Source of the DNA: Desulfonatronum sp.
GTDB taxonomy: Bacteria > Desulfobacterota > Desulfovibrionia > Desulfovibrionales > Desulfonatronaceae
NCBI GenBank assembly: GCA_011049455.1
Contig: DSBL01000047.1
Coordinates: 1 to 48,149 of the forward strand
Length of the DNA stretch: 48,149 nt
Direction: 5' to 3'
Part shown: piece by piece, positions 1 to 48,149 of the stretch
How the letters are laid out: every line of letters starts with the position of its first letter
Position numbering within the stretch: the stretch's first letter is position 1
Translations under genes and position numbers: made by a program
Notes under the pieces: generated by a model
Database searches by the model: none
Seen by the model: only the letters and a program-made list of their open reading frames with translations
What the model was told of the DNA's origin: nothing

Positions 1-170
1 CACTAGGGCAACTATGGCGGAAGGTAAAAGATCCATGCAGATCCCCTCAGCTGCGCGGGTTGCCCGCGAGGCGTCTTATGCGCAACTTCGAAAGACTTTG
101 CGCAAGCATGAGACAGGACGCAAAGTAGAGATGACTGCGCCGTTCTTCTCCCGGCTGAGCATTATTACCG

Positions 171-1223
171 TCACTCTTGCTTTGTGCCGACCACCCGCTC
201 CAGCACCTTCGCCAGATCCTCCATCTTCACCGGCTTGGCCAGGTAGTCGTCCATTCCGTCCCCCAAGAATTTCTCTTTATCCCCGGTCATGGCGTAGGCG
301 GTCAGGGCGATTATTGGGATGTCCTTCTTGTCGCCAAGGGACGCAGACTCGCGGATCGCCTTGGTCGCCTCAACCCCGTTTATCAACGGCATCTGGACAT
401 CCATCAGGATCACGTCGAAATCCTGTGCTGCGAGCAAGTCCAGGGCCTGTTGCCCGTCCTCGGCCTGCTTGCGGTCGGTGATGTCAATACCTACCTCAAG
501 AACAAGTTTCGATCCATCACTGTCAATGAATGGATAAACATGAATGGCATATGATTTGCCGTCGGGAGCTTGTAACCATTCCCACACCTGAGGCATGTTC
601 ATGTCAAAAACCTTGAAGGTTGGGCATGTTTCGCACGGCGCAGTCCGCCCCCACATCACCTCATAGCAAAGCCGCCCCTTCGGATTGCCGAAATGTTCGA
701 TGAAGTATTTATTGGCGTATCGCACTGAGTAATCAGGCGATTGGAGATAAATAAATCCAGGAAATGTCTCCAGCAGCAAAAAAAACCTTTCTCGTTCAAG
801 CCCAAGGGCTTCCTCAACACGTTTCCGCTCGGTGATGTATGTGGTGAATCCCTGATAGGCAACGATCAGCCCGTCCTTGTCCTCGACGACACGGGCATTT
901 CTGGACACCCAAAAAACCGTCCCGTCCTTGCTGCGAAATCGGCTCTCGTGGTTGGTCACTTCGCCGTGTTCTTCCAGCAACCGGATGAATTCCTTTCGAT
1001 CTTCCGGGTCGGCGTAGACCTGCGTGCCAATGTCTGTGATGGACTCAATCAGTTCTTCGGGGCTTTCGTACCCATACATCCTGGCCAATGCCGGGTTGGC
1101 CGAGATGTAGCGGCCCTCGGGCGTGGACGTGAATACGCCTATAGGGGCATGGTCCAGGATGTCCTGGGCGTCGGAAAAACCTGCTTGGGTAAGGGATGTC
1201 TCAGGGTGTTTCTTCTGGGCCAT
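171..1223 (-). CDS. PAS-PAS protein fused to an N-terminally truncated receiver domain
   Basis: A 350-residue signalling protein without a membrane segment. PAS1 covers about residues 20-137 (ending ITERKRVEEAL) and PAS2 about 140-253. PAS2 carries a Cys cluster (C187, C197, C200) of the kind seen in many sulfate-reducer sensors. From residue 255 the chain enters a response-regulator receiver at its third helix (AEDGQQALDLLAAQ). It keeps the phospho-acceptor D275 (LMDVQMP), T308 and K330 (AKP), but lacks the first strand and the acidic pair that binds Mg. No HisKA or HATPase domain is present. The likely origin is an in-frame deletion inside a PAS-PAS-kinase-receiver protein, joined in the short sequence GCCGAGGA that both PAC ends and receivers often contain. 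Start ATG has GGGAG upstream. The ORF is intact; whether the protein signals is unknown. Confidence 0.8.
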   Translation of the reverse strand: MAQKKHPETSLTQAGFSDAQDILDHAPIGVFTSTPEGRYISANPALARMYGYESPEELIESITDIGTQVYADPEDRKEFIRLLEEHGEVTNHESRFRSKDGTVFWVSRNARVVEDKDGLIVAYQGFTTYITERKRVEEALGLERERFFLLLETFPGFIYLQSPDYSVRYANKYFIEHFGNPKGRLCYEVMWGRTAPCETCPTFKVFDMNMPQVWEWLQAPDGKSYAIHVYPFIDSDGSKLVLEVGIDITDRKQAEDGQQALDLLAAQDFDVILMDVQMPLINGVEATKAIRESASLGDKKDIPIIALTAYAMTGDKEKFLGDGMDDYLAKPVKMEDLAKVLERVVGTKQE

Positions 1224-1383
1224 GCGCGGGACTCCCGGGAAAGTGGAGAGAACGGTTGTTACCAGGCAGAGTGGGTCAAGGGCGGTTGCAAGCCATCGTC
1301 AACGCCTGCGAGAGTGGCGTCTTTGCTCAAGTTGTATGAAGCTTGCAAACGTTTTGCCCACTTTCCAAACCATGTCAACAAAC

Positions 1384-2061
1384 TCAAAAACAAACCGGAG
1401 AAGCCCTTTTGTTTTCAGGACTTCCCCGGCTCTGCTCATCCTCCTGCGCGGCCTTCTTGAAGTTTTCCGGAAGCGCGAAGTAGTCCAGAAGCTGCTTGAG
1501 CATGGCGGAATCGCGCTTGCAGCGGCTCAAACTAACGAATTGCTCGCGGATTTGATCGCTGTCGAGGTTCCACAAACCATGTCCATATTATCGTTCGAGA
1601 TACAGCCCATACGTGCCCACCTGGCCAACTTGGCCAAGCTCACGCAGGACGTTCAGGATGTAAGCGATCGTCGTTCCGTGCCAGGTCTGCACCTGAGGCG
1701 CAGCCTGGGGCGTTGGCATCTGGACAACATTCGGCTTGGATTGAGGTTGAGAGGCTCTACCCTTGTCTTCATGAAGGCCGTGGTCTGGCAGGGTTTCGGC
1801 ATCTTCACAAAGTTCCTCCAGGGCTGTAATGCCAATATTCGTGGTGTCCTTGAGAACCCTTGCCTTGGCCTTGGTGCTGGCCATGGGGATGATATGCTGT
1901 GAAATCATCTTGTTGGTGTTTGCATGACTCGCGTCTCCCAGGTCCGAGAATGCCCCGCCTGCCGTGGTTACGGCCGCCCTTTGTGCCATTTGACGCAGCC
2001 CCTTTTTTGTGTATTTTGCCTTTTCTTCTCTCTCAACAAGAGTGCCTGACAAGGTCTTCAT
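1384..2061 (-). pseudogene. Unrecognised gene interrupted by an in-frame TAA
   Basis: The ATG at 2061 opens a 157-codon frame that stops at a TAA (1588-1590). The same frame continues at once with YGHGLWNLDSDQIREQF and runs to 1384, so the full reading would be about 225 residues with one internal stop. The sequence on both sides of the stop looks protein-like (GTYGLYLER before it, YGHGLWNLDSDQ after it), which suggests one ancestral gene rather than two. No family is recognised. The first part is Lys/Arg-rich with an Ala/Gly stretch, the middle has a Pro/Gln linker, and the end is charged. The 157-residue part could still be made as a shorter protein. The neighbour at 2106 diverges from it. 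Confidence 0.5.
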
Positions 2062-2105
2062 TTTCCGGGAACCGGGTCATGGAATGGACAGATGGATGAA
2101 GCGGC

Positions 2106-2648
2106 ATGGACTCAGATATCAGTGATGAAAAGCGCGTTCAGGACCTTTTTGATTATGCCTTGGATCGCGAGGACATCAAATGGCTGCTTAACAGCATGCC
2201 GCAAACGGCCGGGGTGGATTCGAACACCGTGGAGTATGAACTGCAGTTGCTGAAGATCGTCAGCGTGGGGTGGGCGGTTTCCTATTACCTGGCGGGAGAG
2301 AATACGAAGAACAATATTCTGGAGCCCTACTGGCAGATGGTCCGGGAGTTTTCCCAAAATCTGTCTCACGCCACGAATCTGCTCATTGGCCGCGAAGTCG
2401 ACTACTTCCAGACTCTGAGGTCGCGTCTCGAGCTTTACGTTCAGGCCATGACCAGACTTCAGACCGGCGCTGAGCCGGTCCAGGCCATTGGTCCTGAATT
2501 CGCCCAATGCTGCGGAGATGGGAAAAACCCCTTTGCCGTGCTGGCCGGCTCAAAAATGTTTGCCTCTTGCTTGGTGAATGTTAGAATGTATCTGCACGAA
2601 AGAGAAGAATTGCATTGCGGCCAAGAACCTCTCGACGGCGAGGCCTGA
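2106..2648 (+). CDS. Hypothetical protein
   Basis: A 180-residue protein that I do not recognise. It is predicted soluble and mostly helical, with no signal peptide or membrane segment. An acidic start (MDSDISDEKRVQDLFDYALD) is followed by amphipathic segments and a Cys pair near the end (QCCGDG). Its TGA stop is followed immediately by the ATG of the DUF89 gene, with no spacer, so the two are probably co-transcribed and translationally coupled. Base and codon use match the neighbours. It may be a lineage-specific conserved protein. Confidence 0.7.
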   Translation: MDSDISDEKRVQDLFDYALDREDIKWLLNSMPQTAGVDSNTVEYELQLLKIVSVGWAVSYYLAGENTKNNILEPYWQMVREFSQNLSHATNLLIGREVDYFQTLRSRLELYVQAMTRLQTGAEPVQAIGPEFAQCCGDGKNPFAVLAGSKMFASCLVNVRMYLHEREELHCGQEPLDGEA

Positions 2649-3512
2649 ATGGAGACCACCCACGATTGCCTGCCTTGTTTCATTCGTCAGGCCCTGGAAG
2701 CCGTCCGTTTTGCGACATCAGATCAGGACGTTCATGAATCCGTCTTGAGACGGGTATTGACCGCTGCCGCGGACATGGATTTGAAGCAGTCTCCTCCGTT
2801 GATGGGTCAAGTGATTCATCGCCTGGTTCGTCAAATATCCGGCAATGACGATCCGTACAAAAGCGTCAAGGCGGCAAGCAACCGTTTTGCCTTGAAAATG
2901 TATCCCTTGCTGAAAGAAAAAATCGAGAAATCCGCTGCCCCCGTTGAAACCGCAGTGCGTTTTGCCATTGCCGGCAACATTATTGATTTTGGCGTAAACA
3001 ACGAAATAAGCCCAGAAATTATAGAAGCAACCATTGAGCGGTCCCTGACGGATTCCCTTTGCGGGAGCCGTAATGTGCTGCAGCAGTTTGTCTTTCCTGG
3101 AAAAAAGATATTGTATCTCGGCGACAATGCCGGAGAAATTGTTTTTGACCGGATGCTCATTGAAAAGCTTTCCGCCGACCGCATTTTCTATGCTGTCAGA
3201 GGTGGGCCAGTGATCAACGATGCCACTCTTGCCGACGCGGAGGAAACAGGCATGACCGGTCTGGTTGATGTTGTTGACAACGGGTCCGATGCTCCAGGCA
3301 CCGTGCTGAGCGAATGTTCCGCGGATTTTTTGCGGTTGTTTGAAGATGCCGATTTCGTTATCGCTAAAGGCCAGGGGAATTTCGAAACATTGTCCCATGT
3401 GAACAAGCCGATTGTCTTCCTTTTAAAGGCAAAGTGCCCTGTCATCGCACGCCATATCGGTTGCGACATCGGCACGGCCGTGATTTGGCAGCGGTTTTTC
3501 CCCACGGATTAA
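2649..3512 (+). CDS. DUF89 / ARMT1-like damage-control phosphatase family protein
   Basis: A 287-residue protein of the DUF89 family. Members are metal-dependent phosphatases proposed to remove damaged or overflow sugar-phosphate metabolites. The start METTHDCLPCFIRQALEA has the CxxC-type opening typical of the archaeal/bacterial branch. Core motifs are visible: LYLGDNAGEIVFD (family Asp/Asn metal ligands, about residues 156-168) and VRGGPVINDATLADAEETG (about 182-200). The C-terminal part has VIAKGQGNFETL, also a family motif. Length is normal for this branch. The ATG directly abuts the stop of the preceding gene. The substrate cannot be deduced from sequence. Confidence 0.85.
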   Translation: METTHDCLPCFIRQALEAVRFATSDQDVHESVLRRVLTAAADMDLKQSPPLMGQVIHRLVRQISGNDDPYKSVKAASNRFALKMYPLLKEKIEKSAAPVETAVRFAIAGNIIDFGVNNEISPEIIEATIERSLTDSLCGSRNVLQQFVFPGKKILYLGDNAGEIVFDRMLIEKLSADRIFYAVRGGPVINDATLADAEETGMTGLVDVVDNGSDAPGTVLSECSADFLRLFEDADFVIAKGQGNFETLSHVNKPIVFLLKAKCPVIARHIGCDIGTAVIWQRFFPTD

Positions 3513-3634
3513 GGCGGCGAGCCATCCCGGCGGATCGTTTTTCACGGTTCATGGACCTTTGTGCATGGCCATGGAGAACGTCATACACCGAGGTTTGCGC
3601 CTTGTTCGGCCATGCTGATCAGTCGGAGGAAACC

Positions 3635-4213
3635 ATGCAACAGTCGCAACGCAATCACGAAACGAGAAAGCTGGTCATCGCGGTATTTGGCCGGGATCGT
3701 CCAGGCATCGTTGCCCGGGTGTCCGGTCTGTTGGCGCGAATGGGTTGCAACATCGAGGATGCCAGCCAAACCCTCTTGCACGGACGTTTTGCCGGAATGT
3801 TCGTGGTCCGATCCATGAAAACCCTGGCTCAAGACCATCTGCAACAACGCCTGGAAAAGAACTTTCAGGAGCAGGAGCTGATTTTTTGGACATCCCCGGT
3901 GGAGGATGAAACCATGCCGATGGCTTCGGTGGCAACCGCGCCGTTCGTGATCACCACCACGGGTCCTGACCAAGTGGGTTTGGTGGCCGGAATCACTGAA
4001 ATATTGGCCCAGTTCGAAGTGAACATTACCGACCTGAGGGCCAATGTGAAAACCGAGGATGCCTCTCAATGGGTGATGATTTATGAGGTGGACGTGCCGG
4101 AGCGCATCGACCGCAAACAGTTCAGGCAAGCGCTGTACACCAGGGCAGAGACCCTGGGACAGCAACTCAGCCTGCAACATCGAGATATTTTCGAGGCCGT
4201 GCACCGGGTGTAG
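3635..4213 (+). CDS. GcvR-like regulator with two ACT domains
   Basis: 192 residues beginning at the ATG preceded by GGAGGA (3625-3630). The open frame extends upstream but overlaps the DUF89 gene and has no ribosome site there. Two ACT domains are seen: residues about 12-85 (KLVIAVFGRDRPGIVARVSG) and about 105-180 (FVITTTGPDQVGLVAGITEI). ACT domains bind amino acids and often regulate transcription or enzymes. This tandem form resembles GcvR, which controls glycine cleavage genes in enterobacteria, but no gcv genes are nearby. The next gene is a UPF0210 protein, and ACT-UPF0210 pairs recur in bacteria, suggesting a shared amino-acid-responsive role. Confidence 0.85.
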   Translation: MQQSQRNHETRKLVIAVFGRDRPGIVARVSGLLARMGCNIEDASQTLLHGRFAGMFVVRSMKTLAQDHLQQRLEKNFQEQELIFWTSPVEDETMPMASVATAPFVITTTGPDQVGLVAGITEILAQFEVNITDLRANVKTEDASQWVMIYEVDVPERIDRKQFRQALYTRAETLGQQLSLQHRDIFEAVHRV

Positions 4214-4444
4214 CTCAACCCGTTGGATATTCTCCAATTATTGCGTCGGGGAGAAAGTACAAGCTTTTCATGGAGGCTTAACGACGCTTCGACCATGGTT
4301 GATGTGCAAAAGCAAATCAACGCCGCCAGGTACGTTGCGGCCTGAATGGTTTGAGCGGGACGGCCCTGGACGGCTTTTCTTGATTCCTGCACAAGGAATT
4401 TTTCAACGGCCGACTCAAAAAATGAACAAACTCTTGAGTGAAAC

Positions 4445-5818
4445 ATGTTGACCGAAAAGGAAGTCCTGGGCACCCTGGAAATGTTGCGCAACGAGCATCT
4501 GGACGTGCGCACCGTGACTTTGGGCATCAGCCTGTTTGATCTGGCGACCCACGACAGCGTCCTCTTCCGGGACCGGCTTAAGGCTCGTATTACGGGCATG
4601 GCCTCGTCACTGGTGGATGTGTGCAACGAGGTGGGTGACATTTACGGCATTCCCGTGGTGAACAAGCGCATTTCGGTCAGCCCCATGGCCGTGGTTGGTG
4701 CGCCGTTTTCCTCGCGGGAACTGGTTCTGGCGGCCATGGCCCTGGACCAAGCGGCTCAAGCGGTAAACGTCGACTTCATTGGCGGCTTCAGCGCCCTGGT
4801 GGAGAAGGGGCTGGCCCGGGGCGATCTGAGCCTGATCGAGGCCATGCCCGAGGCGCTTACGTCCACGTCCCGCCTATGTGGGTCTTGTAATGTGGCCACC
4901 ACGGCAGCGGGAATCAACATGGACGCGGTACTGCTTCTGGCCAAGACGATCAAGACCGCCGCGGCCTTGACCGCGGACAGGGACGGACTGGCCTGCGCCA
5001 AGCTGGGGGTGTTTGCGAACATCCCGCAGGATGTGCCGTTCATGGCCGGAGCCTATCTCGGGGTGGGCGAGCCCAATGCCGTGATCAACCTGGGCGTGAG
5101 CGGTCCGGGCGTGGTCAAAAAGGCCTTGCAGCGAGCCATGCAGGCTGATGCGCACCTGTCCCTGGACGAGGTGTCCCAGATCATCAAACGTACGGCCTTT
5201 AAGGTGACCAGGGCCGGAGAATTGATCGGCCGGGAAGTGGCCAAGCGGTTGAACGTGCCTTTTGGTGTGGTGGATCTGTCCCTGGCGCCCACGCCCAACG
5301 TGGGGGATTCCGTGGGCGAGATTTTTCAGGTTCTGGGACTGTCCCATATCGGTGCGCCTGGCTCCACCGCGGCCTTGGCCCTGCTCAACGACGCCGTGAA
5401 AAAAGGCGGGGCCTTTGCCAGTTCCTCCGTAGGAGGTTTCAGCGGAGCGTTCATCCCGGTGAGTGAGGATTTGAACATTGCCGAGGCCGCGGCTGCGGGC
5501 CATTTGACTCTGCACAAGCTGGAGGCTTTAACCAGCGTTTGCTCCGTGGGCCTGGATATGGTCGCCTTGCCGGGGGACACCTCGGCCGAGACCCTGGCAG
5601 GGATCATTGCTGACGAAATGGCCATCGGCGTGATCAACCGCAAGACCACGGCGGCCCGGTTGATTCCGGTGCCCGGCAAAAAGGCCGGGGACAAGGCATA
5701 TTTTGGAGGCCTGCTGGGGGAGGCGACCATCATGCCCGTGCCGGGCGCCGCTGGCTCGGAAAAATTCATAACCTTAGGCGGTCGCATCCCAGCGCCGCTG
5801 CAAAGTCTAGGGAATTAG
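4445..5818 (+). CDS. UPF0210 / PFL-family (DUF711) protein
   Basis: A 457-residue protein matching the UPF0210 family (DUF711), a relative of the pyruvate-formate-lyase/ribonucleotide-reductase fold. Typical stretches are LDVRTVTLGISLFDL near the N-terminus, a Cys motif (SRLCGSCNVATT, about residues 141-152), VGEPNAVINLGVSGPGVV and the C-terminal PVPGAAGSEKF. The length is the usual one. The biochemical function of the family is not established. It follows the ACT-domain gene after 231 bases in which I see no gene. The ribosome site is weak (TTGAGTG). Confidence 0.9.
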   Translation: MLTEKEVLGTLEMLRNEHLDVRTVTLGISLFDLATHDSVLFRDRLKARITGMASSLVDVCNEVGDIYGIPVVNKRISVSPMAVVGAPFSSRELVLAAMALDQAAQAVNVDFIGGFSALVEKGLARGDLSLIEAMPEALTSTSRLCGSCNVATTAAGINMDAVLLLAKTIKTAAALTADRDGLACAKLGVFANIPQDVPFMAGAYLGVGEPNAVINLGVSGPGVVKKALQRAMQADAHLSLDEVSQIIKRTAFKVTRAGELIGREVAKRLNVPFGVVDLSLAPTPNVGDSVGEIFQVLGLSHIGAPGSTAALALLNDAVKKGGAFASSSVGGFSGAFIPVSEDLNIAEAAAAGHLTLHKLEALTSVCSVGLDMVALPGDTSAETLAGIIADEMAIGVINRKTTAARLIPVPGKKAGDKAYFGGLLGEATIMPVPGAAGSEKFITLGGRIPAPLQSLGN

Positions 5819-5842
5819 AGGGCCGAGAATGTGGAAGAAAGG

Positions 5843-6598
5843 CTACCTGCTTCGATTGGCCCCGGAAGAGGCGGGGCGTTCCATGGGGCGCAACGCGGCC
5901 TTTTCCTTCCAGGCCATGATCGGTGTGAGCGGGGCCTCGCCCACCAGATTGCAGCGCACTCCTGAATAGGCTCCCAGAAAGGGCGGCCAAAGCCGACAGT
6001 TGAGACGCCGCCAAGAGGACTTGGCCGACCATGTCCGGCGCGGCCCGAGCAGCACCGATGCCGCGGTCATGGGCCTCTTGTCCGCATGGTGAACCACCAG
6101 GCGGCGCATTTCCCACCAGGAAAACCAGCGGGTCTTGCTTGGAAACCCCCTGGATTGCCGAGCCGGGGACAGGCGCTTGGCCATTCCGTAGAGGGATTGC
6201 TTGTTCAAAAAGGTGACCAGAATGGCCTTGCGCGCTACTCGCAGGGCCTCTTCAAGGACTTGGCCGGGGTCGTTGCAGAACTCCAAGAGAGTGAGCAGGG
6301 CCACGACGTCGAATTCCTTGTCCTCAAAAGGCAGATGCTCGGCCTGGCCGACATGGAGATCGGCCTTGCAGCCCATTCGTTCGCGGGACAGTTCGAGCAT
6401 GGCCGGGGAGGCGTCCAGGCCGGCAACGTCAAAGCCGCTTTCCCAGAAAAACTGCAGGAATCGGCCGGTACCGCAGCCGACCTCCAACAGGCGCTGCTGC
6501 CGTCTGGTCCAGGGTGTCATGAAATGCTGCAAGAGGCGTTTTTCCTGGGCCAGGGCAAAGGTGCCGGACTCGGTCTCGTGCCAACGGTCATAAACCAC
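5843..6598 (-). CDS. Class I SAM-dependent methyltransferase
   Basis: A 251-residue methyltransferase of the UbiE/Methyltransf_11 type. Motif I is LLEVGCGTGRFLQFF (about residues 37-51). An acidic residue at the end of strand 2 (VAGLDAS) and the post-motif FDVVALLTLLEF follow. The substrate is unknown. The start is uncertain: GTG at 6598 is the first normal start, but the only strong ribosome site (AGGAGG, 6633-6638) lies 4 bases before an ATT at 6626-6628 in the same frame. Starting there would add ten residues (IPERIDRQQA). There is no ATG, GTG or TTG between the upstream stop and 6598. Convergent with the UPF0210 gene, 24 bases apart. Confidence 0.85.
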   Translation of the reverse strand: MVYDRWHETESGTFALAQEKRLLQHFMTPWTRRQQRLLEVGCGTGRFLQFFWESGFDVAGLDASPAMLELSRERMGCKADLHVGQAEHLPFEDKEFDVVALLTLLEFCNDPGQVLEEALRVARKAILVTFLNKQSLYGMAKRLSPARQSRGFPSKTRWFSWWEMRRLVVHHADKRPMTAASVLLGPRRTWSAKSSWRRLNCRLWPPFLGAYSGVRCNLVGEAPLTPIMAWKEKAALRPMERPASSGANRSR

Positions 6599-6672
6599 GG
6601 CCTGCTGTCGATCAATGCGTTCGGGAATAACTCCTCCTGAAATGGCTTGGATTTCTTAAAAATACTCTGGGT

Positions 6673-8340
6673 TCACCGTTCCAGAACAGCGCCCTTGGCC
6701 GCTGAGGAAGCCTGCTTGGCGTAGCGACGCAAAAAGGGAGAAGTGATGACTCTTTCCACTGGTCGCCAGGTGGCGCGCCTTTCGGCCAGCTCGCTCTCCT
6801 CCACCACCAGATCCAATCGGCGGCCGGGGATATCGATGACGATTACGTCGTCGTCCCTGACCAGACCCAACGGTCCCCCTTCCACAGCTTCCGGGGAGAC
6901 GTGGCCGATGGCCGCCCCCCTGGTTCCTCCGCTGAACCGGCCGTCTGTGATCAAGGCCACGTCCTTGTCCAGTCCCATTCCGGCGATGGCCGCGGTGGGC
7001 GTGAGCATTTCCCGCATGCCGGGGCCGCCCTTGGGTCCTTCGTTGCGGATGACCACTACGTGCCCGGGCTGGATTTTTCCGTCCAGAATGGCGGTCACAG
7101 CCTGCTCCTCGTTTTCAAAGACCCTGGCCCGGGTCTTGCGTTTAAGCATCTCAGGGGCCACGGCGGATTGTTTGACCACGGCGCCGTCAGGAGCCAGGGA
7201 ACCACGCAGGATGGCGATGCCCCCTTCCGAGGCGTAGGGAGCGCTCAGCGATCGGATCACATTCGTGTCCAGCACTCGGGCCGATGCTGTCTGGAGATTT
7301 TCGCCCAGGGTGTTTCCGGTGACTGTTTGTACGCTTATGTCCAGAAGGCCGGCCCGGTCCAGTTCGGTCATGACCGCGGGGATGCCGCCGGCTTGGTGCA
7401 AATCTTCGAGGTGATGTTCGCCGGCAGGAGACAAGCGGCATAAATTCGGGGTACGGCGGCTGATCCGGTCGAAAATGTCCAAGGTCAGATCCAGTTCCGC
7501 CTCGGCAAAGATGGCCGGCAGATGCAGCACCGTGTTCGTGGAGCAGCCCAGAGCCATGTCCACGGTCACGGCGTTGTGAACCGAGGCTTTGGTGACGATA
7601 TCCCTCGGCCGCAGATTACGGGACAGCAAATCCATTACTTGGGCTCCGGCCTGCTTGGCCAGGCGCACCCGGGCCGCGGTGACCGCGGGAATTGTCCCGT
7701 TGCCGGGCAGGGCCAGTCCAATGGCCTCGGACAGACAGTTCATGGAATTGGCCGTGAACATGCCGGCGCAGGAACCGCAACCTGGGCAGGCGCAGACCTC
7801 CAGTTCATTCACGGCGTTTTCATTCATCAAACCTTTGTGTACCCGTCCCACAGCTTCGAAAACCGAGATCAAGTCCACGCTGTTTCCTTGCCATGTTCCG
7901 GCCAGCATGGGCCCGCCGCTGACCAGGATCGCCGGAATGTTCAGCCGGAGCATGGCCATGAGCATGGCCGGCACGATTTTGTCGCAGTTGGGCACGCAAA
8001 CGAGGGCGTCAAAGGGATGGGCCATGACCATGGCCTCGATGCTGTCAGCAATGAGTTCGCGACTGGGCAGGCTGTAGTGCATTCCGGCATGGTTCATGGC
8101 CAGCCCGTCGCAAATGCCGATGACTGGGAATTCCATGGGTGTGCCCCCGGCCGAGCGGATGCCGTCCTTTACTGCCCGGGTGATCGTGTCCAGGTGGATG
8201 TGCCCTGGGACCACCTCGTTGGCCGCATTGACCACTCCCACCAAGGGGCGCTGCATTTCCTCCCTGGTCAGGCCCAAAGCGTGCAAGAGGGAACGGTGTG
8301 GGGCCTTTTCCAGACCCTTGGTCATTATGTCGCTGCGCAT
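6673..8340 (-). CDS. ilvD: Dihydroxy-acid dehydratase
   Basis: 555 residues. IlvD dehydrates 2,3-dihydroxy-isovalerate and its methylvalerate homologue in branched-chain amino-acid synthesis using an Fe-S cluster. Visible motifs include [12 protein letters not shown] (cluster Cys, about residue 115), [19 protein letters not shown] (about 184-202), and the C-terminal [16 protein letters not shown]. The start at 8340 (MRSDIMTKG) is chosen because GAGGAG lies five bases upstream; the open frame extends 12 codons further without a ribosome site. It lies downstream of ftsEX on the same strand. Family membership is certain. Confidence 0.96.
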
Positions 8341-8436
8341 GAGAACTCCTCGCGAATTGATGTTTGTAAACGGCAAAAATTCAAAACCAACAGCAGGATT
8401 CCGGGGGTTATGGCTGTAAATGGTATCAAGGTGGCG

Positions 8437-9315
8437 CTATTTTTCACGCAGGGCCACCCAACTGCTGACGACGCCCATGCCGGAGATGATCGCCAGAAAG
8501 ATCAGGGCTTGGTCAACGGGCAGAAAATCCAGGCGCAACCACAGGGGCGGGAAATGCAGCAGATCTTTCAGGCTGAGTTGCACCCCCTTGAGCATCAGCA
8601 AGGCCAAGGTTCCGCCGAGTAATCCGAGGAAGGCCCCGGTGACAAGCATGGGCAGTTGGATGTACCAGCGGGCCGCGCCCACCAGCCGAAGGATTTCCAC
8701 CTCTTGGTGGCGATGCACTTGGGCCAGCTTGATGGTGTTACCCACCACCAAGGCCAGCACCAGCCCAAGAAAAAGGATCAGCGGCCAGATCACCCGGTTG
8801 CTGAAATGTCCCCAGCTGCGGGCCAGGTCAAGCTGCAACGGGTTGAAGCTGACCTTTTCCACCTCCGGCATCCTTTCCAGATCCAGGTAAATCGCCTTGG
8901 CCCAGGCGTGGTGGTCCTCGCCGGTCACGGCAAAGGTCATCAGGGCCGTGGCCGGGAGCGGACTTTGGCCTCTGAGCCAGGCGAATTCGTCGCCCGAACC
9001 CAGGCTGGCGGTTAGAACTTCCAGCCCTTGTTCAGGGGTGAAGGTCTTCAGGTTTTTGAGGCCGTCCAAGCGTTCCAGGTCTCGCCATTGTTCTTGCACG
9101 CTGACCATCTCAGCGCCTGGTTTCCAGTACACCTGGAACTGGATTTCACCCTGGGATCGCTTCAGTTCCTGATCCAGATTGTGCAAAACCAGCAGGAACA
9201 GGCCGGCCAGAAAGGCGACCAGGGTCACGGCGGCCAAGGTCAGTACCTGGACCCAGGGATGATGCCGGATGTCCGTGACTCCCTGGACAATGAGTTTGAT
9301 CAAGATACGCAGCAT
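8437..9315 (-). CDS. ftsX: FtsX-like cell division permease
   Basis: 292 residues. FtsX with FtsE forms an ABC-type complex that links the divisome to peptidoglycan hydrolases. The topology fits: a short cytoplasmic start, one membrane segment (about residues 22-43, LTLAAVTLVAFLAGLFLLVL), a periplasmic domain to about residue 165, then three membrane segments (about 172-192, 220-245 and the C-terminal IFLAIISGMGVVSSW). The cytoplasmic loop HRHQEVEILRLVGAARWYI is the FtsX coupling region. The gene begins six bases after the ftsE stop, so the two are one operon. Confidence 0.92.
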   Translation of the reverse strand: MLRILIKLIVQGVTDIRHHPWVQVLTLAAVTLVAFLAGLFLLVLHNLDQELKRSQGEIQFQVYWKPGAEMVSVQEQWRDLERLDGLKNLKTFTPEQGLEVLTASLGSGDEFAWLRGQSPLPATALMTFAVTGEDHHAWAKAIYLDLERMPEVEKVSFNPLQLDLARSWGHFSNRVIWPLILFLGLVLALVVGNTIKLAQVHRHQEVEILRLVGAARWYIQLPMLVTGAFLGLLGGTLALLMLKGVQLSLKDLLHFPPLWLRLDFLPVDQALIFLAIISGMGVVSSWVALREK

Positions 9316-9321
9316 TTACGG

Positions 9322-9996
9322 CTACTCCGTAAGGGACCAGTTGGCCCAGACAATGGAGCCGTCCTCAATGTGTACGATTTTGGCCTCGGGCAGGCAGGAC
9401 AAAAGTTCCTGATTGTGAGTGGCCAGAATGACGGTGCTGCCGTGCGCGTGAAACTGCAGAAAAAGGCTCATCAGTCGCATGGCCAGCTCCCGGTCCAGAT
9501 TGCCCGTGGGCTCGTCAGCCAAAAGCAGTTGCGGGCCGACCACGACGGCCCGGGCCACGGCCACTCGTTGCTGTTCTCCACCGGACAGTTCGGCGCAGGA
9601 AACGTGCGCTTTTGACTCCAGATCCAGGCCGCGCAACACGGCGCGGACCCGGCGTTGCAGAAGGGGGCGGGGCATGTTCCGCACCTCCAACGCCAAGGCC
9701 ACATTGGCGAAAACCGTCCGTTGCGGCAGAATTTTGAAATCCTGGAACACCACGCTGACCTCGCGGCGAAGCAGCGGGATGGCTTTGGGCTTGATGGTCT
9801 GCAGGTCAAAGCCGCATACCACGGCTTGGCCGCGCTGCAAGGCAATGGCGCCGTGCAGGATGCGCAGCAGGGTGGTTTTGCCGGCTCCGCTGGGACCGAC
9901 AAGAAACAGAAATCCTCCTTTGTCCAAATCCAGGGAGAAATTCTTCAGGGCCCAGTGACTTCCGAAGTTATGAGAGACATGGCGCAGGTGAATCAT
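9322..9996 (-). CDS. ftsE: Cell division ATP-binding protein FtsE
   Basis: 224 residues, the usual FtsE length. Walker A is GPSGAGKTT (about residues 33-41), the signature is LSGGEQQR, Walker B is LLLADEPTG and the switch His is in ATHNQELL. The protein energises FtsX at the septum. It starts at ATG 9996 and is followed by ftsX six bases after its stop. About 150 bases without a recognisable gene or clear terminator separate it from nrdJ upstream. FtsE and LolD-like ATPases are similar, but the ftsX partner decides the call. Confidence 0.93.
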   Translation of the reverse strand: MIHLRHVSHNFGSHWALKNFSLDLDKGGFLFLVGPSGAGKTTLLRILHGAIALQRGQAVVCGFDLQTIKPKAIPLLRREVSVVFQDFKILPQRTVFANVALALEVRNMPRPLLQRRVRAVLRGLDLESKAHVSCAELSGGEQQRVAVARAVVVGPQLLLADEPTGNLDRELAMRLMSLFLQFHAHGSTVILATHNQELLSCLPEAKIVHIEDGSIVWANWSLTE

Positions 9997-10145
9997 TGAT
10001 CAGATGCGTCCCTGCCGGTATGGAGAAAACATTATTAGCATCACGTGAAAACCAATGAGAACGGTGCATTCGATACGGTCCGGTCAAGGTCAGTTCAATC
10101 CAAGATGGCGTTTGATTATTCAGGCAACGCGGCCGGAGGGGCTTA

Positions 10146-13100
10146 TCAGCCGCATTTGGTGTAGCCGCATCCCTGGCAGATAAAGCATCCTTCCTGGAAG
10201 ATTAATTCTTGGCCGCAGTCCGGACATTCCGGCGAGGCCAGCGCTTGATCCATTTCCGCCTTGCGTCCCTGCATATAGCGGCTTTCCAGGATCCAGGCCA
10301 AGGCGTCCGGAATGGACAACAGCATGTCTTTTTTCTGAAAAACAGGATGCTCGCCGCCGATGCCCTTGAGTTGACTGACAACGTCAGCCACGTCCACGCC
10401 GGAGCGCAGGGCCAAGGACACCAGACGGCCGATGGCCTCGGCCTTGGCCGTGATGGACCGGCCGGATTTGCCGATGGTGGCGAACACCTCAAAGGGCTTC
10501 CCGTCCACCTCGTTCACCGTGAGATAGAGAAAACCGTATCCGGTTTTGACTTTCTGGGTGAAGCCGTAAACTACGTCCGGACGCTCCTTGACCTTTCTCT
10601 GCGTCTTTGCCGGGTCCTTGCTCTTGTCTCCATCGCCGGTGCACAACACCTGGCTGCTTTTGCAGCCGTCCCGGTACACGGTTACACCTTTGCAGCCCAG
10701 TTCGTAGGCCACCCAATAGATGTTCCAGATATCCTCCTTCGTGGCCTCATGAGGCAGGTTCACGGTCTTGGAAACCGCATTGTCCGTGAATTTTTGAAAG
10801 GAGGCCTGCATTTTCAAGTGCCAGACCGGTTCAATGTCGTGGGCCGTGACATAAACCCTGCGGATATCCTCTGGCAGGTAATCCAGATGACTGATACTGC
10901 CTTTGGCCGCCACTTCTTCCATCAGCTTCGGACTGTGGCATTGGGCATTTAGCAGGGCCTTTTCAAACCAAGGGTTGGCCTCCAAAAGACGTTCCCCGTC
11001 CATGACCTGGCGCACGAAACTCAGGGCAAAGAGCGGCTCAATTCCTGAAGAGCAGCCGGCCAGAATGGACAGGGTCCCGGTTGGGGCGATGGTCGTGGTG
11101 GTGGCGTTGCGGAACGGGCCCTGATTGTGCTCGGCATAGGTCGACTCGGAAAAGGCCGGAAAAGGACCGCGCTCTTCAGCCAGCACCTTGGAAGCGCTGC
11201 GGGCCTCGTGCTGAATGAAGTCCATGATTTTTTCGGCCAGGTTCAAGGCCTCCTGGCTGTTATAGGGGATTTGCAGGCGAAAGAGCATGTCGGCCCAGCC
11301 CATCACGCCCAGTCCGATCTTGCGGTTTTTGCGCACGGCCTTGGTAATGATTTCCAAGGGGTAGCGGGAGGCGTCAATGACGTTGTCCAAAAAGCGCACG
11401 CACAAGTGGATGTCCTGCTTGAGGTCGTCCCAGAGGATTTCCACAGGCTCATTGTCGCTGAGGTATCGGGACAGGTTAAGGGAGCCGAGATTACAGGCTT
11501 CGTAGGGAAGTAGCGGCTGTTCCCCGCAGTTGTGGGCCATGAAACCGTTGGCGTCAAAGACGTGGATCCCGGGGACAGTGACATCGTAAACTTCCTGCTC
11601 GCCGACGGGCACCACGGAATCCACAGTGGCCAGAAAGCGCTCCCGATTCAGGGTCCGTCGATATGCACGCAACAATGTTGCCAAAAGAGATTGCTTGCTG
11701 GTGTCTTTGAACCCGATGACATCGGCAAACCTTTCCAGGTTCCCGCCGGATACAACCAGTTCGTGTTGGGCCTGGACAGGATAGAGTCTGACGCCGCCCT
11801 TGCCGTCTGGCAATGCCTTCTGACCGGCTGGCCGTCTGTTTTGATAAATGGTGCTGGCAATGCCCAGACGCAGGAGCATGCGCTGGACGACAAAAAGGCG
11901 GGTCAGGTCGCTCTGGGAGAGCCGGACACTGACGCCTTTGCGTTGACTGCCCTGAACAGAACCATCGGCATCGAACAAGCCTCCCAAAAACCCTTGATAA
12001 AAGCTCGAGGAAGTCTGTTCCAGCTTTTCAGTAAGGTTTTTCGAACCCGGAGACATTCCCAATTCAAATGCAATGTCCCGAACAGCACTCAGGCTCATCC
12101 GGAATTCGCCGCGATCTGGCAAATGTTGCCAACCTTGAAAGTCGGGGCGATGCGGCAGGGCCATGGCATGAGTTTTTGCGGCTTCCATGATCCCCTCAAC
12201 GCCGCACTCGTCATCACCGTTGACCTCGGCTGAGGCGGGCCAGACGGAGAGTACCGCCTTGTCTGCCTTCAAGGTGCCGTCCCCCACCAGCAAGCCGAGC
12301 AGATATCCTTCTGTTTGCCCATATGCACCTGGCCACCCGGCCAAGGTCCGGTGATCATTGAGAAGGATTTTATCTCCCGGGGCCAGATCCCTGGCTTGAG
12401 TCCATTGTGTGTTCAGCGAATATCGTGAAGGTGATGCGGCCCGGAGCAACGGATGGTCTGCTGTGAGCTTCAGGCTGTGCCCCTCTTTGGTCCGCAGAAG
12501 GAATACCGGTTTTTTGCCCGTGGAGAAAAAACCCCGCCCCGTACTAGGATGGGTCTGACCGTTGACAATCAGGTTCGTGGCTTGCCCCAGCAGGTTGCAA
12601 ACCTGGCGGGGCCCGGCATCCGTCATCACGAACGCGTCGCCGGTGACGCAAGGATTGGTGCTTTCGATTTCTCCCTGCTTGGGCGTGGGGTTGTCCCGGT
12701 TGGTCCGGTCCAGGAAGATGATTCCCGGATCTCCGCTTTCCCAGGCCTTTTGCACCAGCAGGGAAAAAACCTCGCGGGCCTTCATGCGTGCCTTGACCTG
12801 GCCGGTGTGCGGAGCAACGAGAGGATATTCTTCATCCTTTTCCACGGCCTGCATGAAGGCTTCGGTAAGACCCACGGAAAGGTTGAAGTTGTTCAGGTCG
12901 CCATCGCGTTCCTTGGCCCGGATGAAATCGATGATGTCCGGATGGTCCACCCGCAAAATGCCCATGTTCGCACCGCGTCTGGTGCCGCCCTGTTTGACCT
13001 GTTCCGTGGCGGTGTTGAAGATGCGCAAAAAAGAAATCGGACCGGAAGCGATTCCTCCGGTAGAGCCGACACGGCTTTTTTGTGGTCGCAGGCGGGAAAA

Positions 13101-13499
13101 GGAAAATCCTGTGCCGCCGCCGGATTTGTGAATCAACGCCGCGTACTTGATGGCGTCGAAGATTTCCTCCATGGAGTCACCTACGGGCAGCACGAAACAG
13201 GCTGCGAGTTGGCCCAATTCAGTGCCGGCGTTCATCAGCGTCGGGGAGTTGGGCAGAAACCGATAGGTGGTGATCAGCTCGTAGAATGCCCGGGATAGGT
13301 CGTCCACGGAGAAGGAGGACTTGTCGTATTTGGCTTCCTCGGCCGCGATGGCCGAGGCCACGCGCCAATACATTTGCCGAGGGGTTTCCAGCAGTTCGCC
13401 CTGGCCTCCTTTGCGCAGGTAGCGTTTTTTCAGAACAACTTCGGCATTGGGAGGGAGGACCGGCTCGGGCAGGTTCTTGGGCATTTCGGGCAAGGTCAC
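10146..13499 (-). CDS. nrdJ: B12-dependent (class II) ribonucleotide reductase containing an intein
   Basis: Reduces ribonucleotides to deoxyribonucleotides with adenosylcobalamin. Excluding the intein, the mature chain is 743 residues, normal for NrdJ. Extein motifs include LAACFVLPVGDSMEEIFDAI, HKSGGGTGFSFSRLRP, GGTRRGANMGIL and the active-site NPC/GEQPLLPYEACNLGSLN, interrupted by the intein. The C-terminus has a TSCPD domain and a zinc ribbon (CPDC and CQGCGYTKC). The start at GTG 13499 is preferred because GAGGAG lies six bases upstream. An ATG at 13610 would add 37 Ser/Thr-rich residues but has no ribosome site. A cobO gene in the same window fits the cofactor need. Confidence 0.93.
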   Translation of the reverse strand: MTLPEMPKNLPEPVLPPNAEVVLKKRYLRKGGQGELLETPRQMYWRVASAIAAEEAKYDKSSFSVDDLSRAFYELITTYRFLPNSPTLMNAGTELGQLAACFVLPVGDSMEEIFDAIKYAALIHKSGGGTGFSFSRLRPQKSRVGSTGGIASGPISFLRIFNTATEQVKQGGTRRGANMGILRVDHPDIIDFIRAKERDGDLNNFNLSVGLTEAFMQAVEKDEEYPLVAPHTGQVKARMKAREVFSLLVQKAWESGDPGIIFLDRTNRDNPTPKQGEIESTNPCVTGDAFVMTDAGPRQVCNLLGQATNLIVNGQTHPSTGRGFFSTGKKPVFLLRTKEGHSLKLTADHPLLRAASPSRYSLNTQWTQARDLAPGDKILLNDHRTLAGWPGAYGQTEGYLLGLLVGDGTLKADKAVLSVWPASAEVNGDDECGVEGIMEAAKTHAMALPHRPDFQGWQHLPDRGEFRMSLSAVRDIAFELGMSPGSKNLTEKLEQTSSSFYQGFLGGLFDADGSVQGSQRKGVSVRLSQSDLTRLFVVQRMLLRLGIASTIYQNRRPAGQKALPDGKGGVRLYPVQAQHELVVSGGNLERFADVIGFKDTSKQSLLATLLRAYRRTLNRERFLATVDSVVPVGEQEVYDVTVPGIHVFDANGFMAHNCGEQPLLPYEACNLGSLNLSRYLSDNEPVEILWDDLKQDIHLCVRFLDNVIDASRYPLEIITKAVRKNRKIGLGVMGWADMLFRLQIPYNSQEALNLAEKIMDFIQHEARSASKVLAEERGPFPAFSESTYAEHNQGPFRNATTTTIAPTGTLSILAGCSSGIEPLFALSFVRQVMDGERLLEANPWFEKALLNAQCHSPKLMEEVAAKGSISHLDYLPEDIRRVYVTAHDIEPVWHLKMQASFQKFTDNAVSKTVNLPHEATKEDIWNIYWVAYELGCKGVTVYRDGCKSSQVLCTGDGDKSKDPAKTQRKVKERPDVVYGFTQKVKTGYGFLYLTVNEVDGKPFEVFATIGKSGRSITAKAEAIGRLVSLALRSGVDVADVVSQLKGIGGEHPVFQKKDMLLSIPDALAWILESRYMQGRKAEMDQALASPECPDCGQELIFQEGCFICQGCGYTKCG
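11529..12650 (-). mobile_element. 374-residue intein with LAGLIDADG endonuclease inside NrdJ
   Basis: The insert begins at Cys (TGC at 12648-12650) in CVTGDAFVMTDAG and ends with GFMAHN at 11529, followed by Cys+1 of the host chain. Block A is present, block B is LKLTADHPLL (the TxxH motif), and block G ends in HN with C+1. The two endonuclease motifs are YLLGLLVGDGTL and FLGGLFDADGS, each with an acidic residue at the expected site, so the homing endonuclease looks intact. All splicing residues (Cys1, block B His, penultimate His, terminal Asn, Cys+1) are there, so splicing should be active. Removal restores the uninterrupted NPCGEQPL of NrdJ. Confidence 0.95.
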
Positions 13500-13633
13500 G
13501 AATGGCTCCTCAAGGGTGGTTGGTTGCGTTTGCAGGATGAACGATGAAAAAACAGATGACTCCACGGAGAACAAGGAAATCCCTGCCTCGTTCTCCGTGG
13601 TCGAATTCATGATGGCTGTTGTGGTTGTCCTGG

Positions 13634-14797
13634 CTAGGGTTGAACGATCCAGCGGCCCTGTTCAACCTTGAGGATGACCAGGGAATCCGTATCCAGCCCG
13701 TTGTGATCCTCCGGAGTGAGGGTGAACGTCCCGCTGACGCCGACATAGCCGGAGGTCTGTTCAATGGCCTTGCGGAGGGCCTCCGGATTCTCGGGACCCG
13801 CCTTGCGCAGGGCTTCGGCGATCAGCATGATGGCGTCCCAGGCATACCCGGAATGGGTGTTCATGGGATATTGTCGTTCCACCTGATAGACGTCCTTGTA
13901 CAACCGGATGAATTCCTGGACAATTTCCTTTTGCGGATCGTTCTCGGGCAATTGATCCGCGGCCATCAGCTTGGTGGAGGGCATGTAGGCGCCCTCGGCG
14001 GCGTCCCCGGCCAATTCCAGAAAGTTGGGATCAGGGATGCCGTGGCAGTGCATCAGCGGGATGTCCAGGTTGAGCTGGCGCACGTTCTTGCTGACCAACG
14101 CCGCAGCAGGGCCGATGGTCCAGCAGATGATGAAGTCAGGAGAGGCTTCGCGAATTTTCACCAGCTGGGTGGTCATGTCCGTATCCGTGGGCGCGAACTG
14201 TTCCTCGGATACGATGGTGATGCCGTATTCCGGAGCCAGACTGTTGAGCCAGGACAGACCGTCTTTGCCGAAACCGTCGCTGGCCGTAAGCAGTCCGACC
14301 TTGGACGCGCCCCGGGACTGAAGGAATTCGTAGACACGACGAACAGCCACTGAGGAGCGCTGCGGACTCTTGAAGATCCAGTCGAAATCGCCGAAACGTC
14401 CGCCCATGATTACCGGGTCGCCGCCCACGGTCATCACCGTGGGCACCTGCTTTTGATGCAAATAGGCCTTCACGGCCATGCCGGTGTCCGTTCGCGTCGG
14501 ACCGACCAAAGCCACGATTTTTTCGCGTTCCACCAGGCGACGGGCTGCGAGAAGCGCTTTTTGCGGGTCGCTTTCCGTATCCGCAACCACCAGTTCCATT
14601 AGCCGGCCATTGATCCCGCCGTCTTTGTTGATCTGTTCCACCACCATTTCCGCCACCAGTTTGGTCGGCGTGCCAATGGGGGCGGCCGGCCCGGACAGGG
14701 CGAAAAAGGCGCCGATTTTGATCGGCTCCTGGGCCCAGGCTGTTCCTGAAAAGCATAGAAAAGCCGCTGTCAGAAAAAAAACAAAATGTTTCTTCAT
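13634..14797 (-). CDS. Leu/Ile/Val-type ABC transporter substrate-binding protein
   Basis: 387 residues with a signal peptide (MKKHFVFFLTAAFLCFSGTAWAQ, cut after AWA), so periplasmic. The mature part EPIKIGAFFALSGPAAPIG matches the Peripla_BP_6 family that binds branched-chain amino acids, amides or related small molecules. MKKHF at 14797 is chosen as start: it gives a proper signal peptide and has GGAGG nine bases upstream, whereas the open frame reaches 14845. No permease or ATPase gene of such a transporter is in the window, so its partners must be elsewhere or it serves another role. The ligand cannot be assigned. Confidence 0.88.
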   Translation of the reverse strand: MKKHFVFFLTAAFLCFSGTAWAQEPIKIGAFFALSGPAAPIGTPTKLVAEMVVEQINKDGGINGRLMELVVADTESDPQKALLAARRLVEREKIVALVGPTRTDTGMAVKAYLHQKQVPTVMTVGGDPVIMGGRFGDFDWIFKSPQRSSVAVRRVYEFLQSRGASKVGLLTASDGFGKDGLSWLNSLAPEYGITIVSEEQFAPTDTDMTTQLVKIREASPDFIICWTIGPAAALVSKNVRQLNLDIPLMHCHGIPDPNFLELAGDAAEGAYMPSTKLMAADQLPENDPQKEIVQEFIRLYKDVYQVERQYPMNTHSGYAWDAIMLIAEALRKAGPENPEALRKAIEQTSGYVGVSGTFTLTPEDHNGLDTDSLVILKVEQGRWIVQP

Positions 14798-14883
14798 GGT
14801 TGCATGCCTCCAGCATAAGGTTGAAAAACAATTCAACATAACCAATCACTCAGGCAAAGTACAATGGGAAAATAGTGAAAATT

Positions 14884-15885
14884 TCAAGAATCCATTTCCC
14901 TGGAAAGTGTTTCAAAATGATCAAATCCTTTGTATTGTAGAATGTTGTCATGATGATAGATTCCAGGATTGCTCAAAATCTCACCTAAATAACGAGCCGC
15001 TGGAAATTCTTTTCGCAATGCCGGCCACTGGTTTGCACAAACAGCTCCGAGCAGGGCGTAATCTTCTCCACCCAGCAAGGCCCAGGCAACGGGATCTTGG
15101 TGGCGACGCCGGGCAAAACGCAGCACTTCGGAATGCAATCCGCCTGGCTCAAGAGCTAGTCGACAGCCCAGGTCAGGGCCGAGAAAGCGAGGCAAGTCGC
15201 GGATCAAGCCGTCGGATACGTCCATCAATCCTCGCACAGCGAGGTTGCGGGCCAGGGAGAGGGCCTCCTGCACGCGCGGGACGGGTCGCAGATGCGCCTG
15301 TACTGCCGCGGGAAAGTCCTTGGCGAGGCCGGGATCATTTTCCAGGAGTTCAAGACCGGTGCGAGCCAGCCCGATATCGCCGATGACAAAGAGCGCGTCT
15401 TTGGGGCGCCCCTGGCCGCGACGCAAATAACGGCCGCCTGGAGCCTGTTTGCCCCAAATGGTCACGGCCATGCCCAGGCATGAACAGCGGCTCAGATCCC
15501 CTCCGGCCAAGTAGAGTCCATGTTCGGCGGCCAGGGCGGTCATGCCCTGGAAAAAACCATTCCAGAAATCGTCCTCCAGATTTTCATTGACCATTAAATT
15601 CAGGGCAAACCCCAAGGGGACGGCGCCCATGGCGGCGATATCGCTGATGTTCACGGCCAGGGTCTTGTGGCCGATATCCCCTGGACGAAAATAGGATCGC
15701 CGGAAGTGCACGTTTTCCAAAAACAGGTCCGTGGACATGCAAATTGAGGATGGGCAGTCCAGCACTGCGCAGTCGTCGCCCCGTCCAAGAAGCAGGCCGT
15801 TATGCTCAACGGGAAAAAAGCGGTCGATCAAAGCCAGAAAGGCGTCCTCGGATGTGAGCAGGGAAGAAGCGGAGGGCGCGGCCAT
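14884..15885 (-). CDS. thiL: Thiamine-monophosphate kinase
   Basis: 333 residues. ThiL phosphorylates thiamine monophosphate to the active cofactor thiamine diphosphate. Motifs include GRGDDCAVLD (about residues 33-42), the metal/ATP loop STDLFLENVHF, VNISDIAAMGA, LYLAGGDLSR, MDVSDGLIRDLPR and LLGGEDYALL. The start at 15885 (MAAPSASS) overlaps the helicase stop as TGATG, with GGAGG just upstream, showing translational coupling. The open frame runs further upstream but only as a shadow of the helicase gene. Length is normal. Confidence 0.94.
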   Translation of the reverse strand: MAAPSASSLLTSEDAFLALIDRFFPVEHNGLLLGRGDDCAVLDCPSSICMSTDLFLENVHFRRSYFRPGDIGHKTLAVNISDIAAMGAVPLGFALNLMVNENLEDDFWNGFFQGMTALAAEHGLYLAGGDLSRCSCLGMAVTIWGKQAPGGRYLRRGQGRPKDALFVIGDIGLARTGLELLENDPGLAKDFPAAVQAHLRPVPRVQEALSLARNLAVRGLMDVSDGLIRDLPRFLGPDLGCRLALEPGGLHSEVLRFARRRHQDPVAWALLGGEDYALLGAVCANQWPALRKEFPAARYLGEILSNPGIYHHDNILQYKGFDHFETLSREMDS

Positions 15886-18014
15886 CAATCCTCCAGGATC
15901 ACAAAGTCGGCCTGAATGATCTTCAGACCGAAGCCGGAAAAGTTGATTCGAAGGCGGCCAGGGGGAAGAACTTCCACGATTTTGCCCCGGCCGAAAATTT
16001 TGTGTCGACAAAAACCAAGGGGTCTGGGTGCGGACTTGACCGGCGCATTCCCGGGAAGCGCTTTTTGGCCCCGGGGAAGGGCTTGGTCTTGCCGACTCGA
16101 ATGGCGCAAATGAAGCTGGCCCAGATAGTTTTCGCGCCACTCTTCGTAACAGTGCTCAGGCAATTCGCTGATGAACAGGCTGGGCACGGCCGGTTCACTG
16201 CCTCCCTGGAAGCGGTTGTAGACCGAGGACGGGACAAACAAGGCCAGATAGTCCCTGGCCCGGGTGCAGGCCACATAGAGCAGGCGACGCTCCTCTTCCA
16301 TGTCCTCTTCGCGTTCCAGGGCATGTCGGGAGGGAAACCGACCGTTGACCAGATCGATAACCAGCACCGCGGACCATTCCAGGCCCTTGGCCGAATGCAC
16401 CGTGGACAGAACCAGATGGTCATCCATCTCCTCGTCGTCCTGATCCGGGCTTTCCAGGGTCAGTTCGGTCAAAAAGGCGTCCAGGTCGTCGAATGCGGCG
16501 GCCATTTGCTGGAGTTGCTCCAGTCCTGCCTGTCGGCGGGGGTAGTCATCGGGATAGCGGAGCTGGAAAATGGGTGAATAGAATTCCAGAATCCGTTCCA
16601 GGGCGGAATCGGGCGCGGGTTTTTCCGCACGCAAGGAGTTGATCAAGGCAAAGGCCTGGTCCACGTCGGGAAATTTTTTGGCTAATTGGGCGATGAAGGC
16701 CTGGTCGCCTTCCAGGACTGCCTGGCAGAAGCGTGAACAGGTCTTTGGGCCCAGTCCCTTGACGTGGGACACGGCCCGAAACCAGGCCGGCAGGTCCGCC
16801 GGATTGAGGATCAAGCGCATATAGGCCAGCACGTCCTTGATGTGCGCCGCTTCGGTGAATTTGAGTCCGCCGTATTTGCGAAACCTTAGACCGATCCGGT
16901 TCAGGAGCATTTCCACGGGATAGGATTGGAATCCGGCTCGGAACAATATGGCGATGTCCCGCAATCGATAATTTTGGCTGAGTTCCAGAACCTTGTCCAC
17001 CACCATCCTGGCCTGGGTCTGGTCGCTGACGGTGTGGATCAACTGCGGCTTGCGGCCATTCGCCCTCCGGGAAAACAGGTTTTTCTCGAATCTGCTGACC
17101 GCACCCCTGAGCACTGCGTTGGTCAAGTCCAGGATGGCTTGGGAGGAACGGTAGTTCTCTTCCAGACGGACAATCACGGTTTCGGGAAACTGCGTGGGAA
17201 ATGAGAGGATGTTGCGCACTTCAGCCCCCCGGAAGGCGTAAATGGACTGGGCGTCGTCGCCTACGACCATCACGCCCCGGCCGTCCGCGGCCAGAAGGCG
17301 CACCAGTCTGGCCTGCACCTTGTTGGTATCCTGGAATTCATCGATCATCACATGGGGATGTCGGATACGCAGGAATTCCGTCAGGTCGGGACGTTCCAGC
17401 AACAGCCGCTCCATGTTGAAAAGCAGGTCGTCGTAGTCCATCAAACCGTGTCGTGTTTTGAACGCGGCATAGGCTTGGCTGATGCGCAGGATGTCCCCGG
17501 CATAGGGGATCAGATGCGGGGTTTCCTGTTCCAGCAGAACGGCCAGGTCGATTTCCTTGTTTCTGGACTTGCTGATCAGCCCCAGGATGGTGGTCCGCTT
17601 GGGAAAGGCCCTGTCCTTTTTGCCCAGCCCGAGTTCCGTGCGGATCTGGCCCACAATTTCGCGCATATCCGGGGCGTCCATGATCGTGAATCCTTCGGGA
17701 AAGCCAAGGGCCGGGGCATAGCGGCGCAGTACGGTCCAGGCGAAGGAATGAAACGTGCCCCCGGCCACGCCGCCCAATTCTCGGCCGATCAAATGGGCTG
17801 CCCGGCTGAGCATTTCCTGGGCTGCCTTGCGGGTGAAGGTCATCAGCAGGATGTTTTCCGGGGCCACGCCCTGCTGCACGAGGTAGGCCAGGCGAAAGGC
17901 AATGGTCCTGGTCTTGCCGCTGCCCGCGCCGGCAATGACCAGCAGCGGGCCCCGTGCGGCGCTGACCGCCTCCCATTGGGCGGGATTGAGGTGGCTGGTG
18001 AAGTCAATGGTCAT
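15885..18014 (-). CDS. UvrD/PcrA/Rep-type ATP-dependent DNA helicase
   Basis: 709 residues, superfamily 1A 3'-5' helicase. Motifs in order: Q motif LNPAQWEAV, Walker A GAGSGKT (about residue 30), Ia LMTFTRKAAQEM, II DEFQDTN, III VGDDAQSIYAFRGA, IV LEENYRSS, V STVHSAKGLEW, VI YVACTRARDYL. The C-terminal tail is basic and ends in a short Tudor-like segment (FCRHKIFGRGKIVEVL), as in PcrA. Probable roles are nucleotide excision repair or replication restart. It is translationally coupled to thiL. PcrA, UvrD and Rep cannot be separated from sequence alone. Confidence 0.93.
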   Translation of the reverse strand: MTIDFTSHLNPAQWEAVSAARGPLLVIAGAGSGKTRTIAFRLAYLVQQGVAPENILLMTFTRKAAQEMLSRAAHLIGRELGGVAGGTFHSFAWTVLRRYAPALGFPEGFTIMDAPDMREIVGQIRTELGLGKKDRAFPKRTTILGLISKSRNKEIDLAVLLEQETPHLIPYAGDILRISQAYAAFKTRHGLMDYDDLLFNMERLLLERPDLTEFLRIRHPHVMIDEFQDTNKVQARLVRLLAADGRGVMVVGDDAQSIYAFRGAEVRNILSFPTQFPETVIVRLEENYRSSQAILDLTNAVLRGAVSRFEKNLFSRRANGRKPQLIHTVSDQTQARMVVDKVLELSQNYRLRDIAILFRAGFQSYPVEMLLNRIGLRFRKYGGLKFTEAAHIKDVLAYMRLILNPADLPAWFRAVSHVKGLGPKTCSRFCQAVLEGDQAFIAQLAKKFPDVDQAFALINSLRAEKPAPDSALERILEFYSPIFQLRYPDDYPRRQAGLEQLQQMAAAFDDLDAFLTELTLESPDQDDEEMDDHLVLSTVHSAKGLEWSAVLVIDLVNGRFPSRHALEREEDMEEERRLLYVACTRARDYLALFVPSSVYNRFQGGSEPAVPSLFISELPEHCYEEWRENYLGQLHLRHSSRQDQALPRGQKALPGNAPVKSAPRPLGFCRHKIFGRGKIVEVLPPGRLRINFSGFGLKIIQADFVILED

Positions 18015-18055
18015 CGGCAGTATTGTCAGGGATGATCATTCCGGAAAAAAAGGAA

Positions 18056-19390
18056 TCATGTCTGGGTTTCAAAGTGGTTGCGCACAAGGATCAAGGGGGC
18101 GTCCGCCTGGAAAAAATGCAGCACCTCGCGGCCCACATCCCGGACACGCTGGGGAATGCTCCCGGCGCTGTCGAAAAAAAAGGCGTTGTGTGCCGTATGA
18201 CACCCCTGGCGATGAGCCTTGTCAAAAACCTTGGTTGCGTTGAACTTGGCCCGCAGGCTGAATCCTGGTCGGGGCAGGCAGACCAGGTCCGGCACAAGCG
18301 GAGAGTCTGCCCCGGGATACAGCTTTCGGCCGTGGAACACCGCCTGCATGACGGGCGTTTCTTGCCAGGTCAAAGACAAAAGGGCTTGACGCAGCGTTTC
18401 TCGAAGTGCTTCCGCTCTGGATTCAGACAGGCGACCCCGGACAAATCTGGGAGTATGCAGATAAATTCGGCCGGGGTCCAGGGCAAAGGCCAATGTTTGC
18501 CTGGTGATATGTCGGCAATCCCATTCATTGTCCGGTGCACGTCCCAGGGCGAGCAGCCCCTGCTGTTTGAGCCAGGCATTCAGATCCGTCTCCGCGATCA
18601 GGCCGGCAAAGCCGTGGTCCGCGAGGACCATCAGCCGCTTGGGCTCGGGCAGGTCGGCGAAACGTTCCAGCACCTCGCCGATGAGGGCGTCCCATTTGGT
18701 CAAAAAGTCAAGGCAGGGCTCACGCCATGGGTGGTGCTCGTCTTCCAGGGCCGGGAACAGGAAATGGCCGAGCCGGTCCGTTTCGGTAAGCACAAGTACG
18801 AACAAATCCCAGGCCTGGTCCGGCCAGAGCAGGTCCAGGGCGGCCCGGCGGCCGCGCAAAGTGCTTTCCAGACTTTCCAGGAGGTATCGGGGATCATGTC
18901 CGCCTCGATCGGTGTCCGCTTCCAAAAGGTAACCCCGGTCGCGCAGTTGATGGGCCAGAAAAGGAGGGTACACGGCCCGGGAGAGTTCCGGGGCCGTGAA
19001 ACCGGCTACGAGCATGCCCTTGAGGGGTTTTGCCGGATACATGTTGGGCAGGTTCACGATCCGGCTGGACAGACCGCGTTCCCCCAGGCGATCAAAGATG
19101 GTCCGGACGCGGATCTGGGTGGCGTCGGCGAAACGCAAAGCGTAGGAGTGCGGGTCCAGGCTCGTGAAACCGAAGATTCCATGTTCCTCTGGTCCGGCCG
19201 CGGTGAAAAACGAGGTCCAGTTCACCGGAGACAGTTCGGGCAACTCCGCCTGAATGGGACAGGCCCGGGGCGACAGGGCCAGTCTCGCCAGATTGGGCAA
19301 CCGGCCTTCCCGGCATAGTCGAACTGCCGTGGAAAAGGGAAGGCCGTCCAAACCGAGGACCACCAGGCGGGAGCGAAAAGCGGTGTTCAT
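18056..19390 (-). CDS. Alkaline-phosphatase-superfamily phosphodiesterase/pyrophosphatase
   Basis: 444 residues of the type I phosphodiesterase/nucleotide pyrophosphatase family. Metal-site residues can be seen: LVVLGLDGLP (first Asp), the nucleophile region SPVNWTSFF, ETDRLGHF (Asp/His), LADHGF (Asp-His) and GCHTAHNAFF (His). There is no signal peptide, so it is probably cytoplasmic. The start at 19390 is chosen because its ATG overlaps the stop of the upstream pseudouridine synthase gene (ATGA). The longer frame to 19489 is within that gene. The substrate is unknown. Confidence 0.85.
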   Translation of the reverse strand: MNTAFRSRLVVLGLDGLPFSTAVRLCREGRLPNLARLALSPRACPIQAELPELSPVNWTSFFTAAGPEEHGIFGFTSLDPHSYALRFADATQIRVRTIFDRLGERGLSSRIVNLPNMYPAKPLKGMLVAGFTAPELSRAVYPPFLAHQLRDRGYLLEADTDRGGHDPRYLLESLESTLRGRRAALDLLWPDQAWDLFVLVLTETDRLGHFLFPALEDEHHPWREPCLDFLTKWDALIGEVLERFADLPEPKRLMVLADHGFAGLIAETDLNAWLKQQGLLALGRAPDNEWDCRHITRQTLAFALDPGRIYLHTPRFVRGRLSESRAEALRETLRQALLSLTWQETPVMQAVFHGRKLYPGADSPLVPDLVCLPRPGFSLRAKFNATKVFDKAHRQGCHTAHNAFFFDSAGSIPQRVRDVGREVLHFFQADAPLILVRNHFETQT

Positions 19391-20325
19391 GAAGGGTGGG
19401 GTGGGTTGTGTTCCAGGAAAAGATCCCGCGTTGTTTTTTGCAATGTTTCCACAGCGATCAGCTTCGCCACAGGCAAAGGCGATGTCCACGGCGGCAGGGC
19501 GGTCTGTTCAAATCCGGGCCAGGCCAGATACCAGGCATGGAGCAGCATCCCGGTGGAAACGGGCGGACCTCCGTACTTTTGATCGCCCAGCAGGGGATGG
19601 CCTTGGCCGGCAAGTTGGACGCGAATCTGATGGGTGCGTCCGGTGAGCGGAGCAACAAGCAGCAGGCTGCCGTTTTCCCGCCGAAGGATGGTTTGGACCA
19701 CGGAGACGGTCTGTCGACCTTGCCCAAGGACCATTTTTTCCAGGCGGCCGTCATGTTTTTTGGATGACAGATCAGCGATCCGGGTCGGTTCATCCCAGCC
19801 GGTCAAACCTTGCACCCAGGCCAGATAGGCCTTGCAAACCAGCCCCGAGCGCCAGTGTTCGTGCAGTTCGCGCAGGCGCGCATAGCTTTTGGCCACGGCC
19901 AGCAGACCGGAAGTGTTCCGGTCCAGGCGGTGGACCGGGGTCGGCGTCCATCTGGATGCTTCAAAACGGATCTTGAGCCTCGAGGCCACCGAGTCCGAGT
20001 GGCTGCTGCCCGGATGCACGGGCAATCCGGAAGGTTTGACCACAATCAACAGGTCCTCGGTTTCGTGGAGGATGGTCAGGTCCCCGATGGGCGGCGCAAG
20101 GACATGAGTTTGGTTCAATACGTATGGGGGGATGCGGATTTCCTGGTTGGAGTGCAGCCGTGTGTTTGGCTTGGCCCTGGCGCCGTCCACCCGGACTTGG
20201 CCGGTGCGAATCCACCGCTGCAGCGCCGCGGAGGGAATGCCGCGGTCAAAACGGCGGGCCAGAAACTGGAGCAGCTTCTGGCCCGCTTCCGTGGGTTCAA
20301 CCCGCCAATAACTCACCCCGGGCAT
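19387..20325 (-). CDS. RluA-family RNA pseudouridine synthase
   Basis: 312 residues. An N-terminal S4-like RNA-binding domain (about residues 20-80) precedes the catalytic domain. Its signature PVHRLDRNTSGLLAVAKS contains the catalytic Asp (about residue 130), with GRTHQIRVQL further on. The enzyme isomerises uridine to pseudouridine in rRNA or tRNA. Start MPGVSYWRV at 20325 has GGAAA upstream; the frame extends 13 codons further. The stop overlaps the start of the phosphodiesterase gene by four bases. RluC or RluD specificity cannot be decided. Confidence 0.9.
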   Translation of the reverse strand: MPGVSYWRVEPTEAGQKLLQFLARRFDRGIPSAALQRWIRTGQVRVDGARAKPNTRLHSNQEIRIPPYVLNQTHVLAPPIGDLTILHETEDLLIVVKPSGLPVHPGSSHSDSVASRLKIRFEASRWTPTPVHRLDRNTSGLLAVAKSYARLRELHEHWRSGLVCKAYLAWVQGLTGWDEPTRIADLSSKKHDGRLEKMVLGQGRQTVSVVQTILRRENGSLLLVAPLTGRTHQIRVQLAGQGHPLLGDQKYGGPPVSTGMLLHAWYLAWPGFEQTALPPWTSPLPVAKLIAVETLQKTTRDLFLEHNPPHPS

Positions 20326-20350
20326 GATGTTTTTCCGGGCTGATCGAAAA

Positions 20351-22015
20351 CTATTCCAATCCAATATCCACGGTGGCCCCGTCTTCCTGGAGGGTTTCCA
20401 GTTCCAGGGCGTAGCTCAGAAGAACGGTTCGCCGCTGGGTGAAGCCGGTCACGCCGGGATGGGTGTTCACCAGCACAAAGAGCTGAGTGCGGCCGTCATT
20501 CATCAGATCGACCAGTCCGTAGTCAACCACCGTGCCCCGGATTCTTCTGGTCTTCCAGTTGATGTTCAGGTTGATGCCGTCCCAGAACAGGGCGTGGATT
20601 TCGCCTTGGGGGAAGTACCGGTACCGGGCGAAGAACTGGGCCGACACGGAGATGTTTCTGTTGACCAGCAGGTCCCAGCGTTGGCCATCCGGGGAAAGAT
20701 TGACCGGCACGAGGCGGGACGGAATATAGTAAAAATCCTGGTAATCCCCGTCGAGGTCCTGCTCGATTCCAGGCAGTGATACATCCACGGTGAGCCCCAG
20801 GGCCGAGCCGGCGTAGGAGTCCTCGGTGACGGACTGAAAGGTGTTTTGCGAGGAAAAAACCCGGAGCTTGTCGCTGTGGTCCGCGACCACCACCTTGAAG
20901 TCGTCGCCTTGGGGCAGAAACGTGAAGTTGAAGACATTGGCTCCCTTGGGGAGGTTGATGGTCGGACCAGGTTCCAACGCGCCGCCCATGCGCAACATTT
21001 CATGCACACTGGTGTCAAAAAGTCTCTGGCGGCCTTTTTTTTGTCCAATGAGCGTGGGGGAATATTCGGGAGGAATGCGCGCAACATTGAGATACATGGG
21101 GATGCGTTCCTCGACCAGGACGAATTTGCCGTCAATAAAGTTCAAGATGAAGGATCGAGGCATCTCTTCCAGAATCGCAGAGACGATGATTTCCTGAAAG
21201 CCGTCGCGGTCGAGGTCCAGAAGACTGATGTTCAGGCATTGAAAACGGATCGGCGCCGCGTATTCCGCCAGGGGCATGAGCCGGTTTTCCACCACGTGGT
21301 AGGCCATGACCTTGTTGTCCGTGAGGATGAAAATTTCATTCTTGCCGTTGTTGTCCGCGTCACCTACAACCATGCCCAGGGAGGAAAAGGGCAGGGCCTG
21401 GCTGCGCCAGCGCCCAGGGGAGTCAGCCGCGCCGGCATAGAGGAATTCGGGGTTCAGATGGTACTGGGTTCGCTCCGGGCCGTATTCGTTGTAGATCAGG
21501 TCCGGGTGGGTCGGGCCGGCGGGCTTGGCCGCCTGGGGTGCCGGTGCGGCGGTCTCGGGTCTTCCGAAAATTTGGGCATTGACTTGCTTGGCGATATTCT
21601 CCAAAGCCGGGATCAAGTCGTTCAGAGCTACTTGAGCAGCCTGAGGATTATCCTGACCTTCGCGATCCACGAGATGCATGTCCAGGCTGGCCTGTTCGCC
21701 CAGGATGGTCACGCTGCCGTAGATCAGGTAGTCCACGTCCATCTCGGTCACCGCGGCCCGGGCCTGTTCCATGGATTCGGGCAGGGCCATGCCGGCTTGG
21801 GTGTTGCTTGCCTTGTCCAGGTCCTCGAACTTCCCGGTCCATTTCAGGCGAGAGGTAAGCATGGATTGAATGCCCTGGCCGAGATATGCGAATTGATCCG
21901 GACCATGGACTTCAAAGGGCAAAACGGCAAAGCGCCTTGGGGATTCAGCCCTGGCCGGGGTAAAACAGGACAGGATCAGAAGGGTGAAAAACATGAGTTT
22001 CAGAGCGTAACGCAT
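20351..22015 (-). CDS. Exported protein with TolB/FlgO-like N-terminus and FG-GAP-like repeats
   Basis: 554 residues with a signal peptide (MRYALKLMFFTLLILSCFTP, then ARA), so periplasmic or outer-membrane associated. Residues about 28-150 (RRFAVLPFEVHGPDQ, DYLIYGSV) resemble domains found in FlgO/CsgG/TolB-like envelope proteins. A Pro/Ala linker follows at about 160. From about 200 there are repeats with calcium-binding-like loops (VGDADNNGKNEIFI, LDLDRDGFQEIIV, VDLMNDGRTQLFV), typical of FG-GAP/VCBS beta-propellers. The second ATG (22015) fits the AAGGAG spacing better than that at 22021. The function is unknown. Confidence 0.8.
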   Translation of the reverse strand: MRYALKLMFFTLLILSCFTPARAESPRRFAVLPFEVHGPDQFAYLGQGIQSMLTSRLKWTGKFEDLDKASNTQAGMALPESMEQARAAVTEMDVDYLIYGSVTILGEQASLDMHLVDREGQDNPQAAQVALNDLIPALENIAKQVNAQIFGRPETAAPAPQAAKPAGPTHPDLIYNEYGPERTQYHLNPEFLYAGAADSPGRWRSQALPFSSLGMVVGDADNNGKNEIFILTDNKVMAYHVVENRLMPLAEYAAPIRFQCLNISLLDLDRDGFQEIIVSAILEEMPRSFILNFIDGKFVLVEERIPMYLNVARIPPEYSPTLIGQKKGRQRLFDTSVHEMLRMGGALEPGPTINLPKGANVFNFTFLPQGDDFKVVVADHSDKLRVFSSQNTFQSVTEDSYAGSALGLTVDVSLPGIEQDLDGDYQDFYYIPSRLVPVNLSPDGQRWDLLVNRNISVSAQFFARYRYFPQGEIHALFWDGINLNINWKTRRIRGTVVDYGLVDLMNDGRTQLFVLVNTHPGVTGFTQRRTVLLSYALELETLQEDGATVDIGLE

Positions 22016-22070
22016 GGGCATCTCCTTGAAAAACAGGCATAAAACGACAAGACAAGGCGGGGTTCGAATG

Positions 22071-22592
22071 TCATGCTGCGTGGTGTTCTCCTATGCTGAC
22101 GGACAGCTGATCAGGAGCAACAAGCCTGACCTTGGCCATAACCTTTTGATTCACGGCTTTTGCCAGGATGGACAGGTCCAATTCCAATGCACGGGATTCA
22201 GGCAGGGCCGTTGCCGGACCGCGAATGCGCAGGCATTCGTGTTGATCATCGCTGAACAGGTCCGCGCCCAGCCAGAATTGCACTCCGGGCATGTGCCGGG
22301 GAAAGACGATAAATGACAAGTACAGCAGCCACAACCCGTAAATCTTGTCCTCCAGGGACATGGAAGGCGCATCCAAGAGCATGGAGAATTTTTTGTTCAA
22401 ATCATCATAAAGTGAACCCAGCCGGGTTTCCAAAAGATCGAGAATGGGGCTTCGGCGCCCGGAGGGGCACAGATGCATGGTTTGATACAGGGCCGCGAAC
22501 AAAGCAGCTTGCGGTGAACCGGTCGATTTGTCCGGGAACGGCTGCAAAGGTGCTGGCGCACAAGGGTTTGTCATGATGTGCTGGTCACGCAT
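22071..22592 (-). CDS. Hypothetical protein
   Basis: 173 residues, not recognised. It is mostly helical with a hydrophobic stretch (IYGLWLLYLSFIVFP, about residues 86-100) too short and isolated to call a membrane protein with confidence. The second half contains LRIRGPATALPESRALELDLS. ATG at 22592 or 22574 could be the start; neither has a clear ribosome site. It is divergent from the RNA methyltransferase gene with about 100 AT-richer bases between, so that gap should hold two promoters. Codon use suggests it is real. Confidence 0.6.
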   Translation of the reverse strand: MRDQHIMTNPCAPAPLQPFPDKSTGSPQAALFAALYQTMHLCPSGRRSPILDLLETRLGSLYDDLNKKFSMLLDAPSMSLEDKIYGLWLLYLSFIVFPRHMPGVQFWLGADLFSDDQHECLRIRGPATALPESRALELDLSILAKAVNQKVMAKVRLVAPDQLSVSIGEHHAA

Positions 22593-22691
22593 TAAACAAG
22601 AGCATATATTTTAGTCGCTTTCAAGAGCCAAGGCAAATTCTTTTAAGCGCCAGGCGCGCCAACAATCTTCAAGCCCTGCTCCCTTTCAATC

Positions 22692-23960
22692 ATGCCTCGA
22701 TACTTTCGCCTAGTCTGTCCCGTTGAACACATGGAACTGGTGGAAGACCTGCTTCGGGCCCAGGAGTACTCCTTCACCCCGGTGCCGTTTTCGCCTTGGG
22801 CGCGCAGGTTGGTGGACGAGCCCAAGCCCCTTGGCGCCTCCATTGCCGCGGCGTTCGGACTGATCTACATCCAGGATCGATCCTCCATGCTAGCGCCGCT
22901 GTTCTTGCAGCCTCCCGACGGAGGGCTGGTCGTGGACATGTGCGCCAGTCCAGGGAGCAAGTCCGGATTGCTGGCCCAGCTTGTGGGGCAAGCCGGTCTG
23001 GTGCTGGCCAATGAGCCCAATGAGCGTCGTTTGGGCACGCTTCGCCACAACCTCTCCGCCATGAACCTGGCCCAGGTCGCCACCTGCTGCTATCCGGGGC
23101 AACGCTTGTCCCTGCGCGAGGGAAGCATGCCGTACATCCTGCTGGACCCACCGTGCAGCGGGTGGGGGACTGCGGAGCGCAATCCACGGATTCGAGAAAT
23201 TTGGCCGGAGCACAAGCTCAAACCGCTTGTGGACCTGCAACGCGAGCTGCTGCGTCAAGCCTCGCGGATGCTCGCCCCGGGAGGGCGGCTGCTGTACTCG
23301 ACTTGTACCACCAATGCGATGGAAAACCAGGAGCAGGTTCAATGGGCTCTGGACAGCCTTGATCTTTCGGCTTCAACAATGCCGGTGTTGCCGGGCGTTT
23401 CTTCCGCTGTTTCACGATCCGGGCATCGATCATGGATGCAGGTGGATGCGGAGGTTTCAGAGGGACAAGGCTTTTTCTTCGCCCTTCTGGAAAAACCGGG
23501 CCAAGCCGACCTGGAGGATGCCGGGCACCATGTGCGATTCGACATGCTCGGCGAACCCGTTGACGTCCGTGCTTTTTACGGCCATGAGTCGGTTTCCTGG
23601 GAAAAATTGCCTCCCGGGCGGATAGTCAAGTTCAACAAGAGAGTTGTTTTCCTTCATGAAAAAACGGGCTTTTTTCCCAAGACGTTGTTTTGGCAAGGTT
23701 TTGAACTCGGTCGTGTGCACGGCCGTGCCCTTCACCTGAACACCAGATTGCGGCTGTTGCTTCCCAAGTTTCATTCACAAGCCGGGCTGCGCATCGACGA
23801 TATACGGGACTTGCAAGCCCTGCTCCAGGGGCGCAGCCTGCCGTTGCCAGCCCATTTGGCCCAAGGCGTTCATGCCGGGCCAATGGGTCTTTACTGGCGG
23901 GAATTACCCCTGGGCTGGCTGACCGTGAAGGGGGCACGGTGCTTGTGGTCGCCGAGGTGA
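22692..23960 (+). CDS. RsmB/RsmF-family RNA m5C methyltransferase
   Basis: 422 residues. SAM-dependent cytosine-5 RNA methyltransferase of the NOL1/Nop2/Sun group. Motif I is VVDMCASPGSKSGLLAQL (about residues 80-97). Motif IV is LLDPPCSGWGT with the Cys that releases the product, and motif VI is YSTCTT with the nucleophilic Cys. The C-terminal region (about 275-422) has the RsmF-like extension with an RNA-binding fold. Whether it acts on 16S rRNA (YebU/RsmF) or another RNA is not decided. Convergent with the CLC gene, seven bases apart. Confidence 0.9.
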   Translation: MPRYFRLVCPVEHMELVEDLLRAQEYSFTPVPFSPWARRLVDEPKPLGASIAAAFGLIYIQDRSSMLAPLFLQPPDGGLVVDMCASPGSKSGLLAQLVGQAGLVLANEPNERRLGTLRHNLSAMNLAQVATCCYPGQRLSLREGSMPYILLDPPCSGWGTAERNPRIREIWPEHKLKPLVDLQRELLRQASRMLAPGGRLLYSTCTTNAMENQEQVQWALDSLDLSASTMPVLPGVSSAVSRSGHRSWMQVDAEVSEGQGFFFALLEKPGQADLEDAGHHVRFDMLGEPVDVRAFYGHESVSWEKLPPGRIVKFNKRVVFLHEKTGFFPKTLFWQGFELGRVHGRALHLNTRLRLLLPKFHSQAGLRIDDIRDLQALLQGRSLPLPAHLAQGVHAGPMGLYWRELPLGWLTVKGARCLWSPR

Positions 23961-23967
23961 GATTCGG

Positions 23968-25746
23968 TCACTTTTCATGATGTTTTCTTTTTTGCAGTCT
24001 GTTGTTGTAACATTCAATAACCGCTTTGCGGTTGAGCATGCCCAGCAGAATTTGCGGGTCGTCTTCTTTGACCACCGGTATGCTGTCGATATTCTTGGCG
24101 GTGAATTTGCGCATGACGCTGCTGAGGTCTTCGTTCAGGGTCACGCTGAGCACCTGTTTTTGGGCCAGTTCGTCCATGACGATCAGGCTGTTCAATCCTT
24201 CCTCAAACAAAAATTCCCGGACATCGGTGCTGGAAAAGATGCCCTGCATCCTTCCCTGGGGGTCAACCACCGGGAAATAATGTTGCTTGGTATACTGAAA
24301 GATTTTCTTGAAATCACTAAGCCGCATGTCTTGAGGAACAAGGGAAGGAATTTCGATTTTCTTCTCCAGATCTTTGACCTTGATGGATTCCAGGATGTCC
24401 ACGAAAAAGTCGCCCATATGGGCAGGGGATTGGGTGCGGTTTTTGACCTGCTTGGAAAAAATGGTCCAGCCCTGTGAAGCCAGGTAGCAAAGGGAGCATA
24501 CCAGCATGCTGGGCAGCAGCAGGTGGTAGGAGCTGGTCATTTCGCTGATGAAGATGACGGTTGAAACGGGAGTGTTGGACACTCCGGCGAAAAAACCCGC
24601 CATGCCTACGATGACGAAGGAGGCGGGCTGCGCAATCAGTGCGGGGAAAAGACCGTGAAAAATTTTCCCCACCATTCCGCCGATTGCTCCGCCGATGACC
24701 ACTGACGGGCCGAAAACGCCTCCGCTTCCTCCGGACCCGATACTGAATGAGGTGGTTAAAATTTTCCCTGCGGCCAAGGCCAAGAGCGCCATGACGGTCA
24801 GTTCGTTGTTCAGGGCCTGCTGCACATATCCGTAACCGAAAGACAGGGTCTGGGGCAGGAAAAACCCGATGATTCCCGTCAACAGGCCGCCCAGGGCCGG
24901 CTTGAAATGGTTCTTGATTTTCAGTTTTCGAAAAATGCGGGTTATGGAATAAAAACATTTAACGTACATCCAGCCGAAAGCAGCCAAGACAAGGGCCAGA
25001 ACGATATAGGGACCGAGTTCCAGAGGGTTTTGGAAAGTCATCGGAGGGGCCTGGAAGAGGGCTCCCCAGCCGAAAACCATGCAAAAGGTGCAGTAGGCGA
25101 TGACAGAAGACAATCCGGCTGGAATGATCACCTCGGTTTCCATTTCCGGGTCCCTGTAGAGCACTTCCGCTGCGAACAAGGCCCCGGCCAGGGGCGCCCT
25201 GAAGATGCTGCCCACGCCCGCGCCCACGCCCGCCGCGAGCATGATCCTCCGTTCCCTGCTGCTCAGTTTCAATTTGGTGGCGATAAAAGAGCCGAAGCCC
25301 GCTCCGATCTGGGCAATGGGCCCTTCCCTGCCCCCGGAACCTCCCGAAGTCAGGGTAATGGCCGAGGCCAGTGTCTTGATGATCGGCACCCTGCCCCGAA
25401 TGAAACCACCCTTGTTGTGGTAGGAGTCTATGGCCGCATCCGTGCCGTGTCCTTCGGCTTCCGGGCTGAAGGTGTACACCAGCCATCCGCTGATCAACCC
25501 CCCCACGGCGGGGATGATCAGCAGGATGTAGCGATTGAATTCGCGGCCGGAGGAAGCGAACATGCGCTCCTCCCCGGCCGGGGTCGGGGGGTGGTGGCCG
25601 GCCAGAATATCCATGAAAAAATGGATCCCGATTTCACACAGAAAGTGAAAAACAATGGATCCCAGTCCGGCGACCAAGCCGATGGAGATGAACAGCACGC
25701 CCCACCGGCTCATGGAAGAGAGCTTGGCTTGGATTTCAAATTTCAT
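23968..25746 (-). CDS. CLC chloride channel/antiporter with C-terminal CBS pair
   Basis: 592 residues. The membrane part (about 1-435) carries the CLC anion-path motifs: GSGGREGPIAQIGAG with the gating Glu (about residue 137), GSGGSGGVFGPSVVIGGAIGG (about 338-358), and an upstream helical repeat. After a linker, two CBS domains follow (about 465-520 and 530-585), for example QGIFSSTDVREF and IDSIPVVKED. CBS pairs bind adenine nucleotides and regulate CLC proteins. Whether it is a channel or a Cl-/H+ antiporter cannot be told reliably here. Confidence 0.93.
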   Translation of the reverse strand: MKFEIQAKLSSMSRWGVLFISIGLVAGLGSIVFHFLCEIGIHFFMDILAGHHPPTPAGEERMFASSGREFNRYILLIIPAVGGLISGWLVYTFSPEAEGHGTDAAIDSYHNKGGFIRGRVPIIKTLASAITLTSGGSGGREGPIAQIGAGFGSFIATKLKLSSRERRIMLAAGVGAGVGSIFRAPLAGALFAAEVLYRDPEMETEVIIPAGLSSVIAYCTFCMVFGWGALFQAPPMTFQNPLELGPYIVLALVLAAFGWMYVKCFYSITRIFRKLKIKNHFKPALGGLLTGIIGFFLPQTLSFGYGYVQQALNNELTVMALLALAAGKILTTSFSIGSGGSGGVFGPSVVIGGAIGGMVGKIFHGLFPALIAQPASFVIVGMAGFFAGVSNTPVSTVIFISEMTSSYHLLLPSMLVCSLCYLASQGWTIFSKQVKNRTQSPAHMGDFFVDILESIKVKDLEKKIEIPSLVPQDMRLSDFKKIFQYTKQHYFPVVDPQGRMQGIFSSTDVREFLFEEGLNSLIVMDELAQKQVLSVTLNEDLSSVMRKFTAKNIDSIPVVKEDDPQILLGMLNRKAVIECYNNRLQKRKHHEK

Positions 25747-25799
25747 GCGCGCATCTCGGGGGGATTTGAAATCGAAGCGTCAAAAACATGGAAGAACGA

Positions 25800-26762
25800 T
25801 TATCCTCGGGATTCGACCTCGACAAGATGGGCCTCCGGCGAGGCGAGGATGCGCCGGGCCAGCAGGATGTCTTCCCGAATGCGGGAGGTCAGGGCCTGCA
25901 CATCAGGAAATTTTTGCTCGCTGCGCAGACGCTGGACAAAATGGATGCGCACCTCCTGGCTGTAAATGTCCCCGGCGAAATCAAGAATATGCACTTCCAC
26001 GGAGAGAACATGGTTGCCGAATGTGGGATTGAAGCCGATATTGGCCACGGCCGGCAGGATCTGCCCCGCATGTTCCGCCCAGACCGCATAGACGCCGGTC
26101 TGGGGAAACAATTCATCCTTGAGGCGCAGGTTGGCCGTGGGAAACCCCAGAAGCCGGCCTCCCCGGTTGCGACCGGCGACCACCTTGCCTTCCACGCGGT
26201 AAAAGCGCCCCAAAAGAGGGCGCACCTCCCAGACAAGACCGGCCTGGACCATGTCCCGGATGCGGGACGAGCTGACAACGGCGTCGTTGATCAGCACGGG
26301 GCCGACCTGCTCGACTTGGAATGCGAATCGTCTTCCCAGCTCACTGAGCAGGGCAAAGTCGCCCTTGCGGTTGCGGCCGAAGGCGTAGTCGTAGCCGATG
26401 ACCATCTCCCGCATCCCCAAGCCGTTGAGCAAATATGTCTTGACGAACTCCTCGGGCTCAAGAGCGGCCAAGTTCTTGGTAAATTCCAAACAGAGCGTGA
26501 AATCAATGCCCAAGGAGGAGATCAGTTCGAGCTTTTGGGGAGTGAGCGCGATGAACGGCGGGGTGTGGGTGCCCACCAGGACCCGCAGCGGATGAGGATC
26601 AAAGGTCACGACGACGCTGGCCAAGCCCACGGACAAAGCCTTTTGTCTGGTCCTCCAGAGCAGCTTTTGATGCCCCATGTGCACCCCGTCGAAATTGCCG
26701 ATGGTCACGCAGGAGGACTTGACCGCTTCGCGGGCTTCATGGAGGTTGTGCAATACATGCAT
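25800..26762 (-). CDS. ribF: Bifunctional riboflavin kinase / FMN adenylyltransferase
   Basis: 320 residues. The N-terminal FAD synthetase domain has the nucleotidyltransferase motif CVTIGNFDGVHMGHQ (about residues 19-33) and the later GYDYAFGRNRKGD. The C-terminal riboflavin kinase domain (about 185-310) shows GKVVAGRNRGGRLLGFPTAN. It makes FMN and FAD from riboflavin. The start at 26762 (MHVLHNL) is preferred over 26810 because of AGGA just upstream and homologous length. About 560 bases without a protein gene lie upstream before tRNA-Leu. Confidence 0.94.
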   Translation of the reverse strand: MHVLHNLHEAREAVKSSCVTIGNFDGVHMGHQKLLWRTRQKALSVGLASVVVTFDPHPLRVLVGTHTPPFIALTPQKLELISSLGIDFTLCLEFTKNLAALEPEEFVKTYLLNGLGMREMVIGYDYAFGRNRKGDFALLSELGRRFAFQVEQVGPVLINDAVVSSSRIRDMVQAGLVWEVRPLLGRFYRVEGKVVAGRNRGGRLLGFPTANLRLKDELFPQTGVYAVWAEHAGQILPAVANIGFNPTFGNHVLSVEVHILDFAGDIYSQEVRIHFVQRLRSEQKFPDVQALTSRIREDILLARRILASPEAHLVEVESRG

Positions 26763-26904
26763 TCCTGGTGAGTCTCCTCTCAAGGCTGGTGGCTTTTCCC
26801 CTCCCAGCACCCATGGATATCTTCGCGCCGAGAACGGTCAATGATCGCGTCGGCGTTGCTCGCCGTGGCCGGGAAGGCGGCCCGGGATTCTTTTCATTGC
26901 GGGA

Positions 26905-26941
26905 CGAAACGTTGATTCCAGGGAGCATTTTCAACGTTTCG
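26905..26941. repeat. Inverted repeat, 11-bp perfect arms
   Basis: CGAAACGTTGA at 26905-26915 pairs with TCAACGTTTCG at 26931-26941 across a 15-base loop. No T tract follows on either strand, so it does not look like an intrinsic terminator. It could be an operator or an RNA hairpin in the ribF leader region, about 140 bases before its start. Confidence 0.6.
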
Positions 26942-27080
26942 TGCAAGAGCAGGCACACGTGAATTTGGGATATCTAGCCCAAACGCATCCGACCTTCAAC
27001 CGAACAGTGCGTTCCGGGCGGGATTCCGTTTAAGTCGTTTGCAAGAGTCTCAATGTCACCAGGAAAGAGGGCTGCCAGGA

Positions 27081-27141
27081 CACGCTCTTCCCGCGTTGCA
27101 GACTCCCTCCTGCCCTGGGCAGGGCAAGCTCGGTCAAGCAG
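27081..27141. repeat. Diverged intergenic repeat, copy A
   Basis: Shares CACGCT, then GTTGCAGACTCCCTC (27095-27109) and CTCGGTCA-GCAG with a second copy at 31997-32134. Its core is a 7-bp perfect palindrome, CCTGCCC/GGGCAGG (27109-27115 and 27117-27123). Both copies lie upstream of a tRNA gene. Confidence 0.55.
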
Positions 27142-27325
27142 ACCCGCGCTCGTCATGCATCTCCAGGCCAGCCTTCGAGATTGTCATTCATTTCCCAAGG
27201 CAAGGGAAAATACTTGGTCGGGATTCTGGTCGTCCCGAGAGCGTGATTTGTCTCGACGGTTGAAAAAAAAAGTGTATCCCCCCCTTGCCAATCCTTACGG
27301 TTCAGGGTAGAAATTCTCTCTTCGT

Positions 27326-27412
27326 GCCGAAGTGGTGGAATTGGTAGACACGCTAGGTTCAGGGTCTAGTGGGGGTTCCCCCGTGGGAGTTCGACTCTCC
27401 CCTTCGGCACCA
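27326..27412 (+). tRNA. tRNA-Leu(CAG)
   Basis: An 87-base gene with encoded CCA. The acceptor stem is GCCGAAG (27326-27332) pairing CTTCGGC (27402-27408), followed by A and CCA. The D-arm contains GGTAGAC. The anticodon loop TTCAGGG gives anticodon CAG, closed by CTAGG/TCTAG with one G-U pair. A long variable arm (GGGGGTTCCCCC) identifies a class II tRNA, as expected for leucine. The T-loop is TTCGACT. A terminator follows 11 bases later. Confidence 0.97.
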
Positions 27413-27423
27413 GTAAAGAGATC

Positions 27424-27464
27424 AAAGGGGCTCCGACAAAAAGGTTGGACCCCTTTTTTATTTT
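27424..27464 (+). terminator. Intrinsic terminator after tRNA-Leu
   Basis: AAAGGGG (27424-27430) pairs CCCCTTT (from 27450) with extra TCC/GGA pairing inside the loop, followed by a run of T. It ends the tRNA-Leu transcript. Confidence 0.85.
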
Positions 27465-27560
27465 ATCGGATCGATCAGGCCTGCTCGCACAGGCGAGGAC
27501 ATTGCCGCTGAATGGTGCATCGATCCCGTGCGTTTGCACGGGCCGAACAAAAGGGCACGG

Positions 27561-28814
27561 ATGTTGAATGAACTTCCCCGGATGCTTTATGCCGACGCCC
27601 GGGGGCGGATTTTCGATCAGCCGGATCTGAACATGGTCTGCCGTCTGGGGGAGGAGCTGCGGCCCCCGCGGCCGCAAGAACTGATCCCCCTGCCCGGGGA
27701 ATGCGAGCTGTTTTTGCTGCCCGGCCGGCGCGCCATGGGGTGGGACGAGCGGGCCCGCTGCCTGGTGGTGCACGAGCAAACGGCCGTGGCCGCGTTTGTA
27801 AGTCCCGGCCATACCCTGACGGCGATCTGCGCCTATCAGGGCGATGAGCAGGCGCCGGTCTTGCCGCTTTTCGCCTATGCCGCCGCGGGCTATGCGCAAG
27901 GACGGTTCTGGGTTTGCGCCGCACAAGTCGACCAGGATCCCAGGCAGAGGTTTGCAGGGATCTCCAGGGAGCGCATTCATCTGGGCGCGCGGCAGTGGCT
28001 GAAGGCCTTTCCGAACAATCGCCTGGTGCGCCACCTGACCAACTGCGCGCTGGTTTCCTCGTGTCCGGCCGCCCGCAATCTGGTCTTGGGCCGATTCGAG
28101 GCCCCGTTGCCCACATCCCAAAGCTGCAATGCCCGGTGTCTGGGCTGCCTTTCCCTGCAGCCGCCGGACTCGGGGTTTCCTTCGACCCAAAAGCGGATCA
28201 CCTTTCGGCCTTCGTCCGGGGAAATACTGCAGATCATGCAGCGTCATGCCCGCCGGGAGCAGCGGCCCATTTTTTCCTTTGGCCAGGGCTGCGAAGGGGA
28301 GCCGTTGACCGAAGCGGTCTTGATCATGGACGCAGTGAGAAGATTCAGATCAGTCAAGGGACCGGGCACAGTGAACATCAATACCAACGCCAGTCTGCCG
28401 GACACGATCCAGCCCCTGGCGCGGGCCGGCGTGTCCTCCATCAGGGTCAGCCTGAACAGCGCCATCCCGGAGAGGTACGCCGCTTACCATCGCCCTCAGG
28501 GTCATGCATTCGAGGCGGTTCAAGAGAGCATCCGCCAGGCGAAAAAGTCCGGCTTGTTCGTTTCGCTCAATCTTTTGTATTTCCCAGGCGTCAGCGACAC
28601 CGCGGGGGAAGTTGAAGCCCTCATCGATTTGGTCAGGGCGGAGCGGGTGGACTTTATCCAGATGCGCAACATGAATCTGGACCCGGAACTGTATCTGCGC
28701 CTGGACCCGAAAGGTCCGGGGCCGGCCATGGGACTGATCGCTTTTCTGGAAACCGTGGCCAAGGCCGCGCCTTGGGTGCGCTTTGGCTATTTCAATCCGT
28801 ATCTTGAAAAATGA
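27561..28814 (+). CDS. Radical SAM protein of unknown function
   Basis: 417 residues from ATG 27561, which has AAAGGG just upstream; a GTG at 27528 in the same frame is less well placed. The radical SAM CxxxCxxC motif is CNARCLGC, about residue 190, unusually far from the N-terminus. It is preceded by a 185-residue domain of its own (residues 1-185) that I do not recognise. After the cluster come the GEP-type motif GCEGEPL and a beta-barrel (INTNASLP, SIRVSLNSA). There is no SPASM-type Cys cluster at the end. No dedicated substrate gene is adjacent, so its reaction is unknown. Confidence 0.85.
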   Translation: MLNELPRMLYADARGRIFDQPDLNMVCRLGEELRPPRPQELIPLPGECELFLLPGRRAMGWDERARCLVVHEQTAVAAFVSPGHTLTAICAYQGDEQAPVLPLFAYAAAGYAQGRFWVCAAQVDQDPRQRFAGISRERIHLGARQWLKAFPNNRLVRHLTNCALVSSCPAARNLVLGRFEAPLPTSQSCNARCLGCLSLQPPDSGFPSTQKRITFRPSSGEILQIMQRHARREQRPIFSFGQGCEGEPLTEAVLIMDAVRRFRSVKGPGTVNINTNASLPDTIQPLARAGVSSIRVSLNSAIPERYAAYHRPQGHAFEAVQESIRQAKKSGLFVSLNLLYFPGVSDTAGEVEALIDLVRAERVDFIQMRNMNLDPELYLRLDPKGPGPAMGLIAFLETVAKAAPWVRFGYFNPYLEK

Positions 28815-28820
28815 AAGCAA

Positions 28821-29870
28821 TCAGAAAACAATTTGCACGCGCTCCTTGTCCTGACCGTCCCGTTCCCGCAGGCTGCCGATCAGCCAGGCCTCCTGGTCCT
28901 GGGCGTGGAGCCGGGAGATGATTTCGTCGGCATGCTCCTGGTCCACCACAAGAATGAAGCCGACCCCCACATTGAAGATCTGATGCATTTCCTCCCAGGA
29001 CAGGCGTGCCGATTGCTTGAGCCAGAGGAATTCCTGGGGCACAGGCCAGGAGCCGAACTGGATCGAGGCCACAAGACCGCGGGGGATGATCCGGGGGATG
29101 TTGTCGTAAAAACCGCCGCCGGTGATGTGGACCATGCCCTTGATGGGCAGGTCCCGCAGCAGGTTGAGTACCGGTTTGACATAGATTCTCGTGGGGCAGA
29201 GCAATACGTCGGCCACGCTGCGTTCAAGTCCGGGAAAAGTATCCTCCCCGTCCAGTTTTGACCGGGCAAAAACCTTGCGCACCAGGGAATAGCCGTTGGA
29301 ATGCAGTCCCGACGAGGCCAGGCCGATCAGGTGATCCCCGACGCAGCAACCTGATCCGTCGATGATCTTGGTATCCTCGACAATGCCTACGCAAAAACCC
29401 GCCAGGTCGTACTCTCCAGGGGCATAAAAATCCGGCATTTCCGCTGTTTCCCCTCCCAAAAGCGCGCACCCGGCCTGTCTGCAACCCGCGGCAATACCCG
29501 TGACCACCTGTTCGGCCTGGGTCAGATCAAGCTTGCCTGTGGCAAAGTAGTCCAAGAAAAATAGAGGCTTGGCGCCTTGCACCAGGATGTCGTTGACATT
29601 CATGGCCACCAAGTCGATACCTACAGTGTCGTGACGATCAAAGGCAAAGGCCAGTTTAAGCTTCGTGCCCACGCCGTCGGTGGACGCCACAAGGACCGGT
29701 TCGGTGAACCGGTTCATGTCCGGTTTGAACAGCCCGCCGAATCCTCCGATGTCCGAGAGCACGCCCTTGGTGGAGGTGCCGGAGATCAGGTTTTTAATCC
29801 GGGAAATCAGCTCGTTTCCGGCGGCAATGTTGACACCGGCCTGTTGATACGCATCAAAACGGTTGGACAT
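28821..29870 (-). CDS. purM: Phosphoribosylformylglycinamidine cyclo-ligase
   Basis: 349 residues, the normal AIR synthetase length; fifth step of purine synthesis. Motifs: YQQAGVNIAAGNELI at the start, STDGVGTKLKLAF (about residues 64-76), NDILVQGAKPLFFLDYFATG, LLGGETAEMP and LIGLASSGLHSNGYSLVR. The ATG at 29870 has AGGAG ten bases upstream. It is convergent with the radical SAM gene (six bases) and divergent from the lipoprotein gene, so its promoter lies in 29871-29951. Confidence 0.96.
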   Translation of the reverse strand: MSNRFDAYQQAGVNIAAGNELISRIKNLISGTSTKGVLSDIGGFGGLFKPDMNRFTEPVLVASTDGVGTKLKLAFAFDRHDTVGIDLVAMNVNDILVQGAKPLFFLDYFATGKLDLTQAEQVVTGIAAGCRQAGCALLGGETAEMPDFYAPGEYDLAGFCVGIVEDTKIIDGSGCCVGDHLIGLASSGLHSNGYSLVRKVFARSKLDGEDTFPGLERSVADVLLCPTRIYVKPVLNLLRDLPIKGMVHITGGGFYDNIPRIIPRGLVASIQFGSWPVPQEFLWLKQSARLSWEEMHQIFNVGVGFILVVDQEHADEIISRLHAQDQEAWLIGSLRERDGQDKERVQIVF

Positions 29871-29951
29871 GGACAGCTACTCCTTTGATGATAATGACGG
29901 CTGTATGATAATACACTATAAATCCGTTGCCCGGCAAACTCAAGAAAAACC

Positions 29952-30359
29952 ATGCGGAAAACCTCGTTTAACTCTTTTGGAAAACATTTTTATCGTTGTC
30001 CCAGGCCGGTAAGCCTTGCCGCCGTCTTGGCCGTGCTGGCATTGCTTGCCTGCACGCCTTTTTTCCCCTGGGTCGACATTTCTTCCCCGAATGCTATGTT
30101 CATTGCCCAGGCGCGGGATACTTTGGTCATTGACCAGGACAAGCAGACCGGCGACCGGGTGATCCAGGCGGTCCCTTCCGATAAAGTTCCCCAGGAGACC
30201 GAAACGGGCATTGGGCGGGATCAAGAAACGGGCGACCGGGTCATGCGTGTCGCTCCTTCGCCGACACGCAGGCAGGACGAGGATGTGCTGATCGGCCCCG
30301 TGTTCATTTCCCCGGAGATCACTTGGCCTGATCAGCGCACTCCCCGAAAACGGCAGTAG
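29952..30359 (+). CDS. Small predicted lipoprotein with an internal repeat
   Basis: 135 residues with a long basic start, a hydrophobic core and a lipobox (LLAC, about residue 34), so probably membrane-anchored by lipidated Cys. The mature part has two copies of a short repeat: QTGDRVIQAVPS (about 72-83) and ETGDRVMRVAPS (about 97-108). It is charged and Pro-rich, with no known domain. The stop is ten bases before amrS, whose ribosome site overlaps it, suggesting co-transcription. The reading frame is plausible rather than proven. Confidence 0.65.
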   Translation: MRKTSFNSFGKHFYRCPRPVSLAAVLAVLALLACTPFFPWVDISSPNAMFIAQARDTLVIDQDKQTGDRVIQAVPSDKVPQETETGIGRDQETGDRVMRVAPSPTRRQDEDVLIGPVFISPEITWPDQRTPRKRQ

Positions 30360-30368
30360 GAGGTTGCC

Positions 30369-31424
30369 ATGGAGTCAAGCCAGCACGAAGCCTTGTTGTG
30401 GAAACCGTTGAAGGATGGAAAGGTGCAGTGCCGTTTATGTGCGCATTTTTGCGTCATTGTGCCCGGAGAGCGCGGCCTTTGCGGGGTCCGTGAAAACAGG
30501 GACGGGCGCTTGATGACACTGGTTCGCGACAAAGTGGCGGCGCTGAATCTCGATCCGGTGGAAAAAAAACCCTTGTATCATTTTTTTCCAGGAACCAAGA
30601 CCCTGTCTTTGGGAACCATGGGCTGCAATCTTTCCTGCACCTTTTGCCAGAATGCCGGCCTGTCGCAGTCTCCCAGGCAGGGCAAGGCCATCCGGGGCGA
30701 CCGGATCAGCGGAGCGCAGATCGTGGCCCTGGCCCAACAGGCCCATGCAGCGAGCATTTCCTACACCTATTCGGAGCCCACGATTTTTTTTGAACTGGTG
30801 GCGGAAACAGCCCGCCTGGCCCTCAAGGAGGGACTGCGAAACATCATCGTCAGCAACGGGTTCCAGAGTCCGGAATGCTTGGAGGCCTGGGGAGAGTTGA
30901 TCCACGCAGCGAACATCGATCTCAAGGCCTTTCGGGAAAGGTTCTATCACGAGCAGTGCGGGGCCAGGCTGAAGCCGGTTCTGGAAAACCTGAAAGCCAT
31001 CCGCGGACTGGGATGGTGGCTGGAAGTGACCACCCTGGTGATTCCAGGTTTGAACGACGACCCGGCCGAGCTGCGGGACATGGCCGGCTTCATCGCCCAG
31101 GAGCTGGGGCCGGACACGCCCTGGCATTTGTCCCGGTTTCATCCGGATCATGTGCTTCTGGATCGCCCCCCCACCCCGCAGGCAACCCTGGAAATGGCCT
31201 GGGACATCGGAAAGCAGGCCGGCTTGCGCTATGTTTATTTGGGCAACATCGTTTCCGCCCATGACGGCGAGAACACTTTTTGCCCGGACTGCGGGGCGGT
31301 GCTCCTGAAACGGATGGGCTTTGCCGTGCGCAACGTCGGGTTGCGGGATGGGGACTGCAGCCATTGCGGCAAGACCCTTCCGGGCCGCGGTCTGGAAAAG
31401 ATTCCAGGGGCTGGCCAGCAGTGA
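30369..31424 (+). CDS. amrS: AmmeMemoRadiSam radical SAM enzyme
   Basis: 351 residues. Cys-rich opening CRLCAHFCVIVPGERGLCGV (residues about 21-40), then the radical SAM motif CNLSCTFCQN (about 83-92). The end carries a rubredoxin-like cluster (FCPDCGAVLL and CSHCGKTL). AmrS proteins are usually encoded near MEMO and AMMECR1 partners, none of which is in this window. The reaction is not settled. Start ATG has GTAGGAGG upstream. The stop overlaps the cobO start (GTGA). Confidence 0.92.
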   Translation: MESSQHEALLWKPLKDGKVQCRLCAHFCVIVPGERGLCGVRENRDGRLMTLVRDKVAALNLDPVEKKPLYHFFPGTKTLSLGTMGCNLSCTFCQNAGLSQSPRQGKAIRGDRISGAQIVALAQQAHAASISYTYSEPTIFFELVAETARLALKEGLRNIIVSNGFQSPECLEAWGELIHAANIDLKAFRERFYHEQCGARLKPVLENLKAIRGLGWWLEVTTLVIPGLNDDPAELRDMAGFIAQELGPDTPWHLSRFHPDHVLLDRPPTPQATLEMAWDIGKQAGLRYVYLGNIVSAHDGENTFCPDCGAVLLKRMGFAVRNVGLRDGDCSHCGKTLPGRGLEKIPGAGQQ

Positions 31425-31927
31425 TCGTGGTCTATACGGGGGAGGGCAAAGGCAAGACCTCCGCCGCTCTGGGCCAGGTCATCCGGGCCCTGGGACACGG
31501 TTTGCGCGTGGCCTGCGTCCAGTTCATGAAACGCGACGGCGTGGCCGGCGAACAGCGCATCTTGAAGCAACTCCTGCAGGATGATTTCCTGGCCGGAGGA
31601 CTGGGCTTTTTCCGGGACCGGAAAGAGTATCCCAGACACCGGGCAGCAAGCCTGGAGGCGTTGAACTGGGCGAGGGAAAAAGTGGCCTCGGGCGTTCAGG
31701 TCTGCATCCTGGATGAAGCCATCTGCGCCTTGCACCAGGGACTGATCCTTGCGCAGGAATTAAAAGACATGCTGCAAACCGCGGCCACGCATGGCGCCCA
31801 TGTGGTGCTTACCGGCCGCGATGCACCAAACTGGCTTGTGGAGCAGGCGGATATCGTCACGGAAATGGCCTGTCGCAAGCATCATTTCAGCGGGGGCCAA
31901 ACTGCGGTCCGGGGCATGGAGTACTGA
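31421..31927 (+). CDS. cobO: Cob(I)alamin adenosyltransferase, short CobO/BtuR type
   Basis: 168 residues starting at GTG 31421, which overlaps the amrS stop as GTGA. The P-loop VVYTGEGKGKTSAALG sits at residues 3-18. The family motif CILDEAICALHQGL follows at about 95-108, then VLTGRDAP and the end GGQTAVRGMEY. It transfers adenosyl from ATP to cobalamin, giving the cofactor NrdJ needs. Compared with typical CobO it lacks the N-terminal helical arm of about 25-30 residues. Coupling to amrS is the notable context. Confidence 0.9.
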   Translation: MIVVYTGEGKGKTSAALGQVIRALGHGLRVACVQFMKRDGVAGEQRILKQLLQDDFLAGGLGFFRDRKEYPRHRAASLEALNWAREKVASGVQVCILDEAICALHQGLILAQELKDMLQTAATHGAHVVLTGRDAPNWLVEQADIVTEMACRKHHFSGGQTAVRGMEY

Positions 31928-32276
31928 TCAAGGCGGCTTTGTTCTCATCGAGTCTGCCCAGGGAAACGGCCGCTTCCCCTGTTATGGCCGGATTTGCACG
32001 CTTGCCGCATGTTGCAGACTCCCTCACTGCCTGCGTTGGTCAAAACCGATGCGCTGGAAAGAGCTGGATGTTGCGCATCATTTCCCGACATCGGTGTTGA
32101 CGTACGCAGGACAAACTCGGTCAGGCAGTGCAACGCGCGTTTAACATGTTGTTCCGGCCTGCGCAGGTGGACCGGGTCTTGGGCAGAGAGGAGACGGGCA
32201 CGACTTTAAGGGATCCCCGGGAGTTCTAGGCGGTCGCCTTGCCTTTTTCGGGTCGCAAGGTTAGGTGAACGTGATT
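31928..32276. other. Gene-free stretch between cobO and tRNA-Pro
   Basis: I see no protein gene here. It holds copy B of the diverged palindromic repeat (31997-32134) and, just before the tRNA, a weak hairpin CCTTGC/GCAAGG without a T tract. The tRNA promoter is not obvious. Confidence 0.6.
31997..32134. repeat. Diverged intergenic repeat, copy B
   Basis: Matches copy A (27081-27141) in CACGCT, GTTGCAGACTCCCTC (32011-32025) and CTCGGTCAGGCAG, but has about 75 extra bases between. Its inner arms form a 9-bp perfect inverted repeat, CACTGCCTG (32025-32033) with CAGGCAGTG (32122-32130). Outer ends are GTTGCA and TGCAAC. Confidence 0.55.
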
Positions 32277-32353
32277 CGGGGCGTAGCGCAGTCTGGCAGC
32301 GCACCTGCCTTGGGAGCAGGGGGTCGCTCGTTCAAATCGAGTCGCCCCGACCA
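32277..32353 (+). tRNA. tRNA-Pro(TGG)
   Basis: 77 bases with encoded CCA. The acceptor stem CGGGGCG (32277-32283) pairs CGCCCCG (32343-32349), then A and CCA. The anticodon stem CCTGC/GCAGG encloses loop CTTGGGA with anticodon TGG. The T-loop is TTCAAAT. A terminator and a decayed integrase tail lie directly downstream, so the gene may have served as an attachment site. Confidence 0.97.
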
Positions 32354-32360
32354 GTGAAAA

Positions 32361-32400
32361 CAAGGGGTTGCTGATGACGGTCAGTAGCCCCTTTCCTTTT
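32361..32400 (+). terminator. Intrinsic terminator after tRNA-Pro
   Basis: AAGGGGTTGCTGA (32362-32374) pairs imperfectly with TCAGTAGCCCCTT (32381-32393), followed by CCTTTTT. It ends the tRNA-Pro transcript and overlaps the stop of the integrase relic on the other strand. Confidence 0.85.
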
Positions 32401-32560
32401 TGGTGGGAATCCGGAGGGATTTTTTATAGACTCCTTCGAAGATATTTATCGTTGTTTTTTCCCTGTCGCTGATGCTGTTCAGACAGGTTTCTGTTGTTAT
32501 CCGGCATTCATGTCCGAGAATCCATGGAACGGCCCCGATGGGAATATTTAAACTGTCCAT
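32381..32560 (-). pseudogene. C-terminal relic of a tyrosine recombinase (integrase)
   Basis: A 59-codon open frame from ATG 32560 to TGA 32381-32383, too short to be an intact gene. It reads MDSLNIPIGAVPWILGHE followed by CRITTETCLNSI. This matches the last part of phage-type integrases, which normally read LGH...TTEIYLHSI. LGH (the third catalytic block) is kept, but the catalytic Tyr position is Cys. The rest of the enzyme is missing, with a stop upstream. Its place beside tRNA-Pro fits an old element integrated at that tRNA. Confidence rests on motif match only. Confidence 0.7.
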
Positions 32561-32718
32561 GACCTATGCGCTCGAATGCCTGCGAGCATGAAACCGGGCA
32601 AGGGGCAAAAGCTCACTTGACGACAAGCGATTATGCGAGAGGCTTTTTGTTTTGAGGGGCAATGTTATTGATTCCATCCTCGTCCGGGAATAAAATTAGC
32701 ACAAAGGAGGTGCTCTCC

Positions 32719-33417
32719 ATGAAAACAATTGGCCTTCTTGGCGGAATGAGCTGGGAATCAACAGTTACATACTATCAAGTGATCAATCAGCAGGTGAAAA
32801 CCAGGTTGGGAGGACTTCATTGCGCCAAAATAGTTCTGCAGAGTGTGGATTTTCATGAAATCGAACAGATGATGAACGCTGGCCATTGGGGCGGGATCGG
32901 CGATTATCTGTCCGCGCTGGCCAGGTCTCTTGAGGCAGCCGGGGCAGAAATTCTTGTCTTGTGCACAAACACTATCCACAAAGTGGCTCCACGCATTGAA
33001 GCATCGATTTCCATCCCTTTCCTGCACATCGCTGATGCAACCGCCAATGAAATCAAACGGACCGGCCTTGATGTTGTTGGATTGTTGGGCACCAAGGTTA
33101 CCATGGAGGAGGAATTTTTGGTTGAACGATTTCGCAGCCACGGTATTTCCATACTGATCCCTCGGCCAGCCGAGAGAGATATCGTCCATCAGGTGATCTT
33201 TGATGAACTTTGCCTGGGCAAGATCAACGAAATATCCAGGGAGGCTTACGCGCAGATTATCGCCCGGATGGCGGCGCAAGGCGCGCAAGGCGTGATCCTT
33301 GGCTGCACGGAAATAGGCAGCTTGATCAACCAGGCAGCATCTCCGCTGCCTCTTTTTGATACGACGATTCTCCACGCGCAGATGGCGGTGGATATGGCCC
33401 TTGCACAGGAATGGTAG
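32719..33417 (+). CDS. Aspartate/glutamate-racemase family protein
   Basis: 232 residues from ATG 32719, with a near-perfect ribosome site AAAGGAGGTG upstream; the frame extends 19 codons further without one. The start MKTIGLLGGMSWESTVTYY is typical of the family. Catalytic Cys pairs are in LCTNTIHK (about residue 82) and LGCTEIGS (about 195). It likely interconverts L- and D-amino acids without a cofactor; aspartate racemase is the best guess. A gene-poor stretch lies upstream, and the truncated receiver gene starts 20 bases after its stop. Confidence 0.9.
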   Translation: MKTIGLLGGMSWESTVTYYQVINQQVKTRLGGLHCAKIVLQSVDFHEIEQMMNAGHWGGIGDYLSALARSLEAAGAEILVLCTNTIHKVAPRIEASISIPFLHIADATANEIKRTGLDVVGLLGTKVTMEEEFLVERFRSHGISILIPRPAERDIVHQVIFDELCLGKINEISREAYAQIIARMAAQGAQGVILGCTEIGSLINQAASPLPLFDTTILHAQMAVDMALAQEW

Positions 33418-33436
33418 GCATTCTGGACGGAAAACT

Positions 33437-33850
33437 ATGCGACAATATTCGACCGAGCAATTGGACAGGTTCAAATCAGCATTCGAGAAGTATATGGATG
33501 CCTATATGACTCGAAGAGACTTGGCATCATTGCGGGAAATGGTCACGGAAGATTTTTGCGGTTCAGGCACAGGGCTTGACGAAGTTTTCTATGACCTGCA
33601 AGTTTACCGGGAAAGCGGCAAAGAGATCGACTTGGTTTTGCTGGATTTGAACATGCCGGGCATGGGCGGCCATAAATGTCTTCAGGAATTGTTGCAGCTT
33701 GATCCTTCGGTGAAGGTGGTCATTGTCAGTGGCTATTCAGCAATGCATTTTGGCAAAAACACCATCGCATCAGGCGCCAAGGATTTCATCAGCAAGCCAT
33801 ATCAGTTGACGGAACTGGAGGCCAAAGTGCGGGAGGTGCTGTCAGGCTAG
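33437..33850 (+). CDS. SnoaL-like N-terminus joined to a truncated receiver domain
   Basis: 137 residues. Residues 1-50 (ending EDFCGSGTGLDEV) look like the first part of a SnoaL/NTF2-like sensory domain found in front of some deltaproteobacterial histidine kinases. From about residue 52 the chain is a receiver missing its first strand, the acidic pair and the first helix. It keeps D70 ([11 protein letters not shown]), the Ser-Gly of VSGYS and Lys of SKPYQL. The receiver part closely resembles the one at the end of the adjacent hybrid kinase. The likely origin is a large in-frame deletion in a hybrid kinase gene. Whether it is expressed or folds is unknown. Confidence 0.75.
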   Translation: MRQYSTEQLDRFKSAFEKYMDAYMTRRDLASLREMVTEDFCGSGTGLDEVFYDLQVYRESGKEIDLVLLDLNMPGMGGHKCLQELLQLDPSVKVVIVSGYSAMHFGKNTIASGAKDFISKPYQLTELEAKVREVLSG

Positions 33851-33950
33851 TTTTTCCGACACACAGGATCTATTGTCCTCCCACCCTGATGATCAACAAG
33901 GCTGCCCGGAAAGCCTTGCGCTCATCTTGTTCGCTCCATAGGAGTATCGC

Positions 33951-36900
33951 ATGCCAAACGACAAACCTTCGCGAAAAGAAAGCGATCTTCAGTATCCCGG
34001 TCATGCTGAGTGTCTTGACCTCCTGACGGACGCCCCGATCGGGATGTTCACAACCACCCTTGAAGGCAGGTTCCTGTTTGTCAATGCGGTATTGGCGAAG
34101 TGGCTGGGCTATGCATCATTCCGTGAACTCAAGGATTTGATCACGGATATTGGCGGACAACTCTACGCCGACCCCGAGGAAAGAAAGCGCATCAAGCAGC
34201 TACTGGTGGAAAATGGCGAGGTGTTGAACCATGAATTTCGGGCGCTTTGCCGAAACGGCGAAGTTATCTGGGCATGCATGAACGCCCGCATGTTTTCTGA
34301 TCAAAACGGAAAAGCCTGTATTCATGGTTTTGTCACGGATGTCACCGGCCGCAAGCGGATCGAGGAGGCCCTGCGGTCCAGCGAAGAGTGCTACCGGCTT
34401 CTTTCGGACGTGACCATGGAGGGCATCGCCATTCATCGCCACGGCCTGCTCAAGGATTTGAACACGTCCCTGGCGAAAATGCTCGGCTACGCGCGCGAGG
34501 AATTGCTCGGCAAGAACATTGTGGAACTGGCCATTCATGAAGACGATCGAAAGATTGTGTTGGCAAATATCGGCAAAGATTATGCCCGCCCGTACGTCAT
34601 CAGGGGCGTGAAGAAGAACGGAGAGATTTTTTTCGCCGAACTTGAGGCCCGTAACTTCACAATGCAGGGTGAAATGCTGCGGGTGGCGGCGGTGCGGGAC
34701 ATTACCGAACGCATGCGGTTCAAGGAGGATTTGCGGGAAAGTGAGGAATTTCTCAACAGTATCATTGAGAACATCCCGAATATGATTTTTGTCAAGGACG
34801 CGCAAACTCTCGAGTTCGTCAGGTTCAACAAGGCGGGTGAGGATTTGGTGGGCAGCAACCGGAAGGATTTGCTCGGCAAGAACGATTATGACTTTTTTCC
34901 GAGGGAACAAGCGGACAGTTATGTTGAAAAAGACAGGGAGGCCTTGGCTAACGGACGACTGGTCGATATTCCCGAAGAGCGGATCCAGACACGTTGCCGG
35001 GGCGAACGCATCCTGCACACCAAGAAAATTCCGATCATGGGGAGGGACAAAAAAACCAAGTATCTTCTGGGGATCTCGGAAGACATTACCGAGAGCAGGC
35101 TGGCGGAAGCTGCGCTGCGGACCAGCGAGGAGAAATATCGCGAGCTTTTTGAAAACGTGCCAGTGGGCATTTTTCAGACAACAGCCAGAGGCCGCTACCT
35201 GTCGATCAACCCGGAATACGCACGCATCGTCGGGTACGCGAGTCCGTCGGCAATGATGAACCAGGTTACGGATATCGCCGCCCAGCTCTATGTCCGACCC
35301 GAGGATCGGGAACGCTACAAGAATCATCTGCAAGAGCATGGACATGTCAGGAATTACGAGGCGGAGTTGAAGCGCCGCAATGGTCAATCATTCTGGGTGT
35401 CCATGAACACCATTGTCCATCATGATCCTGACGGCGAAGTCGTCTACAGCGGATTTCTGACGGACATCACCGAACGCAAACGGGCGGAACAGGAGGACCT
35501 GCTCAACTATCAGCGCACCCAGGCGCTGCTGCGGCTCGGGCAGATGACCCGGGCAACGCTCAAGGAGATCACGAACTTTGCGCTGGAACAGGCCGTTACA
35601 CTGACCAGGAGCAAGATCGGCTACCTGGCGTTTCTCAACGAGGATGAAAGCGTTATGACCGTACACTCCTGGTCGGAATCGGCCATGAGGGCGTGCAAGA
35701 TTGCTGACAAGCCGATCCTCTATCCTGTCGCGGCGACCGGGCTTTGGGGTGAGGCTCTCCGGCAGCGCAGACCCGTCATCACCAATGACTACCATGCGGC
35801 GAGTCCCTGGAAAAAGGGGTATCCCGAGGACCATATCCAGGTTTTTCGGCATATGAATGTCCCTGTTTTCAGCGACAATAGAATCGTGATTGTCGCGGGC
35901 GTCGGCAACAAGGAAGGGGAGTACGCTGAAAGCGATGTTCAGCAGATAACCCTGATCATGCAGGCCATGTGGGTCTTGATCAAGCGGAAGCAAGACGAGG
36001 AGGCCGTCAGGCTCAACGAGTCCCGCCTGGAAAGTCTGCTGCGCATCAGCCAGCACCCATCAGAAAACATTCCCAATCTGCTCGACTTCGCCCTGAACGA
36101 GGCCGTTGCCCTGACCGGCAGTGAGATCGGATACATTTTCCTCTACGACGAGGACAGGATGGAGCTGACCCTGAACACCTGGTCCAGAGAGGTCAAAAAA
36201 CGGTGTGCGGCAAAGGGCCCCCAGAGCGTCTTTTCATTGCGGGATACGGGGCTTTGGGGGGAAGCCATCCGCCAGAAAAGACCGATCATGATCAACGACT
36301 TCAACGCTCCCGGTCTTCGCAAAAAGGGGCTGCCCCCGGGGCATCCGCCGCTGCATACATACCTGACCATCCCCATTGTCAGCCAGGGCCGCATCATGGC
36401 CGTGGTGGGCGTGGCCAACAAGCCGGATGCCTACAACGAGTCGGACATACGCCAGCTGACCTTGATGATGGACGCGGTGTGGATGATCGTTCAGCGCAAA
36501 AAGGCCGACGAGGAACGGGAACGGCTCCAGATGCAGCTGCTGCAAGCCCAGAAGATGGAGTCCATCGGCACGTTGGCCGGGGGAGTGGCCCACGACTTCA
36601 ACAACCTGCTGCAGGCCATGAGCGGCAATGTTCAACTTCTGCTTGCAAACAAGCAGCAGGACCATCCGGACGTACGTCGCCTGCATACCATAGCCAAATC
36701 CATTGACCGTTCAGCCCGTCTTGTCCAGCAGCTGCTGATTTTCAGCCGCAAAGCCGAGGTGCAGCGGCAAAGAGTGGACTTGAACCACGAAGTGCGGGAG
36801 ACTGCCAGAATTCTTGAACGGACCATTCCCAGAATGGTCAGGATCGAGCTGCGTCTTGACGAGCAGCTGTGGCCGGTCCATGCCGACCCGGCCCAGATCG

Positions 36901-37712
36901 AGCTGGTATTGCTGAACCTGGGAAGCAACGCTGCCCACGCCATGCCGGACGGGGGCCGTCTGGTGGTCGAGACCCGCAACGTGATCCTGGACGAGGGTTT
37001 TGTCCGGAGGCACTCGTGGTCGAGGCCGGGCGGGCATGTGCTTTTGTCCGTCACGGACACGGGCTGCGGCATGGACAAAAGCACCCTGGAGCATATTTTC
37101 GACCCCTTTTTCACCACCAAGGAGGTGGGGCTGGGCACGGGCCTGGGGCTGGCGTCGGTCTACGGCATCGTCAGGTCCCACGACGGGCTCATTCTCTGCT
37201 CCAGCGAACCGGGTCAAGGCACGACATTCAAGATCTATTTGCCCGCCGCGCCAAAGCCGGAGGGAACCGTCGATGCCGCGGCTCATGAGGGCAAATCCGC
37301 TCATGTGGGATCTGGGACCATTCTTGTGGTGGACGACGAGGAGGTCATCCGGGACGTGACCCGGGAGGCCCTGGAGGGGTCGGGCTACGCCGTGATAGGC
37401 GCGGCCAGCGGCGAAGAGGCCCTGGTTGTGTACGCCGGGAAGGGACAAACCGTGGACATGGTCATTCTGGACCTGAACATGCCCGGCATGGGCGGCCGCC
37501 GGTGTCTCGAGCAATTGCTGGAAATCAACCCCGAAATCCGGGTGCTCATTGTCAGCGGATATTCGTCCGCCGGACAGGCGCGGGAGATTTCCCATGGCGC
37601 GGCGGGGTTCCTGGGTAAACCGTATCAGCTGGCCGAGCTGCTGAGCAAGGTGCGCGGGGTACTGGAGGGCGCAAAACCTCCTGACGGCGCTTCACCTTCC
37701 GCAACAATCTGA
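33951..37712 (+). CDS. Hybrid sensor histidine kinase (4 PAS, 2 GAF, HisKA, HATPase, receiver)
   Basis: 1253 residues with no membrane segment. PAS domains at about 20-138, 145-260, 265-385 and 393-512. GAF/GAF-2-like domains follow at about 535-680 and 705-850; each holds a TGLWGEA-(I/L)RQ(R/K)RP(V/I) motif, showing internal duplication. The HisKA phospho-acceptor is H881 ([11 protein letters not shown]). The ATPase region has N and G boxes ([29 protein letters not shown]), about 985-1100. A receiver ends the protein with D1174. It is a soluble multi-input sensor. No output regulator gene is adjacent apart from the truncated receiver gene before it. Confidence 0.93.
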
Positions 37713-37801
37713 CACGAACAGCGGTTTCCTGTTGCGACAGGCGCGGACATCCCTGCTGCGCCGCTGTTTTGCCGGGGTCCCGCAAGGCATGGTCGTGGTT
37801 C

Positions 37802-37830
37802 TGTACATTTTTTATGGTATGAACTATAAT
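37802..37830 (+). promoter_or_regulatory. Predicted sigma-70 promoter of the aminotransferase-serA pair
   Basis: TGTACA (37802-37807), 17-base spacer, TATAAT (37825-37830) in an AT-rich stretch unlike its GC-rich surroundings. The ATG of the aminotransferase is 31 bases after the -10, with GAGG (37851-37854) as ribosome site. Confidence 0.6.
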
Positions 37831-37861
37831 TTATAATTTTTTAAAGATTTGAGGTATCCTT

Positions 37862-39004
37862 ATGAATCATCTTGATTTTGCTTCGTTGAAGCTGTTCATT
37901 ACAGGGCCCACGTTCATCCGCGACCAGGTGAAACAGGCGGCCCTGCTGCCCGAGTTCGGACACCGCGATACGGAGAACGCGAAGCGCTTCGGGCCGATCA
38001 TGGCCAATCTCAAGGCCCTGGCCGGCCTGCCCGTGGACACCGACTACCAGGTGGTCATCTACAACGGCTCGGGGTCCACGGCCATGGAGTCGTCCATTCG
38101 CTCCCTGGCGGCCGACAACGATCTGGTGCTCAACGTATCCGTGGGCGCCTTCGGCGATCTTTACCACAAGATGGCCGTGGTTAACGGCAAGCAGGCCAGG
38201 CAGCTCAGCTTCGAGCCCGGGCGGGCCGTGGACCTGGACCTGCTGGAAAAGACCATGAGGCAGGCCAACCCACAGGTGGTGACCATTACCCACAACGAGA
38301 CCTCCACGGGCGTGACCAACGACATCGCGGCAGCCTGCAGGCTGATCCGCGCCCACAACGCCCTGCCCCTGGTGGACGGGGTGTCCATCTTCGGCGGCGC
38401 GCCCAGCCTGATCAGCGAGTCCCGGCCGGCCATGTATTGCACCTCAACCCAGAAGTCCCTGGGCCTGCCCGCGGGCTTCGGAATCGCCTTTGTCGGCCCG
38501 GACGCCGTGGCCAAGGCGGAAAAGGTGAAGTTTCGCGGTCACTCCTCGGACATTCTGGCCCAGCTCGGGCGGTCCGCCAAGACCCAGACATTAACCACCC
38601 CCAACTGCACCTTGGCCAACCAGATGCGTGTGCAGCTTGATCACATCGTGCATGGCGAGGGCGTCCAGAACCGCTTTGACCGCCACCTGAAGATGCGCGA
38701 CATGGTCCACGCCTGGGTGGAGACCCTGGACGGATTCGAGCTTTTCGCCCAGGCGGGCCGTCGCTCGCCCACACTGACCGCGGTGCGCTGCCCGGGCGGC
38801 ATGTCCGTACAAGATTTGAAGGCGCTGAAGGAAGCCATGCGGGCCCAGGGGTATTTGTTCGATCCCGGCTACGGCAAACTTAATGACGCGCTGGCGGCCC
38901 AGGGCAAGGCCGTCCTGTTCCGCATCGGGCACATGGGCGACATCACGCCGGATATGCTCGAGGAATACCTGGACATTTTGAAACATGCACTGCAAGCGAG
39001 GTAA
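37862..39004 (+). CDS. Class V PLP aminotransferase, probable phosphoserine aminotransferase
   Basis: 380 residues. Belongs to the alanine-glyoxylate/serine-pyruvate branch of class V. Motifs: FITGPTFIRD at the start, YNGSGSTAMESSIRS (PLP phosphate), THNETSTGVTND, LVDGVSIFGGAP and the PLP-binding Lys in TSTQKSLGLPAG (about residue 201). It is followed four bases later by serA, so it probably makes phosphoserine from phosphohydroxypyruvate, as class-V enzymes substitute for SerC in some anaerobes. A stand-alone Ser-pyruvate or Ala-glyoxylate activity is the alternative. Confidence 0.85.
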   Translation: MNHLDFASLKLFITGPTFIRDQVKQAALLPEFGHRDTENAKRFGPIMANLKALAGLPVDTDYQVVIYNGSGSTAMESSIRSLAADNDLVLNVSVGAFGDLYHKMAVVNGKQARQLSFEPGRAVDLDLLEKTMRQANPQVVTITHNETSTGVTNDIAAACRLIRAHNALPLVDGVSIFGGAPSLISESRPAMYCTSTQKSLGLPAGFGIAFVGPDAVAKAEKVKFRGHSSDILAQLGRSAKTQTLTTPNCTLANQMRVQLDHIVHGEGVQNRFDRHLKMRDMVHAWVETLDGFELFAQAGRRSPTLTAVRCPGGMSVQDLKALKEAMRAQGYLFDPGYGKLNDALAAQGKAVLFRIGHMGDITPDMLEEYLDILKHALQAR

Positions 39005-39007
39005 CCC

Positions 39008-40192
39008 ATGAAGATACTGGCCAATGACGGCTTGGCGGACGAGGCTCTCTATTACTTGAAGCAGGAGGGGTTCGCCGTGGACACCCTCAAGCGCGACCCC
39101 GACCAGCTGGTCAAAGATATCCCCGGATTTGACGCGCTCATCGTACGCAGCGCCACCAAGGTCACGCGGGAGGTGATCGAGGCCGGTGCCGGCAATGGCG
39201 CGAAGTTAAAGATCGTTGGCCGCGGCGGCGTGGGCACGGACAACATTGACAAGGAGGCGGCCAAGGAATTCGGCGTGATCGTCAAGTTCGCGCCCCAGGG
39301 CAACACCAATGCCGCAGCCGAGCACGCCCTGGGTCTGATGTTCGCCATTGCCCGCCGCGTGCCCTTTGCCCACTGCTCGCTGAAGGCCGGCGTCTGGTAC
39401 AAGAAGGCCTTCATAGGCTGCGAGCTGATGGGCAAGACCCTGGGCATCATCGGCTGCGGCCGCATCGGTCAAGCCCTGGCCGCCAAGGCCAAGGGCCTGG
39501 GCATGCGCGTGATCGGCGTGGACGTCTTTCATGCCATTGATTCCCAGGCCGAGTACGTGGACACCAAGCAGGAACTGCTGGAGCATTCCGACTTTGTCAG
39601 TCTGCACACCGGCGGTACGGACGTGATCATCGGCGAGGCCGAGCTGGCCCTGATGAAGTCCACGGCCTTCCTGATCAACGCCTCGCGCGGCATGAACGTC
39701 TCCGAGGAAGCCCTGTACAAGGCCTTGAAGGAAAACCGCATCGCTGGGGCGGCCATGGACTGCTTCGAGGTGGAGCCCAAGAGGGAGGGCGAGCCCTTCC
39801 TGAGCAGGCTGCGCGAGCTGGACAACATCGTGTTCAGTGCGCACCTGGGGGCCAGCACCCGCAACGCGGTGCTTCGCACCAGCCTGGAGATCGCCGAGGT
39901 CGTGGCCAACTATCTGCGCCGGGGGGATTTCCAGAGCTCGGTGAATGTGGGCGAGACCGTGGAGGAGGAGGGCAGGCGCATCTACACGCTGTTCATCACC
40001 CATGAGGACAAGCCCGGCATGTTCGGCAAAATCGCCACGACATTGGGCAATTTGGGCGTCAACATCCGGGAGAACAATTCGCGCCAACTGAAGGACCTGG
40101 TCCAGACCGTGTACACCATCCACCAGGCCCCCACGGACGAGGTGGTGACCGCGCTCAAGGCCATCCAGGGCATCAGGCGGGTCGTGTATTAG
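39008..40192 (+). CDS. serA: D-3-phosphoglycerate dehydrogenase
   Basis: 394 residues. Oxidises 3-phosphoglycerate, the first step of serine synthesis. The NAD site is TLGIIGCGRIGQALA (about residues 142-156). Substrate and catalytic signatures are GRGGVGTDNID, PQGNTNAAAEH and, near the His, VFSAHLGAST. A C-terminal ACT domain (about 320-392, LFITHEDKPGMFGKIA) makes it a short-type SerA, probably serine-sensitive. GAGG of its ribosome site overlaps the end of the preceding gene. Convergent with gatB across about 100 bases that carry no clear terminator. Confidence 0.94.
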   Translation: MKILANDGLADEALYYLKQEGFAVDTLKRDPDQLVKDIPGFDALIVRSATKVTREVIEAGAGNGAKLKIVGRGGVGTDNIDKEAAKEFGVIVKFAPQGNTNAAAEHALGLMFAIARRVPFAHCSLKAGVWYKKAFIGCELMGKTLGIIGCGRIGQALAAKAKGLGMRVIGVDVFHAIDSQAEYVDTKQELLEHSDFVSLHTGGTDVIIGEAELALMKSTAFLINASRGMNVSEEALYKALKENRIAGAAMDCFEVEPKREGEPFLSRLRELDNIVFSAHLGASTRNAVLRTSLEIAEVVANYLRRGDFQSSVNVGETVEEEGRRIYTLFITHEDKPGMFGKIATTLGNLGVNIRENNSRQLKDLVQTVYTIHQAPTDEVVTALKAIQGIRRVVY

Positions 40193-40289
40193 TCAGCGAC
40201 AAGCCGGGGTTCTCCCCCGTCTGCCGCCCCGTTGCCAATACCAAGGCGCACCGGCTGCTCCTTGATGCTTTGGCCAGGGGACATCAGGC

Positions 40290-41735
40290 TTACTGGCCGT
40301 CACCCTTGAGTTTGCTCGTCATCAGTTCCTTGAGCAGGCGCGGATTGGCCTTGCCCCCCGAGGCCTGCATGGCCCGCCCCATGAGAAAGCCTAGGGCCTT
40401 GGAAGCCCCCTGTCGGAAATTCTCCACCGCGGAGGCGTTTTCCAAAATCACGCGGTCCACCAGTGCTTCCAGCTCGTCCGCCTCTGAAACCTGCCGACAG
40501 CCGCATTGGACCACGATTTCCGCAGGCGACGCCGTGCTTTCACAAAGCTTGCGCAAAACCTCCCGTGCTGCATTGGCATTGATTTCTTCCCGCTCCAGCA
40601 TGAGCAAAAGGCCGGCGAAGCGCTGGGGGTCCAGGGGAGTGTTTTCCAGGGTTTCCTCCCTGTCCTTGAGCAGGGGGGGCAATTGGGCGGCGATCCACTG
40701 GGCCGCGAGTCTGGGGGGCGCCTGATGGTCCAGGGCTGACTCGAAATAGCAAGAGACGTTTCGCTCCGCGCTCATCTGCAGGGCCTCCTCCCGGGTCAGC
40801 CCGTGGCGGTTCATGTAGCGCTCCGCCTTGAGGCCCGGCATCTCCGGCATATTCCGGATCATCTCCCGCAGCCACTTTTCCGATATGACAATGGGCGGAA
40901 CGGAAGGATCGGGCACGCAGGGGCCTTCGAATTTTTCCCGCATGGGGGAAGTGATGCGGGCCTCGGGGTCCCAGAGCCGCGTATGGGTGACGATGGGCTC
41001 CTTGCTCATCGCCAGGCTTTCCTGCCGGCGAATTTCATGGGCAACGGCATCGCCCACGTGGCGGATGGAGTTCATGTTCTTGATCTCCACCTTGGCGTTG
41101 AGAACGTTGCTGCCGGAGGGCCGTACGGAAACATTGGCGTCCACGCGCATGGTTCCCTGTTCCATGCTGCAGGTGGAGCACTGGGAATAACGCAGTTGCA
41201 TCCTGAGGGTCCGCAGGAACTCCATGGCGTCGGCCGGAGTACGCAGATCCGGTTCGGTGACGATCTCCACCAGGGGAGTGCCGGCACGGTTGAAGTCCAC
41301 CAGGCTGACGGTCGTTTTTCCTTCCTTCTCGTGCACCAGCCGGGCCACGTCCTCCTCCATGTGAATTTTCTGGATGCGGATCCTTTGCAAGGTTTCGTCT
41401 TCTTGGACAATGTCCAGCCAGCCGTTTCTGGCCAGCGGCCGGTGGAATTGAGAGAGCTGGTACCCTTTGGGCAGGTCGGGGTAATAGTAGACCTTCTGGT
41501 CGAAAGCGCTTTCTTTTTGGATCCGGCAGTTCAGCGCCAGGCAGGCCAGGGTGGCTTTTTCCAGGGCTTCTGCGCTGAAGCGGGGCAGATTGCCGGGCAG
41601 CCACAGGCAGATGGGGCAGGTGTTCCGATTGGGCTCGTCCCCGGGCCTGTTGGGGCACGAGCAGAACATCTTGGTCGCGCAACTGAGCTGGACATGAATT
41701 TCCAGTCCGATGACCGCCTGCAGTGTTGGCATCAT
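40290..41735 (-). CDS. gatB: Asp/Glu-tRNA amidotransferase subunit B
   Basis: 481 residues. GatB phosphorylates the misacylated Asp- or Glu-tRNA and amidates it with ammonia. Kept features are IGLEIHVQL with the metal ligands E12 and H14, the Cys4 zinc site (FCSCP and CPICL), KVYYYPDLPKGYQLSQF, HMEEDVARL, LVDFNRAGTPLVEIV and the C-terminal YqeY-type domain. Altered: the usual DYRYFPEPD stretch reads GPCVPDPSV and is about four residues shorter. The ATG overlaps the stop of the gatA-like gene (ATGA), so the two are coupled. It probably works with the fused GatC at the other end of the operon. Confidence 0.9.
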   Translation of the reverse strand: MMPTLQAVIGLEIHVQLSCATKMFCSCPNRPGDEPNRNTCPICLWLPGNLPRFSAEALEKATLACLALNCRIQKESAFDQKVYYYPDLPKGYQLSQFHRPLARNGWLDIVQEDETLQRIRIQKIHMEEDVARLVHEKEGKTTVSLVDFNRAGTPLVEIVTEPDLRTPADAMEFLRTLRMQLRYSQCSTCSMEQGTMRVDANVSVRPSGSNVLNAKVEIKNMNSIRHVGDAVAHEIRRQESLAMSKEPIVTHTRLWDPEARITSPMREKFEGPCVPDPSVPPIVISEKWLREMIRNMPEMPGLKAERYMNRHGLTREEALQMSAERNVSCYFESALDHQAPPRLAAQWIAAQLPPLLKDREETLENTPLDPQRFAGLLLMLEREEINANAAREVLRKLCESTASPAEIVVQCGCRQVSEADELEALVDRVILENASAVENFRQGASKALGFLMGRAMQASGGKANPRLLKELMTSKLKGDGQ

Positions 41736-42931
41736 GGCGCACCCTGCGTCAGGGTCGTCAGTCTTTGCGCCAGGGCCAGCATCCCCTGGTCGGTCCCCCA
41801 GGACCCCACGAGCTGCAGTCCCAGGTCCCGGCCGTCGCATCGAACCATGCCCGGGAGAGCAATGGCGGGCAACCCGGCGACACTGGCCGGCAAAGTCAGG
41901 GAAAAAGCCCTGTACAGTTCTTCGATGTCCCGGGGCGATGCCGGCTCCCGTTTTGCATGCAGGGCGGGGAGCACCAACACGTCCAGATTCTCCAGGAGTT
42001 TTGCCAATCCCTGGACCAGCCGCGTTCGAATCCGGCAGGCCTGTTCAAAGGCTGCGTAGTCCTCAAACTGAAAATACGCGCCCTGAAAAAGAAAGGCTTT
42101 CATCAGCGGCCCGAAAGACTCGCGCCGGGTTTGCAAATACATCTCATTCCAGTTTTTGCCTCCGGAGGCCCGGTGCCCGAAGCGCACGCCGTCGAATTTT
42201 CCGCAGCTGGAAGACGCCTCCACGGCGGCAATCACCTGGTGGACCGCTGCAAAGAGACTCAGGTCCTTGTACTGGGCTTCCCGGATGGTCAGGCCTGCCT
42301 GCTCCAGCCTGGAAACCGCTTGTGAAAACGCGCTGCGTTCCTGCGGTTCGAGTAGATCCTGCAGTTCCTTGAAGACCCCGGCCCTTGTGAGGGCCGGGCT
42401 TGTTCCCGTGGGTTTGTCAGCCGCCATGGAGGGATCGCGCTCGTCAATATGCGCGACGGTCTCCAGCATCCGGGCAATGTCATCCAGGTTGGAAGCGAGC
42501 ATGCCGCAGCATTCCATGGAAGGAGCCAGGCCCATCAGCCCGAACCGGGACACCCGTCCCCAGCTGGGCTTGAACCCGAACAGACCGGCTTTGACCGCCG
42601 CGACCCGCGCCTCCCCAAGGGTGTCCATCATCAGGGCCGCGTGCACAAGGCCTTGGGACACCGCCTTTGCGGCGCCGTCCCCGGCGATCCCCAGGCCCAG
42701 CTCGCTGGAGCGGGTGCTCCCGGCCAGCACGGCCCCCTCTGTTTTGAGCCGCTGGATCACGGTGGCGTCCTCCAGGGGGTGAAAGCCCTCAAGGGCTTTG
42801 GAACCGCCTGTACATGGCCACCCGCGCACGCAGAACAGGGACTGTACCCCGACCCGTTTTCCGAAAAGGCGACCGTGATTTTCAGCGGCACAGGTGGCCT
42901 GGTTTACATGGGCAAAGATTTCCGAATGCAT
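41732..42931 (-). CDS. GatA homologue lacking the amidase catalytic triad
   Basis: 399 residues versus about 485 for GatA. Homology is clear: SKALEGFHPLEDATVIQRLK, FGFKPSWGRVSRFGLM, EASSSCGKFDGVRFG and SVAGLPAIALPG. By alignment the catalytic Lys is Q30, the cis-Ser is G84, and the nucleophile Ser of DTGGS is E107 (DTLGE). About 18 residues before the Ser-rich loop and about 45 N-terminal residues are gone. Residues that bind glutamine in known GatA (Tyr, Arg, Asp) also appear changed. No frameshift restores the motif. It keeps an open frame and coupling to gatB, so it is likely a structural pseudo-enzyme. Start 42931 has AAAGGA upstream. Confidence 0.82.
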   Translation of the reverse strand: MHSEIFAHVNQATCAAENHGRLFGKRVGVQSLFCVRGWPCTGGSKALEGFHPLEDATVIQRLKTEGAVLAGSTRSSELGLGIAGDGAAKAVSQGLVHAALMMDTLGEARVAAVKAGLFGFKPSWGRVSRFGLMGLAPSMECCGMLASNLDDIARMLETVAHIDERDPSMAADKPTGTSPALTRAGVFKELQDLLEPQERSAFSQAVSRLEQAGLTIREAQYKDLSLFAAVHQVIAAVEASSSCGKFDGVRFGHRASGGKNWNEMYLQTRRESFGPLMKAFLFQGAYFQFEDYAAFEQACRIRTRLVQGLAKLLENLDVLVLPALHAKREPASPRDIEELYRAFSLTLPASVAGLPAIALPGMVRCDGRDLGLQLVGSWGTDQGMLALAQRLTTLTQGAP

Positions 42932-43018
42932 ATGGTGTTCCTTTGGGATCTGACCGAGCCTCCAGCCGGGGCGTGACGCCTTGCCTGTTTCCGATCGCGA
43001 TCCGACCATGGCTTTACG

Positions 43019-43315
43019 TCACTGTTCCAGAACGCCGGCCACCCTGAAAAATTCCCCCTTGACGGACGGGGCGTTCTGAAAAATCTCCCCGGTTTGGGCA
43101 AAGGGACTGATCCGGGCCGGCGTCTGTTCGCGCAGGGGAGGGGCCGTCTTCACGGGCGTGAGCATGGGTTCTTCCGTCCCGGCCGCTTGTTGCATCACGT
43201 CCGCCAATCGGGCGGCTTCTTGCAAGGCCTTGTTCACGGCGGGCCGTTCTTGCTCGTCCAGGCCGATCCGCGCCTTCCACGAGAGGGAATCCACGAGTTC
43301 CTGCCGCCTTTCCAT
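43019..43315 (-). other. gatC: GatC domain at the end of the AspRS fusion
   Basis: 98 residues from an internal Met (43315) to the stop, the full size of a GatC. It reads [18 protein letters not shown] and ends [20 protein letters not shown]...VLEQ, typical of GatC C-termini. There is no stop between AspRS and this Met and no good ribosome site (GGAG is 17 bases away), so it should be made as a fusion, though internal initiation is not excluded. GatC normally anchors GatA to GatB. Confidence 0.8.
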
Positions 43316-45140
43316 GCCAGGAACGGGCTTGGCTCCGGCCAGGTCCACAAGCCCCAGCTCTGCCAATTGGTCCTGGGAAACCTCGGCAGGGGCCTGCGTC
43401 AGAGGGCAGAAGGCGCTGCGGTTCTTGGGAAAGGCCGTGACATCCCGGATGGAGGCGGTTCCCAGGATCATGGAAACCACCCGGTCCAGGCCCAGGGCCA
43501 GGCCTCCGTGGGGGGGGCGCGCCGTACTCCAGGGCCTGGAGGAAAAAACCGAATTTTTCCCGGATGTCGGCTTCAGAGAGCCCAAGGACGCGGAAGATCT
43601 TCAGCTGCAGCTCCTTGTCGCTGATGCGGATGCTGCCGCCTCCCAGTTCCTCGCCGTTGACCACCAGGTCGTAGGCCCGGGAAAGCAGCCTGAGCAGCCC
43701 TGCGTGGTCATGGGGGTCGAAGTCCGCCCGGTTTGGGGCGGTGAAGGGGTGATGGCTGGAGGTGACGCCCCCTTCCGCGGCCTCGAAAAGGGGAAAATCC
43801 GTGATCCATACTGGACAAAAGACGTCCAAAGGGATCAACCCCAGCCTGTGGCCCAGGTGCAGGCGCAGCTGACCCAGGGCAGAGACCACGGTTTCGTAGG
43901 AAGGATCGGCGATCATCAGGATCACGTCCTCGCTTTGCGCCTTGAAGCGTTGCAGAACAGCACGTTTTTCCTCATCGCTGAAAAACTGGACAATGTTGGA
44001 ATCCAGACCTTTGTCCGAGACGCGCATCCAGGTCATGCCCTTGGCCCCGAAGGAGGGCACGATTTCCTTGGCGTATTCGTTCTGCAGGATGTTCTTGCTC
44101 AGTTTGTCCGACTGCCCGCGCACGTTGACGCCCTTGATGCACCCGCCCCGCTTAATGATCTGCCGGAAGATGCCGTACTTGGTGTTCTGAAAGATGTCCG
44201 TGGCGTCAACGAACTTGAGCGTGAAGCGCAGGTCCGGGCGGTCCGTACCGTAGCCGTCCATGGCTTCGTGGTATGTCATCAAGGGAAAGGGCCGCGGCAG
44301 GCTGATGCCCGCCGCCTGAAACATGCCGCAGACCAGTTCTTCCGTGAGCTCGCGGATGGCCTGCTCGTTCATGAAAGATGCCTCGATGTCCAGCTGGGTG
44401 AATTCGGGCTGCCGGTTGGGCCGCAGGTCCTCGTCCCGGAAGCAGCGCACCACCTGGAAGTAGCGCTCAAAGCCCGCCACCATGAGCAGCTGTTTGAACA
44501 ATTGCGGAGACTGGGGCAGGGCGTAGAATTTTCCGGCATGGTGGCGGCTGGGCACGAGGTAGTCCCGGGCTCCCTCCGGGGTGCTCTTGGTGAGCATGGG
44601 GGTTTCCACTTCAATGAAGCCCTGTTCGTCCAGAAAGTCCCGGGCGCTCTTGATGATCCGGTAGCGCTTGACCAGGTTGTCCTGCATGGTGGGGCGGCGC
44701 AGATCCAGGTAGCGATACTGGAGCCTGAGATCCTCGGCCACGGCATCGGTGCGCTTCACGCCCCCTTCGGCCAGCATGGCCTTTTCAGACACCGGAAAAG
44801 GGAGGGTTGCGGCTTGGCTGAGAATAGTCAGGTCCTGGGACGTGACCTCCACGGTGCCCGTATCTATGTGCGGGTTTTCCGTGCCCTGGGCCCTCTGGGT
44901 CACGATTCCTTCCACCTGGATGCAGAACTCGTTTTTCAGCGAGCGGGAACGATCGCACGCCAGAGGGGGAGAGACCTCGGGGCTGAACACCACCTGGACG
45001 ACGCCGGTGCGGTCCCTCAGGTGGATGAACAGCACGTCCCCATGATCCCGCAGGGCGTCCACCCAGCCCGCGAGACAAACCTTCTGCCCGACGTGCTCCA
45101 ACCGTAAGCTGCCGCAAGAAGAGCGGCCAGTGGTCAACAT
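43019..45140 (-). CDS. aspS: AspRS-GatC fusion with one frameshift
   Basis: Frame-corrected length is 706 residues: AspRS 1-608 and GatC 609-706. AspRS charges tRNA with aspartate. Visible parts are the OB fold, motif 2 region [20 protein letters not shown], the GAD insertion, and motif 3 [13 protein letters not shown]33 and G86 align with residues linked to non-discriminating AspRS (His31/Gly82 of Pseudomonas), which also charges tRNA-Asn. A run of eight C (43510-43517 on the plus strand as G) just before motif 3 puts the downstream part out of frame; seven C would restore [14 protein letters not shown]. Start ATG 45140. The uncorrected frame runs open to 43014. Confidence 0.85.
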
Positions 45141-45231
45141 TTATTGCCTGCCTTTACTGCATGACTGCGCGTTGAAGGGTCTGATCGGCCCTGGAAACGA
45201 AAGCGTTTATGACCGCAGCGCGTGCCCGGCG

Positions 45232-45579
45232 TCATGGCGTGCTTTTCCCGGTTGCGGGAAACCCTTGGTCCGGCGGTTCCATGGCTTTTGCCTGCCGAAG
45301 CAAGGGTCGAGGCCATGTCCGCCAGAACTTGGCTCCGCCCTTCACGCCTTTGGCCTGGAGAACCTTTTTGCGATAGGCCTTGTGCGCCGTGGTCTTCAGG
45401 TTTCCATCCAGCTCCCACATGGTCAAGGAGCGCGGGAAGACGTTGGCCTTGACGCAGAGCCCCGCCTCGGGGCCGCGATCGCAGCCCCAGATCAGATACC
45501 TGTCCTGGTAGCTGGTGGGGCGGCCGCAGTGTTCTTCCTGTCCGTTCATGGAGAGGCACTGCAGAGGATGATCACCCAT
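45232..45579 (-). CDS. Hypothetical protein
   Basis: 115 residues from ATG 45579 (a second ATG at 45549 is possible). I recognise no domain. It has Cys, Trp and His residues near the start (MNGQEEHCGRP, YLIWGCDRGPE) and a basic middle (TTAHKAYRKKVLQAKGVK), with a low-complexity Pro/Lys end. It lies between aspS and the next small gene on the same strand. Overlapping frames on both strands are open but less protein-like. Confidence 0.5.
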   Translation of the reverse strand: MGDHPLQCLSMNGQEEHCGRPTSYQDRYLIWGCDRGPEAGLCVKANVFPRSLTMWELDGNLKTTAHKAYRKKVLQAKGVKGGAKFWRTWPRPLLRQAKAMEPPDQGFPATGKSTP

Positions 45580-45594
45580 GCTTTTCCCGCCGCC

Positions 45595-45900
45595 TCAGTT
45601 GGCGTTGGAACATGCACCGCCCCTTAGCCGGGGCTGATTTTCACGATAGGATCGGGGGTCATTTCCATCAAAAAACAAGGTTCTGTCAACAGGGTTGAAG
45701 CGGGTTCTGACACCATTCACGATCTCCAAGGGTTCGAATTTTTCACAGGTCTCGCGGTCCAGGGCAAAGCGTTCGGTTTTGATCAAATCCCGGCATCTGT
45801 TGAAGCGCAGTTCCAGAACATCGTCTTTATAGAGGGCAAACACCGGGTCGATAAGGCAGATTTTAGGTTCCTCGACGTATGATGTGGAATTGCTGCTCAC
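45595..45900 (-). CDS. Hypothetical protein
   Basis: 101 residues starting at GTG 45900, followed 15 bases later by the next small gene, so the two may be one transcript. No domain is recognised. The chain is charged and predicted mixed alpha/beta (EEPKICLIDPVFALYKDD, LELRFNRCRDLIKTERF, RTLFFDGNDPRSY). No signal peptide. Ribosome site weak. I treat it as probable from its amino-acid composition, which is unlike a shadow frame. Confidence 0.55.
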   Translation of the reverse strand: MSSNSTSYVEEPKICLIDPVFALYKDDVLELRFNRCRDLIKTERFALDRETCEKFEPLEIVNGVRTRFNPVDRTLFFDGNDPRSYRENQPRLRGGACSNAN

Positions 45901-45975
45901 GATTTTTGTTTGCCCCGCTTTCTGCTGGGAGTTTTCTAATGTCCGCCAAAGGGGGATATCTGCTCCCTCCGGACT

Positions 45976-46027
45976 CTTAGATCTTATCCGTAAATAAAGT
46001 CTACTTTATTTACGGATAAGATCTAAG
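45976..46027. repeat. Perfect palindrome, 25-bp arms with 2-bp centre
   Basis: Positions 45976-46000 are the exact reverse complement of 46003-46027, separated by CT. The arms are AT-rich (CTTAGATCTTATCCG inward to AATAAAGT). They cover the stop codon of the ldhA-like gene, so transcripts of that gene would end in a long hairpin. No T tract follows, so a standard terminator is unlikely; abutted terminal repeats of a lost mobile element are another reading. Confidence 0.9.
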
Positions 46028-47030
46028 CCTTTATCATCTCCTGAGTGACCTCATGAATATGCCCTTGGCCAGTTTCAAAGGCGGTGATGTTCTCAAGGGT
46101 GGTTTCAGCGATATTGCGCAGGGCCTCTTCGGTGAAGAAACCCTGGTGCCCCGTGATCAGGACATTGGGAAAAGTCAGGAGCCTGGCGAATACATCATCC
46201 TGGATCACCTCGTCAGAGAGATCCTCGAAAAAAATGTCCGCTTCTTCTTCGTACACATCCAGTCCCACACTGCCGGCCTTGCCGCTTTTCAGCCCAGCTA
46301 TGAGCGCCCGGGTATCCACGATGGCCCCTCTGCTGGTATTGATCAGCATCACGCCATCCCGCATTTTGGAAAGAGCCTCATTGTTGATCAAATGATGTGT
46401 CTGGGGAGTCAGGGGACAGAGCAGGCTGATGATGTGGGAACGGGCAAACAACTCTTCCAGCTGCACGTAGTTCATGCCCAATGCCTGGCAGTCCTTGTTG
46501 GGATGGGGATCAAATCCCAGCAGTTCACATCCGAAGCCGGACATCAACCTGGTAAAGATCGTTCCGATCAGTCCGGTGCCGATTATTCCTACAGTTTTCC
46601 CATGGATATCAAACCCCAGGAGTCCATCCAGGGAGAAATTTCTCTCACGGACTCGGTTGTAAGCCCTGTGGATGTGCCGGTTCAAGGCCAGTGCCAGGGC
46701 CAAGGTATGTTCGGCCACGGCATGGGGCGAGTAGGCAGGCACCCTAACTATTGTAATGTTGAAATCTTGGGCCGCTTTCAGGTCCACATGATTGAAGCCG
46801 GCGGAACGAAGGGCCAGGAGCTTCAGTCCACCGTCAGCCATGGCCTGCAAGACGGTTCTGTCGACAGAATCATTCACAAACACGCAAACGGCGTCGAACC
46901 CATTTACCAGGGAACAGGTTTCCGAGGTCAGTCGCGTTTCAAAATAGTGCAGTTCATGGCCAGCCTGTTTGTTTGCTGCGTCCAAAAAAACCTGATCATA
47001 CTTTTTGGTGCTGAATACGGCGATACGCAT
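46023..47030 (-). CDS. LdhA-type D-2-hydroxyacid (D-lactate) dehydrogenase
   Basis: 335 residues. Family D-isomer 2-hydroxyacid dehydrogenase, closest in pattern to E. coli Ldh[17 protein letters not shown] at the start, [14 protein letters not shown] site [13 protein letters not shown] (about residues 146-158), catalytic Arg in [10 protein letters not shown], Glu in [11 protein letters not shown] and His in ITGHQGFFT. It probably makes D-lactate from pyruvate with NADH. Start has AGGAA seven bases upstream. The stop sits inside the palindrome, and the start lies next to a truncated ygjP remnant. Confidence 0.92.
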
Positions 47031-47071
47031 TTCTTACTTCCTGTGGTGGGTATCTTTGGTGGGGATATTCG

Positions 47072-47365
47072 CGCGTGATCTATTTCGACTATGCAAAGTC
47101 GGCAAGGCTGGCCCCAGACCTGGTGGATTTCAGCGTCTTCATACCGCAGTGGGAGCTGATGATTGCACGCGGCTATCCTCTCTTGATGGCGTTTGATCCA
47201 CGCCAGTTTGGACAGGACAAAGGCATGGATATGCTTCAAAGCCAGTTGTTTTGGCGCTGAAACCCGTACCAGCCCGCCAGCAGAGAGAATGCGCAGATGC
47301 AGGTTCTTGATCTTCTTGAACTCCACGACGATCTGGATGCCGTTGGCCTCAATTCGGTTTATCAT
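47072..47365 (-). pseudogene. Truncated YgjP-type metallopeptidase remnant
   Basis: About 95 residues with the opening of the YgjP/DUF45 (WLM) zinc metallopeptidase family: FKKIKNLHLRILSAGGLVRV, then FVLSKLAWIKRHQERI. The HExxH metal site and the rest of the family sequence are absent. The frame then runs into the dehydrogenase gene as meaningless sequence (stop at 46928). So only the N-terminal part survives, broken near 47070. It might still be translated, but it could not be catalytic. Confidence 0.65.
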
Positions 47366-47389
47366 GAATTCCCAGCCTTTTCCTGAGGG

Positions 47390-48061
47390 CTACCCCATGA
47401 CCAATCGCCAAGCCGTGGGAGTCATAGCCATCAGGACCGTCAGCCAAGTCCGCCAGCATCGGAAATCCTCGATCAGAAACAGCATCCTTGGGGCCAGATA
47501 GAACATGGCAAACGGAACACTCATCAGGATGACCAGCAGGCCGGACATGAACATGTTGCCCTGACCAGCGCCGGCCACGCTTTCAACAAAAAGGCCGTCC
47601 CACCAGACCAGAATGATGACCAGGGATACGTAAATCAGAGCATCGGCAAGCTGTTCTACGCGCTTTGCCCGGGGATCGGATTCGTGCTTTTTCCAGGAGG
47701 GAAACAGAACCCAGACAGTGAAGATCGTTGGCAAGAACCCTACCCCGAAGGTCAGAAAAATTTCCAATGCTGGCGAGACTTCCAGAACTTCAGCGGCAAA
47801 ATTCGCGCAGGCAATGAACAGCCCCAGGTGCATCACGCCCAGGATCAGAAAGAGCAGGTAAGCGTATCCACCCCATTCCGGCTGTTCGGTCAATCGAGCA
47901 CGAAGCGGCCTGCTTTTCAGTCCAGCGCCAAGGCCGTGGAGAAGTACCGCCGCCAGCATCAGCCAACCAAACAGCGGCTCAAAACCCTGGGTGTCCGAGA
48001 CCCAGGCGTAGAGATGCGGGACTATCAGAAGGTTGGCCAGAAAAATGAACAGATCGAACAT
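47390..48061 (-). CDS. Integral membrane protein of unknown function
   Basis: 223 residues from ATG 48061; a TTG at 48082 in the same frame would add seven. About six membrane segments are visible: LFIFLANLLIVPHLYAWV, LMLAAVLLHGLGAGL, YLLFLILGVMHLGLFI, FLTFGVGFLPTIFTVWV, ALIYVSLVIILVWWDGLF and FMSGLLVILMSVPFAMFYL. Loops are short; one cytoplasmic loop is charged (SWKKHESDPRAKRVEQ). I recognise no transporter or enzyme motif. The gene ends 24 bases before the ygjP remnant start. Confidence 0.75.
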   Translation of the reverse strand: MFDLFIFLANLLIVPHLYAWVSDTQGFEPLFGWLMLAAVLLHGLGAGLKSRPLRARLTEQPEWGGYAYLLFLILGVMHLGLFIACANFAAEVLEVSPALEIFLTFGVGFLPTIFTVWVLFPSWKKHESDPRAKRVEQLADALIYVSLVIILVWWDGLFVESVAGAGQGNMFMSGLLVILMSVPFAMFYLAPRMLFLIEDFRCWRTWLTVLMAMTPTAWRLVMG

Positions 48062-48149
48062 GGATGACAACCCATTCCTCAACCAGTCGCGTTGCCCTGC
48101 TTGCGAGATTAGTTCCTATCAATGATTTGCAATGACATGTCCAGCCCTC

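Follow-up and report, generated by a model that had tools for sequence, protein, structure and literature searches.

A GatA homologue encoded in the window, by which we mean the whole 48,149-nucleotide stretch of Desulfonatronum sp. DNA under analysis, has on the evidence of alignment wholly lost the catalytic residues of the glutaminase. This protein (GatA') belongs to a three-gene cassette with the order AspRS-GatC fusion, gatA', gatB' (Table 1), and in our estimation the chances are evenly balanced that the cassette specifies a glutaminase-free Asn-type transamidosome using free ammonium. To judge from these sequences, many sulfate-reducing and syntrophic bacteria have an extra copy of the Asn-tRNA complex that retains the parts for charging and activation but has lost its glutaminase, in the same way throughout; its nitrogen must then come from elsewhere, or its product be another one.

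Table 1. Cassette genes and altered sites, in window coordinates
Feature	Position	Strand	Remarks
gatB'	40290..41735	-	ATP/Mg residues intact; D79, Q80, V82, V130, A131, H251, F269, 3-residue deletion before P272, C273
gatA' (GatA homologue lacking Lys, cis-Ser loop and nucleophile Ser)	41732..42931	-	399 aa; Q30, E107, H231, F280, F343
gatA' codons 102-108, MDTLGEA, opposite canonical TDTGGSI	42608..42628	-	E107 (42613-42611) in place of nucleophile Ser; alignment
gatA' codons 25-34, aligned with canonical catalytic-Lys strand (IKD -> VQS)	42830..42859	-	Q30 at 42844-42842; alignment
aspS-gatC' fusion (PRK12820-like)	43019..45140	-	split by frameshift in window; family keeps class II and Asp-site motifs intact
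C8 tract	43510..43517	-	one C too many for the AspRS-GatC frame; relatives L055 and L057 in frame

The GatA fold and the lost glutaminase residues

The reading frame, strand and coordinates originally predicted for gatA' were correct: a longer reading of the same ORF exists (41732-43009, minus strand, 425 aa), but the start at 42931 (MHSEIF...) agrees better than the one at 43009 with where the relatives begin. The best NCBIfam model for GatA' was TIGR00132 (GatA), with a score of 245.3 bits that lies below the equivalog cut-off of 481 and an E-value of 1.1e-72, as compared to 3.2e-75 for the best of the 17 genome members in alignment A1. An AlphaFold2 model calculated from an 80-row alignment reached a mean pLDDT of 93.6, and its top matches among solved structures, as found by Foldseek, were the GatA chains of GatCAB and GatFAB. 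VIA-align comparison of the model with GatA chains gave Z scores of 44-48 (44.5-45.8 for PDB 4wj3, 3kfu and 2df4, with rmsd 2.2-2.3 over 393-395 aligned residues). GatA' is a GatA homologue by fold and sequence, and the alignment with canonical GatA shows which residues it has lost.

This alignment confirmed the predicted replacement of the catalytic Lys by Q30 and of the nucleophile Ser by E107. The cis-Ser had been assigned to G84, which is wrong: a stretch of 22 residues containing the whole PGGSSGG loop is deleted and not mutated, in all 97 rows of the family alignment described below, and the E77-D103 span measures 27 residues in GatA' vs 49 in the canonical GatA of the same genome. The suspected change of the glutamine-binding residues was borne out, the Arg (second R of RRIMLG) being F280 and the Asp (MYxxD) F343, with neither of the two retained in any family row. 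From the alignment and the S. aureus numbering, we take these two columns to be those of R334 and D418 in yeast GatA. Glutamine-binding roles have been stated for both yeast residues (PMC4027206).

Distribution and conservation of GatA'

A search of 395 genomes of the phylum yielded 16 further relatives (43-55% identity, each aligned over most of its length), which together with the window's own genome make 17 carriers, or ~4% of the sample. Scanning of GTDB species contigs by tblastn with alignment A1 returned 413 relatives, the best 80 of which were inspected. The 17 genome rows and 80 contig rows were combined in a 97-row alignment, in which 13 contig rows duplicate genome rows, leaving ~80 distinct loci. 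Membership in these 97 rows is mostly within Thermodesulfobacteriota, and the isolates Desulfobulbus alkaliphilus, Desulfocicer vacuolatum and Desulfosarcina alkanivorans carry the cassette among the best 80 of 413, which makes it directly testable. The cassette was also observed at L097, L098, L114, L119, L121, L126, L131 and L133, the contigs of which bear the labels Omnitrophota, Dehalococcoidia, Spirochaetota, Acidobacteria, Verrucomicrobia, Gaiellales and Pirellulaceae; these occurrences reflect either transfer or misbinning.

Like the loop deletion, the replacement of the nucleophile Ser by Glu was found in 97/97 rows, and the catalytic-Lys position was occupied by Q in 82, E in 7, H in 4, R in 3 and W in 1, never by Lys. 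The dN/dS of gatA' ranged between 0.14 and 0.29 (Nei-Gojobori, 26 closest pairs listed, including some duplicates), indicating purifying selection, and since the loop deletion and the Ser to Glu change are common to all rows under such selection, the alterations of GatA' are more than chance. The frames are open over essentially their full length in about 80 loci, with a stop just ahead of the match end in 3 rows that merely shortens the C terminus; the intact frame noted originally is supported. That gatA' would be a dying duplicate, or an artefact of the MAG, is highly improbable. Damage does exist in its partners, as the AspRS-GatC frame of the window is shifted near the C terminus at the C8 tract, by either sequencing error or recent damage, AspRS is split in G437, and gatB' of G304 carries two stops. 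However, decay is contradicted for the family by the recurrence of the same changes in ~80 loci with open gatA' frames and low dN/dS, and in the window GatA' and GatB' are intact and the contig composition fits the genome. We therefore reject a pseudogene for the family; its sequence record shows that GatA' is more than an isolated case of gene decay.

In the 80-row alignment, 34 of 399 positions are invariant, including E107 and H231; both of these are invariant in 97/97 rows as well, H231 standing where canonical GatA has Tyr. Further new invariants of the family are A46, L135, W261, N262, Q283 and Q288. Two invariant new residues at former pocket sites (E107 and H231) answer to no obvious need in a bare scaffold, and this invariance is suggestive of a working pocket, albeit not proof.

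Seven genomes of the same genus gave matches of just 31-34% identity, a level also given by canonical GatA, and the nearest cassettes, among the best 80 of 413, belong to Syntrophobacteraceae and Desulfobulbus. The cassette was therefore likely gained horizontally in this genome. The cassette has a GC content of 62.0% (57.7% in 400 kb of other contigs) and a tetranucleotide distance at the 90th percentile. Elsewhere in the window we observed a gene for the large subunit of ribonucleotide reductase, interrupted in frame by a LAGLIDADG intein (10146-13610, minus strand; Pfam Intein_splicing and LAGLIDADG_3 within the barrel domain), a hybrid sensor kinase of 1253 aa with PAS, GAF and receiver domains (33951-37712, plus strand) and, convergent with the cassette, an aminotransferase and phosphoglycerate dehydrogenase-like gene pair (37862-40192, plus strand).

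Cassette partners, host genomes and possible function

Clustering of the neighbours of gatA' at 80 loci recovered GatB' in 76 and the AspRS-GatC fusion in 71; the next cluster comprised 8, and no other neighbour gene recurred above that number. No recurrent tRNA neighbour was found, 9 tRNAs being present in the 1.2 Mb surrounding the cassettes. The predicted coupling of gatA' to gatB is apparent in the window, where the gatB' start lies inside the gatA' stop (ATGA overlap, 41735-41732), and in the relatives, where gatB' comes directly next, beginning at or just past the gatA' stop. Canonical forms of GatA (over the TIGR00132 cut-off) and of GatB are encoded in 17/17 carrier genomes, which would allow canonical GatA or another amidotransferase to dock and to feed ammonia via GatA' or directly to GatB'. 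Such a borrowed donor is nevertheless unlikely, as GatA' fills both the GatA fold and the GatA gene position and no candidate donor gene recurs nearby at the 80 loci.

GatB' scored over the cut-offs of the curated GatB models (553 bits for NF004012, cut-off 338; 472 bits for TIGR00133, cut-off 314.8). Its ATP and Mg2+ residues E12, H14, E127, E128, E157, N201 and S203, the roles of which are taken from PMC4027206, are kept in 74/74 rows, as is T/S at position 160. Many positions fixed in 17 canonical GatB differ in GatB', which among others has D79, Q80, V82, V130, A131, H251, F269 and P272 and lacks three residues; in 73-74/74 rows R80 is changed to Q, N82 to V, AG after MEED to VA and the E before TRLWD to H, and the DYRYF segment is lost. 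Upstream, the C-terminal piece of the fusion matched PRK12820 / NF009460 (bifunctional AspRS-GatC) best among the NCBIfam models, the GatC part reaching 25.8 bits with TIGR00135 (below the cut-off of 47.1) and 24 bits with Pfam GatC (gathering threshold 23). The class II and Asp-site motifs of AspRS are conserved in 65/65 family rows save one F/M and one I/M change. Position 30 is His in the same 65/65 rows; as a marker of non-discriminating AspRS this residue is unreliable in the lineage, for it is Leu in G275, a genome with one AspRS and no AsnRS match over the cut-off. In the 100% complete genome G322 (C35, L142), which yielded neither a GlnRS match nor an AsnRS over the cut-off, the cassette AspRS is the sole AspRS found, so this domain is probably functional.

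Five sampled genomes (G262, G304, G343, G379 and G239) have an active GatA directly behind an AspRS-GatC fusion, the AspRS of G304 being cut by the contig end; loci of such covalently tethered transamidosomes, with fusion, active GatA and GatB, are G262:C79 (L138), G343:C21 (L175), G379:C1 (L176) and G239:C12 (L177). At the sites where the cassette GatB' is altered, the GatB of these operons keeps the canonical residues (5/5 rows). In a midpoint-rooted AspRS tree, the AspRS of active fusions and of glutaminase-less cassettes together separated from canonical AspRS (100/100), and each of the three formed a single group. This grouping and the canonical GatB of the active fusions suggest as the simplest history a single fused transamidosome, in one lineage of which the glutaminase would have been lost and GatB altered as well. 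The cassette probably derives from such a fused AspRS-GatC, active GatA and GatB operon, still extant in sister copies, a direction that we infer from the sequences.

Apart from the cassette, the Desulfonatronum genome (G000) has genes for canonical AspRS (C91), AsnRS (C63), GlnRS (C34), AsnB (C30), GatA (C35) and GatB (C24); the second catalytic gatA, for which a search had been proposed, lies at C35:9403-10806 and scores 598.6 bits, over the TIGR00132 cut-off. With these canonical genes at hand, the genome has no evident need for another route to Asn-tRNA. Replacement of AsnRS by the cassette is too simple an explanation for the carriers, 6/17 of which keep an AsnRS over the cut-off (11/17 are without), and asparagine synthetase of the AsnB type, detected in 12/17 carriers, showed no clear link. 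No tRNA-Asn or tRNA-Asp of this genome was found in the window and 400 kb of other contigs. A tRNA-Asn with a U1-A72 pair, which is a requirement for the two-step route (PMC4206432), is present at one carrier locus.

In the glutaminase-free transamidosome that we favor, the AspRS part, with its motifs intact, would charge tRNA with aspartate, the target presumably being tRNA-Asn. GatC', covalently bound to AspRS, would hold GatA' and GatB', as homology and gene order suggest, and GatB', which keeps its ATP/Mg residues, would phosphorylate the aspartate side chain with ATP. GatA' would serve as a structural subunit with a preserved GatA fold, the loss of its residues predicting no glutamine hydrolysis via Ser-cisSer-Lys. 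The nitrogen would most likely come from free ammonium, assumed to be plentiful in anoxic habitats, and the product would be Asn-tRNA. This is consistent with a glutaminase apparatus missing throughout a family that keeps the GatA fold under purifying selection and beside the same two partners, with the conserved GatB' and AspRS motifs and the sole AspRS of G322, with the sister fusions carrying active GatA and canonical GatB, and with the U1-A72 tRNA-Asn. Against the use of ammonium stand the broken AspRS-GatC frame in this genome, its lack of an evident need for a further route to Asn-tRNA, the invariant GatB' changes near active-site motifs, which a plain switch of donor need not require, and the invariance of E107 and H231 at positions that could drift in a dead site.

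These last observations would be accommodated if the pocket has been repurposed, GatA' binding or activating another substrate and the complex adding a different nucleophile to phosphorylated aspartate on tRNA, to give a modified aspartyl-tRNA or a free amino acid. We regard this as possible, albeit clearly less probable than the use of ammonium. It agrees with the invariance of E107, at the old nucleophile site, and of H231, with the further new invariants, with the restriction of the GatB' alterations to the dead cassette as opposed to the active-fusion operons, and with the lack of any evident need for another Asn-tRNA route; on the other hand, no conserved biosynthetic neighbour that could supply a substrate was seen at the 80 loci, and the old Lys site is variable. 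Slightly more doubtful again is the specific proposal that GatA' and GatB' co-evolved to a new chemistry, in which a pocket rebuilt around E107/H231 would supply a nucleophile other than glutamine-derived ammonia, yielding a previously unknown tRNA-linked aspartate derivative. Alternatively, the cassette could bind, edit or sequester Asp-tRNA, or regulate the canonical complex, without any Asn being made. The missing glutaminase and the complete canonical routes in this genome, which render the cassette redundant, fit such a role, but it is improbable considering that the GatB' ATP/Mg residues and the AspRS catalytic motifs are conserved as in working enzymes.

Relation to known systems

GatCAB is commonly regarded as glutamine-driven. 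A selected, widespread and AspRS-tethered GatCAB without glutaminase would, if true, mean that tRNA-dependent amidation is possible without glutamine, or that a scaffold has been turned to new chemistry. In the literature on GatCAB and GatA, as represented mostly by titles and the openings of abstracts, we recognized no description of a glutaminase-dead GatA, and nothing for PRK12820.

The cassette resembles GatCAB and the Asn-transamidosome (PDB 4wj3, 3kfu, 2df4) in the fold of GatA', in a GatB' that passes the family models and in comprising homologues of AspRS, GatC, GatA and GatB. It differs from them by the missing glutaminase residues, by the fusion of AspRS with GatC and by changes of GatB' at positions where the canonical GatB compared are invariant. 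The PRK12820 / NF009460 model matches the fusion but is silent on its GatA partner, which is active in the sister fusions and not in the cassette. In Deinococcus, Thermus and Bdellovibrio, Asn is made by way of non-discriminating AspRS and GatCAB (PMC4206432), and there, as here, AspRS and an amidotransferase are retained alongside AsnRS and GlnRS; in those bacteria, however, canonical GatCAB serves, whereas the cassette lacks a glutaminase and AsnB is present in this genome. Among the structure matches, the biuret hydrolase complex, a 'vestigial protein complex' (PDB 6c62), illustrates a GatA-family protein in a new role, but it is itself an active hydrolase, and we know of no AspRS or GatB partner for it. 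A precedent for the ammonium-using transamidosome is mammalian carbamoyl phosphate synthetase 1, which runs on free ammonia but still carries a dead glutaminase domain, although its proteins and substrate are unrelated and the likeness is one of analogy only.
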